A stretch of 59,901 bases of DNA from Erysipelotrichaceae bacterium. Lineage in GTDB: Bacteria; Bacillota_I; Bacilli_A; Erysipelotrichales; Erysipelotrichaceae. The notes under the pieces were generated by a model. The model worked only from the letters and a program-made list of their open reading frames with translations, ran no database searches and was not told where the DNA came from. The position numbers and the translations under genes are program-made. Of the stretch, positions 1 through 59,901 are shown piece by piece. Each line of letters starts with the position of its first letter. Within the stretch, counting starts at the first letter, position 1. Location of the stretch: assembly GCA_030526485.1 (NCBI GenBank), contig JAUNCS010000007.1, forward strand, positions 1 through 59,901, in the 5' to 3' direction.

Positions 1-621
1 GCTCCTGAAGAATATGAAGAAGTAAATAATCGTTATGAATTCTTAAAGAAGAATTATGATGATCTGATTGCTTCAAGAGATAAGATTTTAAATGCCATTG
101 ATGAAATGGATAACATCATGAAGAAACAGTTCAAGGAAACCTTTGATGCGATTAATGCAAATCTTGGCGACACATTCAAATCACTGTTTGGTGGTGGCAG
201 ATGTAAGCTGGTTCTTGAAGATGAAAATGATATTTTAAATACTGGTATTGATATTGATGTACAGCCTCCTGGTAAACAGGTTAAGTCAATCAGACTGTTC
301 TCCGGTGGTGAAAAGACACTTATTGCGATGTGTGTCTTATTCTCAATATTAAAGGTTAATCCAGCTCCACTAATCATTTTCGATGAAGTTGAAGCGGCTC
401 TTGACCAGGCCAACGTTGAAAGATTTGCGAAATATGTAAAACAGTTCTCAAATACTTCGCAGTTCTTAATCATTACACATAGACCAGGTACCATGGCTGA
501 ATGTGACACTCTGTATGGTGTAACCATGCAGCAAAGAGGTGTTTCGCAGTTATTAAAGGTTAAGCTGGTTGATGCGATTGAAATGGCTGATAAGGATGAC
601 AGCCAAAAAGAGGGTGAATAA
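1..621 (+). CDS. smc: Chromosome segregation ATPase SMC, C-terminal part (5' end outside window)
   Basis: This is the last 206 codons of SMC, the chromosome-condensing ATPase of the SMC-ScpAB complex. The reading frame is open from base 1, so the gene is cut by the window edge. The visible part has the end of the coiled coil and then the C-terminal ATPase lobe. The ABC signature LFSGGEK lies near residue 99 of the visible piece. The Walker B strand LIIFDEVEAALDQAN follows, and the D-loop and switch histidine are in LIITHRPGTM. The stop codon overlaps the ftsY start by one base (TAATG), so the two are translationally coupled. The smc-ftsY order is common in Bacillota. Confidence 0.95.
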   Translation, partial: APEEYEEVNNRYEFLKKNYDDLIASRDKILNAIDEMDNIMKKQFKETFDAINANLGDTFKSLFGGGRCKLVLEDENDILNTGIDIDVQPPGKQVKSIRLFSGGEKTLIAMCVLFSILKVNPAPLIIFDEVEAALDQANVERFAKYVKQFSNTSQFLIITHRPGTMAECDTLYGVTMQQRGVSQLLKVKLVDAIEMADKDDSQKEGE

Positions 622-1592
622 TGGGATTTCTATCATCATTAAAAGAGATTGTTACTGGTAAGAAGGATCAAAGCAAGTACCTGAGTGGTTTCTCTAAAAC
701 CAATAATGCTTTAGGTCGTAAGCTGAAATTCATTACCGAAAACAACACAAAGAATAAAGAAGACTTCGTTGAACAGCTGATGATCACTTTAATTGAAAGT
801 GACATCGGCTATAAGACAGCTGAAGATATCTGTGACCGTTTCTTTAAGGAAACTCAGGATTACTTATATCTAAGACATGAAGATGTTATCGATATTTTAT
901 TAGAAACATTTGATGACATTTATAAGGCTAAAGAAGACAACGAAATCGTTTATAACGAAAATGGTCCAACTGTTATCTTAATGGTTGGTGTTAATGGTGC
1001 TGGTAAGACCAGTACCTGTGCCAAGTTGGCTAACATGTATAAGGCTCAGGGCAAGAAAGTTTGTCTGGCAGCCGCTGATACATTCAGAGCTGGGGCTACC
1101 GAACAGTTAAAAATCTGGGCTGAAAGAGTTGGCGTTGACTTTGTTGGCGGCAAGGAAAATGAAGATCCTAGTTCTGTTTTAGTAACAGCTTGTCGCTATG
1201 CCAAGGAACATGATATTGATATCTTATTATGTGATACAGCCGGCAGACTTCAGACTAAGGTTAACCTGATGGCTGAGCTTGCCAAGATGCGTAGAGTTGT
1301 TGGCAAGGAAATTGAAGGTGCACCACATAATGTGTGGCTGGTACTTGATGCCAACACTGGTCAGAATGGTATGTCACAGGCAGCTTTATTTAATGAAGTA
1401 ACTGATTTAACAGGCATTATTCTGACTAAGATGGATGGTACTTCAAAGGGTGGTATTATCATCGCCATCAAGAATGTACTTGGTGTTCCGGTAAGATATA
1501 TCACGCTTGGTGAAACAATGGATGATATCAAGCCATTTGACTTTGACTTGTATCTGTATTCAATCCTTGGAGAAAAGGGTTATGAGGATTAA
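621..1592 (+). CDS. ftsY: Signal recognition particle receptor FtsY
   Basis: SRP receptor GTPase (323 aa) that docks SRP-ribosome complexes at the membrane. The N domain spans about residues 25-105. The G domain has the P-loop GVNGAGKTS at about 123-131, DTAGR near 205, and the G4 motif TKMDGTSKGG near 269. The acidic A domain found in E. coli is absent, as is usual in Bacillota. The protein starts with an amphipathic MGFLSSLKEI helix that probably touches the membrane. Its 3' end overlaps ylxM by 11 bases. The SRP GTPase gene ffh does not follow ylxM here. Confidence 0.96.
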   Translation: MGFLSSLKEIVTGKKDQSKYLSGFSKTNNALGRKLKFITENNTKNKEDFVEQLMITLIESDIGYKTAEDICDRFFKETQDYLYLRHEDVIDILLETFDDIYKAKEDNEIVYNENGPTVILMVGVNGAGKTSTCAKLANMYKAQGKKVCLAAADTFRAGATEQLKIWAERVGVDFVGGKENEDPSSVLVTACRYAKEHDIDILLCDTAGRLQTKVNLMAELAKMRRVVGKEIEGAPHNVWLVLDANTGQNGMSQAALFNEVTDLTGIILTKMDGTSKGGIIIAIKNVLGVPVRYITLGETMDDIKPFDFDLYLYSILGEKGYED

Positions 1593-1899
1593 TAAACAGG
1601 ATGGAAATCTCTTATTGGGTTTCTATGGCAGTTTATTAACTGATCATCAGCAGAATATCCTTAGTGATTACTTCGTTGATGACTTATCTATGCAAGAAAT
1701 AGCGGAAAATGAAGGAATTTCGAAGTCTGCTGTTTCCGATATAATAAATCGTTCAATTATCCAGTTGCAGGATTATGAAAATAAACTATACTTGATAAAG
1801 GAAAACGATGAACTTGAAAAACTTATCTCAACTATGGAAAAGGATGAGAAGGTTAATGAAAAGTACATTAAACAATTAAGAAAGATTATTAGGGGGTAA
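1582..1899 (+). CDS. ylxM: YlxM-family helix-turn-helix protein (SRP-associated)
   Basis: Small UPF0122 protein (105 aa) with a sigma-70 region-4-like helix-turn-helix. The core includes LTDHQQNILSDYFVDDLSMQ and then EIAENEGISKSAVSDIINRS. Homologues modulate SRP function, and the gene is normally found in an ftsY/ffh operon. I start it at the ATG at 1582, inside the last codons of ftsY. The frame is open further upstream to 1507, but that part only reads across ftsY. The acetate kinase gene begins 2 bases downstream, so ffh is missing from its usual place. Confidence 0.9.
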   Translation: MRINKQDGNLLLGFYGSLLTDHQQNILSDYFVDDLSMQEIAENEGISKSAVSDIINRSIIQLQDYENKLYLIKENDELEKLISTMEKDEKVNEKYIKQLRKIIRG

Positions 1900-1901
1900 A
1901 A

Positions 1902-3095
1902 ATGTCAAAAATTATCGCAGTAAATTCAGGTAGTTCTTCATTAAAATTCCAGTTATTCCAGATGCCTGAAGAAACAGTATTAACTTCAGGTGTGGCTGAA
2001 AGAATTGGTCAGGCTATGGGTGTTTTCACTATTAATGTAAATGGTGAAAAGATCAAGACTGAAGTAGCTATTCCTGATCATCAGGTTGCTGTTGACTTAC
2101 TACTTGATGCTTTAGTAAAGCACGGTATTGTAAACAGTCTTGATGAAATCAAGGGTGCAGGTCACAGAATTGTCCAGGGTGGTCCTTACTTCTCAAGTTC
2201 AGTTAAGGTTGATGAAGATGTAGTAGCTAAGGTTGATGAACTATGCGCATTAGCTCCATTACACAACCCAGCTCATTTAGTTTGCTATAAGGCTTTCGTA
2301 AATGCTTTACCACAGATTGGTCACGTATTTGTATTTGATACAGCTTTCCATCAGACTATGGAACCTGAATCATTCATCTACCCAGTTCCTTATGAATGGT
2401 ATACAGACTATAAGGTAAGAAAGTATGGTGCTCATGGTACTTCTCACCAGTATGTAATGAACAGAACTGCTGAATTATTAGGTAAGAAGCCAGAAGAATT
2501 AAACATCTTAACTTGCCACTTAGGTAATGGTGCTTCTATTACTGCTATTAAGAATGGTAAAGTAATCAATACTTCAATGGGTCTTTCTCCATTAGGCGGT
2601 ATTATGATGGGTACTAGATGTGGTGATATCGACCCAACTGTTGTTTACTACATGGAAGAAAAGTTAGGTTGCACTCCAGAAGAAATGGATACTTACTTAA
2701 ATAAGAAGTCAGGTATGCTAGGTCTTTCTGGTATTTCTAGTGATGCTAGAGATATTCAGGCTGCTATCGATGCAGGTAATGAAAGAGCTATCCTTACTCA
2801 TAAGGTTTATATCAACAAGGCTATCAACCTTATCGGTGGTTACTTCATGCAGTTAGGTCATGTTGATGCTATGTCTTTCACAGCAGGTTTAGGTGAACAC
2901 GCTGTTGAAGTAAGAGAAGACATCTTAAAGGGTCTAGAAGAAGGTATGGGTCTAAAGATCGACTACGCTTTAAATGCTAAGACTCATAGCGAAGCTAAGA
3001 TTTCATTAGATGGTTCTAAGGTTGACGTATTTGTTGTTCCAACAAATGAAGAACTTGTTATCGCAAGAGATACAGTTAGATTACTTGGTCTATAA
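1902..3095 (+). CDS. ackA: Acetate kinase
   Basis: Interconverts acetyl phosphate plus ADP with acetate plus ATP, the substrate-level phosphorylation step of mixed-acid fermentation. At 397 aa it has the family's full length. The N-terminal ASKHA strand contains VNSGSSSLKFQLF. Further signatures are GHRIVQGG, DTAFHQTM, YGAHGTSH, and HLGNGAS followed by the MGLSPLGG loop. A strong Shine-Dalgarno sequence (AGGGGGT) overlaps the ylxM stop. No phosphotransacetylase gene is beside it. The stop overlaps the nrnA start (TAATG), so the two are coupled. Codon use is strongly biased, which suggests high expression. Confidence 0.98.
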   Translation: MSKIIAVNSGSSSLKFQLFQMPEETVLTSGVAERIGQAMGVFTINVNGEKIKTEVAIPDHQVAVDLLLDALVKHGIVNSLDEIKGAGHRIVQGGPYFSSSVKVDEDVVAKVDELCALAPLHNPAHLVCYKAFVNALPQIGHVFVFDTAFHQTMEPESFIYPVPYEWYTDYKVRKYGAHGTSHQYVMNRTAELLGKKPEELNILTCHLGNGASITAIKNGKVINTSMGLSPLGGIMMGTRCGDIDPTVVYYMEEKLGCTPEEMDTYLNKKSGMLGLSGISSDARDIQAAIDAGNERAILTHKVYINKAINLIGGYFMQLGHVDAMSFTAGLGEHAVEVREDILKGLEEGMGLKIDYALNAKTHSEAKISLDGSKVDVFVVPTNEELVIARDTVRLLGL

Positions 3096-4024
3096 TGTAT
3101 AAAACCGTTTTAAATAAAATTGAGGAATATCAAAACATCACCATTTTCAGGCATTTAAGACCTGATGGTGATGCTATATTCTCAAGTTGTGGACTTAAAT
3201 ATTTCATTGAACATAACTTTAAGGATAAAGAAGTTAAGTTATGTGGTGAAGAAACTTATGATGTATTGCCAGTTAAGGAAGAGGTCAGTGATGAATTCAT
3301 CAACAACTCTTTAGCTATCATTCTTGATGTTTCAGGTACCGATAGAACTGATGATCAGCGTTTCTTTAATGCTAAGGAAAGACTTATTATTGATCATCAT
3401 CCTGGTAATCCAACACATGCCGAAACACTTTTACAGGATACAAGCTGTTGTGCAACAGCGGAATTATTAGCTAAATTATTTTATTCTGGAGAGTTTTCCG
3501 AATATGAAGTAAGTCCTAAGACTTGTGAATATCTTTATTGTGGTATCTTAACTGATTCTAATTCTTTTTCAACTTCCAATACGACTGCTGATACTTTATT
3601 ATTGGCAAGCAGACTTGTTAAAGATGGTAATTTAAAGCCGTCTGAATACAATGAAATGGTTTTTAATGACAGCTATGAGTCTTTTATTAAGACTACCAAG
3701 CTTAGAAGTAATTTAAAGATTGAGGATGGTATTGGTTATCTTATCCTTGATAATAAGGATTTAGAGGAAATTGGTTTTACTGCCAACGAGGCTAAAAACC
3801 GTGTAAATGAGTTTGCGAGAATTAAGGAACTTAATATCTGGGCTATCTTTGTTTATGATGAAGAAAGTGGCTTGTATAATGGTTCACTTAGATCTAGAAG
3901 AAACTTTGTAATTAATGAAATCTGTAATAATTACAATGGTGGTGGTCATAAAAATGCCTGTGGCGTTAAACGTTTAAGTAGAAAAGATATCACAAATTTA
4001 TTTGCTGATCTAAGAAAAATATAG
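3095..4024 (+). CDS. nrnA: DHH-family oligoribonuclease / pAp phosphatase NrnA
   Basis: Cytoplasmic DHH/DHHA1 phosphoesterase (309 aa) that degrades nanoRNAs and can dephosphorylate 3'-phosphoadenosine 5'-phosphate. Motif I is FRHLRPDGDA near residue 20. The DHH motif IIDHHPGNP lies near 100. The DHHA1 domain ends with the glycine-rich NYNGGGHKNACG at about 285-296, which binds nucleotide. NrnA enzymes also hydrolyse pGpG, the end product of c-di-GMP breakdown. That is of interest because a c-di-GMP riboswitch lies elsewhere in the window. The gene is coupled to ackA by a one-base overlap. Confidence 0.92.
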   Translation: MYKTVLNKIEEYQNITIFRHLRPDGDAIFSSCGLKYFIEHNFKDKEVKLCGEETYDVLPVKEEVSDEFINNSLAIILDVSGTDRTDDQRFFNAKERLIIDHHPGNPTHAETLLQDTSCCATAELLAKLFYSGEFSEYEVSPKTCEYLYCGILTDSNSFSTSNTTADTLLLASRLVKDGNLKPSEYNEMVFNDSYESFIKTTKLRSNLKIEDGIGYLILDNKDLEEIGFTANEAKNRVNEFARIKELNIWAIFVYDEESGLYNGSLRSRRNFVINEICNNYNGGGHKNACGVKRLSRKDITNLFADLRKI

Positions 4025-4046
4025 GTCTTAGAGTCGGCGCATTTCG

Positions 4047-4075
4047 TTGATTTATACCCAAGTATTTGGTATAAA
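4047..4075 (+). promoter_or_regulatory. Promoter of the HU gene
   Basis: A -35 hexamer TTGATT (4047-4052), a 17-base spacer and a -10 hexamer TATAAA (4070-4075) stand ahead of the HU gene. Start of transcription is expected near 4082. An inverted repeat (TTTATACC at 4051-4058 with GGTATAAA at 4068-4075) overlaps the core promoter and could be an operator. Confidence 0.7.
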
Positions 4076-4103
4076 TAAAATAAAATCAGAGAGGAGATTA
4101 AAA

Positions 4104-4385
4104 ATGGCTGATTTAAACAAGAAGGCTTTAGTTGAACTAGTAGCTGAATCTCAGGGTTTAACTAAGAAAGCTTCTACTGAAATCGTAGATTCAATCATTG
4201 AAGCAATGACAAATACTCTTAAAGATGGTGGTGAAGTAGATTTACCTGGTTTCGGTAAGTTCACTGTTAAGGAAAGAGCTGCTAGAACTGGTATCAACCC
4301 AGCTACTGGCGAAAAGATCAAGATTGAAGCAACTAAGGTTCCTGGATTCAAGGCTGCTAAGGCTTTAAAGGAAGCTGTTAAATAA
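4104..4385 (+). CDS. hup: HU family nucleoid DNA-binding protein
   Basis: Histone-like protein (93 aa) that binds and bends DNA as a dimer. It has the full HU layout: N-terminal helices, then the signature GFGKFTVKERAARTGINPAT, where the beta-arm carries the intercalating proline in GINPATGEKI, and a final helix. I start it at the ATG at 4104, which has a strong GAGGAG Shine-Dalgarno sequence 8 bases upstream. The frame is open to 4047, but that extension lies on the promoter. It is monocistronic, between its own promoter and terminator. Confidence 0.97.
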   Translation: MADLNKKALVELVAESQGLTKKASTEIVDSIIEAMTNTLKDGGEVDLPGFGKFTVKERAARTGINPATGEKIKIEATKVPGFKAAKALKEAVK

Positions 4386-4395
4386 GCTCTTAAAA

Positions 4396-4424
4396 TAAGC
4401 GGTAGTAATACCGCTTAGTTTTTT
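4396..4424 (+). terminator. Rho-independent terminator of the HU gene
   Basis: A 9-bp perfect stem (TAAGCGGTA / TACCGCTTA) with a GTAA tetraloop is followed by GTTTTTT. Confidence 0.93.
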
Positions 4425-4427
4425 ATT

Positions 4428-4994
4428 ATGAGAATTTTAAAGAAATGGATTAGAGAGTTTTTAAGTCTGTTTGTATTTCTTAAATACGAAAATGTCTTAA
4501 ATCTCTATGATTATTTATATACAAACAAAAAGCTGAGTGGAATCAGGGCTTCAGTCTTTACTCATTATTGTGACAGTCATTCTTCTTATATTGGAATTGG
4601 CGCAGAATTTAAGAATCATCCATACTTCCCACATGGCTTAAATGGTATCTTTATCAGCGAGAGTGCCGTTATTGGCAAGAATGCTGTTATCTTCCAACAG
4701 GTCACCATTGGTGCTTCCAGAACTATTGGTTCAAAGAATTCGGGTGCACCTGTAATTGGTGATAACTGCTATATCGGTGCCGGTGCCAAGATTGTTGGTA
4801 ATATCACTATCGGCAACAATGTCCGTATAGGTGCCAATGCCGTAGTTTATAGTGATGTACCTGATAATTGCGTTGTTGTAGCAGCTGAAACCCGTATTAT
4901 TCAAAAGGAAAAGCTGGATAATCGCTTTGTTAAGCTCATTAATAACGAAGAATATTACTGGGATAATGAAAAACAGAAATTTGTTAAATTATAA
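4428..4994 (+). CDS. Serine O-acetyltransferase-like hexapeptide-repeat acyltransferase
   Basis: Left-handed beta-helix acyltransferase of 188 aa. The hexapeptide repeats run from about residue 75 to 150 (IFISESAVIGKNAVIFQQ, then VIGDNCYIGAGAKIVGNI and NNVRIGANAVV). The layout matches CysE-type serine acetyltransferases and related colanic-acid or capsule acetyltransferases. CysE proper is usually longer at the N terminus, so the substrate is uncertain. The N-terminal segment is rich in basic and hydrophobic residues. The ATG lies 3 bases after the HU terminator U-tract and has no Shine-Dalgarno sequence. How it is transcribed and started is unclear, possibly by terminator read-through. Confidence 0.75.
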   Translation: MRILKKWIREFLSLFVFLKYENVLNLYDYLYTNKKLSGIRASVFTHYCDSHSSYIGIGAEFKNHPYFPHGLNGIFISESAVIGKNAVIFQQVTIGASRTIGSKNSGAPVIGDNCYIGAGAKIVGNITIGNNVRIGANAVVYSDVPDNCVVVAAETRIIQKEKLDNRFVKLINNEEYYWDNEKQKFVKL

Positions 4995-5019
4995 TCGTTT
5001 CTAGAGAAACGATTATTTT
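4992..5019 (+). terminator. Terminator of the hexapeptide acyltransferase gene
   Basis: The hairpin AATCGTTTCT / AGAAACGATT overlaps the stop codon and is followed by ATTTTA. Confidence 0.8.
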
Positions 5020-5034
5020 ATATAGGGATTATTT

Positions 5035-5532
5035 ATGAAATTTAGAATTGCAGAAAGAAAAGATGTCAGTTTAATACTGGATTTTATTAGACAACTGGCT
5101 GAGTATGAAAATTTATTGGATCAGGTAGTAGCTGATGAAGAAATACTGGAAAAATGGATTTTTGATAATAAGAAAGCTGAAGTGATTTTTGTCTTAAATG
5201 ACGAAAATAAGGAAGTAGGTTTTGTCTTATTCTTCCATAATTTTTCTACTTTCTTAGGAAAGTCTGGTTTATATCTGGAAGATCTGTTTGTCTTAAAAGA
5301 ATATCGTCATCAGGGTTATGGTATTGGCTTAATTAAGGAATTGGCCAGGATTGCTAAAGAAAGAGACTGTGGTCGCTTTGAATGGTGGTGTTTAAATGAT
5401 AATCTGCCAAGCATTGAATTCTACAATGCTTTAGGTGCTGAAGCGATGTCTGAATGGACAACTTTCAGACTGAATGAAGAAGGCATCAGCAAGCTCCTTG
5501 AAAGCGATTTAAAGAGCGAATATGAAGTCTAA
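5035..5532 (+). CDS. GNAT family N-acetyltransferase
   Basis: Single-domain GNAT acetyltransferase (165 aa). The acetyl-CoA binding motif A is LYLEDLFVLKEYRHQGYGIG at about 80-99 (R/Q-x-x-G-x-G/A form). Motif B is FEWWCLNDNLPSIEFYNALGA. The pattern resembles diamine (spermidine/spermine) acetyltransferases, but the substrate is not shown by the sequence. A modest AGGGA Shine-Dalgarno sequence precedes the ATG. The last codons overlap the next gene by 11 bases, so the two form an operon. Confidence 0.85.
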   Translation: MKFRIAERKDVSLILDFIRQLAEYENLLDQVVADEEILEKWIFDNKKAEVIFVLNDENKEVGFVLFFHNFSTFLGKSGLYLEDLFVLKEYRHQGYGIGLIKELARIAKERDCGRFEWWCLNDNLPSIEFYNALGAEAMSEWTTFRLNEEGISKLLESDLKSEYEV

Positions 5533-6412
5533 AGCCTATTTCCACTTACCAGGCCTTTTTGAATATTTTGAGCTCTACAAGGCCTTTTTACCCTTGTATA
5601 AGCAATATCCTGAATATTTTTATGAAGATTTTGCAATTTCATCCATCTATGGAGCTCCAACTGACTGTATCTGGTCAGGTGGCAGAGTTTCAACAAGGGA
5701 TTATGATCCTAAAGAAGTATCAAATCTTTTAAAAGAATATAATATCTCAGCCCGACTGACTTTCAGCAATTCTTTATTAACAGATGAACATCTAAATGAT
5801 TATAAATGTAATCATTTAGCTAAACTCTTTAATGAATCAGATAATAATGGAGTAATCATTTATTCTGATTTGTTATTAAATTACTTAAAAGAAAAATATC
5901 CAAAGCTATATTATGTATCGACCACAACCAAGGTACTTACTGATAAAAATGATTTAATATATGAATTAAACAGAGAAGAATTTAAGTATGTAGTACCTGA
6001 TTTTAGATTAAATAAGGATTTTGATTTATTTGAATCACTTAATAACAATCAAAAAGAAAAGATTGAACTCTTGTGTAATGAATGTTGCTATATAGGCTGC
6101 AGACAAAGAAAAGAATGTTATGAGTCTGTAAGCAAATTAAACCTCGGTATTGATTCAAATCATCTATGTAATGCACCAGACTCTAAAGATGGCTATCGCT
6201 TCTCTAAAGCCATGAAAAGCCCCTCTTTTATTGGGATAGGGGATATAAGGGAAAAGTATCTTCCTCTTGGTATTAATAATTTCAAAATCGAAGGCAGGGG
6301 ACTTGGCAGTGCTCTGATACTGGAATTTCTTTTATATTATCTGGTTAAACCTGAATATCATATCAATATCAGAGAAGAAATATATCTGGATAACTCATTA
6401 GATTTATTTTAA
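5522..6412 (+). CDS. U32 peptidase-like (UbiU/UbiV/YhbU superfamily) protein, probable Fe-S protein
   Basis: Protein of 296 aa that I relate to the U32 peptidase/hydroxylase superfamily. Supporting motifs are the strand VVPDFRLN (about 158-165), a cysteine cluster CNECCYIGCRQRKEC at about 190-204 with one more cysteine near 219, and NFKIEGRGLG near 260, the counterpart of the family signature FKIEGR. In UbiU/UbiV the conserved cysteines hold a 4Fe-4S cluster and the proteins act in oxygen-independent hydroxylation. RlhA acts in 23S rRNA hydroxylation. The substrate here is unknown. It overlaps the upstream GNAT gene, and a terminator follows. Confidence 0.65.
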   Translation: MKSKAYFHLPGLFEYFELYKAFLPLYKQYPEYFYEDFAISSIYGAPTDCIWSGGRVSTRDYDPKEVSNLLKEYNISARLTFSNSLLTDEHLNDYKCNHLAKLFNESDNNGVIIYSDLLLNYLKEKYPKLYYVSTTTKVLTDKNDLIYELNREEFKYVVPDFRLNKDFDLFESLNNNQKEKIELLCNECCYIGCRQRKECYESVSKLNLGIDSNHLCNAPDSKDGYRFSKAMKSPSFIGIGDIREKYLPLGINNFKIEGRGLGSALILEFLLYYLVKPEYHINIREEIYLDNSLDLF

Positions 6413-6438
6413 TATGTGAACATATTCACAAATAGAGA

Positions 6439-6462
6439 AGGGACTCGAAAGGGGTCTCTTTT
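6439..6462 (+). terminator. Terminator after the U32-like gene
   Basis: Hairpin AGGGACTC / GGGTCTCT (two G-U pairs) with loop GAAAG, followed by TTTT. Confidence 0.7.
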
Positions 6463-6577
6463 ATGTTATTCAATTAAAAATAACTAATCATCAATTAAAT
6501 ATTTGATAGTTCTATTTAAATTTTTATTAATTATTAATCTATATATGAATACAAGATATTAATACATAAGCCGATTA

Positions 6578-6808
6578 TTAATCTGTTAAAAATCTAATCG
6601 GTTTTAACTTTTCATAAATAACTGGTAAAACAGCAGCTGGAGTTAAATTACTTGAAAATGCTTCTTCGCTAGAATGAATCGAGAAATTGATTTGTGGATG
6701 ATTATCCATCTCGATGCAGAATTGAAGTTAAATGATAATGAAATAAATAAGTAATTATCCAGAAAATAACATCTCGTTTAATTTAAAACGAAATGGATAA
6801 TTACTCAT
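6578..6808 (-). pseudogene. Decayed coding remnants, two related N-termini in one frame
   Basis: Read on the minus strand, one frame gives a 17-residue peptide from ATG 6808, beginning MSNYPFRF and ending FSG. After two in-frame stops comes a 43-residue ORF from ATG 6709, beginning MDNHPQINFSI, with EEAFSSNLTPAAVLPVIYEK inside, and ending at the stop at 6578. The composition looks protein-like. The two starts resemble each other (M-x-N-Y/H-P, later an E and FS), as does their DNA (ATGAGTAATTATCCA and ATGGATAATCATCCA). I read this as the remains of a duplicated gene start, perhaps a transposase or other accessory gene. The family is not identified. Confidence 0.35.
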
Positions 6809-6890
6809 GAATAAGATATTCGATTCATTTAAATTGAAATGATATATAAACGTATATAAGAGTTTATATTAAACAAATAATAATTATGAG

Positions 6891-6930
6891 TATAAATAGC
6901 TATATAAATGTATAAATAGCTTTATAAAAG
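6891..6930. repeat. Two 20-bp tandem repeats
   Basis: TATAAATAGCTATATAAATG is followed directly by TATAAATAGCTTTATAAAAG. The copies differ at three positions. They lie 60-120 bases upstream of the recombinase gene. Confidence 0.8.
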
Positions 6931-6975
6931 CCTTATTTATACTAATTTTTTATATATTAACACTTCGTAAAATCT

Positions 6976-6996
6976 ACATTTTCCGAATAAAAATGT
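6976..6996. other. Dyad upstream of the Xer-like gene; possible recombination site or operator
   Basis: ACATTTT (6976-6982) and AAAATGT (6990-6996) flank CCGAATA. The left half, ATTTTCCGAA, recalls the arm of streptococcal difSL sites, which also lie just upstream of xerS. The resemblance is short. The dyad could equally be an operator, since it overlaps the promoter. Confidence 0.3.
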
Positions 6997-7004
6997 GTTA
7001 CAAT
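6996..7004 (+). promoter_or_regulatory. Extended -10 of the Xer-like gene
   Basis: TGTTACAAT fits an extended -10 (TG-n-TACAAT, hexamer 6999-7004). The ATG lies 8 bases downstream with no Shine-Dalgarno sequence, which predicts a leaderless mRNA. Confidence 0.6.
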
Positions 7005-7012
7005 ATAAGTGT

Positions 7013-8068
7013 ATGAGTGATAAGTCTGAAAGAATAAAACAAGCTAATTTAAGAAAAGAAGCTGATCTGATTATTGAAACCCTGCCTAGATGTGCCAGAT
7101 TATATTTTCGTAATATCCGAATTGAAAACAAATCAGAACGTACAATTAAACAATATGCATATGACATTAAGGGATTCTTTGAATTTGTAGCCAATACCGA
7201 TAAGTTTTCTAATAAGGATTTAAATAAATTATCGATTGGTGATATTTTAAACGAACTTGATAAAGAAGATCTGCAGGATTATATTGATACGATTGCTACA
7301 TATGAGACAAATAATGAAATGAGGATATCATCCCCCTCTTATATTTCACGTAAGATTTCTTCTTTAAAGTCTTTCTATAAGTATTATTATGACTGTGGCG
7401 ATATTAAACATAATCCATCTACCCTTTTAAAGAATCCTAAATTAAAACAGAAGAATATTCTAATTATGGAAAAAGATGAAATAAATAGAATTATTGAAGC
7501 TGTTAAATCAGAAGATGGCTTGTCTGAACGTGAATTAAAGTTTCATAAGCAGACACTGCAAAGAGACCTGGCCATAATGATGCTGTTTCTGGGAACTGGT
7601 ATCCGTGTATCGGAACTCGTGGGAATTGATATGTCTGATTTAGACTTTAGAGAAGCTTCTTTAAAAGTAGTAAGAAAAGGTGGCGATGAAGACGAGGTCT
7701 TCTTCTCTTCTTCAGTACAGGCACAGCTTGAAACCTATATCAATACAGAAAGAGATATTCTTCTAGATGGTAAGGATGAAGCTGCCCTTTTCATTTCCAA
7801 TAAGAAAACAAGAATGACTGATAGATCAGTAGAAATGCTGATTAAGAAGTATTCTATGAAGGCTGGCCTAAATAAAAAGATTACTCCCCACGCTCTTAGA
7901 AGAACATTCGGGACTAATCTTTATGAAAGTACCGGTGATATTTATTTAACAGCTAATGCCCTTCATCATAAGTCGGTGGACACTACAAGACAGCACTATG
8001 TCCGCAAGAATCGCGAAATGACCCGTGATGCCGTAACGAGACTACAGATGTTCGATAATAATGATTAA
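7013..8068 (+). CDS. Tyrosine recombinase, XerS-like
   Basis: Site-specific tyrosine recombinase (351 aa) probably acting in chromosome dimer resolution. The N-terminal SAM-like core-binding domain (about 30-140) has SERTIKQYAYDIKGFFEF. The catalytic domain has RDLAIMMLFLGTGIRVSELV (first Arg), VRKGG (Lys), HALRRTFGT (His-x-x-Arg), HHKSVDTTRQHYV (second His and the tyrosine nucleophile). Length and internal motifs match XerS of streptococci better than the ~300-aa XerC/XerD. I use the ATG at 7013. A GTG at 6995 lies inside the promoter. It is convergent with the next gene, sharing the stop bases TTAA. Confidence 0.85.
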   Translation: MSDKSERIKQANLRKEADLIIETLPRCARLYFRNIRIENKSERTIKQYAYDIKGFFEFVANTDKFSNKDLNKLSIGDILNELDKEDLQDYIDTIATYETNNEMRISSPSYISRKISSLKSFYKYYYDCGDIKHNPSTLLKNPKLKQKNILIMEKDEINRIIEAVKSEDGLSERELKFHKQTLQRDLAIMMLFLGTGIRVSELVGIDMSDLDFREASLKVVRKGGDEDEVFFSSSVQAQLETYINTERDILLDGKDEAALFISNKKTRMTDRSVEMLIKKYSMKAGLNKKITPHALRRTFGTNLYESTGDIYLTANALHHKSVDTTRQHYVRKNREMTRDAVTRLQMFDNND

Positions 8069-8835
8069 ATAAAATTACTGATATCCAGATATTTCTCATC
8101 AAGCTCTACAATTGTGTAATCTTTACCGTTGTAGTGCTTTTTATTAGCGATAATTTCGTCTAATTCCTTCTTGTTTATATCAGCCTTATAGTCATCATAA
8201 TGAATGGCTGCTGACTTATCTTCAAAGTTGGTATAAAGCTGCATCAGATATTCGGTAAACTGCTCAGTTGCCGGGATATCAAGAAGGCAATTATAGAATC
8301 TGCAGATGACCATCTGTAAATATTTCCGGTCTTTAATAATGTCAAATTCTTCAATGAAGTGCAGCTTCTTGGTGTAGAAAGTTGTAAACATCTTAAAACT
8401 ACCTTCTGGTTCATTGGCTTCTTCTTCCATGAAGTTCTTAAAATTGTTAATAATAACATCATAGGCCAACTTATAAGAATCCATAAAGAAACGACTATCC
8501 AGTGCTGATTTGTTATATAAACCAAAAGTGTATTCTTCAGTTCTTTTTAGTACAAATTCCACGAACTTTTCAGCTGTAAAGACGTGAGACAAACATACAT
8601 CTCTTAATAGAACAGAAGACTTATTGAAATTACTTGGCTTAAATGGTTTGGCGTGTTTATATAGTGGAATCCTTAACTTGAAAGGTTCAACAATATTCAA
8701 ACAGTGTCCAGCTGTATCGCTGATTTCAAAACGGTAGTTTGCTGATTCAAAATAATTATCTACAAGTTCAGAAATTACCGCTTCCATTGATTCTTCGTCA
8801 TAATCTTCACTGGCGTCTTTTGGGTAGCTACCCAA
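8065..8835 (-). CDS. Conserved protein of unknown function; 5' end apparently frameshifted
   Basis: The main frame encodes about 256 residues and opens only at a TTG (8835) with no well-placed Shine-Dalgarno sequence. A stop lies just upstream in this frame. Acidic N-terminal stretch (SEDYDEESMEAVISELVDNY), then mixed alpha/beta sequence rich in aromatic residues, for example RDVCLSHVFTAEKFVEFVLK. No signal peptide, membrane segment or known motif is visible. A strong Shine-Dalgarno and ATG exist 41 bases upstream in the +1 frame, so the true product probably joins the two frames. I do not recognise the family. It lies downstream of hflX. Confidence 0.6.
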   Translation of the reverse strand: MGSYPKDASEDYDEESMEAVISELVDNYFESANYRFEISDTAGHCLNIVEPFKLRIPLYKHAKPFKPSNFNKSSVLLRDVCLSHVFTAEKFVEFVLKRTEEYTFGLYNKSALDSRFFMDSYKLAYDVIINNFKNFMEEEANEPEGSFKMFTTFYTKKLHFIEEFDIIKDRKYLQMVICRFYNCLLDIPATEQFTEYLMQLYTNFEDKSAAIHYDDYKADINKKELDEIIANKKHYNGKDYTIVELDEKYLDISNFI

Positions 8836-8876
8836 TAAAAGAATTCCAAACCTTCTCTAAAAGTACTCATTATCAT
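8775..8876 (-). other. Short out-of-frame 5' ORF with the strong start of the downstream gene
   Basis: AGAGGAG stands just ahead of ATGATAATG (ATGs at 8876 and 8870). This opens a 33-codon ORF starting MIMSTFREGLEFFYW and stopping at 8775 inside the larger ORF. A -1 shift near 8835-8840 (CTTTTATTGGG) would join MSTFREGLEFFY to GSYPKDAS and give a single protein of about 270 aa. This could be a natural mutation, an assembly error or programmed frameshifting. Confidence 0.5.
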
Positions 8877-8909
8877 GTCTCCTCTTTTATTTTTAATAAT
8901 TATAAATCT

Positions 8910-10142
8910 TTATTTTTTGATAAACTTGATAAACTTGCTGATATTTTCTTCGCTTCCAGATATTTTGTACTTAGCACCCTCTTCTTCATCAGATAGTTTT
9001 TCAATATTCATAATTGATTTAAACTGACTTAAAACATTAAGTTTGTTGTAAGGAATTAAGACTTCTCTTGTTTCATCACTTGGATATAACTTATTGATAA
9101 TCTTATCTAATAGGTTATTGATTCCTTCATTGGTCTTGGTAGATATCTGAATGAGATTATTGTCTCTTGTATCTAAAAGGTCAATCTTGTTGTAGACTTC
9201 AATGATTTCAATATTATCAGCTTCTATTTCTCTTAAAGTATCATTAGTGATCTGTCTAAGTAAGGCAATATTAGGGTTATTGGCATCTAAAACGTGTAGT
9301 AAGAGATCAGCTTCCTTGGCTACCTTTAAAGTTGATTTAAAGGCCTCTATGAGCTCGTGAGGCAAATCTGAGACAAATCCAACTGTATCAAATAACAGAA
9401 ATTCAAAGTTTTTATATTTAATCTTGCGGACACTGGTGTCTAAGGTAGCAAAGAGCTGGTCTTTTTCATAGACTTCCTTATCTTCTTTATCATTCAGTCT
9501 TAAGAGATTATTCATTAAAGAAGACTTGCCGGCATTGGTATAACCTACTAGTGCTACTTTCTTAATAGCTGATTTATCCCTGGAATTGGTTTGAGCAGAC
9601 TTTCTTTTCTCCAGATCTTTTAATTCTTCATTTAAATCAAAGATGCGCTTTTCCATCTTTCTCTTGATTAAATTGGCTCTGGTTTCACCCTGACCCTTAT
9701 TCTTAAAACCACCACCCCTGGCCTTATCTTCGTTAGTATATTCCTTTAAGGCTCTTGGTATCTGATACTTAAGCTTGGCAACTTCGGTTTGAATAATTGC
9801 TTCCTTACTGCGGGCACGATTTGAAAAGATATCCAGAATTAACTGGGTTCTATCAAGAATATCAACGCCTAAATGTTCCTCTAAATTAGAAACGGTATTG
9901 ATTGGAAGATTGTTATAGAAAACAAGTAAGTCGACATCAGTTTCTTCAATCAAAAGTTTTAGTTCTTCCAGTTTTCCCTTTCTAAAACCGTAGTTTGGGT
10001 CAATACTTCTGGAAGATTGCGATATAAAGTTAATAATTTCAATATTGGCAGCTAAACAAAGATTCTTACATTCTTCAATTAATTCATCAAAGTAGTCATC
10101 ATTATTGTCTAGTTTAATTGCTGCTAGTACGGCTTTTCTCAT
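8910..10142 (-). CDS. hflX: GTPase HflX
   Basis: Ribosome-associated GTPase (410 aa) that splits or rescues stalled 70S ribosomes under stress. The N-terminal HflX domain contains the substrate-like loop around GFRKGKLEEL and the conserved LDRTQLILDIF. A coiled coil follows near 155-185 (ENANLIK-type segment, here TRANLIKRKMEKRIFDLNEE). The G domain has the P-loop GYTNAGKSS, DTVGFVSDLP and NKIDLL. AAGGAG precedes the ATG. It is the last recognised gene of the nusB-to-recN run, separated from recN by a small hairpin. Confidence 0.95.
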   Translation of the reverse strand: MRKAVLAAIKLDNNDDYFDELIEECKNLCLAANIEIINFISQSSRSIDPNYGFRKGKLEELKLLIEETDVDLLVFYNNLPINTVSNLEEHLGVDILDRTQLILDIFSNRARSKEAIIQTEVAKLKYQIPRALKEYTNEDKARGGGFKNKGQGETRANLIKRKMEKRIFDLNEELKDLEKRKSAQTNSRDKSAIKKVALVGYTNAGKSSLMNNLLRLNDKEDKEVYEKDQLFATLDTSVRKIKYKNFEFLLFDTVGFVSDLPHELIEAFKSTLKVAKEADLLLHVLDANNPNIALLRQITNDTLREIEADNIEIIEVYNKIDLLDTRDNNLIQISTKTNEGINNLLDKIINKLYPSDETREVLIPYNKLNVLSQFKSIMNIEKLSDEEEGAKYKISGSEENISKFIKFIKK

Positions 10143-10159
10143 ACGCTCTCCTTATAAGA

Positions 10160-10179
10160 AAACCAGCATAAGCTGGTTT
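10160..10179 (-). terminator. Hairpin between recN and hflX
   Basis: AAACCAGC / GCTGGTTT with a 4-base loop overlaps the recN stop. The T-tract on the minus strand is short (TTTTCTTAT), so it is probably a leaky terminator or mRNA-processing hairpin. Confidence 0.6.
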
Positions 10180-11833
10180 ATAGATTCTTTATTTTATTCT
10201 GGCAGTCGTCATATAGTTCCTTAGCTGCCTCTAAGGCTTTTTCATTAGTGCTTGTATTAGAAATAGAAGCCAGTTCCTTAATGATTTCCTCATTTTCTAA
10301 AGGTCTAACATGAGTGATAGAGCTTGTTTCATTATCCTGTTTGTAAATCAGTAAATGATGATTTGCACAAGCTGCTACCGGCGCCAAATGGGAAATGCAT
10401 AATACCTGTATAGCTTTACCAATCTTGGCAATTTTTTGACCAACAGCTAAAGCTACTTTACCAGATACACCAGTATCGATTTCATCAAGAATCAGTAAGT
10501 CAGTCTTGCTGATCTTAGCGAAAGCCACTTTTAGTGACAGCATCAGTCTTGATATTTCACCGCCTGATGCGACATTCTTTAATGGCTTAGGTTCTTCACC
10601 CTTATTTAAAGAAACATAGAATTCAACATCATCATAGCCCTTACCGTTAAGATCTGCTTCATTAAAGATAATCTTGAAATTACAGTTTGGTAACAGTAAA
10701 TCATCAGTTTCCTGCTTGATTTCTTTTTCCAGTTCCTTAGCAGCATCAATTCTTCTTTTATGAATTTCATCTGCCTTATCCTTAGCTGATTTAAAGGCCT
10801 TATCCAGCTCTTTTTGTTTATCGGCTAAAACGGTATCTCTATCATTAAATAAGTCTAAATCAGCCTTTAATTTGGCTTTTAAAGCAATCAGACCTTCAGT
10901 ATCAGTCTTATGTTTTCTCTTTAGCTTGCCATAAAGATATAAACGTTCCTGTATTCTATCCAGATCAAGTTCTTCATTATCAAATGAATTAAGGATATCC
11001 TTTAATTCATCCATATTTTCATCAAGTGAATAATATAAAGAATTAAGATTTTCCTTGATTAAAGAGATCTTATCATCATCGATATCAAGCTCATTTATCA
11101 GATCGTAAAGCTTTTCCTTAACACCGGCATCTTCATCATATAAAGAGATGGCATTGTTTAAGACACTAAGATATTTTTCAGAAGACTTGCTGCGCTTTTC
11201 TAAACTTAGCAGTTCATCTTCTTCATCAAGAGAAAGATTAGCCTCATCAAGTTCCTTATAGTCATAAGTAATTAACTCAATTTCTCTTTCGTTATAAGTG
11301 TTGTTTAAAAGTTCATTATATTCCTTGGCAACTTTCTTATAAGCAGAATAAAGAGAGTGATATTCATTTAATAAATCTTCGTTATCTGCATAACGGTCTA
11401 AGGTATACAACTGATTATTCTTGTTGAATAAGTATTGAGAATCCTTTTGCGAATGGATATCAACATAATCAGCCAGTAATTCATTTAAAAAGTTTAGAGT
11501 TACGCTGGACTGATTAATCTTGATGGAATTTTTATTGTCTTTAGAAATAACTCTTTTAACGATAATTTCCCCATCATATTCAATATCCTGTTCATCCAGC
11601 TTCTTGGCCAAATCAGGATCATCAATTTCAAAGACACCTTCAATAATAGCTTTTTCTTCATTGGCCTTAACGACTGATGAATCACTTCTGCCTTTTAGTA
11701 AAAGTGATAAGGCACCCACAATAATTGACTTACCAGCACCTGTTTCACCAGTGAACACATTAAAACCCTTTTCAAACTCAATTGAAAGATCATCGATTAT
11801 AGCGTAATTTTTAATTCTTAAACTCTTAAGCAT
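10178..11833 (-). CDS. recN: DNA repair protein RecN
   Basis: SMC-like ATPase (551 aa) that acts early at DNA double-strand breaks. N-terminal Walker A is FTGETGAGKSIIVGAL (about 29-44). A long charged coiled coil occupies about residues 150-370. The C-terminal lobe has SGGEISRLMLSLK, and Walker B LLILDEIDTGVSG followed by the switch segment CISHLAP. Its ATG lies inside the end of dxs (8-base overlap), so the two are coupled. In many Bacillota argR and a TlyA-type gene stand between dxs and recN. Both are missing here. Confidence 0.96.
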   Translation of the reverse strand: MLKSLRIKNYAIIDDLSIEFEKGFNVFTGETGAGKSIIVGALSLLLKGRSDSSVVKANEEKAIIEGVFEIDDPDLAKKLDEQDIEYDGEIIVKRVISKDNKNSIKINQSSVTLNFLNELLADYVDIHSQKDSQYLFNKNNQLYTLDRYADNEDLLNEYHSLYSAYKKVAKEYNELLNNTYNEREIELITYDYKELDEANLSLDEEDELLSLEKRSKSSEKYLSVLNNAISLYDEDAGVKEKLYDLINELDIDDDKISLIKENLNSLYYSLDENMDELKDILNSFDNEELDLDRIQERLYLYGKLKRKHKTDTEGLIALKAKLKADLDLFNDRDTVLADKQKELDKAFKSAKDKADEIHKRRIDAAKELEKEIKQETDDLLLPNCNFKIIFNEADLNGKGYDDVEFYVSLNKGEEPKPLKNVASGGEISRLMLSLKVAFAKISKTDLLILDEIDTGVSGKVALAVGQKIAKIGKAIQVLCISHLAPVAACANHHLLIYKQDNETSSITHVRPLENEEIIKELASISNTSTNEKALEAAKELYDDCQNKIKNL

Positions 11834-13688
11834 TTATAGTCTTTTCTATGAACGAAAATAATGTTTTTAAATCCAGTCCCAGCGATTCCTTGATTAAAGC
11901 AGTATCGCCATGTTTCACAAAGATATCATCTACACCAAAAATATAGACAGGTACAGAGATATTATTCTTATTTAATAATTCCAGAATATCATCACCGATA
12001 CCACCCTTGATCATATCGTTGGTATAAATGAAAATTGGTTTTTTATTAGAAGCAATCTCTAATAACATTTCTTCATCAATCGGCTTGATGAATCGAGCGT
12101 TATATAAGTTATAAGGCAGCATGTTGTCATTGATTACCTTACCAATCCTGATAACATCATTACCATAAGTGATAATGTTTGCCTTAACGTCTTCATTTAT
12201 TAATTCTTTAGCCCAAGTACCTGGCTTAATATCCATTGGCACATGCTTGTCATAAACAATAGAACCTCTTGGATATCTTATTGCGAATGGACAATTCATC
12301 TTAAAACCAAGTTCTAAGAGGTTTTCAATTTCATTTGAATCCTTACCCTCAGTAATTACCATGTTTGGTAATGGTCTCATAAAGCCAATATCAAATACAC
12401 CCTGGTGTGAATCGCCATCTTCGCCTACAATAGATGCTCTATCAATTCCTAATACTACCGGTAAGTTCATACGGCAGATATCATGGTTTATCTGATCGTA
12501 AGCTCTTTGTAAGAATGAAGAATAAACAGATACAAATGGTTTCTTGCCATTAAGGGCTAAGCCACTGGCAAAAGTTAAGGCGTGATCTTCCGCAATACCG
12601 CAGTCAAATGAACGCTTTGGATATTTCGCAAAGACATCATTTAAGGCCGAACCGGAAATCATAGCTGGGGTAATAGCTACTACATCGCCATTACTGTCCA
12701 TGATGTTTAATAAGTGGTCGGATACAATCTTGGAATATGACTTGTAGTTGTCTGGTGTTTTAGCCAGCATTTCACCAGTCTTAACATCAAACTTGCCTAC
12801 GCCGTGCCACTTACCACTGCTGTCGTTTTCGGTATATTTATAGCCCTTGCCTTTCTTGGTAACCACATGAACCACTACCGGTCCATCCTTGGTTTTAGCT
12901 GTTTCAAAGGCATGTATTAAATCATGGATATTATGACCATCTACTGGTCCTAAATAATCAATGTCAAAATCATCAAAGATGTAGGCATCAATCATCTTGT
13001 TGCGAATATTCTTTTTAACTTCCTTAATACTTTCAATAGTCTCACTGCCGTGTTTGGCATTCATTAAGAAGTCTTTTACATCATGCTTTAATTCCAGATA
13101 GCCCTTAGAAGATCTTAAAGCTCCAAAAGCCTTGGTTAAAGCACCGACATTTTTAGAGATAGACATATTATTATCATTAAAGACAATAATAACTTTAGAC
13201 TTTAAATCACCAATCTGATTTAAGGCTTCTAAAGACATACCGCTGGATAAGGCACCATCGCCTACTACTGGTAAGATATGGTAGTCCTCATTGTTTAAGT
13301 CACGGGCTACCGCCATACCTAAAGCAGTAGATAGAGAAGTAGATGAATGCCCTGCTTCGAAGCAATCGTGTTCACTTTCATTTCTTCTCTGGAAACCCGC
13401 CATCCCATTAAACTGTCTAAGTGTTGGGAAGTCCTTGGCTCTTCCGGTTAAAATCTTGTGGATGTAAGACTGGTGCCCTACATCGAATAAGAATTTGTCT
13501 TTTGGTGAATTGAAACAGTAATGCATGGCGATAGTAAGTTCTACTACACCTAAATTACTAGATAAATGACCGCCAGTTTTAGAAACTGATTCAAGCAAAA
13601 AATCACGAATATCTTTCGCCAGGTCATTCATTTCTTTAACTGTTAAATCCTTCAAAAAAGAAGGATCCTTGATTTCACTTATATTCAT
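11826..13688 (-). CDS. dxs: 1-deoxy-D-xylulose-5-phosphate synthase
   Basis: Thiamin-diphosphate enzyme (620 aa) that condenses pyruvate with glyceraldehyde 3-phosphate, the first step of the MEP isoprenoid pathway. The TPP motif runs from VVGDGALSSGMSLEALNQIG to IVFNDNNMSIS (about 148-180). The N-terminal GHQSYIHKILTGR and the central DRASIVGEDGDSHQG are also typical, and a transketolase C-terminal domain follows. The start codon directly follows the ispA stop with no gap, so ispA and dxs form one transcription unit that supplies polyprenyl diphosphates. Confidence 0.97.
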   Translation of the reverse strand: MNISEIKDPSFLKDLTVKEMNDLAKDIRDFLLESVSKTGGHLSSNLGVVELTIAMHYCFNSPKDKFLFDVGHQSYIHKILTGRAKDFPTLRQFNGMAGFQRRNESEHDCFEAGHSSTSLSTALGMAVARDLNNEDYHILPVVGDGALSSGMSLEALNQIGDLKSKVIIVFNDNNMSISKNVGALTKAFGALRSSKGYLELKHDVKDFLMNAKHGSETIESIKEVKKNIRNKMIDAYIFDDFDIDYLGPVDGHNIHDLIHAFETAKTKDGPVVVHVVTKKGKGYKYTENDSSGKWHGVGKFDVKTGEMLAKTPDNYKSYSKIVSDHLLNIMDSNGDVVAITPAMISGSALNDVFAKYPKRSFDCGIAEDHALTFASGLALNGKKPFVSVYSSFLQRAYDQINHDICRMNLPVVLGIDRASIVGEDGDSHQGVFDIGFMRPLPNMVITEGKDSNEIENLLELGFKMNCPFAIRYPRGSIVYDKHVPMDIKPGTWAKELINEDVKANIITYGNDVIRIGKVINDNMLPYNLYNARFIKPIDEEMLLEIASNKKPIFIYTNDMIKGGIGDDILELLNKNNISVPVYIFGVDDIFVKHGDTALIKESLGLDLKTLFSFIEKTINA

Positions 13689-14513
13689 TTATCGATTAGC
13701 CATTCTATCAATTATTTCTAAAATGTATTGAGTATCAAAAGGAGCATCCTTTAGATATTCTCTTAGTTCCTTAAATTCATTATCAATATGTTCTTTTAAT
13801 TCTTCAACTGTTTTGAACTTTAAGGCAGTAATTTTATCATTACGAACATCGGAATTAGACTTGCCTGTTTCCTTTTCACTCTTGATAATGTCAAATAAGT
13901 CATCTTGGTTCTGGAAAACTACACCCAGCATTGAACCCAGTTTTTCAAAATATTCATACTTATCGTTTCCAGCAATAAACATCGGTGCCAGACAGGCAAA
14001 CTTAAATAAGCCAGATGTCTTATTATCCTGAATTTCAAACAGTTCTTCAGCAGTGATTTCACCCTTGGCTGTAACATCCAGCAACTGGCCATAAATCATA
14101 CCAAAAAGACCAGAATACTTACATAGGGCATCAATCATTTTTACCTTAACTGAATCATTATAATCAGCTTCAGTAATGCAGCTGAAACTATGAGTAAGTA
14201 AAGAATCACCAGTTAAAATAGCGATATCTTCACCAAATTTCTTATGACAAGATGGTTTACCACGACGCATGTCATCATTATCCATGCCTGGTAAATCATC
14301 ATGAATTAATGAATAAGTCTGAATATATTCCAAAGCACTGGCAACACCATAGGCTTCCTTTTCATCAATACCAAAACCCTTGGTAATCGCAAAGATAATC
14401 TGTGGTCTAAAGCGCTGACCACCTTCTAAGCAGTATTCCATAGCTTCTTTGATGGTATTGTTCTTAAGCTTGTTTAAAGTTCCATATAAGTATTCTTCAA
14501 AATTCTTATTCAT
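13689..14513 (-). CDS. ispA: Polyprenyl (farnesyl) diphosphate synthase
   Basis: Trans-isoprenyl diphosphate synthase (274 aa) that builds C15 chains from DMAPP and IPP. The first aspartate-rich motif is DDLPGMDNDDMRRGKPSCH, an IspA-type spacing. The second is QNQDDLFDI. GGQRFRPQI near the N terminus binds IPP. I start it at the ATG at 14513, which overlaps the xseB stop (ATGAATAA). The open frame extends to 14552 but only over xseB. Order xseA-xseB-ispA-dxs is typical of Bacillota. Confidence 0.95.
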   Translation of the reverse strand: MNKNFEEYLYGTLNKLKNNTIKEAMEYCLEGGQRFRPQIIFAITKGFGIDEKEAYGVASALEYIQTYSLIHDDLPGMDNDDMRRGKPSCHKKFGEDIAILTGDSLLTHSFSCITEADYNDSVKVKMIDALCKYSGLFGMIYGQLLDVTAKGEITAEELFEIQDNKTSGLFKFACLAPMFIAGNDKYEYFEKLGSMLGVVFQNQDDLFDIIKSEKETGKSNSDVRNDKITALKFKTVEELKEHIDNEFKELREYLKDAPFDTQYILEIIDRMANR

Positions 14514-14703
14514 TGTTGTTTTCCTTATCAATATTATCGATTTTTTCTTCAAATGATTTTAACTGCAGTTTAAGTTCTTTTGAAAGCTTTAAACCTTCTT
14601 CATATAGTTTGATACTGGTATCTAAATCAGTATCTTCGTTATCCAATTGTTCAACAATTGTCTTAAGTTTATTCATCTTATCTTCAAATTTGATTTCTGA
14701 CAT
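14506..14703 (-). CDS. xseB: Exodeoxyribonuclease VII small subunit
   Basis: Small helical subunit (65 aa) of exonuclease VII, which digests single-stranded DNA with XseA. Signature residues are FEDKMNKLKTIVEQLDN followed by LDTSIKLYEEGLKLSKEL. AAGGAG lies in the 3' end of xseA. It overlaps the ispA start by 8 bases. Confidence 0.95.
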   Translation of the reverse strand: MSEIKFEDKMNKLKTIVEQLDNEDTDLDTSIKLYEEGLKLSKELKLQLKSFEEKIDNIDKENNNE

Positions 14704-14705
14704 AT

Positions 14706-15953
14706 TTACTCCTTGATAGAACCCTTTCTGATACCATCGGATAATCTGATATCGACAGTATCCCCTACCTTTAAATCATTTACACTACTTACTATTTTAT
14801 TATTTACAGAGACTATTGAGAAACCTCTCTTCAAAGTAGAATTTAAAGAATAGGCATTTAATAAGTCACTGCAGTTCTTTAGATTGTTATTTATCTTAAA
14901 AATCTTTTTATCGAGATTTAATTTCATCAGTTTCTGATAATTTGTTATCTGCATATCAATATTATCCAGAACCTTAGAGAAATTACTTAATCTTTGACAA
15001 TAGTAATCAATCTTTAAGATAGTCTTATCGATTAATAATTCCGGATTTAAAAGATATCTGTTGCCTGATAGCTTTTCGCTTTCTTTCTGATGATTATTAA
15101 TCTTATCTTTAATCAACGAACTAAGTTCATGTTTTAAGCCATTGATTTCTTCATTTACATCCATGATATTAGGTGTAATTAACTCAACTGTAGCAGTTGG
15201 CGTTGGAGCTCTTAAGTCAGCCACAAAGTCTGCTAAAGTAAAGTCCTGTTCATGTCCAATACCGGTAATAATGAAAGTCTTTAAACTGTAGATCGTTTTT
15301 ACCAGTTGTTCATCATTAAAACAGAAGAGGTCTTCAAATGAGCCACCACCCCTGGCCAGGATAATCGCATCATAGTCCTTATCGTCTGCAACCAATAAAT
15401 TTCTGATGATGTCTTTTGGAGCATCCATACCCTGTACAAGACTTGGATAATAGTCTACCTGACATAGTGGCCATCTTCTATTGAATTGCGTATTAATATC
15501 GGACATGGCAGCTGATTTGTCACCGACAATAACAGCTACTTTTTCTGGATAGGCAGTTTTAATTCCAACCTTATGTAAATCGTTAAAGTATCCTTCCTTG
15601 GCCAGACGATTCTTTAGTTCCTCATACTGCTGGTATAAGTCACCTAAACCATCTAATTTCATATTGTTTACATAAAGCTGTAACTGTCCAGAAACTTCAA
15701 AAAGTGATGTATTCGCACTAAGGACTACCTTATCGCCATTCTTTGGACTGAACTTTAAATATGCCGCTTTAGAAGCGAACATAACACAAGAAATAGATGC
15801 TTTTTCATCCTTTAATGTGAAGTATAAATGTCCTGAATTATGACGATGAAAGTTTGACAGTTCACCAGAAACCATCACCCCTTGTAACTTTTCATCACTA
15901 TCTAATTTGTGTTTTAAATATCTAACAAGTGTGGAAACACTTATTTTGCTCAT
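14706..15953 (-). CDS. xseA: Exodeoxyribonuclease VII large subunit
   Basis: Catalytic subunit (415 aa) of exonuclease VII. N-terminal OB fold (SVSTLVRYLKHKL, then VSGELSNFHRHNSGHLYFTL). The central catalytic domain has ILARGGGSFEDLFCFNDE and ITGIGHEQDFTLADFVAD, then RAPTPTATVE. A long helical region follows about residue 270. Its ATG overlaps the nusB stop (ATGA). Confidence 0.97.
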   Translation of the reverse strand: MSKISVSTLVRYLKHKLDSDEKLQGVMVSGELSNFHRHNSGHLYFTLKDEKASISCVMFASKAAYLKFSPKNGDKVVLSANTSLFEVSGQLQLYVNNMKLDGLGDLYQQYEELKNRLAKEGYFNDLHKVGIKTAYPEKVAVIVGDKSAAMSDINTQFNRRWPLCQVDYYPSLVQGMDAPKDIIRNLLVADDKDYDAIILARGGGSFEDLFCFNDEQLVKTIYSLKTFIITGIGHEQDFTLADFVADLRAPTPTATVELITPNIMDVNEEINGLKHELSSLIKDKINNHQKESEKLSGNRYLLNPELLIDKTILKIDYYCQRLSNFSKVLDNIDMQITNYQKLMKLNLDKKIFKINNNLKNCSDLLNAYSLNSTLKRGFSIVSVNNKIVSSVNDLKVGDTVDIRLSDGIRKGSIKE

Positions 15954-16318
15954 AGATTGTCAAGAACTCCGTTGATGTATTTATAAGAACTTTCATCAGA
16001 ATACTGCTTAGCGATTCTGATAGCTTCATCAATGATGATGTTTTTGTTATTGATACCTGTTTTAAATTCAGCAAAAGCTTCTAAAAGAATAGCCTGATCA
16101 ATAAAGCTTAATCTTTCAAAACGCCAGTTCTTTAAATGAGTACCAATTTCTTCAATATATACATCTTTGTTTTCAACCAGGTCATTTTTGATTGTATTAA
16201 AAAACTCATTATCATCACCTTCGAAATTTTCTTCGAATGAAGCTAATAAGTCGTTCTTTAATAATAAATGCTGGTATAGAGTTGTAACAATTTGAACCCT
16301 GTATTCGTGTCGATTCAT
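15950..16318 (-). CDS. nusB: Transcription antitermination factor NusB
   Basis: All-helical RNA-binding protein (122 aa) that with NusE/S10 binds boxA in rRNA operons. It starts MNRHEYRVQIVTTLYQHLL, and the C-terminal half has RLSFIDQAILLEAFAEF and IIIDEAIRIAKQYSDESSYK, the family signature. It heads the nusB-xseA-xseB-ispA-dxs-recN-hflX run. No Shine-Dalgarno sequence precedes the ATG. A perfect TATAAT ends 6 bases upstream, which predicts a leaderless message. Confidence 0.95.
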   Translation of the reverse strand: MNRHEYRVQIVTTLYQHLLLKNDLLASFEENFEGDDNEFFNTIKNDLVENKDVYIEEIGTHLKNWRFERLSFIDQAILLEAFAEFKTGINNKNIIIDEAIRIAKQYSDESSYKYINGVLDNL

Positions 16319-16324
16319 GAATTA

Positions 16325-16346
16325 ATTATACACCAAGGTATATAAT
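16325..16346. promoter_or_regulatory. Divergent promoter pair for nusB and the DUF5662 gene, both leaderless in design
   Basis: In a 34-base gap, TATAAT stands on the minus strand (16325-16330), 6 bases before the nusB ATG. Another TATAAT stands on the plus strand (16341-16346), 6 bases before the GTG at 16353. Neither gene has a Shine-Dalgarno sequence. No good -35 hexamer is visible. Confidence 0.65.
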
Positions 16347-16352
16347 GTTGTA

Positions 16353-16928
16353 GTGGAAAAAATGACATACTTACAAAGATTAAAAGGACACTTTACAACC
16401 ATTACCAGACATAAACTTCTGGTTACTAAATTATGCTTTAAATGCGGCTTATATTCCCAAGGCTTAAAACACGATTTATCCAAATATTCCCTCATTGAGT
16501 TCTTTTCTGGCGTTAAATATTATCAGGGCTTCAGGTCCCCTATTGATGCGGAAAAAGAAGACCTGGGTTATTCTTTAGGCTGGTTACATCATAAGGGAAG
16601 AAATAAGCATCATTGGGAATACTGGATTGACCGCAATATGCAAAACTATGTTGAATTAGCAGTTAATGAAATGCCTCTTAATTATCTTTTAGAAGCAGCT
16701 TGTGATAAGATTGCTGCCAGTAAGATTTATCAAAAAGAAAAATATACTGATGCCTCTGCCTATATCTATTTAACCAGCGGCAAGGATTTAAATATCATGG
16801 GTGAAGAAAATGGCCGAAGACATAAAATACTACTGGAATATTTAAAGGACAATGGCGAAGAAAAAGCCCTTGCATACTACAAGGACCTTTATAAGAAATG
16901 GAAAGCTGATAAGAAGTACAACATTTAG
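16353..16928 (+). CDS. DUF5662 family protein
   Basis: Cytoplasmic protein (191 aa) of a family I recognise as DUF5662. Characteristic features are HDLSKYSLIEFFSGVKYYQG near residues 40-60, GWLHHKGRNKHHWEYW near 75-90, and later ACDKIAASKIY. The many conserved histidines and aspartates suggest a metal site and possibly hydrolase activity, but function is unknown. The start is GTG 16353, 6 bases after TATAAT. An ATG at 16362 is the alternative. Its stop shares four bases (TTAG) with the convergent dCMP deaminase gene. Confidence 0.75.
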   Translation: MEKMTYLQRLKGHFTTITRHKLLVTKLCFKCGLYSQGLKHDLSKYSLIEFFSGVKYYQGFRSPIDAEKEDLGYSLGWLHHKGRNKHHWEYWIDRNMQNYVELAVNEMPLNYLLEAACDKIAASKIYQKEKYTDASAYIYLTSGKDLNIMGEENGRRHKILLEYLKDNGEEKALAYYKDLYKKWKADKKYNI

Positions 16929-17395
16929 TTGTCTTCTTTTTTTATGTCCAGGACTACCTTGTATGGCAACTGTTCATAGACAACCCCTGCCTTATCAAGC
17001 ATAGTCTTGGATACGATGTTACCATCAGTACCATCATATTTATCTGATTCATAATAAATCTTCTTGATTCCTGATTGAATGATAGCCTTAGCGCACTCAT
17101 TGCACGGGAATAAAGAAACATAAATTGATGTATCTTTAACTGAACGTGGTGAATTTAAAATAGCATTTAACTCAGCATGAACAACATAGGCATACTTGGT
17201 GTCTTTAAAGCCACCTTCTCTGGCCCAAGGCATTTCTGCATCATTACAGCCCATAGGCATGCCATTATAGCCGATAGAAACTACTTTCTTATCAGCATCA
17301 ACAATACAGGCACCTACCTGTGTGTTTGGATCTTTGGAACGTAGAGCACTTAAGTGTGCCAGGCCCATGAAATATTCATCCCAAGAAATAATCAT
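16925..17395 (-). CDS. Deoxycytidylate deaminase (ComEB-like)
   Basis: Zinc enzyme (156 aa) that deaminates dCMP to dUMP for thymidylate synthesis. The zinc and catalytic motifs are HAELNAIL (His and Glu) and FPCNECAKAIIQ (PCxxC). The N terminus WDEYFMGLAHLSALRSKDP and GYNGMPMGCND are typical of the ComEB/DCD family. It is the last gene of the lspA-rluD-rhomboid run and converges on the DUF5662 gene with a 4-base overlap. Confidence 0.93.
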   Translation of the reverse strand: MIISWDEYFMGLAHLSALRSKDPNTQVGACIVDADKKVVSIGYNGMPMGCNDAEMPWAREGGFKDTKYAYVVHAELNAILNSPRSVKDTSIYVSLFPCNECAKAIIQSGIKKIYYESDKYDGTDGNIVSKTMLDKAGVVYEQLPYKVVLDIKKEDN

Positions 17396-17400
17396 TTTAA

Positions 17401-18636
17401 TTACCTGCTTTCTTTATAATACATTTTATATAATTCGACTTCTAATTTATCAGCAGTCTTATTCATACCGATATCGCGATACAGTTTTACAACTTCAGCA
17501 TCAGTCGCACCATAGAATGGCTGAATAGAGTTTTCTGATACATACTTATAGCCTAAGGCAATACTCATAATGACAAGTACTACAATAAACTGTTTGTTTA
17601 CCTGTTCGTTCTGGAAGATGTAGTAAAACATCAATCCACAGACTGCCCCACCTAAATGTGTTTGCCAAGCTACACCTGGCATAAAGTTCAGCATCATATT
17701 AAGCATCAGTGTAGGCATGATTGAGTTTAAGTTGAAATAGCCCTTCTCAATATAGTACATGCACATATATGTAAATAGACAGTAAATACCACCAGATAGA
17801 CCACACATTAATGAGTTAGCTGTAACTGCTCCATGCGTTAATGAAGCAAAGACAACACCAACCAGAAGTATAATTAAGTACTTTATTGAACCAATACTCT
17901 TTTCCAGAGTCTGGCCAATAAAGTTAAGTGACAGCATATTACATGCCAGGTGCAGTATAGAACTGTGTAAGAAGGCATTGGTGAATAAGCGATAGAACTG
18001 TTTTAAACCCAAAGTGAATTCTTTATAGTCAGCACCCATAGCGATTAAGGCGGCTGTTTTATTAGATCTCAGGGCCATTAAAGACACTGAGAAATAAAAG
18101 AATAGACACATAAGCATCACAATATGAGTAACCGGAGTGCCCTGTTCTTTCAGTTTTGCTAAGAAAGGCTTCTTCTTAGCCTGTTCCTTTGCTTCTCTAA
18201 TACGGGTATTAATACTTAGAATTAATCTTTTGATTTCTTCTTCCTGATTATCTACCAGGTGTACAACATGGCCAATACCTGGAAAAATCGCTTCAAGATC
18301 AATGCCATTGATATAGTCGTTATCAATAAAGACAGTTTCAAATTCTGTGTCTTCGGCTTCACCATAGCCAATATGGATATCTAGTAAGACGGGGTTTTTC
18401 GCATTTAACTGCTTTTCCGCCACATCCATAATGGCCTTGATACGAGGAAGCTCATTATTGGTTTTATCAAGACTGTCAGAACTGATTCTGATGATTTTAA
18501 AGTTAGGGTCATCCTTGTTTACACAATAGACCTCATTGGCTCCCATCAGGTTTTTAACACCCAGGCTGATGTAGTTGTAACGGCAGACGAAGAACTCCAT
18601 TAGCTGATATATTTTACATACATCGCTATTGTTCAT
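17401..18636 (-). CDS. Rhomboid family intramembrane serine protease
   Basis: Membrane protease (411 aa) with a cytoplasmic N-terminal domain of about 165 residues and a six-or-more-helix rhomboid core. Core motifs are YRLFTNAFLHSSILHLACNM (loop 1 and helix 2), the catalytic serine in CGLSGGIYCL (about Ser281), and the catalytic histidine in WQTHLGGAVCGLM (about His327). A further helix and a short cytoplasmic tail follow. The layout resembles GluP/YqgP of Bacillus, which has an N-terminal domain of similar size. The ATG at 18636 has GGAGG 5 bases upstream. The ATG at 18648 is less well placed. It overlaps rluD. Confidence 0.9.
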   Translation of the reverse strand: MNNSDVCKIYQLMEFFVCRYNYISLGVKNLMGANEVYCVNKDDPNFKIIRISSDSLDKTNNELPRIKAIMDVAEKQLNAKNPVLLDIHIGYGEAEDTEFETVFIDNDYINGIDLEAIFPGIGHVVHLVDNQEEEIKRLILSINTRIREAKEQAKKKPFLAKLKEQGTPVTHIVMLMCLFFYFSVSLMALRSNKTAALIAMGADYKEFTLGLKQFYRLFTNAFLHSSILHLACNMLSLNFIGQTLEKSIGSIKYLIILLVGVVFASLTHGAVTANSLMCGLSGGIYCLFTYMCMYYIEKGYFNLNSIMPTLMLNMMLNFMPGVAWQTHLGGAVCGLMFYYIFQNEQVNKQFIVVLVIMSIALGYKYVSENSIQPFYGATDAEVVKLYRDIGMNKTADKLEVELYKMYYKESR

Positions 18637-19540
18637 AGTATCCTCCATTTTCCAAAATATAATCCTTCATATACTTAGGAATTTCTGTCTTAAATTCAAC
18701 ACGTTCATTAGTACGTGGATGAATAAAACTTAAAGAATAAGCGTGTAAGAACTGACCAGTTTCGTCAATATATGGTCCACCATACTTAGGATCATTTAAG
18801 ACCGGATGATGAATAAATGACATATGAACTCTAATCTGGTGAGTTCTGCCAGTTAATAGGTTTACATCCAGGAAAGTAGCATTACTTAAACGGCTAAGAA
18901 CCTTAAATTCAGTTTTAGCTTCCTTGGAATTCTTATCAGTGACCGCCATCTTCTGTCTGTCTTTTTCATTACGGCCAATTGGGGCATCAATGATACCCTC
19001 ATTGTTTTCGATTGTGCCCTTAACAATGCAATAGTACTTGCGATAGCAGGTCTTGTCTTTTAACTGTTCACTCAGCTTAACGTGAGCTTCGTTATTTTTG
19101 GCAATAACCAGTAAACCACTGGTATCCTTATCAATACGATGGACAATACCTGGTCTAAAATAACCATTCACTTCAGATAAAGACTTACTGTTAAATAGTA
19201 AGGCATTTACTAATGTATTGTCATAGTTACCAGGTGCTGGATGAACTACCAGTCCCTTTTGCTTATTTACAACAATGACATCTTCATCTTCATAAACAAT
19301 ATCCAGTGGGATATCAGCTAGTTTTAAATCAGTCATAACTGCTTCTTCATATTCAACAGTAATGGCATCATTCAACTTTGTTTTATAAGAGTTTTTACCC
19401 TTATTACCATTAACAAGAATTTTTTCTTCCTTGATTAATGTTTGAATGTTTGATCTAGATAATGGACTGTTTTCTGCAATATAAGCATCAAGTCGCATAT
19501 TAATATTTTCTTCATCTACAAAAAGGTCAAGCTTTGGCAT
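18626..19540 (-). CDS. rluD: RluA/RluD family rRNA pseudouridine synthase
   Basis: Pseudouridine synthase (304 aa). It has an N-terminal S4 RNA-binding domain (about 14-70), then the catalytic domain with GIVHRIDKDTSGLLVIAKN (catalytic Asp) and GRTHQIRVHMSFI. The position after lspA and the S4 domain favour the RluD-type enzyme (YlyB in Bacillus). The exact 23S rRNA sites cannot be read from the sequence. The start overlaps the end of lspA by 14 bases. Confidence 0.93.
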   Translation of the reverse strand: MPKLDLFVDEENINMRLDAYIAENSPLSRSNIQTLIKEEKILVNGNKGKNSYKTKLNDAITVEYEEAVMTDLKLADIPLDIVYEDEDVIVVNKQKGLVVHPAPGNYDNTLVNALLFNSKSLSEVNGYFRPGIVHRIDKDTSGLLVIAKNNEAHVKLSEQLKDKTCYRKYYCIVKGTIENNEGIIDAPIGRNEKDRQKMAVTDKNSKEAKTEFKVLSRLSNATFLDVNLLTGRTHQIRVHMSFIHHPVLNDPKYGGPYIDETGQFLHAYSLSFIHPRTNERVEFKTEIPKYMKDYILENGGYYEQ

Positions 19541-19994
19541 TTTTGTTCTCCTTTAATACAGTAATAATAAATAAAGCCACACCGACAGTTAAACAGATAT
19601 CGGCAAAGTTGAAGACTGGAAAATCCCAACCTAATAGATTGAAATCAAGAAAGTCAACAACATAGATTCTAAAGATACGATCTAAGAAATTTCCCATCGT
19701 ACCGCCAATCATTAAGAGCAGTGCTGACTTAGTCAAATAATCCCTCTTGTCGCAAGTCTTTAATAAATAAAGGAAGATTGCTAAACAGATGGGAGTCAGT
19801 ATATAGAAAGTTGTAGTGGCATTCTGCATAATTGAGAAGCCAGCTCCAAAGTTCTGTACATATGTCAGATTAAAGAAACCATCAATAACAGTAATTGATT
19901 CTTTTAAAGGAATATAGGTAGTTACCAGGTTCTTTAAATACTGGTCAATGGCGGTTAAAGCCACCACTATAAAGCTATAAATTACATAAGTCAT
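19527..19994 (-). CDS. lspA: Lipoprotein signal peptidase (signal peptidase II)
   Basis: Membrane aspartyl protease (155 aa) that removes the signal peptide from lipidated prolipoproteins. Four transmembrane helices. The catalytic aspartates are in GNFLDRIF and FNFADICLTVG, and NFGAGFSI is also conserved. I start it at the ATG at 19994. The frame is open to 20027, but that part lies across the promoter. TATAAT (20001-20006) is 6 bases upstream and there is no Shine-Dalgarno sequence, so the message is probably leaderless. It fits with the lipoprotein gene at 58603 and the Lit-like gene at 25108. Confidence 0.95.
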   Translation of the reverse strand: MTYVIYSFIVVALTAIDQYLKNLVTTYIPLKESITVIDGFFNLTYVQNFGAGFSIMQNATTTFYILTPICLAIFLYLLKTCDKRDYLTKSALLLMIGGTMGNFLDRIFRIYVVDFLDFNLLGWDFPVFNFADICLTVGVALFIITVLKENKNAKA

Positions 19995-20000
19995 AAATCT

Positions 20001-20006
20001 ATTATA
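20001..20006 (-). promoter_or_regulatory. -10 box of lspA, 6 bases before the start codon
   Basis: A perfect TATAAT is followed by AGATTT and the ATG. There is no ribosome binding site between. Confidence 0.65.
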
Positions 20007-20067
20007 GATAATCCAAAAGTAAAACAAAAGAGTGATTTCTCACTCTTAATTGCTTATCTAGTGCTAA

Positions 20068-20313
20068 TTATTCCTTGATAGAAGCTAGTGCCTTGGCAAT
20101 CTGATCTGGACAAGATGTAGGCTTGAAACCACACTGAATTCCACTTAATCTTTCAATTACTTCTTCAACTTTCATACCCTTTACTAAGGCTGCGATACCC
20201 TTAAGGTTACCATTACAGCCACCAATAACTTCAAGGGATTCAACTACCCCGTTTTCTACTTCGATATTAAACTGGCGAGAACAAACGCCACTTGGATTAT
20301 ATGTATATTTCAT
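20068..20313 (-). CDS. TSCPD-motif protein (TIGR03905 family)
   Basis: Small protein (81 aa) of the TSCPD family found alone or fused to class II ribonucleotide reductases. Visible motifs are GVCSRQFNIEVENGVVE, the glycine-rich GGCNGNLKGIAALVKGM, and CGFKPTSCPDQIAKAL, with conserved cysteines that could bind metal. Function is unknown. It is monocistronic and divergent from gltX. An AAGGAG Shine-Dalgarno sequence is present, with TATAAT at 20335-20340 on the minus strand. Confidence 0.88.
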   Translation of the reverse strand: MKYTYNPSGVCSRQFNIEVENGVVESLEVIGGCNGNLKGIAALVKGMKVEEVIERLSGIQCGFKPTSCPDQIAKALASIKE

Positions 20314-20342
20314 CTTTTATCTCCTTTGTCCTATATTATACA

Positions 20343-20371
20343 TTGATCCTAAAGATTAATTTAAGTAAAAT
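20343..20371 (+). promoter_or_regulatory. gltX promoter
   Basis: TTGATC (20343-20348), a 17-base spacer and TAAAAT (20366-20371). A GGAGG Shine-Dalgarno sequence follows before the ATG. Confidence 0.7.
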
Positions 20372-20391
20372 AGTTTAGGAGGATTTTAATA

Positions 20392-21837
20392 ATGGCTAAT
20401 AAAGTAAGAACAAGATTTGCTCCATCTCCTACTGGATATATGCATATCGGTAACTTAAGAACCGCTTTGTATACTTATCTGGTTGCTAAAAAAGACAATG
20501 GAACATTTATTTTAAGAATAGAAGATACTGACCAGGGAAGACTGGTTGAAGGTGCTACAGACATCATTTATGAAACACTTAAACAGTGTGGTCTAAAACA
20601 TGATGAAGGACCAGACGTTGGTGGTGACTATGGTTCGTATGTTCAGTCAGAAAGAATGGCTAGTGGTATCTATAAAAAATACGCTATGCAGCTTGTTGAA
20701 ATGGGCAAGGCTCATATCTGTTTCTGTAAGGAAGAAGATATTCAGGCTTTAAGAGAAAAAGCTGGTGATTCATTCTATTATGATGATCCTTGTAAGTACT
20801 TAAGCAAGGAAGAAATTGAAACAAGAATGAATGCTGGTGAACCATATGTAATTAGACAGAATGTAAATAAGGAAGGCCATACTTCGTTTGATGATGAAGT
20901 ATATGGAACTATCACTGTTGATAATTCAACTCTTGATGAAATGATCCTGTTAAAATCTGATGGCTTCCCTACTTATAACTTTGCCAATGTAATTGATGAC
21001 CATATCATGGCTATCACTCATGTAGTTAGAGGTAATGAATATTTGTCATCTACTCCTAAGTACAATCTTTTATATGAAGCATTTGGTTGGGAAAAACCTA
21101 TCTATATCCATTGCCCACCAGTAATGAAGGATGAACACAATAAATTATCAAAGAGAAATGGTGACGCTTCTTTCCAGGACTTAGTGGCTAAGGGCTATTT
21201 ACCAGAAGCAATTCTAAACTATATTGCCCTTCTTGGTTGGGCACCTAGTGAAGAAAGAGAAATCTATTCATTAGATGAACTTGTACAGGCCTTCGATGTA
21301 AAGAGAATTGGTCAGACCGGTGCAATATTCGATATTGAAAAATTAAAATGGATGAATGGTGTTTATCTAAGAAATATGGAAGAAGATAAATATCTTGAAC
21401 TATTAAGACCAGAACTTGAAGCTCATGTCGATGCTAAATATGATTACAGAGCTATCTGCCAGACTCTAAAAGACAGAGTTGTTCTATTAAAAGATGTTGA
21501 AGGCATGACAGACTTCTACCGTGGTGTTTTAGATTATACTGAAGACCTATACAACAACAAGAAAGCTAAGTGCAATCCAGAAGTTGGTCTAAACTGCTTA
21601 AATCTGGCATTACCTGCTTTAAAGGGATTAACTGAATGGAATAATGATACTATCTTTGCTGCTTTAGCTAAGGTAGCAGCCGATAACGGCTTAAAGAATA
21701 TTACTGTTATGTATCCTGTTCAGGTTGCTTTAACTGGTAAGACTGTTGCTGCAGGTGGCGCTACAATGATCGCTCAAATTCTAGGTAAGGAAGAAGCTAT
21801 CGCTAGAATTGAAGCTGCAATCGCAAAATTTAACTAA
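20392..21837 (+). CDS. gltX: Glutamyl-tRNA synthetase
   Basis: Class I aminoacyl-tRNA synthetase (481 aa) that charges tRNA-Glu and, in bacteria lacking GlnRS, also tRNA-Gln. The HIGH box is in RFAPSPTGYMHIGNLRTAL (about 8-26) and the KMSKS equivalent is KLSKRNG near 240. The C-terminal anticodon-binding helical domain is complete. It has its own promoter and terminator. A tRNA-Glu(CUC) gene is encoded on the other strand about 500 bases downstream. Confidence 0.97.
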   Translation: MANKVRTRFAPSPTGYMHIGNLRTALYTYLVAKKDNGTFILRIEDTDQGRLVEGATDIIYETLKQCGLKHDEGPDVGGDYGSYVQSERMASGIYKKYAMQLVEMGKAHICFCKEEDIQALREKAGDSFYYDDPCKYLSKEEIETRMNAGEPYVIRQNVNKEGHTSFDDEVYGTITVDNSTLDEMILLKSDGFPTYNFANVIDDHIMAITHVVRGNEYLSSTPKYNLLYEAFGWEKPIYIHCPPVMKDEHNKLSKRNGDASFQDLVAKGYLPEAILNYIALLGWAPSEEREIYSLDELVQAFDVKRIGQTGAIFDIEKLKWMNGVYLRNMEEDKYLELLRPELEAHVDAKYDYRAICQTLKDRVVLLKDVEGMTDFYRGVLDYTEDLYNNKKAKCNPEVGLNCLNLALPALKGLTEWNNDTIFAALAKVAADNGLKNITVMYPVQVALTGKTVAAGGATMIAQILGKEEAIARIEAAIAKFN

Positions 21838-21841
21838 TACA

Positions 21842-21865
21842 AAAGCTCTCAATCGAGAGCTTTTT
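21842..21865. terminator. Bidirectional terminator of gltX and the GNAT gene
   Basis: Stem AAAGCTCTC / GAGAGCTTT with loop AATC. T-runs occur on both sides (TTTTT on plus, TTTTG on minus). It overlaps the stop of the convergent GNAT gene. Confidence 0.88.
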
Positions 21866-22307
21866 ATATGTCTTTTACAAAGTTAACAGTACCCTTCATT
21901 GGTAGATAGCCATTAGCGATATAGAAGTCAAAGGCTGGCATTTCTTTTTCGGTCTGTAAAAGTATTGCCTTATACCCTTTTGTCTTTAAATCTTTCTCTA
22001 TTTCCCTAAGAAAGAAAGATCCAAGTCCCTCACCCTGTCTATCTGTTTTAATACATAATTCATCAATGAAGTATTCAAGACCTGAGTACCAGTGCTTGAA
22101 TCTGCCTAAAGATAAACCAATCAGTTCATCATCAACATATAAACCAAAAGATACAGAATTGTTTTGACCTATTAAATCAGTGATATATAAATCGAGCTGT
22201 CTTTCATCAGACCAGTCATCATTCCAGGGTTCTATACTAAAGACTGAATAGAATAAACTCTTGATTTCTTCTTTATTTTCTATACCTAATTCTTCAATGT
22301 ATTTCAT
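21864..22307 (-). CDS. GNAT family N-acetyltransferase
   Basis: GNAT acetyltransferase (147 aa). Motif A is YFIDELCIKTDRQGEGLGSF (Q/R-x-x-G-x-G). The C-terminal strand has LLQTEKEMPAFDFYIANGYL. The substrate is not evident. I start it at the ATG at 22307. The frame runs on to 22424, but that stretch is the tRNA-Glu gene. The perfect -10 TATAAT (22314-22319) is 6 bases upstream with no Shine-Dalgarno sequence, and it directly abuts the T-tract of the tRNA terminator. Confidence 0.85.
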   Translation of the reverse strand: MKYIEELGIENKEEIKSLFYSVFSIEPWNDDWSDERQLDLYITDLIGQNNSVSFGLYVDDELIGLSLGRFKHWYSGLEYFIDELCIKTDRQGEGLGSFFLREIEKDLKTKGYKAILLQTEKEMPAFDFYIANGYLPMKGTVNFVKDI

Positions 22308-22318
22308 AAGTTCATTAT

Positions 22319-22344
22319 ATAAAAAAAGCGACAATAGTCGCTTT
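22319..22344 (-). terminator. Terminator after tRNA-Glu
   Basis: On the minus strand AAAGCGAC / GTCGCTTT with a 4-base loop is followed by a run of T. The T-run merges into the -10 box of the GNAT gene. Confidence 0.88.
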
Positions 22345-22353
22345 ATTGATAAG

Positions 22354-22430
22354 TGGTGATCGATACGGGATTCGAACCCGTGAATGTTGCCTTGAGAGGG
22401 CAATGTGTTAAACCGTTTCACCAATCGACC
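22354..22430 (-). tRNA. tRNA-Glu (anticodon CUC)
   Basis: The minus strand folds as a full cloverleaf. Acceptor stem GGTCGAT / ATCGATC, discriminator A and an encoded CCA. The anticodon stem TTGCC / GGCAA encloses loop CTCTCAA, giving anticodon CTC at positions 34-36, which reads GAG. The T-arm has GGGTTCGAATCCC. It starts about 4 bases after the rplT terminator and has its own terminator. The glutamyl-tRNA synthetase gene lies nearby. Confidence 0.93.
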
Positions 22431-22433
22431 ATA

Positions 22434-22455
22434 AAAAGGATCTTTCGACCCTTTT
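22434..22455 (-). terminator. Terminator of the infC-rpmI-rplT operon
   Basis: Stem AAAAGGGTC / GATCCTTTT (one G-U pair) with a GAAA loop, followed by T residues that run into the tRNA-Glu 5' end. Confidence 0.8.
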
Positions 22456-22461
22456 ATGTAC

Positions 22462-22818
22462 TTACTTTAAGTTAGCCTTTGCAGTATCGCAAATGTTCTT
22501 GAATGCTTCAGGATCAGCGATAGCGATTTCTGATAACATCTTTCTGTTGATGTTAACGTTAGCTACCTTTAAACCATGCATTAACTTAGAATAGCTTAAG
22601 TCGTTTAGTCTAGCAGCAGCATTGATACGAGCGATCCATAATTTACGGAAGTTTCTCTTATTCTGCTTTCTAGCAATGTAAGCATACTTGTGAGAATGCA
22701 TTACTTGTTCATGAGCTGTCTTGAATAATAAGTGTTTGCTACCGAAGTAACCCTTAGCCTGTTTTAAGACTCTCTTATGTCTCTTTCTTAAGACTGTAGA
22801 TCTCTTTACTCTTGCCAT
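22462..22818 (-). CDS. rplT: 50S ribosomal protein L20
   Basis: Primary 23S rRNA-binding protein (118 aa), needed for early 50S assembly and, in Bacillus, the repressor of its own operon through the leader RNA. Highly basic N-terminal extension ([20 protein letters not shown]) and a globular C-terminal half with [20 protein letters not shown]. Confidence 0.98.
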
Positions 22819-22833
22819 AATACGTTCTCCTCC

Positions 22834-23028
22834 TTATCCCTGTAATAAATCTCTAACTCTCTTAACATCTGTCTTGTCAACAAGAGCTGATTTTCTTAGT
22901 TGTACTTTCTGCTTGTGTGTCTTGTTAGCAGCGAAGTGTGATGTGAAATTGTGGTGTCTTTTTAACTTACCAGTACCTGTAACTTTTACTCTCTTAGCAA
23001 AAGTCTTTTTTGTTTTCATTTTTGGCAT
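22834..23028 (-). CDS. rpmI: 50S ribosomal protein L35
   Basis: Small basic ribosomal protein (64 aa) starting [20 protein letters not shown], followed by KLKRHHNF. Typical L35. It lies between infC and rplT. Confidence 0.98.
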
Positions 23029-23042
23029 TTGTTTACCCTCCT

Positions 23043-23570
23043 TTATTTCTTTTTAGGCATTAGTACACAGGACATGATATTGCCTTCTAACTTTGGCTGT
23101 TTGTCAACGTTAGCAATATCAGATAATTGGCTAATGAAGTCATTCATAACTTTTAAACCAACCTCTTGTCTTGTCATCATACGACCTCTGAAACGCATAT
23201 CAACTTTAACTTTCATGCCGCTTTCGATCCAACCCTTAGCCTGTTTGAACTTAGTGTTGAAGTCGTTAACGTCAATAACTGGTGATAGACGTAAAGGTTT
23301 TAGTTCTGTGTTGTGCTGATTCTTTTTAGCTTCCTTAGCTTTCTTTTGAGCTTCGAAACGATAACGGCCATAATCCAATATCTTGCATACTGGTGGCTGT
23401 GCGTTTGGCGCAACACATAGTAAGTCTAACTCTTGATCATATGCTTTATTTAAAGCATCAAATCTACTCATTTTACCAAGTTGAGTTCCGTCTGAGTCAA
23501 TTACTAATACTTCCTTAAAACGGATAGCTTCATTGACTAGATCTTCTGGTTTTTTCCCTGCGATAGTAAT
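23043..23570 (-). CDS. infC: Translation initiation factor IF-3, with an AUU start codon
   Basis: IF-3 (175 aa) binds the 30S subunit, checks the start codon and prevents premature subunit joining. The first in-frame ATG (23471) would remove 33 conserved residues. Upstream the same frame reads [17 protein letters not shown], the true IF-3 N terminus. It begins at ATT (23568-23570), 2 bases after AGGAGG. AUU start codons on infC are the classical device by which IF-3 represses its own translation. The N domain, linker helix and C domain ([13 protein letters not shown]) are complete. Confidence 0.95.
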
Positions 23571-23699
23571 GTCCTCCTAATAAAATAAAAAGCGAGACAA
23601 AGCCCACTTATATTACAACATTTTGTAGCAATATTTATACCCAACTCTTAAGAGATCAGGTGAGAAGTGGTCTTCTACTTTCTACGTACTTTTTATTAC
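23571..23699 (-). ncRNA. L20-type leader of the infC-rpmI-rplT operon
   Basis: A 129-base untranslated leader lies between the promoter and infC. It contains GAAGACCACTTCTCACC and a CTCTTAAGAG hairpin. A later AAGTGGG can pair with the upstream ACCACTT over a long range, then GTCTCGCTTTTTATTTT precedes the Shine-Dalgarno. Position and long-range pairing match the L20-binding leaders of Bacillota, which bring about autogenous control by L20. Confidence 0.7.
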
Positions 23700-23705
23700 T
23701 TGTTA

Positions 23706-23735
23706 ATTATAGAAAGAATTCTGGATTCTTGTCAA
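23706..23735 (-). promoter_or_regulatory. infC operon promoter
   Basis: Consensus TTGACA (23730-23735) and TATAAT (23706-23711), 18 bases apart, inside the 3' end of the phosphodiesterase gene. Transcription should start near 23699. Confidence 0.85.
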
Positions 23736-24189
23736 TAAATTTTTTCTCTAATTTTAAATTACCATTATCATCAATATGAAGAATAGCATATGTTGGCCCT
23801 TCTCCATTTCTGTTGTAGCAGCAAGAACCCGGATTAATGAGTTCCATACCCATTAACTGCGTATGCGTAAAGATATGCGTATGACCAAATAAAACCGTCT
23901 GACAGCCATTGTTTCGGGCCAGTTCTACAAGATTCTTTAAATTGTAGATATAGCCATCACCATGGATTAAAAAGAAATAATGACCATTGGCGCTTAAAAC
24001 TCTAAATCGAGGAAAGATATTTGGCCAGTCATTGTTCCCTTTCACACTAATAAAAGGGCTGATTTCTTCGGGAGTATCAGCCTGTGAATCACCTAAGTGC
24101 CAGTAATAATCGCAATCAGGATTTTCTCTTTTTATAATTTCCAGGGCTTCAGTTAAGCCATGGTTGTCAGAACAAAGTGCTATTTTCAT
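23707..24189 (-). CDS. YfcE/MJ0936 family metallophosphodiesterase
   Basis: Calcineurin-like phosphoesterase (160 aa). Metal-binding motifs in order are CSDNHG (D-x-H), WHLGDSQAD (G-D), VKGNND (G-N-N/H-D), IHGDGY and FGHTHIF (G-H-T-H). Family members hydrolyse phosphodiesters with Mn or Ni, and the natural substrate is unclear. It overlaps the next gene by 4 bases, which suggests an operon. The gene's end contains the infC promoter. Confidence 0.9.
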   Translation of the reverse strand: MKIALCSDNHGLTEALEIIKRENPDCDYYWHLGDSQADTPEEISPFISVKGNNDWPNIFPRFRVLSANGHYFFLIHGDGYIYNLKNLVELARNNGCQTVLFGHTHIFTHTQLMGMELINPGSCCYNRNGEGPTYAILHIDDNGNLKLEKKFIDKNPEFFL

Positions 24190-24590
24190 TTGGTGTTTAA
24201 ACGATACATAATTTCGTCATAACTTAGAAACATGAATTCATTCAGATAGTTCTCTAAATCATCATGATCATCCAAGATAACATTAACAATATTCACTACC
24301 TGTGAATTAGTTAAAGAATACAGATAGATCTTAGCCTTCTGGTATTCATTGATGCGATAGGCATTAAAGCGATAGCCATCTAAAAACTGAGCGAATTCAC
24401 TTGGTTCAATTGAATAATCAATAATATATTTGATTTCTCTTTCATCAAGGACTTCAATCATTTTTTCTCTGGTCTTCTGATCTCCATAAGGATATCGAGC
24501 CAAAGGATCATAATTGCGGTTCATAAAGACATAACAGCCCACTGTTAAGACTAATAAACCACAGATTAATAAAGCTCTTTTTAATTTCAT
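24186..24590 (-). CDS. Small membrane-anchored protein of unknown function
   Basis: 134 aa with one N-terminal hydrophobic segment (ALLICGLLVLTVGCYVF). This is a transmembrane anchor, or less likely a lipoprotein signal, since TVGC is a poor lipobox. The outside part is polar, with REKMIEVLDEREIKYIIDYS and a tyrosine-rich YRFNAYRINEYQKAKIYLYS. I do not recognise the family. ATG 24590 lies 7 bases after TATAAT with no Shine-Dalgarno sequence. A GTG at 24596 is too close to the -10 box. Confidence 0.7.
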   Translation of the reverse strand: MKLKRALLICGLLVLTVGCYVFMNRNYDPLARYPYGDQKTREKMIEVLDEREIKYIIDYSIEPSEFAQFLDGYRFNAYRINEYQKAKIYLYSLTNSQVVNIVNVILDDHDDLENYLNEFMFLSYDEIMYRLNTK

Positions 24591-24605
24591 CTTCACTATT
24601 ATAAC

Positions 24606-25115
24606 TTATTTAAGAAGCCAGTCTGCCCCTTTTATTACCTCTTTATCACTTAGACCATCAAAGCCAATCTGTCTTAGACACTCATAAGAACCGATTGCTA
24701 CACAATTTGAAAGGTTTAAACTTCTGGCATCAGCTCTCATTGGTAATCTAAAGGCTTCATCAAGATGACCACTTAAGATTTCCTTAGGAATGCCGGTTGA
24801 TTCCTTACCGAATAAAAGGTAAATCTCTTCAGCTTCCTTATTGAATACACATTCTGAGAAATTGTGTAAGCCATATCTTGAGAAATAGACGAACTGTCCT
24901 TTCTGATTCTTTTCTTTAAACTCATCATAGTTTTTATAAATGGTGATGTCACACTCATTTACATAATCCATATGAGCTCTTTTTAAATACTTATCATCAA
25001 ATGAAAAACCCAATGGTTCAATAAGGTGTAAACGCATATTGAAGGCCATGCAGGTTCTGATGATATTACCGGTATTCTGAGGAATTTCCGGTTCATATAA
25101 TACAACATTAAGCAT
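24606..25115 (-). CDS. trmL: tRNA (cytidine/uridine(34)-2'-O)-methyltransferase TrmL
   Basis: SPOUT methyltransferase (169 aa) that methylates the wobble ribose of certain leucine tRNAs. It begins LNVVLYEPEIPQNTGNIIRT. The trefoil-knot SAM site includes LLFGKESTGIP and RSLNLSNCVAIGSYE. It overlaps the upstream membrane-protein gene by 8 bases. Confidence 0.95.
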   Translation of the reverse strand: MLNVVLYEPEIPQNTGNIIRTCMAFNMRLHLIEPLGFSFDDKYLKRAHMDYVNECDITIYKNYDEFKEKNQKGQFVYFSRYGLHNFSECVFNKEAEEIYLLFGKESTGIPKEILSGHLDEAFRLPMRADARSLNLSNCVAIGSYECLRQIGFDGLSDKEVIKGADWLLK

Positions 25116-25788
25116 GATTAAATATCCTCTTATCTAATTCTTTTAAGACAATCCAGGTGATTAACAGGATTGAAATAATGGTAATGATGATACTGAAAAC
25201 CAAATCAAAGAAAAACTTCTCTGGCACCATCATAATTAAAATATCGGTTCTAGGATCTAGAAGCCACAAGTCATTCATCGGAAAGAAGACATGATGAAAG
25301 GCTGTCCAGAAAGAGTTGAAGTCAATTAAGGCAAAGGTGCCTAGGACTAAAAAGAATAGACCATACAGTCCCAAAGCCTTTAAGAAGCCATTGTACAGGT
25401 GATTAATACCCTTTCGAATAATTAAAACAATTAAACTTATGACTGTAATTACAATTGATATATTTCTGATAGCCATAGCCCCTAAATAAAGGTTACGGAC
25501 ATCTATCATATGATCACTTTCTCTTTGATTAAAGACCTGTCTGTTTACTCCATTGATATTAGCTTCTACATCAAGTGTATTATCTCTATCTTTTAAGTAA
25601 GACAACAAGACATCAGTGGCCTTATTTAAGTCTTCTTCACTCATTCCGATACTTTCAGCCGTCTTTAACTGTTTATATTCTTTGGCATAGAAAGAATTGT
25701 TAAAACACCAGAAGTCAACCGCACTCAAAAAACAACTTAAAAGTAAACAGAATGAGCAGATAAAGCTTAAAAACTTATTTGTTTTCAA
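25108..25788 (-). CDS. DUF1461/TIGR01906 membrane protein, Lit-like (lipoprotein intramolecular transacylase family)
   Basis: Integral membrane protein (226 aa) with four predicted membrane segments (about 6-26, 106-126, 138-158, 192-215) and an extracytoplasmic loop after the first. The family motif FHHVFFPMNDLWLLDPRTD lies at about 164-182. This family includes Lit of Enterococcus and Bacillus, which moves an acyl chain within lipoproteins to make the lyso form. Membership is clear from the motif. Lit activity is inference. It overlaps rdgB and trmL, so it is in an operon. Confidence 0.75.
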   Translation of the reverse strand: MKTNKFLSFICSFCLLLSCFLSAVDFWCFNNSFYAKEYKQLKTAESIGMSEEDLNKATDVLLSYLKDRDNTLDVEANINGVNRQVFNQRESDHMIDVRNLYLGAMAIRNISIVITVISLIVLIIRKGINHLYNGFLKALGLYGLFFLVLGTFALIDFNSFWTAFHHVFFPMNDLWLLDPRTDILIMMVPEKFFFDLVFSIIITIISILLITWIVLKELDKRIFNHA

Positions 25789-26359
25789 GGTCTTTAGCCC
25801 ACTTTCCTAAGGCAATGGCACGGTGTGAATACTTGTTCTTGAATTCTTCTCCAAGTACGGCATTAGTTTCAGTCTGTCCTTCAGCCACAAAGATTGGGTC
25901 GTAGCCAAAACCCTTGCTGCCATCCTGAATGTCAGCGATATGACCATATAGGATACCTTCGTAAGACTTGGCAACATCATCTTTAATATAAGTGGCTAAG
26001 CAATGGAAAGAAGCACCTCTATTATCAGAACCACGCATTTCATTTAGGATATGGTTATTTTTATCCTTGTAGTTAAGTTCTGGTAAGAAACGGGCTGAAT
26101 AAATGCCAGGCTTGCCATCATAGAAGTCAATTTCAATACCACTATCATCAGCGATAGTTGGGATTTTATATTTATCGTAATAATACTTGGCCTTAATATA
26201 TGAATTTTCAGCGTAAGAATTGCCATTCTCATTTGGCTCGCTGTCATCATTAAAGTCTTTTGGACATACAACATCAAATTCCAGTCCTAATGTTTTAAAT
26301 ATTTCTTTAAATTCGGTAATCTTATGTGCATTACCAGTAGCTATAAATAATTTTTCCAT
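25775..26359 (-). CDS. rdgB: Non-canonical purine NTP pyrophosphatase (RdgB/HAM1)
   Basis: House-cleaning enzyme (194 aa) that hydrolyses ITP, dITP and XTP to monophosphates. The N-terminal ATGNAHKITEFKEIF binds substrate. DDSGIEIDFYDGKPGIYSAR, GFGYDPIF and SHRAIAL are all family motifs. No Shine-Dalgarno sequence. The nearest hexamer at the leaderless distance is a weak TAAACT, 6 bases upstream. Divergent from dgkB. Confidence 0.96.
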   Translation of the reverse strand: MEKLFIATGNAHKITEFKEIFKTLGLEFDVVCPKDFNDDSEPNENGNSYAENSYIKAKYYYDKYKIPTIADDSGIEIDFYDGKPGIYSARFLPELNYKDKNNHILNEMRGSDNRGASFHCLATYIKDDVAKSYEGILYGHIADIQDGSKGFGYDPIFVAEGQTETNAVLGEEFKNKYSHRAIALGKWAKDLENK

Positions 26360-26389
26360 ATATTTAGTTTAGTATTTGTTCTTGTGTTA

Positions 26390-26395
26390 TACAAT
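26390..26395 (+). promoter_or_regulatory. -10 box of the diacylglycerol kinase gene
   Basis: TACAAT, then CAAATC, then the ATG at 26402. No ribosome binding site, so a leaderless mRNA is predicted. Confidence 0.55.
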
Positions 26396-26401
26396 CAAAT
26401 C

Positions 26402-27283
26402 ATGAAACATTTGTTTATTGTAAACAGGATATCTGGTAAGGGTGCGGCCTTTAAGCTGATTCCAACAATTGAAAAAATATGCAAAGAAAAAAATCTTGAT
26501 TACGCTATTGAAGTAACTGATTATCCAAGCCATATCAAAGATATGATGAAGAACCATTATGATGATTCAGATACTATTGTCTATTCGGTTGGCGGTGATG
26601 GAACCTTTCTGGATGTCGTGAATTATGTAAACCCTCAAATGATTGTCGGTCTAATTCCAGCCGGTTCAGGTAATGACTTTTATCGTCATTACTATGGAGT
26701 CAATAAAGATCCTGAAGGTATGATTAGAAGACTTATTGATAAAGAAGCTATTACAGTTGATATTGCTTCCACAGATGACTTAAAGTTTGCCAATACCACA
26801 TCTTTGGGTATTGATGCTAAGATCAGTCTTGATTCTTCTAATTTAATCAGAAATACCTTTATCACCAAGTCCCCTGCTTATATTCTTTCAATAATCTATA
26901 ATGTGATTTTTCTTAAATCACTAAATGTCAAAATGACAGTAGATGGTAAAGACTACAGCGGTGAATATTATGTTATCAATGTAATGAATGGTTCATATTA
27001 TGGAAATGGTGTTAAGGCTAATCCCAATGCTGTCTTAAATGATGGCTTTCTGGAACTTGTTCTATTTAAAAAAGCTAATCGATTAAAAGTATATAAAACA
27101 TTAGTTAAGTATCTAAGTGGCACAGCAAGTGAAGAAGATGGCGTTTATCGCATTAAATGTAAAGAAGTAAATATCGAGGGAAAAGAAAAAATGGCTTGCC
27201 AGTCTGATGGTGAGAACTATCTAACAAACCATTTGAATATTAAAGTCTTAAATAATTATCTGAAACTGAAAATCAGTGATTAA
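26402..27283 (+). CDS. dgkB: DgkB-type lipid (diacylglycerol) kinase
   Basis: Soluble lipid kinase (293 aa) of the diacylglycerol/sphingosine kinase fold, which returns diacylglycerol to phospholipid synthesis. NRISGKGAAFKLIP, the nucleotide motif YSVGGDGTFLDVVN, LIPAGSGNDFYRHYYG and the C-terminal FLELVLFKKANRLKVYKTL are typical. It lacks the longer C-terminal region of some DgkB enzymes, so a related YegS/BmrU role is possible. Convergent with phoH, sharing the stop bases TTAA. Confidence 0.88.
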   Translation: MKHLFIVNRISGKGAAFKLIPTIEKICKEKNLDYAIEVTDYPSHIKDMMKNHYDDSDTIVYSVGGDGTFLDVVNYVNPQMIVGLIPAGSGNDFYRHYYGVNKDPEGMIRRLIDKEAITVDIASTDDLKFANTTSLGIDAKISLDSSNLIRNTFITKSPAYILSIIYNVIFLKSLNVKMTVDGKDYSGEYYVINVMNGSYYGNGVKANPNAVLNDGFLELVLFKKANRLKVYKTLVKYLSGTASEEDGVYRIKCKEVNIEGKEKMACQSDGENYLTNHLNIKVLNNYLKLKISD

Positions 27284-28221
27284 AGATGAAAGTTTTCAAT
27301 AATCTTTTCTACTAATGGATTTCTGACAATATCGGTTTTATTGAACTCAATGAAGCCGATTTTTTTAATGCCCTGCAGCTTATTTAAAGCCGCTACCAGA
27401 CCACTTTTTTCTTTCTTGATATTTAAGTCAATCTGCGTGATATCGCCATTTACAATCATCTTGGAGTTATAGCCAAGTCGTGTTAAGAACATCAGCATCT
27501 GTCCTTCGGTTGTATTCTGTGCTTCATCAAGAATAATGAAGGCATCATTTAAGGTACGGCCACGCATATAGGCTAAAGGAATAACTTCTATAACACCCTT
27601 TTCCATTAATTTTTCAACCTGCTCAGTGCCAAGAATATCTTCTAAAGCATCATATAAAGGCATTAAGTATGGATCAATCTTTTCCTTTAAATCACCAGGC
27701 AAGAAACCTAAAGATTCACCAGCTTCTACAGCAGGTCTTGTTAGTATTATCTTTTTGGTATCGCCCTGTTTTAAGGCTTTACAAGCCATAACTACTGCAA
27801 AGTAAGTTTTACCAGTACCGGCAGGACCTGAAGAAAAGATTAAATCATTGTCATATAAGCTGTTGGCAAACTTATATTGAGTATAAGTCTTATAACGGAT
27901 AGGTTTGCCACTGTTAGTAATGATGGCGGTCTTGTTTTGCCAGCTGACATCCTTATTCAATTCATAATTCTTAAAAGTCTGCTTAATATAGGTTTCATCA
28001 AGGTAGTGACTTTCCTTAACGTTGTCCAGTAAGGTATCGACGACATCAACTATCATATTGAACTTTTCACCTTCGGCATCAACCTTTAAAGTGTCACCCC
28101 TGAAAATCATCTCGGTCCTAAACAGCTCTTCCAATAGTTTTATATTTTCATTGTTTACACCAACGAATTCTTTTAATTCATCGTGTCTTAAATCATTAAT
28201 AATTATTTCTTTATATGCCAT
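27280..28221 (-). CDS. phoH: PhoH family ATPase
   Basis: P-loop protein (313 aa). After an N-terminal domain come Walker A GPAGTGKTYFAVVMACKAL (about 133-151), LTRPAVEAGESLGFLPGDLK and Walker B FIILDEAQNTT. The family is linked to RNA metabolism, but its precise role is not settled. It lies downstream of rpsU, separated by a terminator. No Shine-Dalgarno sequence. GATAAT and TAAGAT hexamers lie 5-8 bases before the ATG. In many Bacillota ybeY follows phoH, but not here. Confidence 0.93.
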   Translation of the reverse strand: MAYKEIIINDLRHDELKEFVGVNNENIKLLEELFRTEMIFRGDTLKVDAEGEKFNMIVDVVDTLLDNVKESHYLDETYIKQTFKNYELNKDVSWQNKTAIITNSGKPIRYKTYTQYKFANSLYDNDLIFSSGPAGTGKTYFAVVMACKALKQGDTKKIILTRPAVEAGESLGFLPGDLKEKIDPYLMPLYDALEDILGTEQVEKLMEKGVIEVIPLAYMRGRTLNDAFIILDEAQNTTEGQMLMFLTRLGYNSKMIVNGDITQIDLNIKKEKSGLVAALNKLQGIKKIGFIEFNKTDIVRNPLVEKIIENFHL

Positions 28222-28246
28222 ATGTCATTATCTTATCAATTTAGGC

Positions 28247-28274
28247 AATAAAAAAATAGTGCATAGCACTATTT
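28247..28274 (-). terminator. rpsU terminator
   Basis: Stem AAATAGTGC / GCACTATTT with a 3-base loop, then seven T. It overlaps the rpsU stop codon. Read-through would reach phoH. Confidence 0.9.
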
Positions 28275-28448
28275 TCCTCTTCTAGCTTTTCTAGCAGCTT
28301 CCTGCTTAAGTTTTCTCTTAAGACCAGGTTTGATGTAGTATTCACGCTTTCTAACTTCTAGGAGTGTACCATTACGAGAAACTTGTCTCTTAAATCTACG
28401 TAAAGCATCATCTAACTGCTCGTTTTCTTTAACGATAACCTTTGCCAT
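28269..28448 (-). CDS. rpsU: 30S ribosomal protein S21
   Basis: Small basic ribosomal protein (59 aa). The minus strand reads [20 protein letters not shown] near its start. It then continues through a [15 protein letters not shown] segment to the arginine/lysine-rich end [18 protein letters not shown] Shine-Dalgarno sequence precedes the ATG. Length and sequence match S21 of Bacillota. Confidence 0.95.
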
Positions 28449-28514
28449 GTCTATTCACACCCCCTCTCACATGCCTTTATATCTTATCAAATAATTCTCT
28501 TAATTACTAGTATT

Positions 28515-28886
28515 TTACTTAAGATTAATTAATTTATCTTTAATAATATCGGCAGCTTCACTTAATTTATCCAAATCAACGATTCTAAAGTATTCATAAT
28601 TCATCTGCAGGAACAGCGAATTAATCAGAGTCTTCTTGCCAATACTCATATTTATTTCATCTTCTTCATCAACTATTTCAATACCAGCTATAACCCTCTT
28701 CCCTCTTTTGATTACAAAGTCAATAATGACATCATCCAAAAGATGTTCATCCTTGCCAAAAGTAAAGAGGATGTCTTTTCTTTCTTTATACAGTTTGGTA
28801 ATTGGAACCTTTACTTCGATATTGAATTTAGTAAATAAAAGTTTTCTTTTTAAATGCTTATAAAAGACTTCTTCGTGTTTAGTCAT
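28515..28886 (-). CDS. Small DUF2726-like (restriction-endonuclease-fold) protein
   Basis: 123-aa protein. EEVFYKHLKRKL at the start, VIIDFVIKRGKRVIAGIEIV in the middle and NYEYFRIVDLDKLSEA at the end follow the order of DUF2726 proteins (vDFvl, then IEL/IEI, then a C-terminal R). That domain has the PD-(D/E)xK nuclease fold. The central acidic residues are shifted (IEIVDEEDE), so nuclease activity is doubtful. ATG 28886 lies 6 bases after TAGAAT with no Shine-Dalgarno sequence, right after the antiporter terminator. Confidence 0.5.
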   Translation of the reverse strand: MTKHEEVFYKHLKRKLLFTKFNIEVKVPITKLYKERKDILFTFGKDEHLLDDVIIDFVIKRGKRVIAGIEIVDEEDEINMSIGKKTLINSLFLQMNYEYFRIVDLDKLSEAADIIKDKLINLK

Positions 28887-28899
28887 ACCTACATTCTAA

Positions 28900-28930
28900 C
28901 AAAAAACCGTATAGCCTTTGACTATACGGT
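28900..28930 (-). terminator. Terminator of the antiporter gene
   Basis: Stem ACCGTATAG / CTATACGGT with a 7-base loop followed by six T on the minus strand. Confidence 0.9.
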
Positions 28931-28936
28931 AAATAA

Positions 28937-30226
28937 TTATGCTTTAGCGAAACGATCGTGATTTTCTTTTTCCTTAGGTTTGCTTGAGATTTCACCAGCT
29001 GCAGCTAATGCGTTTCTTGTCATAGCTGGACCAAAGATTTCATAGATCATAACCGCAAATAAAACAACGTTTCTGATTACTACGGCATCCATACCACCAA
29101 GAGCCTGCGCTGTAGCTACCATACCAAGAGCTACACCAGCCTGTGGGAATAAAGTAATACCAAGATACTTGCAGGCTGTTTCATCGCATCCTGATACCTT
29201 AGCTGAGAAATAAGCGCCATAGTACTTACCAATACATCTGCTGATAATGTAGATTATACCAACAATAACCATGCTAATTTCTTTAAAGACGCCGATTTCC
29301 AGTTCAGCACCAGAAAGGATAAAGAATAAGGCGAATAATGGTGTAGTCCACTTGTCACATCTTTCCATGATATCGGCTGATCTTTCACAAAGATTGCAAA
29401 GAGTTGTGCCCATCATCATATTTACAAGCAGTGTTGAGAAATGAACATTAACACCTGCGATATCGAAGTGTCTTGTACTTAAAGTGATAGTTAAGATTAC
29501 AAAGCCAATTGAAAGAGCAACACGGTTCTTGTTTGAGAAGAACAGCTTTTCAAGATAAGTAAGAATAACACCCATTAAAGTACCCAGTAATAATGAACCG
29601 ATAATTTCAATGATTGGTTCTACTACAATGGCCGTAATAGAAATATGTGAAGTACCAATAGCCTGGGCGATACCAAATGATACTGCAAAGATAATTAGAC
29701 CAACTGCATCATCAATCGCGACGATAGGAAGCAATAAGTCAGTAATCTTACCCTTAGCCTTATACTGTCTTACAACCATTAAAGTGGCAGCTGGAGCAGT
29801 AGCAGCAGCAATTGCACCAAGTGTAATAGCTACTGGAATTGAAATGATATGTGTTGTTAAAGATACTGCGACTAATACTATATCTACAAGAAGTGTAGCA
29901 ATAAGAGCCTGGAAGATACCGATGAAAGTAGCCTTCTTACCAATAGACTTTAGTTCAGAAAGTCTAAATTCATTACCAATCGCAAAGGCAATAAAGCCTA
30001 AGGCAACACTGGAAACGATATTAAGGTGTTCTACTTCAGCCATTGTAAGTAGACCAACACCTTCAAAACCTAGATGTCCCAAAAAGTAAGGACCTATAAG
30101 AATACCAGCTATTAAGTATGCTGTAACATCTGGTAAATTTAAGTGCAGATATTTAAATACTCTGGTCATCATTAAACCAATGATCAGGGCGAAAGATACT
30201 TGCAATAATAATAAACTTTGATCCAT
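28937..30226 (-). CDS. Cation:proton antiporter, CPA2 family
   Basis: Membrane antiporter (429 aa) with about 12-13 transmembrane helices. The conserved ion-site aspartates are in LLPIVAIDDAVGLIIF (DD motif of CPA2, about residue 170). AYLIAGILIGPYFLG lies in the second helix and FALFFILSGAELE in the middle. It lacks the C-terminal TrkA-N domain of KefB/KefC and ends in a short basic tail. Na+ or K+ specificity cannot be read. Monocistronic, with a GGGGGA Shine-Dalgarno sequence. Confidence 0.9.
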   Translation of the reverse strand: MDQSLLLLQVSFALIIGLMMTRVFKYLHLNLPDVTAYLIAGILIGPYFLGHLGFEGVGLLTMAEVEHLNIVSSVALGFIAFAIGNEFRLSELKSIGKKATFIGIFQALIATLLVDIVLVAVSLTTHIISIPVAITLGAIAAATAPAATLMVVRQYKAKGKITDLLLPIVAIDDAVGLIIFAVSFGIAQAIGTSHISITAIVVEPIIEIIGSLLLGTLMGVILTYLEKLFFSNKNRVALSIGFVILTITLSTRHFDIAGVNVHFSTLLVNMMMGTTLCNLCERSADIMERCDKWTTPLFALFFILSGAELEIGVFKEISMVIVGIIYIISRCIGKYYGAYFSAKVSGCDETACKYLGITLFPQAGVALGMVATAQALGGMDAVVIRNVVLFAVMIYEIFGPAMTRNALAAAGEISSKPKEKENHDRFAKA

Positions 30227-30305
30227 AATTTCCCCCGTATATTTAGAATACTCAATTGATTATAGACCTATTTTTTTACTGTGATTATAGAAAACGGTTT
30301 CATTA

Positions 30306-30341
30306 AAATAAAAAAATGATGCGACATTTATCACATCATTT
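30306..30341 (-). terminator. Terminator of the corC-rsmE-mtaB-murE-like operon
   Basis: Stem AAATGATG / CATCATTT overlapping the stop, followed by seven T on the minus strand. Confidence 0.82.
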
Positions 30342-31794
30342 CATCGTCAAATTCATACTGCTTTTTCATTTCCTTCAAATGATTTAAAGCGATCATATTA
30401 TCACCAGAATAAGGCTCCTTACCCATATTTCTGATAATGAAATTCTGATTGCCCTTGCCCAGTATCAGCAAGGTATCACCATCATTTAAAAGATCAATTG
30501 CCATCTCAATAGCTACCTTTCTATCCTCGATAATAAGTTTCTTAATTTTAGTGAACTTATTGTAGACGGTATTTAAGATAGTATCCAAAGAACCACTGTA
30601 AGTATTCATCTCGGTCAGGATAATCTGATCTAAATACTCTTCACAGATGGTAACAAACTTGTCATAGGTATTTTTGCCATCACTGCTGTTTACACCCCAG
30701 ATAGCATAGATCTTTTTAGATTTAAGAGTAATCTCCTTGGCAAACTTTAAGACATCTTCAATTGAATTCATATTATTCGCATCATCGACAATGACATTAA
30801 AGTTAGCAGCCTCATCTATCAACTCCATATCCCCTCTTATTGGCTTTAAAGTAGGAATAATGGCCTGTAATTCCTCTATGCTGTATCCCTTTAAATACAA
30901 GGCAGATACAGCGGCTACGATGTTGTAGACATTGTTTAATCCTAAAAGAATTGTATTGAAACAATATGTTGTATCACCAATACTTAAATGGAAAGAAGTT
31001 CCACTTCTTGAATATTGAACATTAGTAATTCTAAAATCGCTGTTTTCATCTAAACCAAAGCTGTAAGTATTATCGGAACTGGCCTTGGTTAATTCGTTAT
31101 AAGAAATATCATCTCTATTTAAAAGAATGATAGTGTGCTCATCCAGTGTATATAAATAAGAACAAAGAATATCAAAGTAGTTATTTCCTACTTCACGATA
31201 CTCGTTACTGCGGTTATTAGTCAGGTTATAAATAAAGACATCAGGATTAACCGCATCCAGTTTCTTATAAGATAGAGCCAAGACATCAGCTTCCAGACAG
31301 ACAGCCTTAACTCCAGCATCGACAAACTGTCTTAAGAATTTCTGATTATCCAAAATGGTTAAAGTTGGTGAATTATTAACCAGATGATTGTCGTTGTAGT
31401 AGATACCACGACTGCCAATAGAACCAGTCTTTTTATAATTATTTAATAATTTGTAAATTGTATAGGTTAAAGAAGAAACCCCTTCTGAACCAGAACTTAC
31501 AAAAACATCTAAAGATTTAGCGGGATAATCATAGAACTTGGCAGCTATATGGTTAAGACAGGCCGCCACATCAGAAACCCTGATAAAGATAGCCTTGTCT
31601 TCGATTTGAATATCATTTTCATAAACAACTACTGTCGCTCCATTGGAAATAGCTTCTTTAATGAAATTATGGCCATCATCCTTGATACCAGACAAGCAGA
31701 AAAAGATGCAATTCTTCATTGGCATTCTGGAATCAATTGAAAGCTGATTAATCTCTATTTCGGGAGCGTTATCAAATAGTTGATTAAGAAACAT
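30331..31794 (-). CDS. MurE-like Mur ligase homologue with degenerate active site
   Basis: Full-length Mur ligase fold (487 aa) closest in layout to MurE, which adds the third residue to UDP-MurNAc-dipeptide. The N-terminal domain keeps IDSRMPMKNCIFFCLSG and the linker keeps LLNRDD. The P-loop, normally GTNGKTT, reads GSEGVSS (about 102-108), so the essential lysine is gone. The usual MEVSSH reads LEADVL, DHLDFH reads NRSNEY, and the DNPR-type C-terminal motif reads MNTYSG. It is therefore probably not an active ligase. It may have a regulatory or structural role. It overlaps mtaB by 11 bases. Confidence 0.75.
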   Translation of the reverse strand: MFLNQLFDNAPEIEINQLSIDSRMPMKNCIFFCLSGIKDDGHNFIKEAISNGATVVVYENDIQIEDKAIFIRVSDVAACLNHIAAKFYDYPAKSLDVFVSSGSEGVSSLTYTIYKLLNNYKKTGSIGSRGIYYNDNHLVNNSPTLTILDNQKFLRQFVDAGVKAVCLEADVLALSYKKLDAVNPDVFIYNLTNNRSNEYREVGNNYFDILCSYLYTLDEHTIILLNRDDISYNELTKASSDNTYSFGLDENSDFRITNVQYSRSGTSFHLSIGDTTYCFNTILLGLNNVYNIVAAVSALYLKGYSIEELQAIIPTLKPIRGDMELIDEAANFNVIVDDANNMNSIEDVLKFAKEITLKSKKIYAIWGVNSSDGKNTYDKFVTICEEYLDQIILTEMNTYSGSLDTILNTVYNKFTKIKKLIIEDRKVAIEMAIDLLNDGDTLLILGKGNQNFIIRNMGKEPYSGDNMIALNHLKEMKKQYEFDDEMM

Positions 31795-33046
31795 GTCCTA
31801 GGGCCTCGCCATCCTTTATTTCATCAATAGTGACTTTTACTAAGTCACCAATTTCACCATTACCCCTGGCCTTAACGTAGAAATACTGTTTAACATAGCC
31901 ATAGACATATTCATCATCTCTGGTTTCAATTAAAAGATCTAATTCCTGACCAGTAAATTTAGAAATAAATTCATTGGTAATAGCAAACTGCTTATTAATA
32001 ATCTGATTTACACGACACTTTTTAACGTCATTATTTAAATGACCTGACATTCTATCAGCCACTGTACCCTTCTTACGGGCATATGGGAAGACATGAACAA
32101 AGGCAAATTTTGCTCTGTCTAAACCATTTAGTATTTCACTAAAGTCTTCTTCACTTTCTTCAGGGAAGCCAACAATTAAATCGGTAGAGATAGAAATATC
32201 TGGTACTTCCTTGCGTATATATTCAATTCTTTCTAAATATTCTTCAAAAGTATAAGGTCTATTCATAGCCTTAAGAATCTTATTAGACATCGATTGAACA
32301 GGAATGTGCAGATTTCTACCGATCTTCTTATTATTTTTCATTAAATCAATGATTTCATCAGTGATTTCTGTTACTTCAATTGAAGAAAGTCTGATTGTTT
32401 CAAGACCTTCGATTTTACACAATTCACTTAGTAACTGATAAAGATTGAATTCGCCATCATTATAACGACCAGTATGAATACCGGTTAAAACCAGTTCCTT
32501 GCGTGATTTAGCCAACTGCTTAGCCTGTTCTATTACCTTATTGTGATTGGCACTGATTTCTCTGCCTCTGGCATAAGGGATAATGCAATAGCTGCAGAAC
32601 TGATTACAGCCATCCTGAACCTTTAAATAAGCACGAGACTTACCAGGATAGTCTTCAATATATAAGTCTTCAAATTCGTGGTTATCAAGGCTTTCAATCT
32701 GCTTAGATTTAACTCCCATAGTGATTAAGTCAAAGAGTTTATCCTTATTTTTAGAACCAATTAATAAATCGACATCATCAAAATCACTGGTATCGTGTTT
32801 TACCTGTACATAACAGCCAACCGCTGCAATATAGGCATTGGGATTAAGTCTTCTGGCATGGTGTAGCATCTTTCTTGTCTTAGATTCAGCGGTATTGGTT
32901 ACACAGCATGTAAAAATGACGTAGATATCAGCTACTTCTTTAAAAGATACTTCCTTGTAATCATTAGATAATAATCTGTTTCTTAAATAGGTTGCTTCAT
33001 AGTCGTTTACTTTACAACCTAAAACCATCATTGCGAATGTCTTCAT
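31784..33046 (-). CDS. mtaB: tRNA t6A37 methylthiotransferase MtaB
   Basis: Radical-SAM enzyme (420 aa) that converts t6A37 to ms2t6A37 in ANN-decoding tRNAs. It has an N-terminal UPF0004 domain with cluster cysteines (LGCKVNDYE, FTCCVTN, AVGCYVQ), the radical-SAM motif QDGCNQFCSYCIIPYARG (CxxxCxxC), and a C-terminal TRAM domain. It needs two 4Fe-4S clusters, so it depends on the SUF system. It overlaps rsmE by 4 bases. Confidence 0.95.
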   Translation of the reverse strand: MKTFAMMVLGCKVNDYEATYLRNRLLSNDYKEVSFKEVADIYVIFTCCVTNTAESKTRKMLHHARRLNPNAYIAAVGCYVQVKHDTSDFDDVDLLIGSKNKDKLFDLITMGVKSKQIESLDNHEFEDLYIEDYPGKSRAYLKVQDGCNQFCSYCIIPYARGREISANHNKVIEQAKQLAKSRKELVLTGIHTGRYNDGEFNLYQLLSELCKIEGLETIRLSSIEVTEITDEIIDLMKNNKKIGRNLHIPVQSMSNKILKAMNRPYTFEEYLERIEYIRKEVPDISISTDLIVGFPEESEEDFSEILNGLDRAKFAFVHVFPYARKKGTVADRMSGHLNNDVKKCRVNQIINKQFAITNEFISKFTGQELDLLIETRDDEYVYGYVKQYFYVKARGNGEIGDLVKVTIDEIKDGEALGHVS

Positions 33047-33732
33047 TGATTAGCACCTACAATTAAACTGCTTAAAAAGATGGCAGCTGTTTCTGCTCTT
33101 AAGATTCTTTTTCCTAAAGAAACAGATTCAAAGCCCATCTTTACAAATTCTTCAACTTCTCCAGTTTCAAAACCGCCCTCAGGACCAATAATAATAGTCA
33201 CTGATTTAAGGTTAGAAAAACCCTCTTTTTTAAAGGTTTCTTTTTCATAAGCCAGGATATTTACATCACTAAGATAATTCTTAAGTGTCTTAATATCAGC
33301 GTAATCGCAGATTTCCGGTACGATATTGCGATGGCACTGTTCACTGGCCTCTCTTACAATCTTTTTAAAGCGATCAAGTTTATTGGTTCCCTTACCCTCT
33401 TTTACTACTGATCTTCTGGCTTTATAAGGGACAATTCTTTTAACGCCAATTTCCGTTAACTTCTGAATAGCGAAGTCAAACTTATCGTTTTTAATCAAAG
33501 ATAAGACAACGGTAATATCGACATCCAGTTCATTATTTTCATCTAGTTTATTAATGATATGAGCATCACCATCCATTAGTTCGCAAAGGTATAAAGAACC
33601 TTCTTCATCTGCCAGTCTGAACTGATAGCCGTTTTCCGCTCTTAAGACCTTTTTTAACTGATGTTTAATATCGGAATTTAAAGGAAAATATTCGTTATTA
33701 TTTATAACGCCCTCAACAAAAAACTGTTGCAT
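33043..33732 (-). CDS. rsmE: 16S rRNA (uracil1498-N3)-methyltransferase
   Basis: SPOUT methyltransferase (229 aa). An N-terminal PUA-like domain is followed by the knot domain with LTEIGVKRIVPYKARRSV, IIGPEGGFETGEVEEF and SLGKRILRAETAAIFLSSL, the RsmE signatures. It lies between corC and mtaB, with overlapping or abutting ends. Confidence 0.95.
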   Translation of the reverse strand: MQQFFVEGVINNNEYFPLNSDIKHQLKKVLRAENGYQFRLADEEGSLYLCELMDGDAHIINKLDENNELDVDITVVLSLIKNDKFDFAIQKLTEIGVKRIVPYKARRSVVKEGKGTNKLDRFKKIVREASEQCHRNIVPEICDYADIKTLKNYLSDVNILAYEKETFKKEGFSNLKSVTIIIGPEGGFETGEVEEFVKMGFESVSLGKRILRAETAAIFLSSLIVGANQ

Positions 33733-34991
33733 TAATCTTCCTCCTTTTCCTCTTCTTCATTAACTAAAGTAACCTTAATCTTGTGAATAGTCTTTTCATC
33801 ACATTCACTTACTTCAATATGCAGATTTTTATAATTAAAGCTTTCACCCTTATTTGGAATCTTGTCCATACTGTGGATGACAAAGCCTGACACAGTATTA
33901 AAATCGAATTCTTCATCTTCGATAATATCGAAGTATTCAAACATATCATCGATATCGGCATCGCAGTTTACATAGTAAGTTGTATCATCGACTTTTTTAA
34001 AGTATTCAACTACTTCATCGTGTTCATCATAGATTTCACCAACGATTTCTTCTAAGATATCTTCCATAGTGATAATACCGGCAGTACCGCCATATTCATC
34101 GATAACTACCGCCATATGAGACTTGGTTACCTGTAACTGTTTTAATAGAGCTGAAATTTTAACGTGTTCTGATGTATATACTGGCTTAGACAGCAATCTT
34201 TTAATACTGGTCTTGCCATCACGATAGTATTGGTAATAGAAGTCTTTTTCATGCAGGACACCAACGATATTATCAATAGTTCCTTCATAGATTGGTAAAC
34301 GTGAAAAGCCAGATTCTCTGAATAAAGAGTCCATTTTTTCTAATGAATCCTTAATATCGCAGGCACAGACTTCTACTCTAGGCGTAAAGACCTTGCCAAC
34401 ATCCTGGTCATTGAATTCAATCGCATTAGTGATTAAATCAGCTTCATCTTCATCCATATCGCCATCTTCTTGCGCTTCTTCGACCATGGTAATGAATTCT
34501 TCACTTCTAAATTCATCAGTATCTTCACTTTTGAATAATTTAGAGATTAAACCACTGATACCATTAAAAATCATGGTAAATGGTGTTAAAAGACCAATAA
34601 AGAAAGAAATAAATGGTGTAATTGCTATCGCAAACTTTTCAGGTTGGGCCTTAGCTAAAGTCTTTGGTGTGATTTCGCCAAAAATTAAAACAAGTATAGT
34701 CATGACAATAGAAGAAATCAAGGCACCATTTTCCTTAAAGATAGAGATAAACAGTACAGTAGCCAGTGATGTTGAAACGATATTTACAATATTGTTTCCA
34801 ACAAGAACTGTCGTTAAAACAGTACTGAAGTCTTCGGCTAATTCTAAGGTTTTTAAGGCCTTGGGTGTACCATTAGTGGCCAGGTATTTAAGTCTGATCT
34901 TGTTTAAGCTTGAAAAAGCTGTTTCCGCAGCACTGAAAAAGCCACTGAAAAAGATCAGAATAATTAATGTGATTATGATATTGCTATTCAT
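33732..34991 (-). CDS. HlyC/CorC family transporter (CNNM domain, CBS pair, CorC-HlyC domain)
   Basis: Membrane protein (419 aa) linked to Mg2+ export or tolerance. The DUF21/CNNM domain has four hydrophobic segments in residues 1-145, beginning SGFFSAAETAFSSLNKIRLK. The CBS pair follows at about 195-325 (TPRVEVCACDIKDS to VVIDEYGGTAGIITMEDILE). The C-terminal CorC_HlyC domain ends the protein. I use ATG 34991, with AAGGAG 7 bases upstream. An upstream in-frame ATG at 35015 would add MAPRRSLS. Confidence 0.9.
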   Translation of the reverse strand: MNSNIIITLIILIFFSGFFSAAETAFSSLNKIRLKYLATNGTPKALKTLELAEDFSTVLTTVLVGNNIVNIVSTSLATVLFISIFKENGALISSIVMTILVLIFGEITPKTLAKAQPEKFAIAITPFISFFIGLLTPFTMIFNGISGLISKLFKSEDTDEFRSEEFITMVEEAQEDGDMDEDEADLITNAIEFNDQDVGKVFTPRVEVCACDIKDSLEKMDSLFRESGFSRLPIYEGTIDNIVGVLHEKDFYYQYYRDGKTSIKRLLSKPVYTSEHVKISALLKQLQVTKSHMAVVIDEYGGTAGIITMEDILEEIVGEIYDEHDEVVEYFKKVDDTTYYVNCDADIDDMFEYFDIIEDEEFDFNTVSGFVIHSMDKIPNKGESFNYKNLHIEVSECDEKTIHKIKVTLVNEEEEKEED

Positions 34992-35100
34992 GGACAGACT
35001 CCTTCTTGGAGCCATTTAATCTATATAAGATGTTACACAACGGAACTTCCAAAATATATATACTCCTTTTACTCGATATTCAAATATTAACAGATATTAA

Positions 35101-35811
35101 CTAAAGATTAAAGTAATCCTTAAACAGGTCAATGTTGTAGTTGGCTACAAGTTCCATTGGAAAATCATTTTCCTTTAGCACTTCTAAAGCCAAATCTACT
35201 CTTCCGACATTATAGCGGATATGGGCATCGGAATTCATAATTACCGGACATTTTAATTCCTTGCAGATTCTTAAAATTTCTTTTAAATTCTCTCTGGCAT
35301 TCATTCTAAATGAATCAGGAACTAAACCAGAATTATTTATTTCAACAAAGACTTTATTTTCCTTGCAGGCCTTAATAACGGTGTAATAATCACAAGGATG
35401 CTGGCCATCATCGATATGGCCTAAAATCTTTACAATTGGTGTATTGATTGCTTCTAAATAAAAATTGGTATTTTCTTCTTTGCTATGTTTAAAGCCGTGA
35501 ACATAGCCATGGATTGAAGCTACTGCATAATCAAGCTTAGCAGTATATTGTTTAACGGACTCGGCAAAATCTTCACCAATATTAAGTTCAATGCCATTTA
35601 AGATGCGCATGTTGCCAATCTGCTTTGGCACTTCTTTAAAGTTTACAAATACATGACGATGAGCACCAACGCCGACATTATCAGGCTGATGATCAGTATG
35701 TCCATAATACAAAAGACCTACATCGTAGGCCTCGCTTATGTTTTCAGTTAATGAACTATACGCATGATTTGAGAAAATTGTATGAGTATGTAAATCAACT
35801 AAATTTTTCAT
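35101..35811 (-). CDS. PHP-domain metal-dependent phosphoesterase (YcdX-like)
   Basis: Trinuclear-metal PHP phosphoesterase (236 aa). DLHTHTIFSNHAYS (metal motif I), GHTDHQPDN, GIELNIGE, ILGHIDDGQHPCDYYT and NSDAHIRYNVG are visible. The family contains YcdX and histidinol-phosphatase-like enzymes. The substrate is unknown. It starts 3 bases after the ftsZ stop. There is no Shine-Dalgarno sequence, and TAGAAT lies 7 bases before the ATG inside ftsZ. Confidence 0.88.
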   Translation of the reverse strand: MKNLVDLHTHTIFSNHAYSSLTENISEAYDVGLLYYGHTDHQPDNVGVGAHRHVFVNFKEVPKQIGNMRILNGIELNIGEDFAESVKQYTAKLDYAVASIHGYVHGFKHSKEENTNFYLEAINTPIVKILGHIDDGQHPCDYYTVIKACKENKVFVEINNSGLVPDSFRMNARENLKEILRICKELKCPVIMNSDAHIRYNVGRVDLALEVLKENDFPMELVANYNIDLFKDYFNL

Positions 35812-35814
35812 TGT

Positions 35815-36939
35815 TTAGATTCTAGACTTAAAGAAAGTTGGAATGTCATCTTCTTCTTCAACGACATTAACTTCTTCACTTCTTCCCTTTTCTGTTTCTG
35901 TTGCAACGCTGATATTTTCACCGAAAACAGTTTCTGGCTTGTTGTTCTGTGAAACAAACAGTGTTGTATTCTGTTTTGTTGTCTTTGTATTAGGTAATTC
36001 AAAGCCTGTAGCGATAACAGTAACGATGATGTTGTCACCTAATTGAGAGTTAATAGCTACACCGTAGATGATATCGATATCATTACCAGCAGCTTCCTTG
36101 ATGTATTCAACAGCTACTGCTGAATCGTAGATAGAAATACCAGGACCACCAGTTACGTTGATGATAGCAGCTTTAGCACCCTTGATCTGAGCTTCAAGTA
36201 ATGGAGACTTGATAGCCTTGCAAGCAGCTTCCTTAGCCTTGTTGTCGCCATTAGCCATACCGATACCGATTAATGCAGTACCCTTATTAGCCATTACAGT
36301 TCTAACATCAGCAAAGTCCAGGTTGATGAATGCAGGAACAGCAATTAAGTCAGTGATAGTCTGAACACCCTGTCTTAAGACATTATCTGCTTCCTTGAAA
36401 GCATCTTCCATTGGAATCTTACCAATAACATTTAATAACTTGTTGTTTGAAACGATGATTAAAGAATCGATATATTCTTTTAACTGTTCTAAACCAACAT
36501 TAGCCTGATCGTTTCTCTTTCTGCCTTCGAAGTCAAATGGTGTAGTAACAACACCAACTGTTAAAGCACCTGCTTCTTTAGCAAGTCTAGCGATAATTGG
36601 AGCAGCACCAGTACCAGTACCGCCACCTTCACCACAAGTGATGAAGACCATATCAGCGCCACCACAAGCTTTTCTGATGTCATCTTCTGATTCGATTGCA
36701 GCTTTCTGGCCGATTTCTGGATTAGCACCAGCACCTAAGCCCTTAGTTGTATTCTTACCTAAAACGATCTTGTTTTGGCATTTTGACATATTTAATGATT
36801 GTAAATCAGTATTGCATACATAGAATTCAACACCTTTTACACCATCGTTTACCATTCTGTTTACAGCGTTACAGCCAGCGCCACCTACGCCGAAGACCTT
36901 AATTCTAGCTACCTGATTGTATTCTGGTTTTGCAGTCAT
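35815..36939 (-). CDS. ftsZ: Cell division protein FtsZ
   Basis: Tubulin-like GTPase (374 aa) that forms the Z-ring. The GTP-binding [10 protein letters not shown] is at about 105-114, and the T7 loop with [11 protein letters not shown] is near 206-216. A short linker leads to the C-terminal peptide [11 protein letters not shown], which binds FtsA. GGGAGG precedes the ATG. ftsZ follows ftsA by 2 bases. The usual dcw genes (mraZ, mraW, mur genes, sepF) are not next to it. Confidence 0.98.
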
Positions 36940-36941
36940 AA

Positions 36942-38204
36942 TTATTCCTCCCTGTCTTTATCCTTATAAAGCTCAAATAAACTTTTAATTTTTGATGTGA
37001 TTGATTCACCTTCTACATTGATCTCAATCTGATCAACTGTTTTATCATATTCTGCTATATTAACACAGTTTACACTGATTTCATTTAAAACAGCTTTCTC
37101 TTTATAAATATACAAAGAACCATAAACTGCTGCAACATTGGCATTTCTTACACCAATTGAATCAGGATAATATGTCTTAACTTCACAACCTGTAGACTCT
37201 TTAAGCAGATCAACAAGAGCCTTCATATTAGAACCCTCACCAGTTAAACAGAAAGAAGCACCCTTCTCCATAATTGGTTTGCACATCGCAATAATACGGT
37301 CTACAAAATCGTTTAACGGTTTTCTAACACTTTCGTTTAATTCATTAACGGTAATTGAATTAGAACGGTTTTCACTGTTCCAGGCATAGATTGAATCATC
37401 CAAGTGATCTGACTTAAAGTCAGTATTGTATTTGATTAATCTGTTAATAGTGCTTTCTGGCAAGTGATATTTCTTTACCACTGTAGCTGAAAGTGTATTT
37501 AAACCCTCATAGATGATTTCGGCACTGATTAACTTACCCTTGCTTAATAAAGTTAAATAAGTAAATTCATTGCCAACATCAAGAAGTATGATATTCTGAT
37601 TAATTGAATTATCCAGGCAGACACTTTCCTTAGAAATAGCATATGAATTTAATGTCAGATCCAGAACCTCAAGTCCAGCCTCTGCCATTAAAGAAACATA
37701 TGAATAAGCCATTTCCTTATCAGCACATAATAAGTCGATATCAACGATTGCTTCATCACAGTTTTCATTTTCTGGCAGTCTTCTAGTTGAAATACCATTT
37801 ACTGTATATTTAACAATCGAAGTGTTTATTACAATCAGATCATCACCAACATGTGTTTTTAAAGAATTGGTAATAGCTCTGGCGATATCTTTTTTCTTAA
37901 TGATTCCATCAAGTGGAATAACTGATACCTTTAAAGAAATCTTTTTAAAGTTTAAAGGTGGCAATACCAGAATTACTTTTTCAAGTTTAGCCCCTATCTT
38001 TTTACTTACGGCTTCTACGCCTTCTTTTAATGTTTCTAAGCATTCTTCCTTATTGACGATTTTATAGTCCTGAATCCCTGTTATAGGACTAGAATAATTA
38101 CAGATGACATTGAAACGGGTGTTGAAGTATTCCGCTACTAAAATCTGCAACTGACCATCATCTATCTTTAAAGAAGCATATACTTGTTTTAATGTTTTTC
38201 CCAT
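36942..38204 (-). CDS. ftsA: Cell division protein FtsA
   Basis: Actin-like protein (420 aa) that tethers FtsZ to the membrane. The order is first actin subdomain, SHS2 insertion, nucleotide pocket ([17 protein letters not shown], then [16 protein letters not shown]), and a C-terminal amphipathic helix ([13 protein letters not shown]). It is more diverged than Bacillus FtsA. The start is the ATG at 38204. TATAAT (38213-38218) lies 8 bases upstream with no Shine-Dalgarno sequence, so the ftsA message is probably leaderless. Confidence 0.9.
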
Positions 38205-38250
38205 ACATATCAATTATACAATAGGTATATAAGTTTGTAGCCTAATAAAA

Positions 38251-38264
38251 GTTGAAAATTCAAC
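38251..38264. other. Palindrome in the ftsA/rpmB divergent gap
   Basis: GTTGAAAATTCAAC is a perfect 6-bp inverted repeat with a 2-base centre, between the -10 box of ftsA and the -35 of rpmB. It could be an operator. No factor is known. Confidence 0.4.
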
Positions 38265-38274
38265 AGAAAAATAC

Positions 38275-38303
38275 TTGCAAAAGGTAAATAACTATGGTTT
38301 AAT
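38275..38303 (+). promoter_or_regulatory. rpmB promoter
   Basis: TTGCAA (38275-38280), 17 bases, then TTTAAT (38298-38303), preceded by TGG as an extended -10. Confidence 0.75.
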
Positions 38304-38337
38304 AATAAGGCAATTAGATGAAGGGAGGCTTGTATCT

Positions 38338-38532
38338 ATGTCAAGAGTATGCGAAATTTCTGGTAAGGGACCTCTTTCTGGAAACAATCGTTCACATTCA
38401 CTTCGTGCTACACGCCGTAAGTGGAACGTTAATCTTCAAAATGCAACAATCTTAGTCGATGGCAAACCTACGAAGGTTCGTGTTTCTGCCCGTGCATTAA
38501 GAAGTTTAAAGGCTCAAGCAACTAAAGCATAA
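38338..38532 (+). CDS. rpmB: 50S ribosomal protein L28
   Basis: Ribosomal protein of 64 aa starting [20 protein letters not shown] and ending in a lysine/arginine-rich helix ([16 protein letters not shown]). GGGAGG precedes the ATG at 38338. The open frame upstream to 38275 covers the promoter. Only one CxxC-type cysteine remains, so this is the zinc-independent form. Monocistronic. Confidence 0.97.
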
Positions 38533-38533
38533 T

Positions 38534-38560
38534 AAAGGATCTCGAAAGAGAGCCTTTTTT
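38534..38560 (+). terminator. rpmB terminator
   Basis: Stem AAAGGATCTC / GAGAGCCTTT (one A-G mismatch) with a GAAA loop, then TTTTTT. Confidence 0.88.
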
Positions 38561-38577
38561 ATTGCCCTGCTCTATTT

Positions 38578-38608
38578 AAATAGCGGAACTATTACAGTTC
38601 CGCTATTT
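38578..38608 (-). terminator. Terminator of the 702-aa hybrid kinase gene
   Basis: A 13-bp perfect stem AAATAGCGGAACT / AGTTCCGCTATTT with a 5-base loop lies just after the stop. Confidence 0.85.
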
Positions 38609-40717
38609 TTAGATAATCTTGCTTAATTCTTCAATAATGTTTTCAATATTAACCGGCTTAGCAATATGACCATTCATACCACTTTCCAAAGCTTTCTTCT
38701 TATCTTCTTCAAAAGCGTTGGCAGTCATCGCGATAATTGGAATACTAGATTTAATACCATCTTCCATACTTCTAATCCTGATAGTTGTTTCATAGCCATT
38801 TAAATTAGGCATCTGTATATCCATTAGTATGAAATCATAAGTTCCATCTTCTGCATTTGAAAATTTTTCGATACAGATTAAGCCATCTTCAGCTCTATCA
38901 ATGCTAGCACCAAATTCTGATAAGATAGCCTCAGCAATCTCAGCATTCAAATCATTGTCTTCAGCTAAAAGAATATGCTTGCCACGAAGTATTTCAACAT
39001 TTTCTGGCTTTGATACATTATGTTTTTCTTCATAATAAGATTCATCTGCCAGCTTATGAGGAATGATAACGGTAAATTTTGTACCCTTGCCAATTTCTGA
39101 ATCAACGGTAATATAGCCATCCATTAAATCAACAAGTTTCTTAACGATAGTCATACCCAAACCAGTACCAGGAACCTTACCGGTTGTTGTATTTCTTTCT
39201 CGGGCAAAAGAGTCAAACAGATGAGGGATAAATTCCTTACTCATACCAATGCCAGTATCAATGATTTCGGCTTTCATAGTCATGTAGCCTGGATTCATAT
39301 TGGGAAGTTCAGTGCAGATAACCTTAACACTGCCACCAGGTGGAGTGTATTTAATCGCATTAGAAATAAGATTTAGATGAATTTCCTTTATCTTTAGATG
39401 ATCACAGATAAAGTAATTATGTTTCATATTTAATTCAAAACTTAAATCAACACCCTTCTTTTCAGCATCTTCCTTAAAGACGCTGATAAGTCCCGGAATA
39501 ATATCGCCAGACTTGATACAGCTTTCATTTAATTCCATCTTGCCACTTTCAATACGGGCAACATCTAATACATTATTAATAATCGAAAGTAATAAATTAC
39601 CTGCCTGTTCTATCTTTTCCTGATAATCCAGCAGTTTTGGATCTTTTAATTCTTTCTTGATTAAGTGATTATAACCAAGCAAGGCATTCATTGGTGTTCG
39701 AATATCGTGAGACATATTAAACAGGAAATCAGTCTTGGCAGCATTAGCCTTTTCTGCATCCTGTTTAGCTTTTTCTGCCTCTTCTTTAGCGTCCTGAATC
39801 TGTTTTTGAGCACTCATATATACTTTTGTTAGATATAAAACAAAGGAAATGAAAGTAATAACAGCAAAACAAATCAATAGATAAACAATTCGATTGGAAG
39901 TCGAAACGATATTATCGGTAGCCAGCTGCGGATAAATTTCCAATAGATAATAGTTACTATTATCCAGTTTCACCAAGCAGGCACCAACGTCATTTCCATT
40001 AATCGGAATAAGATTAGGTTCATCCGAATCATAAGCTTTGTAAATAGCGTTAGAATAAGCCTTATCATTTTCAAATAAGTCACTTAAATATAATTCAATA
40101 TTTGGATCATAACCTTCAGAACAAGCAATGATTCTGCCATCTTCATTAGCCAGATAAGAAAGAGCTTCATAGCCAACAAAACGGTCACTTAACAGTTTGG
40201 TAATACGATTGCTGGCCTGATAAACACCTACCAGTGAACCAGCAAACTCACCATTGTAATAAATCGGATTGTAGTACATCAAAAGTGTTTCGTGAGTTGC
40301 CCTGGAATTATAAATAAGTTCCATGCCCAAATTGCCTGCCTTGGCATCAAGATAATATTGTCTGTCTCTGGCATCAGATACACCACCAGTGATGTTGTGG
40401 TCCATACCTTCACTATCAGCGAATTCCATGAAGTCAAATACAGAATTTTGAATTAAGTGCTGAATTGAAGAAATATCAAATTCCGGACCATCAAGTGAAT
40501 TACTTACAAGTTCACTAAGAATACGAATATTGTCATAACCCTTGCTTAGTTCTTCATCCATGATTAATGACAGTTTTTCCGTATTATCAATTAAAGACAT
40601 TTGATTATCGATAATGACTCTGTCTCTATTTTTACTTGCAAAAAGCACCAATGAGCCCAAAAGAAGCATTGATACTAATAAAATAGCCAGTATAAATTGT
40701 TTTTTATTTTTATTCAT
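38609..40717 (-). CDS. Hybrid sensor histidine kinase with extracellular Cache-like domain
   Basis: 702-aa hybrid kinase. Membrane helix at 8-26, extracellular sensor at about 30-270 with dCache-like features ([36 protein letters not shown]), second helix at about 275-298, then a coiled coil at 300-330. The HisKA domain has the phospho-acceptor His337 in [18 protein letters not shown]. The HATPase has [17 protein letters not shown] and [11 protein letters not shown]. The receiver has Asp633 in [12 protein letters not shown] and Lys687. No output domain follows. Probable partners are response regulators or phosphotransfer proteins outside the window. Confidence 0.95.
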
Positions 40718-40794
40718 AGCCCATCCTTTATGGAGATATTATTATTTTTTTAACATATACTACTTTTAGTATAAATAAAAAATTCACATAATAA

Positions 40795-40821
40795 AAGGAA
40801 AAGCCGGTTTTACACCGACTT
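40795..40821 (-). terminator. Terminator after plsC
   Basis: Stem AAGTCGGT / ACCGGCTT (one G-U pair) with a 5-base loop followed by TTCCTTTTATT on the minus strand. The T-tract is interrupted. Confidence 0.65.
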
Positions 40822-40832
40822 AAATATGAATA

Positions 40833-41534
40833 TTAACGATAGAAACCACGATATTCTTCCGGCAATAAGACAGCTATCTTTTTCATCAGATATGTAGTTG
40901 CATACTCTGTATATTCTTTTCTATCCTGACTAACCTGTTTAACTGGCAAGTTAAACTGTTGGCCTATATTGACAATAATTTCTGCATGATGGAACTCTTC
41001 TTTTTCCATATTACCTTCCATATTTACTGGAAGCAGCTTTTCACTGCCAGATAAGCCAATTGGGATAATTGGTGCTCCTGTCACTTTGGCAATCATGACA
41101 ATGCCGTTTTTAGCTTCTATCATACTGCCAGTTCTGCTTCTTGTACCTTCAGGGAAAATCAGGATACTTTCGCCATTTTTTACCAGATTAATTATTCTTT
41201 TAATACCTTCAGTATCAGCGCTGTTAGGCACGATATTAGTTGTTTTAACAACATTTAAACCAATTTTTGTAAAACTGTTACCTGATAATTTAACACCAGC
41301 TACAAAAGTTGGATTAATGCTTTTTAATACTTTGTTTAAAATTAAGCCATCAGAATTGCTCAAATGGTTGCAGATAAAGATAGTTGGCTTTTTAGCATTC
41401 TCAAGATTTTCAATACCATGAACATTAACATTTGCATATTTATTCAAGAAAACCTCTACCAGTTTTTCGCTAACTTTAATCCTGGTTTTTTCTGGCAATA
41501 TATTTATTAAATTAATTGCACACTTAATTAACAT
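40833..41534 (-). CDS. plsC: 1-acyl-sn-glycerol-3-phosphate acyltransferase (PlsC family)
   Basis: Membrane-associated acyltransferase (233 aa) that makes phosphatidic acid from lysophosphatidic acid. The catalytic HX4D motif is NHLSNSDGLIL (about 56-66), and the glycerol-phosphate motif is LIFPEGTRSRTGS. GGAAGG precedes the ATG. It lies between two hybrid kinase genes. Whether it is served by the riboswitch promoter is uncertain, because a strong hairpin precedes it. Confidence 0.9.
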   Translation of the reverse strand: MLIKCAINLINILPEKTRIKVSEKLVEVFLNKYANVNVHGIENLENAKKPTIFICNHLSNSDGLILNKVLKSINPTFVAGVKLSGNSFTKIGLNVVKTTNIVPNSADTEGIKRIINLVKNGESILIFPEGTRSRTGSMIEAKNGIVMIAKVTGAPIIPIGLSGSEKLLPVNMEGNMEKEEFHHAEIIVNIGQQFNLPVKQVSQDRKEYTEYATTYLMKKIAVLLPEEYRGFYR

Positions 41535-41546
41535 TGTTTATTCCTT

Positions 41547-41580
41547 CCCAATAAAAAGATTTTTCAATTGAAAAATCTTT
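41547..41580 (-). terminator. Terminator between the riboswitch-controlled kinase and plsC
   Basis: A perfect 26-base palindrome (AAAGATTTTTCAA / TTGAAAAATCTTT, no unpaired centre) is followed by TTATTGGG on the minus strand. Confidence 0.75.
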
Positions 41581-41582
41581 CC

Positions 41583-43379
41583 TTATTTATTTATAACTTC
41601 TGCTAAAACAGACATCAATTTAGCAATATCAATCGGCTTAGAAACATGGCCACTCATACCGGCATCCATTGCATTCTTTTTATCTTCTTCAAAGGCGTTG
41701 GCTGTCATCGCAATAATTGGAATTTCTTTAAAATATTTATCTTCCAACAGTCTTATATTCTTTGTAGCTTCATAACCATTCATATTAGGCATCTGAATAT
41801 CCATCAAAACCAGATCGTAATGATTAAGCGGATGATTCTTTAGGCTTTCAATACATTCCACACCATCCTGTACCAGTTCAATTAAAGCTCCATATGGCTT
41901 TAGAATTTCATAGATTATTTCTCTATTTAATTCATTATCCTCAGCAATCAAAATACGTTTATTAGCCAGCTGATTCTCATCTACTGCTGATTCCTTATTT
42001 TCTTCAATCTTTTCCGTAGCAATCTTATGAGGAATAGATACCTTAAAAGTAGTGCCTTCATGAAGCTTACTTTCAACGCTCAAGGAACCACCCATCAGTT
42101 CTACCAGCTTTTTAACAATTGGCATACCTAAACCAGTTCCTTCAATCTTGGAATCGGTAGTAGTGGTTTCTCTGGTGAATTCTTCAAAGATTGTTGGTAA
42201 GAATTCTTCACTCATACCAATACCGCTATCAGAAATAGTTGAAACGATAGTTGTATAACCATTAATCTCATTAGGAATTTCTTCCATAATTAATTCGACT
42301 TTACCGCCCTCTGGTGTATATTTGTAGGCATTAGAAACCAGATTCAATAGAATTTCATTTAATTTAACCTTATCAAGATAAATAAATGGTGTATTAACCT
42401 TAAACTGATAATTAAAAGTTATACCCTTCTTTTTCATTAATTCAGTATATAAATTAACAATTTCATCATAGACCTCATCAGAAGCATAAACCTGTTCATT
42501 TAAACTGATCTTGCCTGATTCAATTCGTGCCATTTCCAATACGTTATTGATGATTGATAAAAGAATATCAGAAGCTCCTTTTAGTTTATTCAGATATTCC
42601 TTGCTCTTTTGCTTGTCATCAAAGTTATTTTCCATTAAACCAGCATAGCCAATAATAGCGTTCATTGGTGTACGGATATCGTGAGACATTGAAAATAAGA
42701 AGTCGGTCTTAGCCTTATTAGCTTTTTCTACATCTTTTTTAGCCTTATTCAGCTGTTCATTAACACTTTGTATTTCTTCAATATATTTAGCGTCTTTAAA
42801 CTTATCAAAACGCATATTAACGATAATACCAAGTATCACAAAACACACAACATAAGAGGCTGTTGACTGCAGGATATTGATCTCAAAGTGCTTGGGATTA
42901 ACATATGCAAAAGTAGCTAATAAAAAAGTAATATATGTAAGAGTATTTAAAGTTAGTTCATATTTATAAGGTAAATAGAAGATAACGGGCGAAACAATGA
43001 TAAATAAAGGAGTGTAGATAGCACTGTATTCAGGTGATACCAGTGTATCGGTTGAAATAAGAAATAAAGCGAGAACCAGCTGCATGGCAGTTGGAATATA
43101 CTTGGCAACTATCTTCTTCTTGCCCTTTATGTAGAAATATCTGGTAAGTGGATAAAAACAGGCAATCAGGATTACCGGAACTAAAAAAGCCAGACGAAAA
43201 TCAAAGCTCTTATATAAAAGCAGTGATAGCAGCTGGAAAACAAGATAGACAACAGAAACCACCTGAGATGTAGACTTAACTCGGCTTAAGCTTTCTTTGG
43301 TGATTTCATCAAGATATTCATTAAAATAGTTGTCCTGTTTGACGATTGATTTTTTAATTCTTTGCAGATATGTTGGCAT
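41583..43379 (-). CDS. Hybrid sensor histidine kinase behind a c-di-GMP riboswitch
   Basis: 598-aa hybrid kinase. About six transmembrane segments span residues 38-190 with little extracellular sequence, so it probably senses in or at the membrane. A coiled coil follows (200-226). HisKA has His233 in [19 protein letters not shown]. The HATPase has NLVSNAYKYTPEGG, SDSGIGMS and GTGLGMPIVKKL. The receiver has phospho-acceptor Asp527 (MDIQMPNMNGYE) and SKPID. No output domain. It is preceded by a 140-base leader with a c-di-GMP-I riboswitch and a terminator, so its expression should follow c-di-GMP. Confidence 0.95.
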   Translation of the reverse strand: MPTYLQRIKKSIVKQDNYFNEYLDEITKESLSRVKSTSQVVSVVYLVFQLLSLLLYKSFDFRLAFLVPVILIACFYPLTRYFYIKGKKKIVAKYIPTAMQLVLALFLISTDTLVSPEYSAIYTPLFIIVSPVIFYLPYKYELTLNTLTYITFLLATFAYVNPKHFEINILQSTASYVVCFVILGIIVNMRFDKFKDAKYIEEIQSVNEQLNKAKKDVEKANKAKTDFLFSMSHDIRTPMNAIIGYAGLMENNFDDKQKSKEYLNKLKGASDILLSIINNVLEMARIESGKISLNEQVYASDEVYDEIVNLYTELMKKKGITFNYQFKVNTPFIYLDKVKLNEILLNLVSNAYKYTPEGGKVELIMEEIPNEINGYTTIVSTISDSGIGMSEEFLPTIFEEFTRETTTTDSKIEGTGLGMPIVKKLVELMGGSLSVESKLHEGTTFKVSIPHKIATEKIEENKESAVDENQLANKRILIAEDNELNREIIYEILKPYGALIELVQDGVECIESLKNHPLNHYDLVLMDIQMPNMNGYEATKNIRLLEDKYFKEIPIIAMTANAFEEDKKNAMDAGMSGHVSKPIDIAKLMSVLAEVINK

Positions 43380-43394
43380 ATTCTCTCTTTCAAA

Positions 43395-43418
43395 TAAAAA
43401 AACACTAAAAAATTAGTG
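43395..43418 (-). terminator. Expression-platform terminator of the c-di-GMP riboswitch
   Basis: Minus-strand hairpin CACTAA / TTAGTG with a 4-base loop, followed by seven T. Upstream, ACTGGC can pair with GCCAGT of the aptamer, which gives a possible alternative fold. Confidence 0.8.
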
Positions 43419-43437
43419 CCAGTAAGTCTCAAAAAAT

Positions 43438-43514
43438 TGGGGCAACTGGCTGCCATACTTAATTTCAGGCCCTATAGCTTTGCGTCATATTCTTTCGAAT
43501 ACTTTGCTAAATGA
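43438..43514 (-). ncRNA. c-di-GMP-I (GEMM-I) riboswitch aptamer
   Basis: The minus strand matches the GEMM-I aptamer along its length. In order: AGCAAAG, hairpin TATTCGAAAGAATA with its GAAA tetraloop, then the hallmark TGACGCAAAGCTA and AGGGCCTGAAA, then the second arm TATGGCAGCC and GTTGCC. The tetraloop hairpin followed by ACGCAAAGC is the same as in the Vibrio cholerae Vc2 aptamer apart from stem pairs. It lies between its own promoter and a terminator, 140 bases before a hybrid kinase gene. Confidence 0.92.
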
Positions 43515-43528
43515 ATTTGTACTTAAAA

Positions 43529-43558
43529 ATTATATAAGTAATTCTAAGAATTATGCAA
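43529..43558 (-). promoter_or_regulatory. Promoter of the riboswitch-kinase transcript
   Basis: TTGCAT (43553-43558) and TATAAT (43529-43534), 18 bases apart. An AATTCTTAGAATT palindrome lies in the spacer. Confidence 0.75.
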
Positions 43559-43573
43559 TTCTTTTGACCAGTT

Positions 43574-43592
43574 AAAAAGGGACAAAAGTCCC
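43574..43592 (-). terminator. Terminator after the 579-aa hybrid kinase gene
   Basis: Stem GGGAC / GTCCC with a TTTT loop, then TTTTT on the minus strand. It separates this operon from the riboswitch promoter. Confidence 0.82.
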
Positions 43593-43595
43593 CTG

Positions 43596-45335
43596 TTAAC
43601 ATCTTAAAGCATCCGCTAATGCAGACATTAAGTTAGCTATATCAATTGGTTTGGCGATATGACCATTCATACCGGCATTGAAGGCATTGCGCTTATCTTC
43701 TTCAAAAGCGTTGGCAGTCATAGCTAAAATCTTAATCTTTGATTTTTCATTATCTAATGAACGAATTGCTTTAGTAGCTTCATATCCATTCATATTAGGC
43801 ATCTGAATATCCATTAGGATTACATCATAATAGCCATTTTCTGTTTTATTAAGCATATCTATACATATCTGGCCATCTTCCGCCCTGTCAACGATAAAGC
43901 CAGCTTCAGAAAGGATTTCAATAGCTATTTCTGCATTAAGATCATTATCTTCAGCTAAAAGGATACGCTTGCCTTTGAATAACGACTTATCGTAGTCATT
44001 ATTATTAATTGAGACAATATCTTCTTCATTGGCTAAACAATGAGGAATAGTCACAATAAACTTTGTACCCACACCCTTCTTGGATTCAACTTCAATAGTG
44101 CCATCTAACATATCGACCAATTTCTTTACGATTGGCATACCCAGGCCTGTACCTTCAATCTTGGCAGCAGTTGTATTCTGCTCTCTAGAGAATTCTTCAA
44201 AGATATGTGGCAGGAAGTCTTCACTCATGCCAATACCAGTATCGGTGATTGTCGTCCTATATAAAGCATAACCTTCTTTATTAGCCGGCAGTTCTAAGAG
44301 TTCCATCGTAACCGTTCCACCAGCATTGGTATATTTATAGGCATTAGATAAGATATTGGCAAAGATTTCCTTTAACTTAACCGGATCACAATAAATACAC
44401 TTATGAGTGATATTGACTGTATTAACAAATTTAATATCCTTCTGTTTCATTAAAGAATCAAAAATGGAAAACATTGAATCAATATACTGGTCTGATGTAT
44501 ACAATTGTTCCTCAACTACCATACTACCAGATTCAATTCTTGCCATTTCCAGGACATTATTGATAATTGATAAAAGCATCGCATTGGCATCATCAATCTT
44601 CTTTAAGTAGTCCTGGCGCTTAACTGGATCATCCTGATTTCTTTCCAGCAAGTCTCTAAAACCAATGATAGCGTTCATTGGTGTACGGATATCATGTGAC
44701 ATATTGAATAAGAAACTGGTTTTAGCCTTATTAGCTTCATTAGCCTTGTATTGGGCATAATTACCCTTGGCCTTAATATTCATCATAATCAGGTTTAAGC
44801 TGATGCTGACGATGGATAAGGCAATAACATCAGCCAGTTCAACAATAAATAAATCAAATGACTTGTTGATATACACCAGTATCATAAAGATAATATCGGC
44901 TATAAACATTTCACCCAATAAAACAATTGGTGGCGCATTAAATATCATAGGGATAATGACAATTTCCAGGATAAAAGTTAATGAATAATTGTTTGCTTCA
45001 ACAATTGCTCCATTATAAATACCAACAGCATAAGTAACAAATGTCGCAATTACTACCAGATTTCTTAAGAGCATCTGATTATTTTGGGCGTATTTATAGT
45101 TAATAGCAAATACCAGAAACAAAATAAAAGACGAAATTAAAAAAGCATTTCGTCCCGTTAATAATGTTGGGCTTAAAAAACCACCTACTGCATAGCCTAA
45201 AAAGACAAGGCCTAGAACGCCGCAGAACACATTAAGAATCATCCAGTTTGGACGTGCGAAAAAGTCCTGTATCTTTAAACATTCTTCTTTGTTTAGACCG
45301 GCATATACAAATAAATTGGTCAGTTTCTTAAACAT
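43596..45335 (-). CDS. Hybrid sensor histidine kinase, last gene of the priA-to-rpe run
   Basis: 579-aa hybrid kinase. Five or six transmembrane segments lie in residues 32-185. HisKA has His214 in [19 protein letters not shown]. The HATPase has NILSNAYKYTNAGG, TDTGIGMS and GTGLGMPIVKKL. The receiver has Asp509 (MDIQMPNMNGYE) and AKPID. No output domain. It is closely related to the two other kinases, as expected from local duplication. AAGAGG precedes its ATG 10 bases after rpe, so it is transcribed with prkC and rpe. Confidence 0.94.
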   Translation of the reverse strand: MFKKLTNLFVYAGLNKEECLKIQDFFARPNWMILNVFCGVLGLVFLGYAVGGFLSPTLLTGRNAFLISSFILFLVFAINYKYAQNNQMLLRNLVVIATFVTYAVGIYNGAIVEANNYSLTFILEIVIIPMIFNAPPIVLLGEMFIADIIFMILVYINKSFDLFIVELADVIALSIVSISLNLIMMNIKAKGNYAQYKANEANKAKTSFLFNMSHDIRTPMNAIIGFRDLLERNQDDPVKRQDYLKKIDDANAMLLSIINNVLEMARIESGSMVVEEQLYTSDQYIDSMFSIFDSLMKQKDIKFVNTVNITHKCIYCDPVKLKEIFANILSNAYKYTNAGGTVTMELLELPANKEGYALYRTTITDTGIGMSEDFLPHIFEEFSREQNTTAAKIEGTGLGMPIVKKLVDMLDGTIEVESKKGVGTKFIVTIPHCLANEEDIVSINNNDYDKSLFKGKRILLAEDNDLNAEIAIEILSEAGFIVDRAEDGQICIDMLNKTENGYYDVILMDIQMPNMNGYEATKAIRSLDNEKSKIKILAMTANAFEEDKRNAFNAGMNGHIAKPIDIANLMSALADALRC

Positions 45336-45344
45336 ATAAACCTC

Positions 45345-45989
45345 TTAGAAAGTAATTGAATCTATATTGGCTCTCATATCACCTTCAAAAACAAATGAGC
45401 CAGCAACAAGAATATCGCATCCTGCTTCAACAATCTGACGGGCATTAAACTTCTTAACGCCACCATCTACTTCAATTTTATAATTTAAGCCATGGGCATC
45501 GCGATAATCTTTTAGTTCTCTTAGCTTGTCATAGGCACTTTCCATAAACTTCTGGCCACCAAAGCCAGGTTCTACAGACATCACCAGAATAATATCCAGT
45601 TCATCCAATAGCGGTTTGATAGTTTCAACATCAGTGCCTGGTTTAATTGATAAACCAACTTTTACATAATTATCCTTAATCTTATGGATTAATTCACGAC
45701 ACTTATCCAGGTCTTCAAATACTTCATAATGGAAAGTAATATTATCCGCACCCGCCTTAATAAAGACATCTGCAAACTTTTCCGGATCAGTTACCATTAA
45801 ATGAACATCCATAAAAAGATCAGAATTCTTTCTGAAAGCCTTAAAGATATCTGGTCCAAAAGAAATATTTGGCACAAAATGACCATCCATAACGTCAAAA
45901 TGAATCATTTCAACTTTTTCATTTAAAATAGCCAGCTGCTCATTGAACTTAGCATAGTCCAAAGACAGAATTGATGGTGCTAATAACAT
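45345..45989 (-). CDS. rpe: Ribulose-phosphate 3-epimerase
   Basis: TIM-barrel enzyme (214 aa) that interconverts ribulose 5-phosphate and xylulose 5-phosphate. LAPSILSLDYAKF, HFDVMDGHFVPNISFG, MSVEPGFGGQKF and VDGGVKKFNA hold the metal-binding and catalytic residues. It follows prkC by 12 bases. The GTPase gene rsgA usually lies between prkC and rpe in Bacillota and is absent here. Confidence 0.97.
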   Translation of the reverse strand: MLLAPSILSLDYAKFNEQLAILNEKVEMIHFDVMDGHFVPNISFGPDIFKAFRKNSDLFMDVHLMVTDPEKFADVFIKAGADNITFHYEVFEDLDKCRELIHKIKDNYVKVGLSIKPGTDVETIKPLLDELDIILVMSVEPGFGGQKFMESAYDKLRELKDYRDAHGLNYKIEVDGGVKKFNARQIVEAGCDILVAGSFVFEGDMRANIDSITF

Positions 45990-46001
45990 AATCTTTCTCC
46001 T

Positions 46002-47678
46002 CTATTCGTATACATAGTAGTAAATAATAACTGGTGAATTCTCATCCACTTCATATAAACTGCCTTCATTAGGTGACATTCTAACTAAAGAATTATCGCT
46101 GTATTTCTTTTCACTTTCTCTTAATTCGTTATAAGAAAGTCTTTCCATGCGATTTGGAATACCCATATCATTTAAGGTTTGAGCTACGACATTGATATCC
46201 TTGCCCATCAAATCAAATGGCAGCATCACCGTATTGCTGGCAGAATAAGTAAATTTAACCTTATTGATAATATTAGGATCATACTTATCACCAGCTACAA
46301 TTAATTCCTGTGAAATGATGGTTCCCGGTGTTTTATCTGATTCTACAGCTTCACTAATAATCTGGAAACCCTTAGTAGAAAGAATTCCCTTGGCCTCTTC
46401 AATATGCATGCCTATATAATCATGCATAATAGAATAAGTTCCTTCAGAAACAATCAGATTAATCTTAGAACCCTTTTCAACCTTGGTTCCATAACCCGGA
46501 GTATAAGAAACGATAATATTAGCAGCAATATCATCAGTCAATATCCATTCGATTGATGAATCATCAATCTTTAAACCAAGTGGTGCCACAATATCCTTGG
46601 CAACCGTAACTGAATAACCCTTAAGTTCAGGAACAGTAACATATGGATCTTCTTTGCCACCGATAATACCAGTGATAAAAAGAATCATGACAATGGCTAG
46701 GGCTGATACTAAAGTAACAGCAGTAATAAGGATGCCACTGATAATTCTTTCTTTGCGCTTTTCCTTCTTCTTTTTAAGAGCTATTTCAGCCTTATTAGCC
46801 ACCTTTATTGGTTCACTTGGCTGTTTAGTACTTATACCTTTTAAAACGACCTTTGGCTCATTTTTCACTTCAGGAATAAGACAGCGATTTAAGTCTCTTA
46901 ACATCAAGGCGATGTTGGCATATCTTTCATCAAGATTTTTAGCCGTAGCCTTAATGATGATATTTTCAATAGATTGCGGTATATCGCGATTAATCTTGCA
47001 GATGCTAGGTATTTCATTACGGACATGCATAATAGCTACCTGAACAGCCTGATCAGCCTTAAATGGTACATCTCCACTTAATAGCTCAAACAAAACGATA
47101 CCTAAAGAATAGATATCTGACTGCATAGTAGCCTGGCCACCCTTGGAAAGCTCCGGAGCCAGATAATGCACAGAACCAAGAACTGAACCCCTGGAAGTTA
47201 ACTGCATGGCATTGTTTAATATCGCAATACCAAAGTCCGCCAGTTTAACTGTTCCATCATCCTTGATAAGGACGTTTTGTGACTTGATATCGCGATGGAT
47301 TATGCCATTACGATGAGCTTCTAAAAGAGCAGCACATAACTGTTTCATAATCCAGATTGCTTCTTTATAAGGAAACGGACCTCTACGGCTTAATAACTGC
47401 TTCAGGGTATGACCCTTAACATATTCCATAACGATGTAGTGATAATTGCCATCCTGTCCCACATCATAAATATCAACCGCATTTGGATGAGAAAGCTTAG
47501 TTGAAGTATTGGCTTCACGATTAAAACGTTCCAAAGAGATAGGATCTGATGACATATCTCCTTTTAATACTTTAATGGCAACTTCTCTATTTAAAATCTT
47601 ATCAAGAGCCAGATAGACATTGGCCATGCCACCCCTGCCTATTTCTTTGATAACTTCATATCTGTTAGCTATTATCAT
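46002..47678 (-). CDS. prkC: PASTA-domain Ser/Thr protein kinase
   Basis: Membrane kinase (558 aa) that senses peptidoglycan fragments or lipid II. The kinase domain covers about 1-265, with the GRGGMANVYLA loop, AIKVLK, HRDIKSQNVL and DFGIAIL. A basic juxtamembrane stretch comes next, then one membrane helix at about 312-335. Three extracellular PASTA repeats follow (starting near VPELKGYSVTVAKDIV, MHDYIGMHIEEAKGIL and LPFDLMGKDINVVAQTL). It overlaps prpC, its phosphatase partner, by 4 bases. Confidence 0.96.
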   Translation of the reverse strand: MIIANRYEVIKEIGRGGMANVYLALDKILNREVAIKVLKGDMSSDPISLERFNREANTSTKLSHPNAVDIYDVGQDGNYHYIVMEYVKGHTLKQLLSRRGPFPYKEAIWIMKQLCAALLEAHRNGIIHRDIKSQNVLIKDDGTVKLADFGIAILNNAMQLTSRGSVLGSVHYLAPELSKGGQATMQSDIYSLGIVLFELLSGDVPFKADQAVQVAIMHVRNEIPSICKINRDIPQSIENIIIKATAKNLDERYANIALMLRDLNRCLIPEVKNEPKVVLKGISTKQPSEPIKVANKAEIALKKKKEKRKERIISGILITAVTLVSALAIVMILFITGIIGGKEDPYVTVPELKGYSVTVAKDIVAPLGLKIDDSSIEWILTDDIAANIIVSYTPGYGTKVEKGSKINLIVSEGTYSIMHDYIGMHIEEAKGILSTKGFQIISEAVESDKTPGTIISQELIVAGDKYDPNIINKVKFTYSASNTVMLPFDLMGKDINVVAQTLNDMGIPNRMERLSYNELRESEKKYSDNSLVRMSPNEGSLYEVDENSPVIIYYYVYE

Positions 47679-48406
47679 GGTTCAACTACAACAACGGTAA
47701 TGTTGTCGTATCCCCCTTTCAGTAAAGCCAGATTAACCAGCTCATCGCATTTCTGCCTGCAGGTATCATATTCGTAGGAATCAACAATATTTAGTAATTC
47801 GTCATCCTTTACATAGCCACAAAGACCATCAGAACAGATCAGATAATATTTCATATCCTTAACCTTATGAACATCAAAATCGATTTCTTCAAAGACACCA
47901 GCTGCCTTAACCAAAAAGTGTTTCTTAGGATGATTTATACTTTCTTCATAAGTGATTTCGCCATTCATCAGCATCTGATTAACCAAAGTATGATCATTTG
48001 TTAATCTGAACAGTCTTTTATCCAGCACGCCATAAACCCTACTGTCACCAAGATTGATTGATAAGGTACCAAAAGAAGTGATTAAAATACCCGTAACAGT
48101 TGTACCCATACCATACAGTGACTTGGAAGTTAAAGACAGTTCATAGACATGTCTATTAGCCATTCTTAAGTAATAAGTGATGTACTCTTTAGCCATCTCT
48201 AAAGAAGTAAAGGGACCCGAATCCTTAAAGATTCTTTCGAAATAAGAGACAAATTCACCACTGGCAACATCTCCTGCCTTACCACCACCAATACCATCAC
48301 AAACCAACGCTAAAAAATCACCAAAATTATTAGTGATTGTAATATATGAATCCTGGTTGCAAGATCTGTGCAAACCAATATCTGTTTTAGCGTAATATTT
48401 AAGCAT
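47675..48406 (-). CDS. prpC: PP2C-type Ser/Thr protein phosphatase
   Basis: Metal-dependent phosphatase (243 aa) that reverses PrkC phosphorylation. Motifs are TDIGLHRSCNQDSY, LALVCDGIGGGKAGDVAS, NLGDSRVYGV, LICSDGLCGYV and GGYDNITVVVV with the metal-binding aspartates. It overlaps rlmN at its start and prkC at its end. Confidence 0.95.
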   Translation of the reverse strand: MLKYYAKTDIGLHRSCNQDSYITITNNFGDFLALVCDGIGGGKAGDVASGEFVSYFERIFKDSGPFTSLEMAKEYITYYLRMANRHVYELSLTSKSLYGMGTTVTGILITSFGTLSINLGDSRVYGVLDKRLFRLTNDHTLVNQMLMNGEITYEESINHPKKHFLVKAAGVFEEIDFDVHKVKDMKYYLICSDGLCGYVKDDELLNIVDSYEYDTCRQKCDELVNLALLKGGYDNITVVVVEP

Positions 48407-49433
48407 TTAACATTTCTTTCGCTCTTAACTGACCACAAGCGGCATCGATATCAGTACCGCGCTTTTGACGCAGAGTAACGGAAATGCCTCTTTTCTTAAG
48501 CATATCGTAAAACTCCAATGTCTTTTCTTCACTTGTAGACTTATAAGGATTTTCCTTAACCTCGTTATAAGGAATTAAATTGATATAGGCATTCTTGCCC
48601 TTTAGATATTTAGCGATGTCATCGGCATCTTTTTTAGAATTATTTAAACCATCGATTAACAGGTATTCAAAAGTAATACGACGGTTGTTTAAGGTTGAAT
48701 AATAAGAAATCGCATCCATTAGTTCTTCAAGATCATAGGCTCTATTAACCGGCATAATCTGATTTCTTAATTCGTTATTAGCAGCATGCAAAGAAATAGC
48801 CAGATTATACTGAACCTTTTCTTCCGCAAATCTTCTAATCATTGGTACTAAGCCACAGGTAGAAATTGAAATATGACGGGCACCAATCTGTAGACCGAAT
48901 GGTGAATTAATAATTGATAAACCCTTCATCAGATTGTCATAGTTATCAAATGGTTCACCTGTCCCCATAATAACCAGATTATCGAGACGCTTACCTTCAG
49001 CATCAAGATATTTCTGAATAGTTAAAGCCTGTAAAACAATTTCACCAGCTGTTAAGTCTCTTTGTTTCTTAAGTAAACCAGAAGCACAGAATTTGCAGCC
49101 CATATTACAGCCTACCTGGCTCGATAAACAGGCTGAATAACCATATTCAAAGACCATCATAACTGATTCAATCAGGGCTCCATCAGCAAGTTCAAACAGG
49201 AATTTAACAGTACCATCTTTGGAAACCTGTTTGTTTCGGACTTTAAAAGCCATGAAGTCAAAGTCTTCAGCCAGTTTTTCCTGCAGACTCTTGGAAATAT
49301 CACTCATTTCAAAGAATGAATCTACTCTTTTTTCATATAACCATCTAAAAATCTGTTTAGCTCTAAAGGGCTTTAGACCTATGCCTTTTAGATAGTTTTC
49401 TAAATCTTCTAAATTGTAATCGTATATCAACAT
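48399..49433 (-). CDS. rlmN: 23S rRNA/tRNA adenine-C2 methyltransferase RlmN
   Basis: Radical-SAM methyltransferase (344 aa) that modifies A2503 of 23S rRNA and A37 of some tRNAs. CNMGCKFCASG carries the 4Fe-4S cysteines. IMGTGEPFDNYDNL is the GTGEP motif. The catalytic cysteine pair includes Cys in DAACGQLR. It abuts rsmB and overlaps prpC. Confidence 0.96.
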   Translation of the reverse strand: MLIYDYNLEDLENYLKGIGLKPFRAKQIFRWLYEKRVDSFFEMSDISKSLQEKLAEDFDFMAFKVRNKQVSKDGTVKFLFELADGALIESVMMVFEYGYSACLSSQVGCNMGCKFCASGLLKKQRDLTAGEIVLQALTIQKYLDAEGKRLDNLVIMGTGEPFDNYDNLMKGLSIINSPFGLQIGARHISISTCGLVPMIRRFAEEKVQYNLAISLHAANNELRNQIMPVNRAYDLEELMDAISYYSTLNNRRITFEYLLIDGLNNSKKDADDIAKYLKGKNAYINLIPYNEVKENPYKSTSEEKTLEFYDMLKKRGISVTLRQKRGTDIDAACGQLRAKEMLNA

Positions 49434-49434
49434 A

Positions 49435-50628
49435 TTATCTATTATAACCTTTACCTAATTTTGCATAATAGAAACAATCACCATCTTCATTAATAATTGT
49501 TTCCTCTTTCAATAAAGTGAATCTTTCATTTTCCATTAAGAATTTCTCTATCTGCTTGCCATTTTCCTTCTTGTTTAAAGTGCAGGTACTATAAAGAATA
49601 ATACCGCCATCCTTAATAAGATTCTTGGCGCTGATTAATAAGTCCTTTTGAATCAGCTGCAGTTCATCTAAAGATTCCGGACGGATATGATATTTTAAAT
49701 CCGGTTTTCTTGATAATGTACCCAGTCCTGAACAAGGCACATCAAGAATAATCTTATCAAACTTAAGATCCAAGACATTCTGTAATTCTATGCCATCATA
49801 ATTAAGATAATGAATTCCTTCAAAACCCAGCAGTTCGGCCTTGTTTTTGATAAGATTCAGTCTTTTTTCATGTAATTCATTACTGTAGCTGTTTTCCGGT
49901 TTAACAATATCCAGACAGTTAAAAAGCTTGGAACCAGGTGCTGAGCACATATCGAGTAAAACATCATCTTCTTTTAAATCCAGATTATCAATCAAAGATG
50001 CTGAATTGATGTCCTGCACATAGAATAAACCATTGGCCATAGCTTCACTATTTAAGAGATTCTTTTTAGAAGTAAAGATATTTTTATTGATTACTTCAAT
50101 ATTTTCAAAGTCTTCAAACTTAGCCTTGTTATGATTTAAACGATAGAAAAGAGTTGGCACTCTTTTATAATTCTTTAAGATATTCTTAAAGTCTTCCTCA
50201 CTGTACTGTTTCTTCAATAAGTTATAAATCCATTTTGGTAATGACTCATTGATATATTCTTCATCAGCCTCTTTTAGTTTTTTTAAATTATGTAAAACCG
50301 CATTGATAAATGACTTATCAAACTTATTCTTAGCCAGATTTACATATTCATTCAAAACAATATAGTCTTCCTTATTTAAGTAAAACTTCTCATAAATAGC
50401 CATGGCCAAAATAACCTTATTGCGTAAAGAAGTCTTATTATTAATGGAATCACTTACCTGATAAATCAGATAATCATAATTCTTTAAAACCCCACCAACC
50501 AGATTTGACACAAAGGGTCTTTGAACTGGCTCCAGTTCTTTTAATTTATTACGCATTAAAAGATTGGTATAAGAACTATCACCAATCGTTTTATAGATAA
50601 TTTCTAAAGCAATTTCTCTTTGATTCAT
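49435..50628 (-). CDS. rsmB: 16S rRNA (cytosine967-C5)-methyltransferase
   Basis: m5C methyltransferase (397 aa). The N-terminal NusB-like RNA-binding domain covers about 1-130. The catalytic domain has DMCSAPGSKLFN (SAM site), ILDVPCSGLGTL (PC catalytic motif) and LYSTCTLN. It follows priA by 2 bases. The fmt and def genes usually found between priA and rsmB are absent. Confidence 0.93.
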   Translation of the reverse strand: MNQREIALEIIYKTIGDSSYTNLLMRNKLKELEPVQRPFVSNLVGGVLKNYDYLIYQVSDSINNKTSLRNKVILAMAIYEKFYLNKEDYIVLNEYVNLAKNKFDKSFINAVLHNLKKLKEADEEYINESLPKWIYNLLKKQYSEEDFKNILKNYKRVPTLFYRLNHNKAKFEDFENIEVINKNIFTSKKNLLNSEAMANGLFYVQDINSASLIDNLDLKEDDVLLDMCSAPGSKLFNCLDIVKPENSYSNELHEKRLNLIKNKAELLGFEGIHYLNYDGIELQNVLDLKFDKIILDVPCSGLGTLSRKPDLKYHIRPESLDELQLIQKDLLISAKNLIKDGGIILYSTCTLNKKENGKQIEKFLMENERFTLLKEETIINEDGDCFYYAKLGKGYNR

Positions 50629-50630
50629 AT

Positions 50631-52787
50631 TTATTCCAGATACAGTGGATCAATATCCACCTTAATTTTAGCAAGTTTTCTACTTCTTAGATATTCGTCC
50701 AAAAGCTTCCACACCTCATCAATTAAAGACTTCATATCCTTATTCGCAATTAGAATACGATAACGATAATTATTCTTAATACGTGGCAGTTCCACAGGAC
50801 GATAAGATTTAAACGGCAATTCCTTGACTCTTTTTTCTAGGAAATCTAAGGAATTTTTAATGTGATCCATATTAGTATCCATAATAGTTATTTCCATTAA
50901 ATGACTATATGGCGGATACATGGTCTTGGAACGATAATTCATTTCAATCTTATAGAAATAATCAAAGTCCTGATTATAGACAGCCTTTAAGACATAGTGA
51001 TCAGGATTAAAGGCCTGAATAATTACATTACCCTTTTCATTTGCTCTGCCACTTCTGCCCGAAGCCTGCATTAATAAGTCCAGAGTAGTTTTAGCGGCAT
51101 TATAGTCCTGATGAGCAAGCCCAGCATCTGCATTTAATATTCCAACAAGGGTTACATCAGGATAATCCAGTCCCTTGGCTATCATCTGAGTGCCAATCAG
51201 TATATCGATTTCCTTGTTTTCGAAGCGCTTTAATATCTTTTCATGAGCACCTTTTTTAGAGACATTATCCCTATCCATTCTATCGATTGAAGCATTTGGA
51301 AATAAATGCTTTAGTTCTTCTTCCACCTTTAAAGTACCAAAACCATAGTAAAGCAGTTCCTTACTGTTACATTTAGGACAGTATCTAGGAATTGAATAAG
51401 TTTTGCCACACTGATGACATTTTAATAGATTGATATTCTTATGGTAATTAAGCGGCATATCACAATCAGTGCACATTAAAGTAGTGCCACAATCACCACA
51501 TTTAATTACTGGTGAATAGCCTCTTCGATTTAAAAGAATAATGACCTGTTTCTTTCTTTCTAAAGTATTGGCTATTTCTTCTTTTAACTTACGGGAAATG
51601 ATATAGGAAGACTTGTTTTTAACTTCCTTTGTCAAATCAACTATTTCAATTTGAGGTGGTGTATTATTGATACGCTGATTAAGTCTTAACAGTTCATATT
51701 CACCCTTAATAGCACGGGTATAGGAATCAAGACTTGGTGTAGCTGAGGCTAATAGTACCTTGCCATTAAAGGTTAAGGCTCTTTTGATCGCTACATTCTT
51801 GGCAAGATATGTTGGTGTATTATCCTGCTTATATGAGGAATCATGTTCTTCATCAATAATAATCAAACCTAAATTATTAAATGGTAAGAATATAGAAGAT
51901 CTGGTACCAACTACAATCTTTACTTCACCATTGATAACTCTTTTATACTGTTCATATCTTTCCTGGTCTGATAGTTCAGAATGATAGAAAATAACGTCAT
52001 TAAAACGCTCTTTTACACGATTAATCATCTGTGGTGTTAAAGATATTTCTGGTACCAGAATCAGGACTTCTTTGCCTTCTTTTAAGTATTCACGGGCAAG
52101 ATGAAGATATACTTCGGTCTTACCACTGCCAGTAACACCAAACAGTAAAGATACTATCTTATCAGTATTTAATATCTTCTGATAGACATCATACTGATCA
52201 CTTGTTAATTCCTTGAAGTTATCATTAATTAACTGATTATTAGAAGAATATGTACATTCCCTGCTTTTTACTTCAATAACACCTTCATCAATAAATTTCT
52301 TAATAATCGATGAAGATAAAAGTCGAGCATCTCTTATAAGCATGTTATCAGTTAAGGAATCATACACTTCTTTCTGACGCTTGGTGAAGGGATAATCATC
52401 TTTAATCTTTAAAAGATAATCTTCCATCTTTGGCTTAATGATGTTTTTAGAAGTCTTTAGGGCCTTTGGCAGCATGGTATTTAAACAGCTCACAAATGGT
52501 GAAACCGTTACTTTAGAAAGCCACTTAGCCAGCTCAAACTGTTCCTTAGAAATAATTGGCAGTTCATCATAGACATCAATTATTTTGTTTAATTTAAAGC
52601 CTTTTTCTTCTTCAAAAGATAATAAATCTTCAATTTCAAAACAGTTTACTGTTAATGCTGTATTTTTGGCATTGTTGAAGATGACATCCACTCTTTTAAA
52701 GGGTTCAACATAAAAATCACTGTAATACGAAAACAGCTGGTTGGTATATAGAGATGAATTAGTTACGTATACTTCAACAACAAACAT
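50631..52787 (-). CDS. priA: Primosomal protein N' (replication restart helicase PriA)
   Basis: DNA helicase (718 aa) that reloads the replisome at stalled forks. The N-terminal DNA-binding domain is followed by Walker A LFGVTGSGKTEVYLHL (about 217-232), DEEHD, and the zinc ribbons CGDCGTTLMCTDC and CHQCGKTYSIPRYCPKCN. The C-terminal helicase lobe has IGTQMIAKGLDYP and QASGRSGR. The ATG is 6 bases after a perfect TATAAT with no Shine-Dalgarno sequence, so the message is probably leaderless. It heads the run to prkC, rpe and the kinase. Confidence 0.96.
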   Translation of the reverse strand: MFVVEVYVTNSSLYTNQLFSYYSDFYVEPFKRVDVIFNNAKNTALTVNCFEIEDLLSFEEEKGFKLNKIIDVYDELPIISKEQFELAKWLSKVTVSPFVSCLNTMLPKALKTSKNIIKPKMEDYLLKIKDDYPFTKRQKEVYDSLTDNMLIRDARLLSSSIIKKFIDEGVIEVKSRECTYSSNNQLINDNFKELTSDQYDVYQKILNTDKIVSLLFGVTGSGKTEVYLHLAREYLKEGKEVLILVPEISLTPQMINRVKERFNDVIFYHSELSDQERYEQYKRVINGEVKIVVGTRSSIFLPFNNLGLIIIDEEHDSSYKQDNTPTYLAKNVAIKRALTFNGKVLLASATPSLDSYTRAIKGEYELLRLNQRINNTPPQIEIVDLTKEVKNKSSYIISRKLKEEIANTLERKKQVIILLNRRGYSPVIKCGDCGTTLMCTDCDMPLNYHKNINLLKCHQCGKTYSIPRYCPKCNSKELLYYGFGTLKVEEELKHLFPNASIDRMDRDNVSKKGAHEKILKRFENKEIDILIGTQMIAKGLDYPDVTLVGILNADAGLAHQDYNAAKTTLDLLMQASGRSGRANEKGNVIIQAFNPDHYVLKAVYNQDFDYFYKIEMNYRSKTMYPPYSHLMEITIMDTNMDHIKNSLDFLEKRVKELPFKSYRPVELPRIKNNYRYRILIANKDMKSLIDEVWKLLDEYLRSRKLAKIKVDIDPLYLE

Positions 52788-52793
52788 ATCTAA

Positions 52794-52799
52794 ATTATA
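52794..52799 (-). promoter_or_regulatory. -10 box of priA, 6 bases before the start codon
   Basis: TATAAT is followed by TTAGAT and the ATG. It stands 2 bases after the T-tract of the sufB terminator. Confidence 0.65.
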
Positions 52800-52800
52800 T

Positions 52801-52829
52801 GAAAAATTGGATGACTTACATCATCCAAT
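52801..52829 (-). terminator. Terminator of the suf operon
   Basis: A 9-bp stem ATTGGATGA / TCATCCAAT with a 6-base loop includes the sufB stop codon and is followed by TTTTT-type sequence on the minus strand. Confidence 0.88.
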
Positions 52830-54230
52830 TGATCCCTTCATATTAATCTTTAATAACTGGTTTAATTCAACCGCATATTCCATTGGCAGTTCCTTAGTAA
52901 ATGGTTCAATGAAACCCAGGATAATCATCTGGGTAGCATCTTCTAAAGAAAGACCTCTACTCATCAGATAGAATAACTGTTCCTCACTGATCTTAGAAAC
53001 TGTTGCTTCATGTTCGATAGTACATGAATTATTAGAAACAATATTAGTTGGAATAGTATCTGATGAAGAAATATCATCAAGAATTAAGGTATCACATTCA
53101 ACCTTAGCCTTAGAGTTAGTGGCATTTTTACCCATAACCACCTTACCACGGTAGTTAACCTTACCACCTACTCTGCTTAGTGACTTGGAAATGATAGTAC
53201 TTGAAGTATTTGGAGCTAAGTGAATCATCTTGGCACCAGCATCCTGATACTGTTCATGTGATGCAACAGCTACGGAGATACATGCACCTTTTGCACCTTC
53301 ACCCGCTAAAACACAACATGGATACTTCATATTTAAGTGCGAACCAACATTGCCATCAATCCATTCCATCATACCGTTTTCTTCAACTCTAGTACGCTTT
53401 GTTACCAGGTTGATGATGTTGCTAGACCAGTTCTGTACTGTAGAATATCGGCATTTAGCGCCTTTTTTAACGATGATTTCAACAGTTGCAGCATGTAAAG
53501 AGTCCTTAGAATATTTAGGAGCTGTACAGCCTTCTACATAGTGCAAATCACTGCCTTCATCACAAATAATTAGTGTTCTTTCAAACTGACCCATTAATTC
53601 TGAATTAATTCTAAAGTATGACTGTAGTGGTTTATCCAGTTTTACACCCTTAGGTACATAGATAAATGAACCGCCTGACCAGACCGCTGCATTTAAAGCA
53701 GCAAACTTGTTATCCGCATAAGAAACAACTGTACCGAAGTATTCTTTGAATAGTTCAGGATGTTTCTTTAAAGCAGTATCGGTATCATAGAAGATAACAC
53801 CCTTATCTTCTACTTCTTTTAACATATTGTGATAAACAACTTCTGATTCATATTGAGTACTTACACCAGCCAGAAACTTCTGTTCAGCCTCAGGAATCTT
53901 TAGTTTTTCAAAAGTATTTTTAATAGTTTCCGGAACTTCTTCCCAATCCTTTTCAACCTTGTTTGAAGGTTTGATATAGTAAGTAAAATCGTTAAAGTCA
54001 ATATCACTTAAATCGGGTCCAAAGCTAGGAAGAGGCATTTCCACAAACTTGTGGTAGGCCTTTAAACGATATTCCAGCATCCATTCCGGTTCGTTCTTAG
54101 CCTTAGATATAGCTCTAATAACTCCTTCATTTAAGCCTTTTTCAGTCTTAAAAACGGATGTATCTTCATCCTTAAAGTCATAGGCATAATCATCTTGTGT
54201 ATTAATAATGTCCTGATTATTATTGTTCAT
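52821..54230 (-). CDS. sufB: Fe-S cluster assembly scaffold SufB
   Basis: Scaffold protein (469 aa) of the SUF system, on which SufC and SufD help build clusters. The beta-helix core has [39 protein letters not shown] with the functional cysteine, and [20 protein letters not shown]. The C-terminal segment ends [17 protein letters not shown], shared with SufD. It is last in the operon and overlaps sufU by 11 bases. The stop is TGA. Confidence 0.96.
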
Positions 54231-54651
54231 AAGCGTTAATTAAGTCTTCCATTGCATGTATGCCAATCGTACCGCATTTAATACGATTAGCCTGTTTATA
54301 TAAGGTATCAAAGGCATTAGCTTCCTCTAAAAGTTCAGCATCATATTCCTTTTCACCCACCATATTGTAATACTGATCAATGATGTGTTTAGCCTCTTCT
54401 ACACTTTTACCAATAATCATTTCCGAAATGATTGAAGTAGAAGCGAAGCAGATAGTGCAGCCTACACCATCAAAACGTACATCTTTTACCGTATTGTCTT
54501 CAATAAGCATCTGTACTTTAATATCATCGATACAAGATTCTGATGCGTTATGAATCATCTGATATCTATCATCATCTATTAAACCCTTATTGCGAGGATT
54601 CTGATAGTGATCAAGTAATATAGATCTCTTTAAATCTTCATCCATAAACAT
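54220..54651 (-). CDS. sufU: SufU, zinc-dependent sulfur acceptor
   Basis: IscU-like protein (143 aa) that accepts sulfur from SufS in Gram-positive SUF systems. Zinc/sulfur ligands are in [23 protein letters not shown] and the upstream aspartate. [12 protein letters not shown] opens the fold, and the SufU-specific insert between cysteines is present. I start it at ATG 54651, with AGGAG 10 bases upstream and the start overlapping the sufS stop (TAATG). Confidence 0.94.
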
Positions 54652-55877
54652 TAAATAATTGCTCCTATACACTTTTCCAGTGTTATTTCACTAACCACCT
54701 TAACAAAGCGGTCGATTTCTTCCTTAGTGTTGTAGATATATAGACTGGCTCTGATTGTCTGATCCTCATCGATTACATTGTGAAGTAGTTTAGCACAATG
54801 ATTACCGGTTCTAACGCAGATATTATTCTTATTTAAATAAGTACCTGAATCCTGGGCAAAGACACCCTTTACATTAAAGGAAACAATCGAACACTCCGTC
54901 TCAGGATTATAAATCACAACATTATCCAGTTTAGCTAATTCGCTAGACAGATATTCAGCCATTTCCTTATCGTGAGCTTCAACATTTTTCATGCCGATAT
55001 TCATTAAGTATTCAACAGCTGCCTTTAAGCCTAAAACACCTTCAATACTTGGTGTACCCGCTTCAAAACGAATTGGGGCATTCTTTAAGATGACATTAAA
55101 GTCCTTATCAAAACGGGCATTAGCGCCACCACCCATTGTCAGTGTATTGATTTGAGTAAGAAGTTCTTCCTTGCCATATAAAACACCAACCCCACCTGGG
55201 CCAAGCATTTTATGAGATGAGAAAGATAAGAAGTCACAATCAAGATCCTGCACATCAGTAAGGCAGTGTGGTACACCCTGGGCACCATCAATACTTACAA
55301 CAGCACCTTTTTCATGTGCAAGTCTAGTTATTTCTTTAACCGGATACTTGTAACCTAATACATTAGATACCATTGGTAAAGCCACCAGTTTTACATTGTG
55401 TTTATTTAAGCATTCCTTATAGGCATCCAAATCAAAATGACCATCATCAGTTAAAGGAGTAAAGATGATATCACAAGCTGTTTTTTCCTTAACTGTATAC
55501 CAGGGCAAGATACTTGAAGCGTGTTCTGCATAGCTTGTAAGGATTACATCCCCTTCTTTTAAATACTTTAGACCATAGCCATAAGCTACTGTATTTAATG
55601 AAGAAGTAGCACCATTGGTAAAGACAATTTCTTCAGCCTTTCTGGCATTTAAGAATTTTCTTAATACTTCTCTAGTTTCATCATATTCCTTAGAAACCTT
55701 AAAAGAGATGTCATAGTCACCACGGTGAATATTAGCTGTATCTTCTGTATAGAATCTGGTTACAGCATCTATTACACACTGGGGTTTTAAAGAAGTAGCG
55801 CCACTATCAAAGAAAATCATATCCGGATGGTTTTTAAGCATCGGGAAGTCATTTCTGATTGACATTACATCATACAT
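54651..55877 (-). CDS. sufS: Cysteine desulfurase SufS
   Basis: PLP enzyme (408 aa) that takes sulfur from cysteine as a persulfide. The PLP lysine is in LSFSSHKMLGPGGVGVLYG, and the catalytic cysteine is in VRTGNHCAKLLHN. YFDSGATSLKP-like sequence opens the protein (here IFFDSGATSLKP). It overlaps sufD by 13 bases and sufU by one. Confidence 0.96.
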   Translation of the reverse strand: MYDVMSIRNDFPMLKNHPDMIFFDSGATSLKPQCVIDAVTRFYTEDTANIHRGDYDISFKVSKEYDETREVLRKFLNARKAEEIVFTNGATSSLNTVAYGYGLKYLKEGDVILTSYAEHASSILPWYTVKEKTACDIIFTPLTDDGHFDLDAYKECLNKHNVKLVALPMVSNVLGYKYPVKEITRLAHEKGAVVSIDGAQGVPHCLTDVQDLDCDFLSFSSHKMLGPGGVGVLYGKEELLTQINTLTMGGGANARFDKDFNVILKNAPIRFEAGTPSIEGVLGLKAAVEYLMNIGMKNVEAHDKEMAEYLSSELAKLDNVVIYNPETECSIVSFNVKGVFAQDSGTYLNKNNICVRTGNHCAKLLHNVIDEDQTIRASLYIYNTKEEIDRFVKVVSEITLEKCIGAII

Positions 55878-56611
55878 ATCTTTTCAACCTTTCTATCAGC
55901 AATTTTCTTGATCTTTAAGCCATCTTCAAAAGCTGAATAGAATTCTTCATTTGGCATTAAATAAGAAACAAGTAAAAGCTTTAAGGCATCGTTCTTAGAT
56001 AAGCCACGTGAGTTCATATAGAATAAGACATTTTCATCAATCGTACCACTAGATAAAGAGTGCGAAGCTTCAACGTCATTTTCATCAATTAATAGTACTG
56101 GTAAGATCTTGGCTTTCTTAGGATTTTCAAAAGTCAGGCAACGAGACTTCTGGAAACACTTGCTTCTCTTAGAACCCTTTTCAATCTTGCCAGAAACAGT
56201 TAATGAGAAGTCAGCATCATTTAAGCAAACAACGTTGTTTGAAATAGAAATAGCTGAATCTCTTTCCTTATTAAATAGATTAAATTCAATATTCTTGGTA
56301 TTAGTGCCAAGATAAGTTGAATTAATAGTCAGATTTGAACCATAGTAAACTTCAATATTATTCTTATGAATTAACTTGGCATCATTTAAATCAAAGTAAT
56401 TGATTTCAACATTGCTGTTTCTGATAGTACCTTCTTCATTTAGACTTAATTCACTATCAGAGTTATTGAAAATCAAAAACTTATAATCACCATCTGAGAG
56501 TTCATAGTGAATATTAAAGTTACTGTTTGTGATGACAATAGTAATTACATCAGACTTATCTAAAGATAAATCCAGAGAGTTACCATTGATATTATCGAAA
56601 ATTCTTGGCAT
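55865..56611 (-). CDS. sufD: SufD-like assembly protein, short form
   Basis: SufB/SufD-family beta-helix protein of only 248 aa. Usual SufD proteins are about 400-440 aa. Most of the N-terminal part is missing, and the repeats and C-terminal segment remain (LLIDENDVEASHSLSSGTID, then FYMNSRGLSKNDALKLLLVS). The His of the ASH motif that helps bind the cluster partner is kept. I start it at ATG 56611, with AAGAGGG upstream. It overlaps the sufC end region by spacing of 1 base and sufS by 13 bases. Confidence 0.85.
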   Translation of the reverse strand: MPRIFDNINGNSLDLSLDKSDVITIVITNSNFNIHYELSDGDYKFLIFNNSDSELSLNEEGTIRNSNVEINYFDLNDAKLIHKNNIEVYYGSNLTINSTYLGTNTKNIEFNLFNKERDSAISISNNVVCLNDADFSLTVSGKIEKGSKRSKCFQKSRCLTFENPKKAKILPVLLIDENDVEASHSLSSGTIDENVLFYMNSRGLSKNDALKLLLVSYLMPNEEFYSAFEDGLKIKKIADRKVEKICMM

Positions 56612-56612
56612 C

Positions 56613-57431
56613 TTAAGCCCTCTTGTTTCTAGCACAAGTGCCTAGTGAATATACCATTGGTTTGTTTTCTTTTACCGGTTCAATCTTTAATTCTTCATAT
56701 AACCAGTCATAACCATCCTGGTCAATCTTTAATACTAGTTCAGAATCACCTTCAACAACTACCTTGCCATCAACAATTACATGAGCATGTGTAGGTTTAA
56801 TTGAAGTAAAGAATCTTTCATAATGTGAAACAACCATTAAACCCATGTTTGTTTCTTCCTTTAATTTAATAATTGCATCAGAAACAAGCTTAATAGCGTC
56901 GACATCTAGACCTGAGTCAATTTCATCAAGCATTGCAATATAAGGTTTCAGCATCATCATCTGCAGGATTTCATTTCTCTTCTTTTCACCACCAGAGAAA
57001 CCATCATTAACGAAACGATGAGCTAAATCTTCTTTCATCTTTAATTCCTTGATGCCTTTATCAATTTCTTTAATAAATTTAAATAAAGATAGAGGCTTTT
57101 CATTGCGGGCATTAATAGCCGCTCTTAAAAAGTCAGAGTTTGTTACACCAGAGATTTCCTGTGGATACTGTAAAGCTAAAAACAAGCCCTTCTTGCTTCT
57201 GACATCTACAGGCATAGCTAATACATCTTCACCATTGAAAGTAATAGATCCAGATGTAACTGTATAAGCAGGATTTCCCATGATAGTCTGTAACAGTGTT
57301 GATTTACCATTACCATTAGGACCCATGATGGCGTGAATTTCGCCTTCTTTAACAATCATATTAAGTCCTTTTAAAATTTCTTTATCACCAGCATTTACAT
57401 GCAAATCTTTAATTTCTAAAACATTAGCCAT
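56613..57431 (-). CDS. sufC: Fe-S cluster assembly ATPase SufC
   Basis: ABC-type ATPase (272 aa) that drives rearrangement of SufB and SufD. Walker A GPNGNGKSTLLQTIMG (about 37-52), signature FSGGEKKRNEILQMM, Walker B IAMLDEIDSGLDVDA and the switch histidine in VVSHYER. It has about 20 extra C-terminal residues after the usual end (VKENKPMVYSLGTCARNKRA). First gene of the sufCDSUB operon. Confidence 0.96.
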   Translation of the reverse strand: MANVLEIKDLHVNAGDKEILKGLNMIVKEGEIHAIMGPNGNGKSTLLQTIMGNPAYTVTSGSITFNGEDVLAMPVDVRSKKGLFLALQYPQEISGVTNSDFLRAAINARNEKPLSLFKFIKEIDKGIKELKMKEDLAHRFVNDGFSGGEKKRNEILQMMMLKPYIAMLDEIDSGLDVDAIKLVSDAIIKLKEETNMGLMVVSHYERFFTSIKPTHAHVIVDGKVVVEGDSELVLKIDQDGYDWLYEELKIEPVKENKPMVYSLGTCARNKRA

Positions 57432-57454
57432 ATATATTTTTTACCTCGAAGACT

Positions 57455-57463
57455 ATTATAGCA
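57455..57463 (-). promoter_or_regulatory. suf operon promoter (-10)
   Basis: An extended -10 TGCTATAAT lies about 24 bases before the sufC ATG. GAGG stands between. No convincing -35 is seen and no Fur-like box is obvious. Confidence 0.6.
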
Positions 57464-57507
57464 TCACTATTTTTAAATTGTAGGATTACTATCCATGAGG
57501 CCCTTCA

Positions 57508-57536
57508 TTGTTTCAATCTATCAATTGGTATATAAT
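57508..57536 (+). promoter_or_regulatory. Promoter of the foldase-HIT operon
   Basis: TTGTTT (57508-57513), 17 bases, then TATAAT (57531-57536). GGAGG at 57550-57554 precedes the ATG. Confidence 0.78.
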
Positions 57537-57559
57537 TATGTAGTTTTACGGAGGTAAAT

Positions 57560-58603
57560 ATGGAAATCAAAGACTTATTAAAAAAATATTGGTTCCTTGC
57601 GACTGTCGCATTACTATCAATCGTATTTATCGTTGTATATTGCGTTAGCGCTATTAAGAACCGTCCTACATATGTCGACTCTAAGACAGTAAATGGACAA
57701 AGCGTAGTAATGTCTATTGGCGATAAAGATTTCATGGCTGATGATCTTTATGCTGATTTATATGGCAACTATGGCGAATACATGCTTTACCAGAAATGGA
57801 TGAATGCAGTATGTGATGAAGCTGTAGAATTAACTGATGATTTAAAGACTTTAGCTAACAACTACTACTCATACATCTCAATGTATAACGAAGAAAAGAC
57901 TATCGATACTACATTGAGACAGGCTGGTTACGCTAATGGTAAGGAAGACTTGATGCTTTACTGCTATAACCTGGTTAAGTCAAACAAGTTATTCAGCGAT
58001 TACTTCTTAGCTAACTATGATGTATATGGTACTAAGTATGCTGAAGAAGCAAGTCCTAAGCATATCTCTCATATCCTTATTAAAGTAGCTGATGTTACAA
58101 GCAGCAAGGATGATGATGGCAATGATGTTTATACAGCTAATATGAGCGAAGAAGAAAGTGCTAAGCTGGATGCAGTTCTAGAAGCATTAAAGACACAGAG
58201 CTTTGAAGAAGTAGCTAAGCAGTATTCTGAAGATTCAAGCAAGGATAATGGTGGTTACTTAGGTCTATTATCTATGCCTACTGCTTCAAGCACTTACGTT
58301 AAGCCTTTCGCTAATCAGGTTGCAGAGCAGGAATGTGGTACAGTTTCTGAACCAGTACTATCTGAATTTGGTTATCACATCATTTATGTTACAGAACCAA
58401 CAGTTGAAGAATTAAAGGCTGATGCTCAGTTTATGTCTGAATTAACTGGTGCATATAACTATGTAAATATCTTCGCTTTAAAGGAAAAGGCAGACGCTTT
58501 AGGCTTTGAAATCAAAGACGAAAACTTAAACAGCTACATCAATGAAATCGTTGAATTAGCTAATGAAGAATTAGCTAGCCTAACTAGTGAGGTAAATGAA
58601 TAA
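57560..58603 (+). CDS. Membrane-anchored parvulin-type peptidyl-prolyl isomerase (PrsA/SurA-like)
   Basis: Extracytoplasmic foldase (347 aa) with one N-terminal membrane anchor (about 11-32). The cysteine in this segment (VVYC) does not fit a lipobox, so it is a transmembrane and not a lipoprotein form. A helical chaperone region follows. The parvulin domain covers about residues 172-285, with SPKHISHILIKV, FEEVAKQYSEDSSKDNGGYLG and EFGYHIIYVTEP. It is coupled to the next gene (TAATG). Confidence 0.9.
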   Translation: MEIKDLLKKYWFLATVALLSIVFIVVYCVSAIKNRPTYVDSKTVNGQSVVMSIGDKDFMADDLYADLYGNYGEYMLYQKWMNAVCDEAVELTDDLKTLANNYYSYISMYNEEKTIDTTLRQAGYANGKEDLMLYCYNLVKSNKLFSDYFLANYDVYGTKYAEEASPKHISHILIKVADVTSSKDDDGNDVYTANMSEEESAKLDAVLEALKTQSFEEVAKQYSEDSSKDNGGYLGLLSMPTASSTYVKPFANQVAEQECGTVSEPVLSEFGYHIIYVTEPTVEELKADAQFMSELTGAYNYVNIFALKEKADALGFEIKDENLNSYINEIVELANEELASLTSEVNE

Positions 58604-59463
58604 TGAAGAAATTATTAGTGTTATTATTAGCCCTACTACTTGTTAGTGGCTGCTCAAAAGTAAACAATACAACTGTTACTGGAGGCGAAGAAGTATTATT
58701 CTCTTCTAGCAAAACTACTTATACTAAAGCTGATTTATACAATGATATGCTAGGCAATGACATCACTGACCTACTATCAAATAACCTTGTAAAGGAACTT
58801 GCCGTTCTTGAAGGTGCTGACTTAGATACATATGTAGCTGAAGCTCAGGACTACATCAATGACTTAAAGGAACAGGGTTATGAATATTTCATCTCTTACT
58901 ACTATGGTTCTGAAGAAGCTTATATCGATAGCTATGTATCATTTGAAGCTTCAGATATGTTATTAAAGAATGATGTAATGGCAAACTTCGACAAGCACGT
59001 TGAAGAATACGCTCCTATTCAGGCTGAAATCGTCTATTTCGATGAAGCAGCACAAGCAAACGCTGCAATCGATGCGGTAAATGCTGGTAAGACATTTGCT
59101 TTTGCAGCTAGCGAAAATGGTTACTCTAAGGAAGTTTATACTTCTGTTTATACTTCTAAGAAAACTCTTCCTGAAGAAGTTAGAAACTACATTAATGAAA
59201 ACGAAAGTGGTTTATCAGGTGTAATTGAAACAGCTACTGTAGTAACAGACTCTGAAGGCAACAGCACTTCTACTCCTCGTTTCTACTTAGTAAATCTAAT
59301 TTCTAAGAATGTAGAAGATTTCAAGGATGACTTTGTTAAAACAGTTATTGAAGATGTAGATGCTACTACTGTTATTAATAACTTAGTTAAGAAACACAAT
59401 GTACAGATTCATGATCAGAGAATCTATGATCTGCTTTCTGTAAAATATGAGGCTGTAAAATAA
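58603..59463 (+). CDS. Lipoprotein, PrsA-like with degenerate isomerase region
   Basis: Lipoprotein of 286 aa. The signal peptide LLVLLLALLLVSGCSK has a good lipobox (VSGC), so LspA should process it. The body is helical with many acidic residues and keeps the chaperone-like layout of PrsA. The parvulin motifs are not recognisable (no GGYLG or FGYHII). It probably acts as a chaperone without isomerase activity, which is inference from position and layout. It is coupled to both neighbours by one-base overlaps. Confidence 0.75.
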   Translation: MKKLLVLLLALLLVSGCSKVNNTTVTGGEEVLFSSSKTTYTKADLYNDMLGNDITDLLSNNLVKELAVLEGADLDTYVAEAQDYINDLKEQGYEYFISYYYGSEEAYIDSYVSFEASDMLLKNDVMANFDKHVEEYAPIQAEIVYFDEAAQANAAIDAVNAGKTFAFAASENGYSKEVYTSVYTSKKTLPEEVRNYINENESGLSGVIETATVVTDSEGNSTSTPRFYLVNLISKNVEDFKDDFVKTVIEDVDATTVINNLVKKHNVQIHDQRIYDLLSVKYEAVK

Positions 59464-59855
59464 TGTGTATCTTCTGTGATATTGTAAATGGAACTATCCC
59501 TTCTTATAAGGTATATGAAGATGACAAGTTCCTGGCTATTCTGGATATTGCACAGACTACTAAGGGCCATACATTGGTTATGCCTAAGGAACATTACGAT
59601 AATGTAATTGATATGCCTACCGAAGTAGTTAAAGAATTAATGGGTGTTACTCAAATCGTTGCCAGAAAGATTCTTAAGAACTTAAATGCTAAAGGTAATA
59701 ACTTACTGGTTAATACTGATAGAGTTGCTGGTCAGATGATTGATCACACTCACTTCCACATCATTCCTAGATATAGCGAATTAGATACTGTAAACATCAG
59801 CTTTACAGAAAACAAACTGGATTTAGCTGAAGTACTGGCTGAAATCAATAAATAG
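59463..59855 (+). CDS. HIT family nucleotide hydrolase
   Basis: Histidine-triad protein (130 aa). CIFCDIVNGTIPSYKVYEDD opens it, with a zinc-type CxxC. The catalytic triad is HTHFHIIPRY near residue 98. Bacterial members of this type hydrolyse dinucleoside polyphosphates or AMP-linked compounds. In Bacillota hit often lies beside prsA, as here, but on the opposite strand there. Confidence 0.95.
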   Translation: MCIFCDIVNGTIPSYKVYEDDKFLAILDIAQTTKGHTLVMPKEHYDNVIDMPTEVVKELMGVTQIVARKILKNLNAKGNNLLVNTDRVAGQMIDHTHFHIIPRYSELDTVNISFTENKLDLAEVLAEINK

Positions 59856-59858
59856 AGT

Positions 59859-59890
59859 AGAGGGAGATTTTAAATAATCTCGCCCCTCTC
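59859..59890 (+). other. Hairpin after the HIT gene, at the window edge
   Basis: GAGATT / AATCTC with an outer GAGG / CCTC and a 3-base bulge. No T-tract follows within the window, so it may be a weak terminator or the start of a structured leader for the next gene. Confidence 0.4.
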
Positions 59891-59901
59891 ATTGCACCGT
59901 A

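Follow-up and report, generated by a model that had tools for sequence, protein, structure and literature searches.

A GEMM-I riboswitch with a terminator ahead of a hybrid histidine kinase gene, and related riboswitch-kinase pairs

An RNA element of the GEMM-I class lies in the 5' leader of a hybrid histidine kinase gene, called HK2 here, within a 59,901-nucleotide stretch of DNA from a gut-type bacterium that we refer to as the window. The overall explanation that fits our results best, and that we hold with moderate confidence, is a riboswitch that terminates transcription, controls the single gene HK2, acts as an OFF switch and uses c-di-GMP as its ligand. The riboswitch class is real, known and ordinary; its target set is unusual, in that such aptamers precede four of the kinase genes of a single genome as well as related kinases of distant bacteria. 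Our literature search, which left most subscription papers outside its reach, found no paper describing an association of GEMM riboswitches with histidine kinases. CckA and SgmT also tie c-di-GMP to a histidine kinase, but these proteins bind the ligand directly (PMC7288161, PMC3509222), whereas here the mRNA would bind the ligand and set the amount of kinase. If kinase abundance is indeed controlled by riboswitches, whole sensor sets could be placed under one second messenger.

The aptamer and its target gene

An earlier note, made by reading the sequence alone, had described a GEMM-I aptamer at this site, and the bases that it named, checked one by one, are all at the positions it gave. The covariance-model search it proposed, run window-wide with Rfam, returned a match to the full length of RF01051 (model positions 1-87) at 43518-43438 on the minus strand, with a score of 61.7 bits (gathering score, 35 bits) and an E-value of 1.1e-9. 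Other Rfam families scored only at chance level at the aptamer site. In an alignment of 13 related aptamers, five from this genome and eight from Clostridia genomes, two-sided (compensatory) changes occur in 10 of 17 pairs of P2 and P3, standard pairs make up 97.7% of cells over the 17 pairs, and none of 500 shuffles reached the covariation score; the pairing scheme was taken from Rfam and the same sequences, so that the covariation confirms an already known fold. The GAAA loop on P2 is invariant in this alignment, and the leader carries an expression platform between the aptamer and the ORF (Table 1). We regard the element as almost certainly a genuine GEMM-I aptamer.

That the aptamer is decaying and without function is very improbable. 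Its J1/2 region departs from the consensus twice (U at Vc2-18 and A at Vc2-20), and the kinase gene of the sister locus on contig C22 is interrupted by an in-frame stop, both of which would suit decay. However, the stems are compensated, the GAAA loop is intact, the bases equivalent to A47 and C92 are retained in the Rfam alignment, and about half of the aptamers collected have U at position 18.

Table 1. Coordinates of features at the HK2 locus and their basis
Feature	Position	Strand	Basis
Candidate promoter: TTGCAT (43558-43553), 18-nt spacer, TATAAT (43534-43529)	43529..43558	-	Sequence
Putative 5' strand of a short P1 helix, CAAATT, complementary to AATTT (43438-43434)	43514..43519	-	Complementarity
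GEMM-I (c-di-GMP-I, RF01051) aptamer	43438..43518	-	Rfam score; covariation in 13 sequences
Aptamer parts: GAAA tetraloop on P2; P3 of GG/CC and GCC/GGC plus AGCT/AGTT	43438..43518	-	
Ligand-selectivity base, A, equivalent of Vc2 G20	43508	-	Rfam alignment column 11, adjoining the first P2 pair on its 5' side
GCCAGT: P3 3' strand within the aptamer, antiterminator strand once free	43445..43450	-	Sequence, folding
ACTGGC: partner of GCCAGT; the pairing occupies the first base of the terminator stem	43418..43423	-	Sequence, folding
Intrinsic terminator: CACTAA-TTTT-TTAGTG (43418-43403), then seven T (43402-43396)	43396..43418	-	Folding
HK2, target gene, hybrid histidine kinase, 598 aa	41583..43379	-	Pfam: HisKA, HATPase_c, Response_reg
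Terminator-like hairpin after HK1, AGGGGACTTTTGTCCCT then TTTT	43578..43594	-	Separates HK1 from the riboswitch unit
HK1, upstream paralogue without riboswitch, 579 aa	43596..45335	-	Sequence, Pfam

The 598-residue hybrid kinase reported downstream of the aptamer is likewise present as described, with its ATG 16 nt past the last T of the terminator. HK2 has a HisKA domain with an H-box, a HATPase_c domain and a C-terminal receiver with its phospho-accepting Asp (62.6, 92.8 and 92.1 bits, respectively; motifs SHDIRTP and LMDIQMP), the parts that define a hybrid histidine kinase. Its membrane part, of about five segments, matches no Pfam family and no recognised sensor family, no Hpt domain was matched in the protein, and no relay partner was identified. 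We infer that through HK2 the riboswitch would link a second messenger to a phosphorelay.

HK1 and HK2 are 44% identical over 558 residues. HK1 starts 9 nt past the rpe stop codon, in line with priA, rsmB-like, rlmN, PP2C and PASTA-kinase genes, and appears to be read together with the priA-rlmN-PASTA kinase-rpe gene group. Given this similarity, the adjacency of HK1 to rpe and the terminator-like hairpin that HK1 has of its own, HK2 seems to have arisen from HK1 by tandem duplication and to be controlled separately, by the riboswitch. Another hybrid kinase, encoded at 40717-38609, matches dCache weakly. Between 38609 and 52787 of the window, the priA-rsmB-rlmN-PP2C-PASTA kinase-rpe gene group is followed by an acyltransferase and three hybrid kinases.

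Terminator, antiterminator and direction of switching

A promoter ahead of the aptamer is plausible. The hexamers proposed in the earlier note are where it placed them and the -10 is exact, but only 3 of 6 positions of the -35 fit the consensus, and the candidate is absent from the list produced by our promoter scan, in which promoter-like matches were no commoner than in shuffled sequence. The terminator hairpin with seven T and the alternative pairing of GCCAGT with ACTGGC, both noticed at the first reading, were confirmed, and terminator-type control of HK2 by the riboswitch is very likely.

Folding of the 112-nt nascent RNA shows that, when free, it prefers the GCCAGT:ACTGGC hairpin, which excludes the P3 helix of the aptamer. 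The best free fold has -20.6 kcal/mol, compared with -14.0 kcal/mol when P3 is locked, although such energies take in neither ligand nor kinetics and cannot prove the sign of the switch. With the aptamer locked, the terminator has 6 bp or more, and the probability of its closing pair is 0.999, as opposed to 0.61 in the free RNA. Folded alone, the terminator has -4.2 kcal/mol with 6 bp and -1.6 kcal/mol with the 5 bp that remain in the alternative fold. The GCCAGT:ACTGGC duplex is stronger than in shuffled sequences (z -2.4, p 0.02), and the corresponding antiterminator pairing at the aptamer on contig C43 gives p 0.03. As a feature statistically supported across all loci, this pairing was set aside: over 99 units the signal is weak (mean z only -0.53, with p<0.05 in 14%), and at most other loci it does not reach significance by itself.

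When a cyclic dinucleotide is bound, P3 would keep GCCAGT, the full terminator would form and the kinase would not be made. When the ligand is absent, GCCAGT would instead pair with ACTGGC, the terminator stem would be reduced to 5 bp and transcription would continue. The earlier note left the sign undecided; the folding model points to a probable OFF switch, because locking the aptamer makes the terminator more probable and because no strand of the aptamer takes part in the terminator. We predict a modest effect, of about 2.6 kcal/mol, since a terminator hairpin of 5 bp persists in the unbound fold. Cd1 of Clostridioides difficile, a c-di-GMP-I riboswitch with the same fold and GAAA tetraloop, has a published OFF design in which the terminator can coexist with the aptamer and the antiterminator breaks the aptamer (PMC9262584), and the arrangement in the window is alike. 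Unlike Cd1 and c-di-GMP-I, the window RNA has A, not G, at the selectivity position, and its target is a hybrid histidine kinase rather than flagellar, pilus, surface or c-di-GMP enzyme genes.

GEMM-I ON switches are also known, namely Vc2 and pilM (PMC12564702, PMC9262584), and the terminator described here is weak, as might suit a bound aptamer that permits read-through, so that kinase abundance would rise with c-di-GMP. We consider an ON switch unlikely, in view of the two properties of the terminator on which the OFF reading relies. In pilM the terminator uses an aptamer strand (PMC9262584), whereas all five terminators that follow GEMM-I aptamers in this genome, including that of the window, begin 3-21 nt past the aptamer and share no strand with it.

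Selectivity base and candidate ligands

The earlier note called the element a c-di-GMP riboswitch. Its assignment to GEMM-I stands, but c-di-GMP as the ligand is not established, because the selectivity base, which that note passed over, is A20, as in cGAMP riboswitches. Known cGAMP riboswitches have A at Vc2-20 (A14 in 4YAZ numbering), and a G20A mutant of Vc2 binds cGAMP (PMC6274999, PMC7288161). Mutational work indicates that the G20-equivalent position is a selectivity factor, not a hard filter, and that cGAMP riboswitches are able to bind c-di-GMP (PMC9262584).

With the positions of Vc2-20, A47 and C92 mapped as in PMC6274999 and PMC7288161, the A at 43508 keeps the window aptamer out of the c-di-GMP-specific G20 subclass, and the combination of this A with retained A47 and C92 equivalents is that of GEMM-Ib. 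A cGAMP synthase in the same genome, which supports but does not strictly define GEMM-Ib, was not found in the draft, which is 97.8% complete. The Geobacter GEMM-Ib (3',3'-cGAMP) riboswitches Gm0970, pilM and Gs1761 have the A at Vc2-20, the fold and the A47 and C92 equivalents in common with the window aptamer; in contrast to them, no Hypr GGDEF or SMODS cyclase was found in the genome of the window RNA. Judged from the sequence, A20 argues against pure c-di-GMP specificity of the window aptamer. Position 18 of J1/2 was rejected as a second specificity signal because either A or U often occurs at that position.

A profile search of the genome, which the earlier note had suggested for GGDEF and EAL proteins, gave 13 GGDEF, 2 EAL and 3 HD_5 matches, none of them on the contig of the window (C36). 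The earlier observation that the window has no diguanylate cyclase or EAL/HD-GYP gene holds locally, as we saw no c-di-GMP enzyme among the scanned window genes. Nine GGDEF domains of the genome are intact, and all nine carry the canonical Asp, which recognises guanine. The Hypr signature in GGDEF domains is Ser (PMC6456294), and no such Ser is found at the GHxxG[D/S] position in the GGDEF domains of this genome. Among the pattern-caught GGDEF domains of this genome and of eight others with A20 aptamers, for which only 30 GGDEF loci were sampled, there were 32 with D, one with N and none with Ser. The genome also has no match to a SMODS cyclase.

As the genome has nine canonical diguanylate cyclases but no recognised cGAMP synthase, c-di-GMP or dual sensing is likelier, and on sequence grounds the ligand is probably c-di-GMP in the main, with A20 perhaps making its binding weaker or less selective. 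Within the genome, the base at Vc2-20 is A in the aptamers of the window and of contig C22, and G in those of contigs C27, C43 and C56. The first two might thus be 3',3'-cGAMP (GEMM-Ib) or dual-ligand switches that answer a different dinucleotide than the three G20 copies. The known cGAMP aptamers and the Vc2 mutant cited above speak for this alternative, as does the confinement of A20, which occurs in 20 of 145 collected aptamers, to the GCCAGTT subtype (20/101 versus 0/44). The Hypr and SMODS searches speak against it, and we consider it rather improbable. Whether A20 determines the choice of ligand or only affinity, the mixture of A20 and G20 in one genome is a natural test of this point. 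In genus g8 of the same family, most GEMM-I aptamers (L093, L106, L117, L118 and L119) have A20 and lie ahead of secreted-type proteins or GGDEF genes.

Riboswitch-kinase pairs in this and other genomes

The genome, which from its gene content we take to be that of a low-GC Bacillota, is a draft of 1.95 Mb in 72 contigs. It contains five RF01051 aptamers, four of which are ahead of hybrid kinases: besides that of the window, those of C27 and C22 precede SBP_bac_3 hybrid kinases and that of C56 precedes another hybrid kinase, while the fifth (C43) is ahead of a GGDEF protein. With 29 HisKA domains in the genome and about 1850 genes assumed, the chance of finding four of five aptamers at kinases is ~3e-7, although cassette copying would make these events dependent. 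If all five act as OFF switches, high c-di-GMP would silence one GGDEF protein together with a group of hybrid kinases. The C22 kinase frame is split by a single in-frame stop at about 7240-7242 of L024, reflecting either decay or sequencing error. The C56 riboswitch-kinase cluster is followed by an ORF whose N-terminus resembles that of a type IV pilin (GFTLAELLIVVSII; L026, 9162-9998).

The four pairs could stem from a riboswitch-kinase cassette that was copied within genomes while sensor domains were exchanged, in which case they represent one evolutionary event and not four independent recruitments. Identity among the kinase cores is about 44-73%, the aptamers are alike, and the genome has tandem kinase arrays; however, the sensor parts differ (membrane-only, SBP_bac_3 and others), and homologous riboswitch-kinase pairs exist in Clostridia genomes. 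We give this origin a chance slightly short of even, and it is compatible with the best explanation of how the switch works.

Aptamers of this class were found in 41 of 273 genomes of the same family and in 2 of 36 in the genus. Outside the genome of the window, none of 84 family units has a kinase; of the genes in these units, 8 encode c-di-GMP enzymes and the rest other proteins, many of which have N-terminal secretion signals. A Clostridia sample, drawn from best-scoring matches with one unit per genome in nearly all cases, likewise had a kinase after the aptamer in 0 of 57 units. By comparison, genomes chosen for relatives of the HK2 kinase had one in 18 of 50 units, spread over eight genomes (Fisher p 1.6e-7 versus the Clostridia sample), but these genomes were picked for kinases, not riboswitches, and are probably rich in hybrid kinases, which may explain part of the excess. 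Downstream domains in this survey were called by single-sequence searches on ORFs chosen for their length, so the counts could be a few too high or too low. Pairing with a riboswitch was ruled out as a general trait of this kinase family, as 18 further closest-relative kinase loci have no Rfam match beside them. In genus g57 of the family (L065, L066, L068, L071, L072 and L074), a single secreted-type protein gene is preceded by three or four tandem GEMM-I aptamers.

Two Clostridia genomes, G273 and G278, encode full-length relatives of the C27 kinase (56.5% over 943 aa and 55.5% over 920 aa). Each relative has a GEMM-I aptamer, with a small ORF of about 72 aa between aptamer and kinase, and two examples of this ORF show weak HTH_17/HTH_59 matches. 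This riboswitch-HTH-kinase module is kept across three genomes, and such conservation is the best evidence, from sequence comparison, that riboswitch control of such kinases may be selected and not accidental. A more speculative and, in our estimate, unlikely extension is that some gut Bacillota have a cyclic-dinucleotide riboswitch regulon that sets the levels of many hybrid kinases, in which G20 and A20 types within one genome differ in ligand preference or threshold, with the A20 type sensing either cGAMP or both dinucleotides. A small ORF of this kind also follows the aptamer on contig C24 of G273 and contig C127 of G277. An ORF of about 72 aa between aptamer and hybrid kinase thus occurs at five loci in four genomes: L023 (G000 C27, the genome of the window), L276 (G273 C12), L267 (G273 C24), L264 (G277 C127) and L302 (G278 C49).
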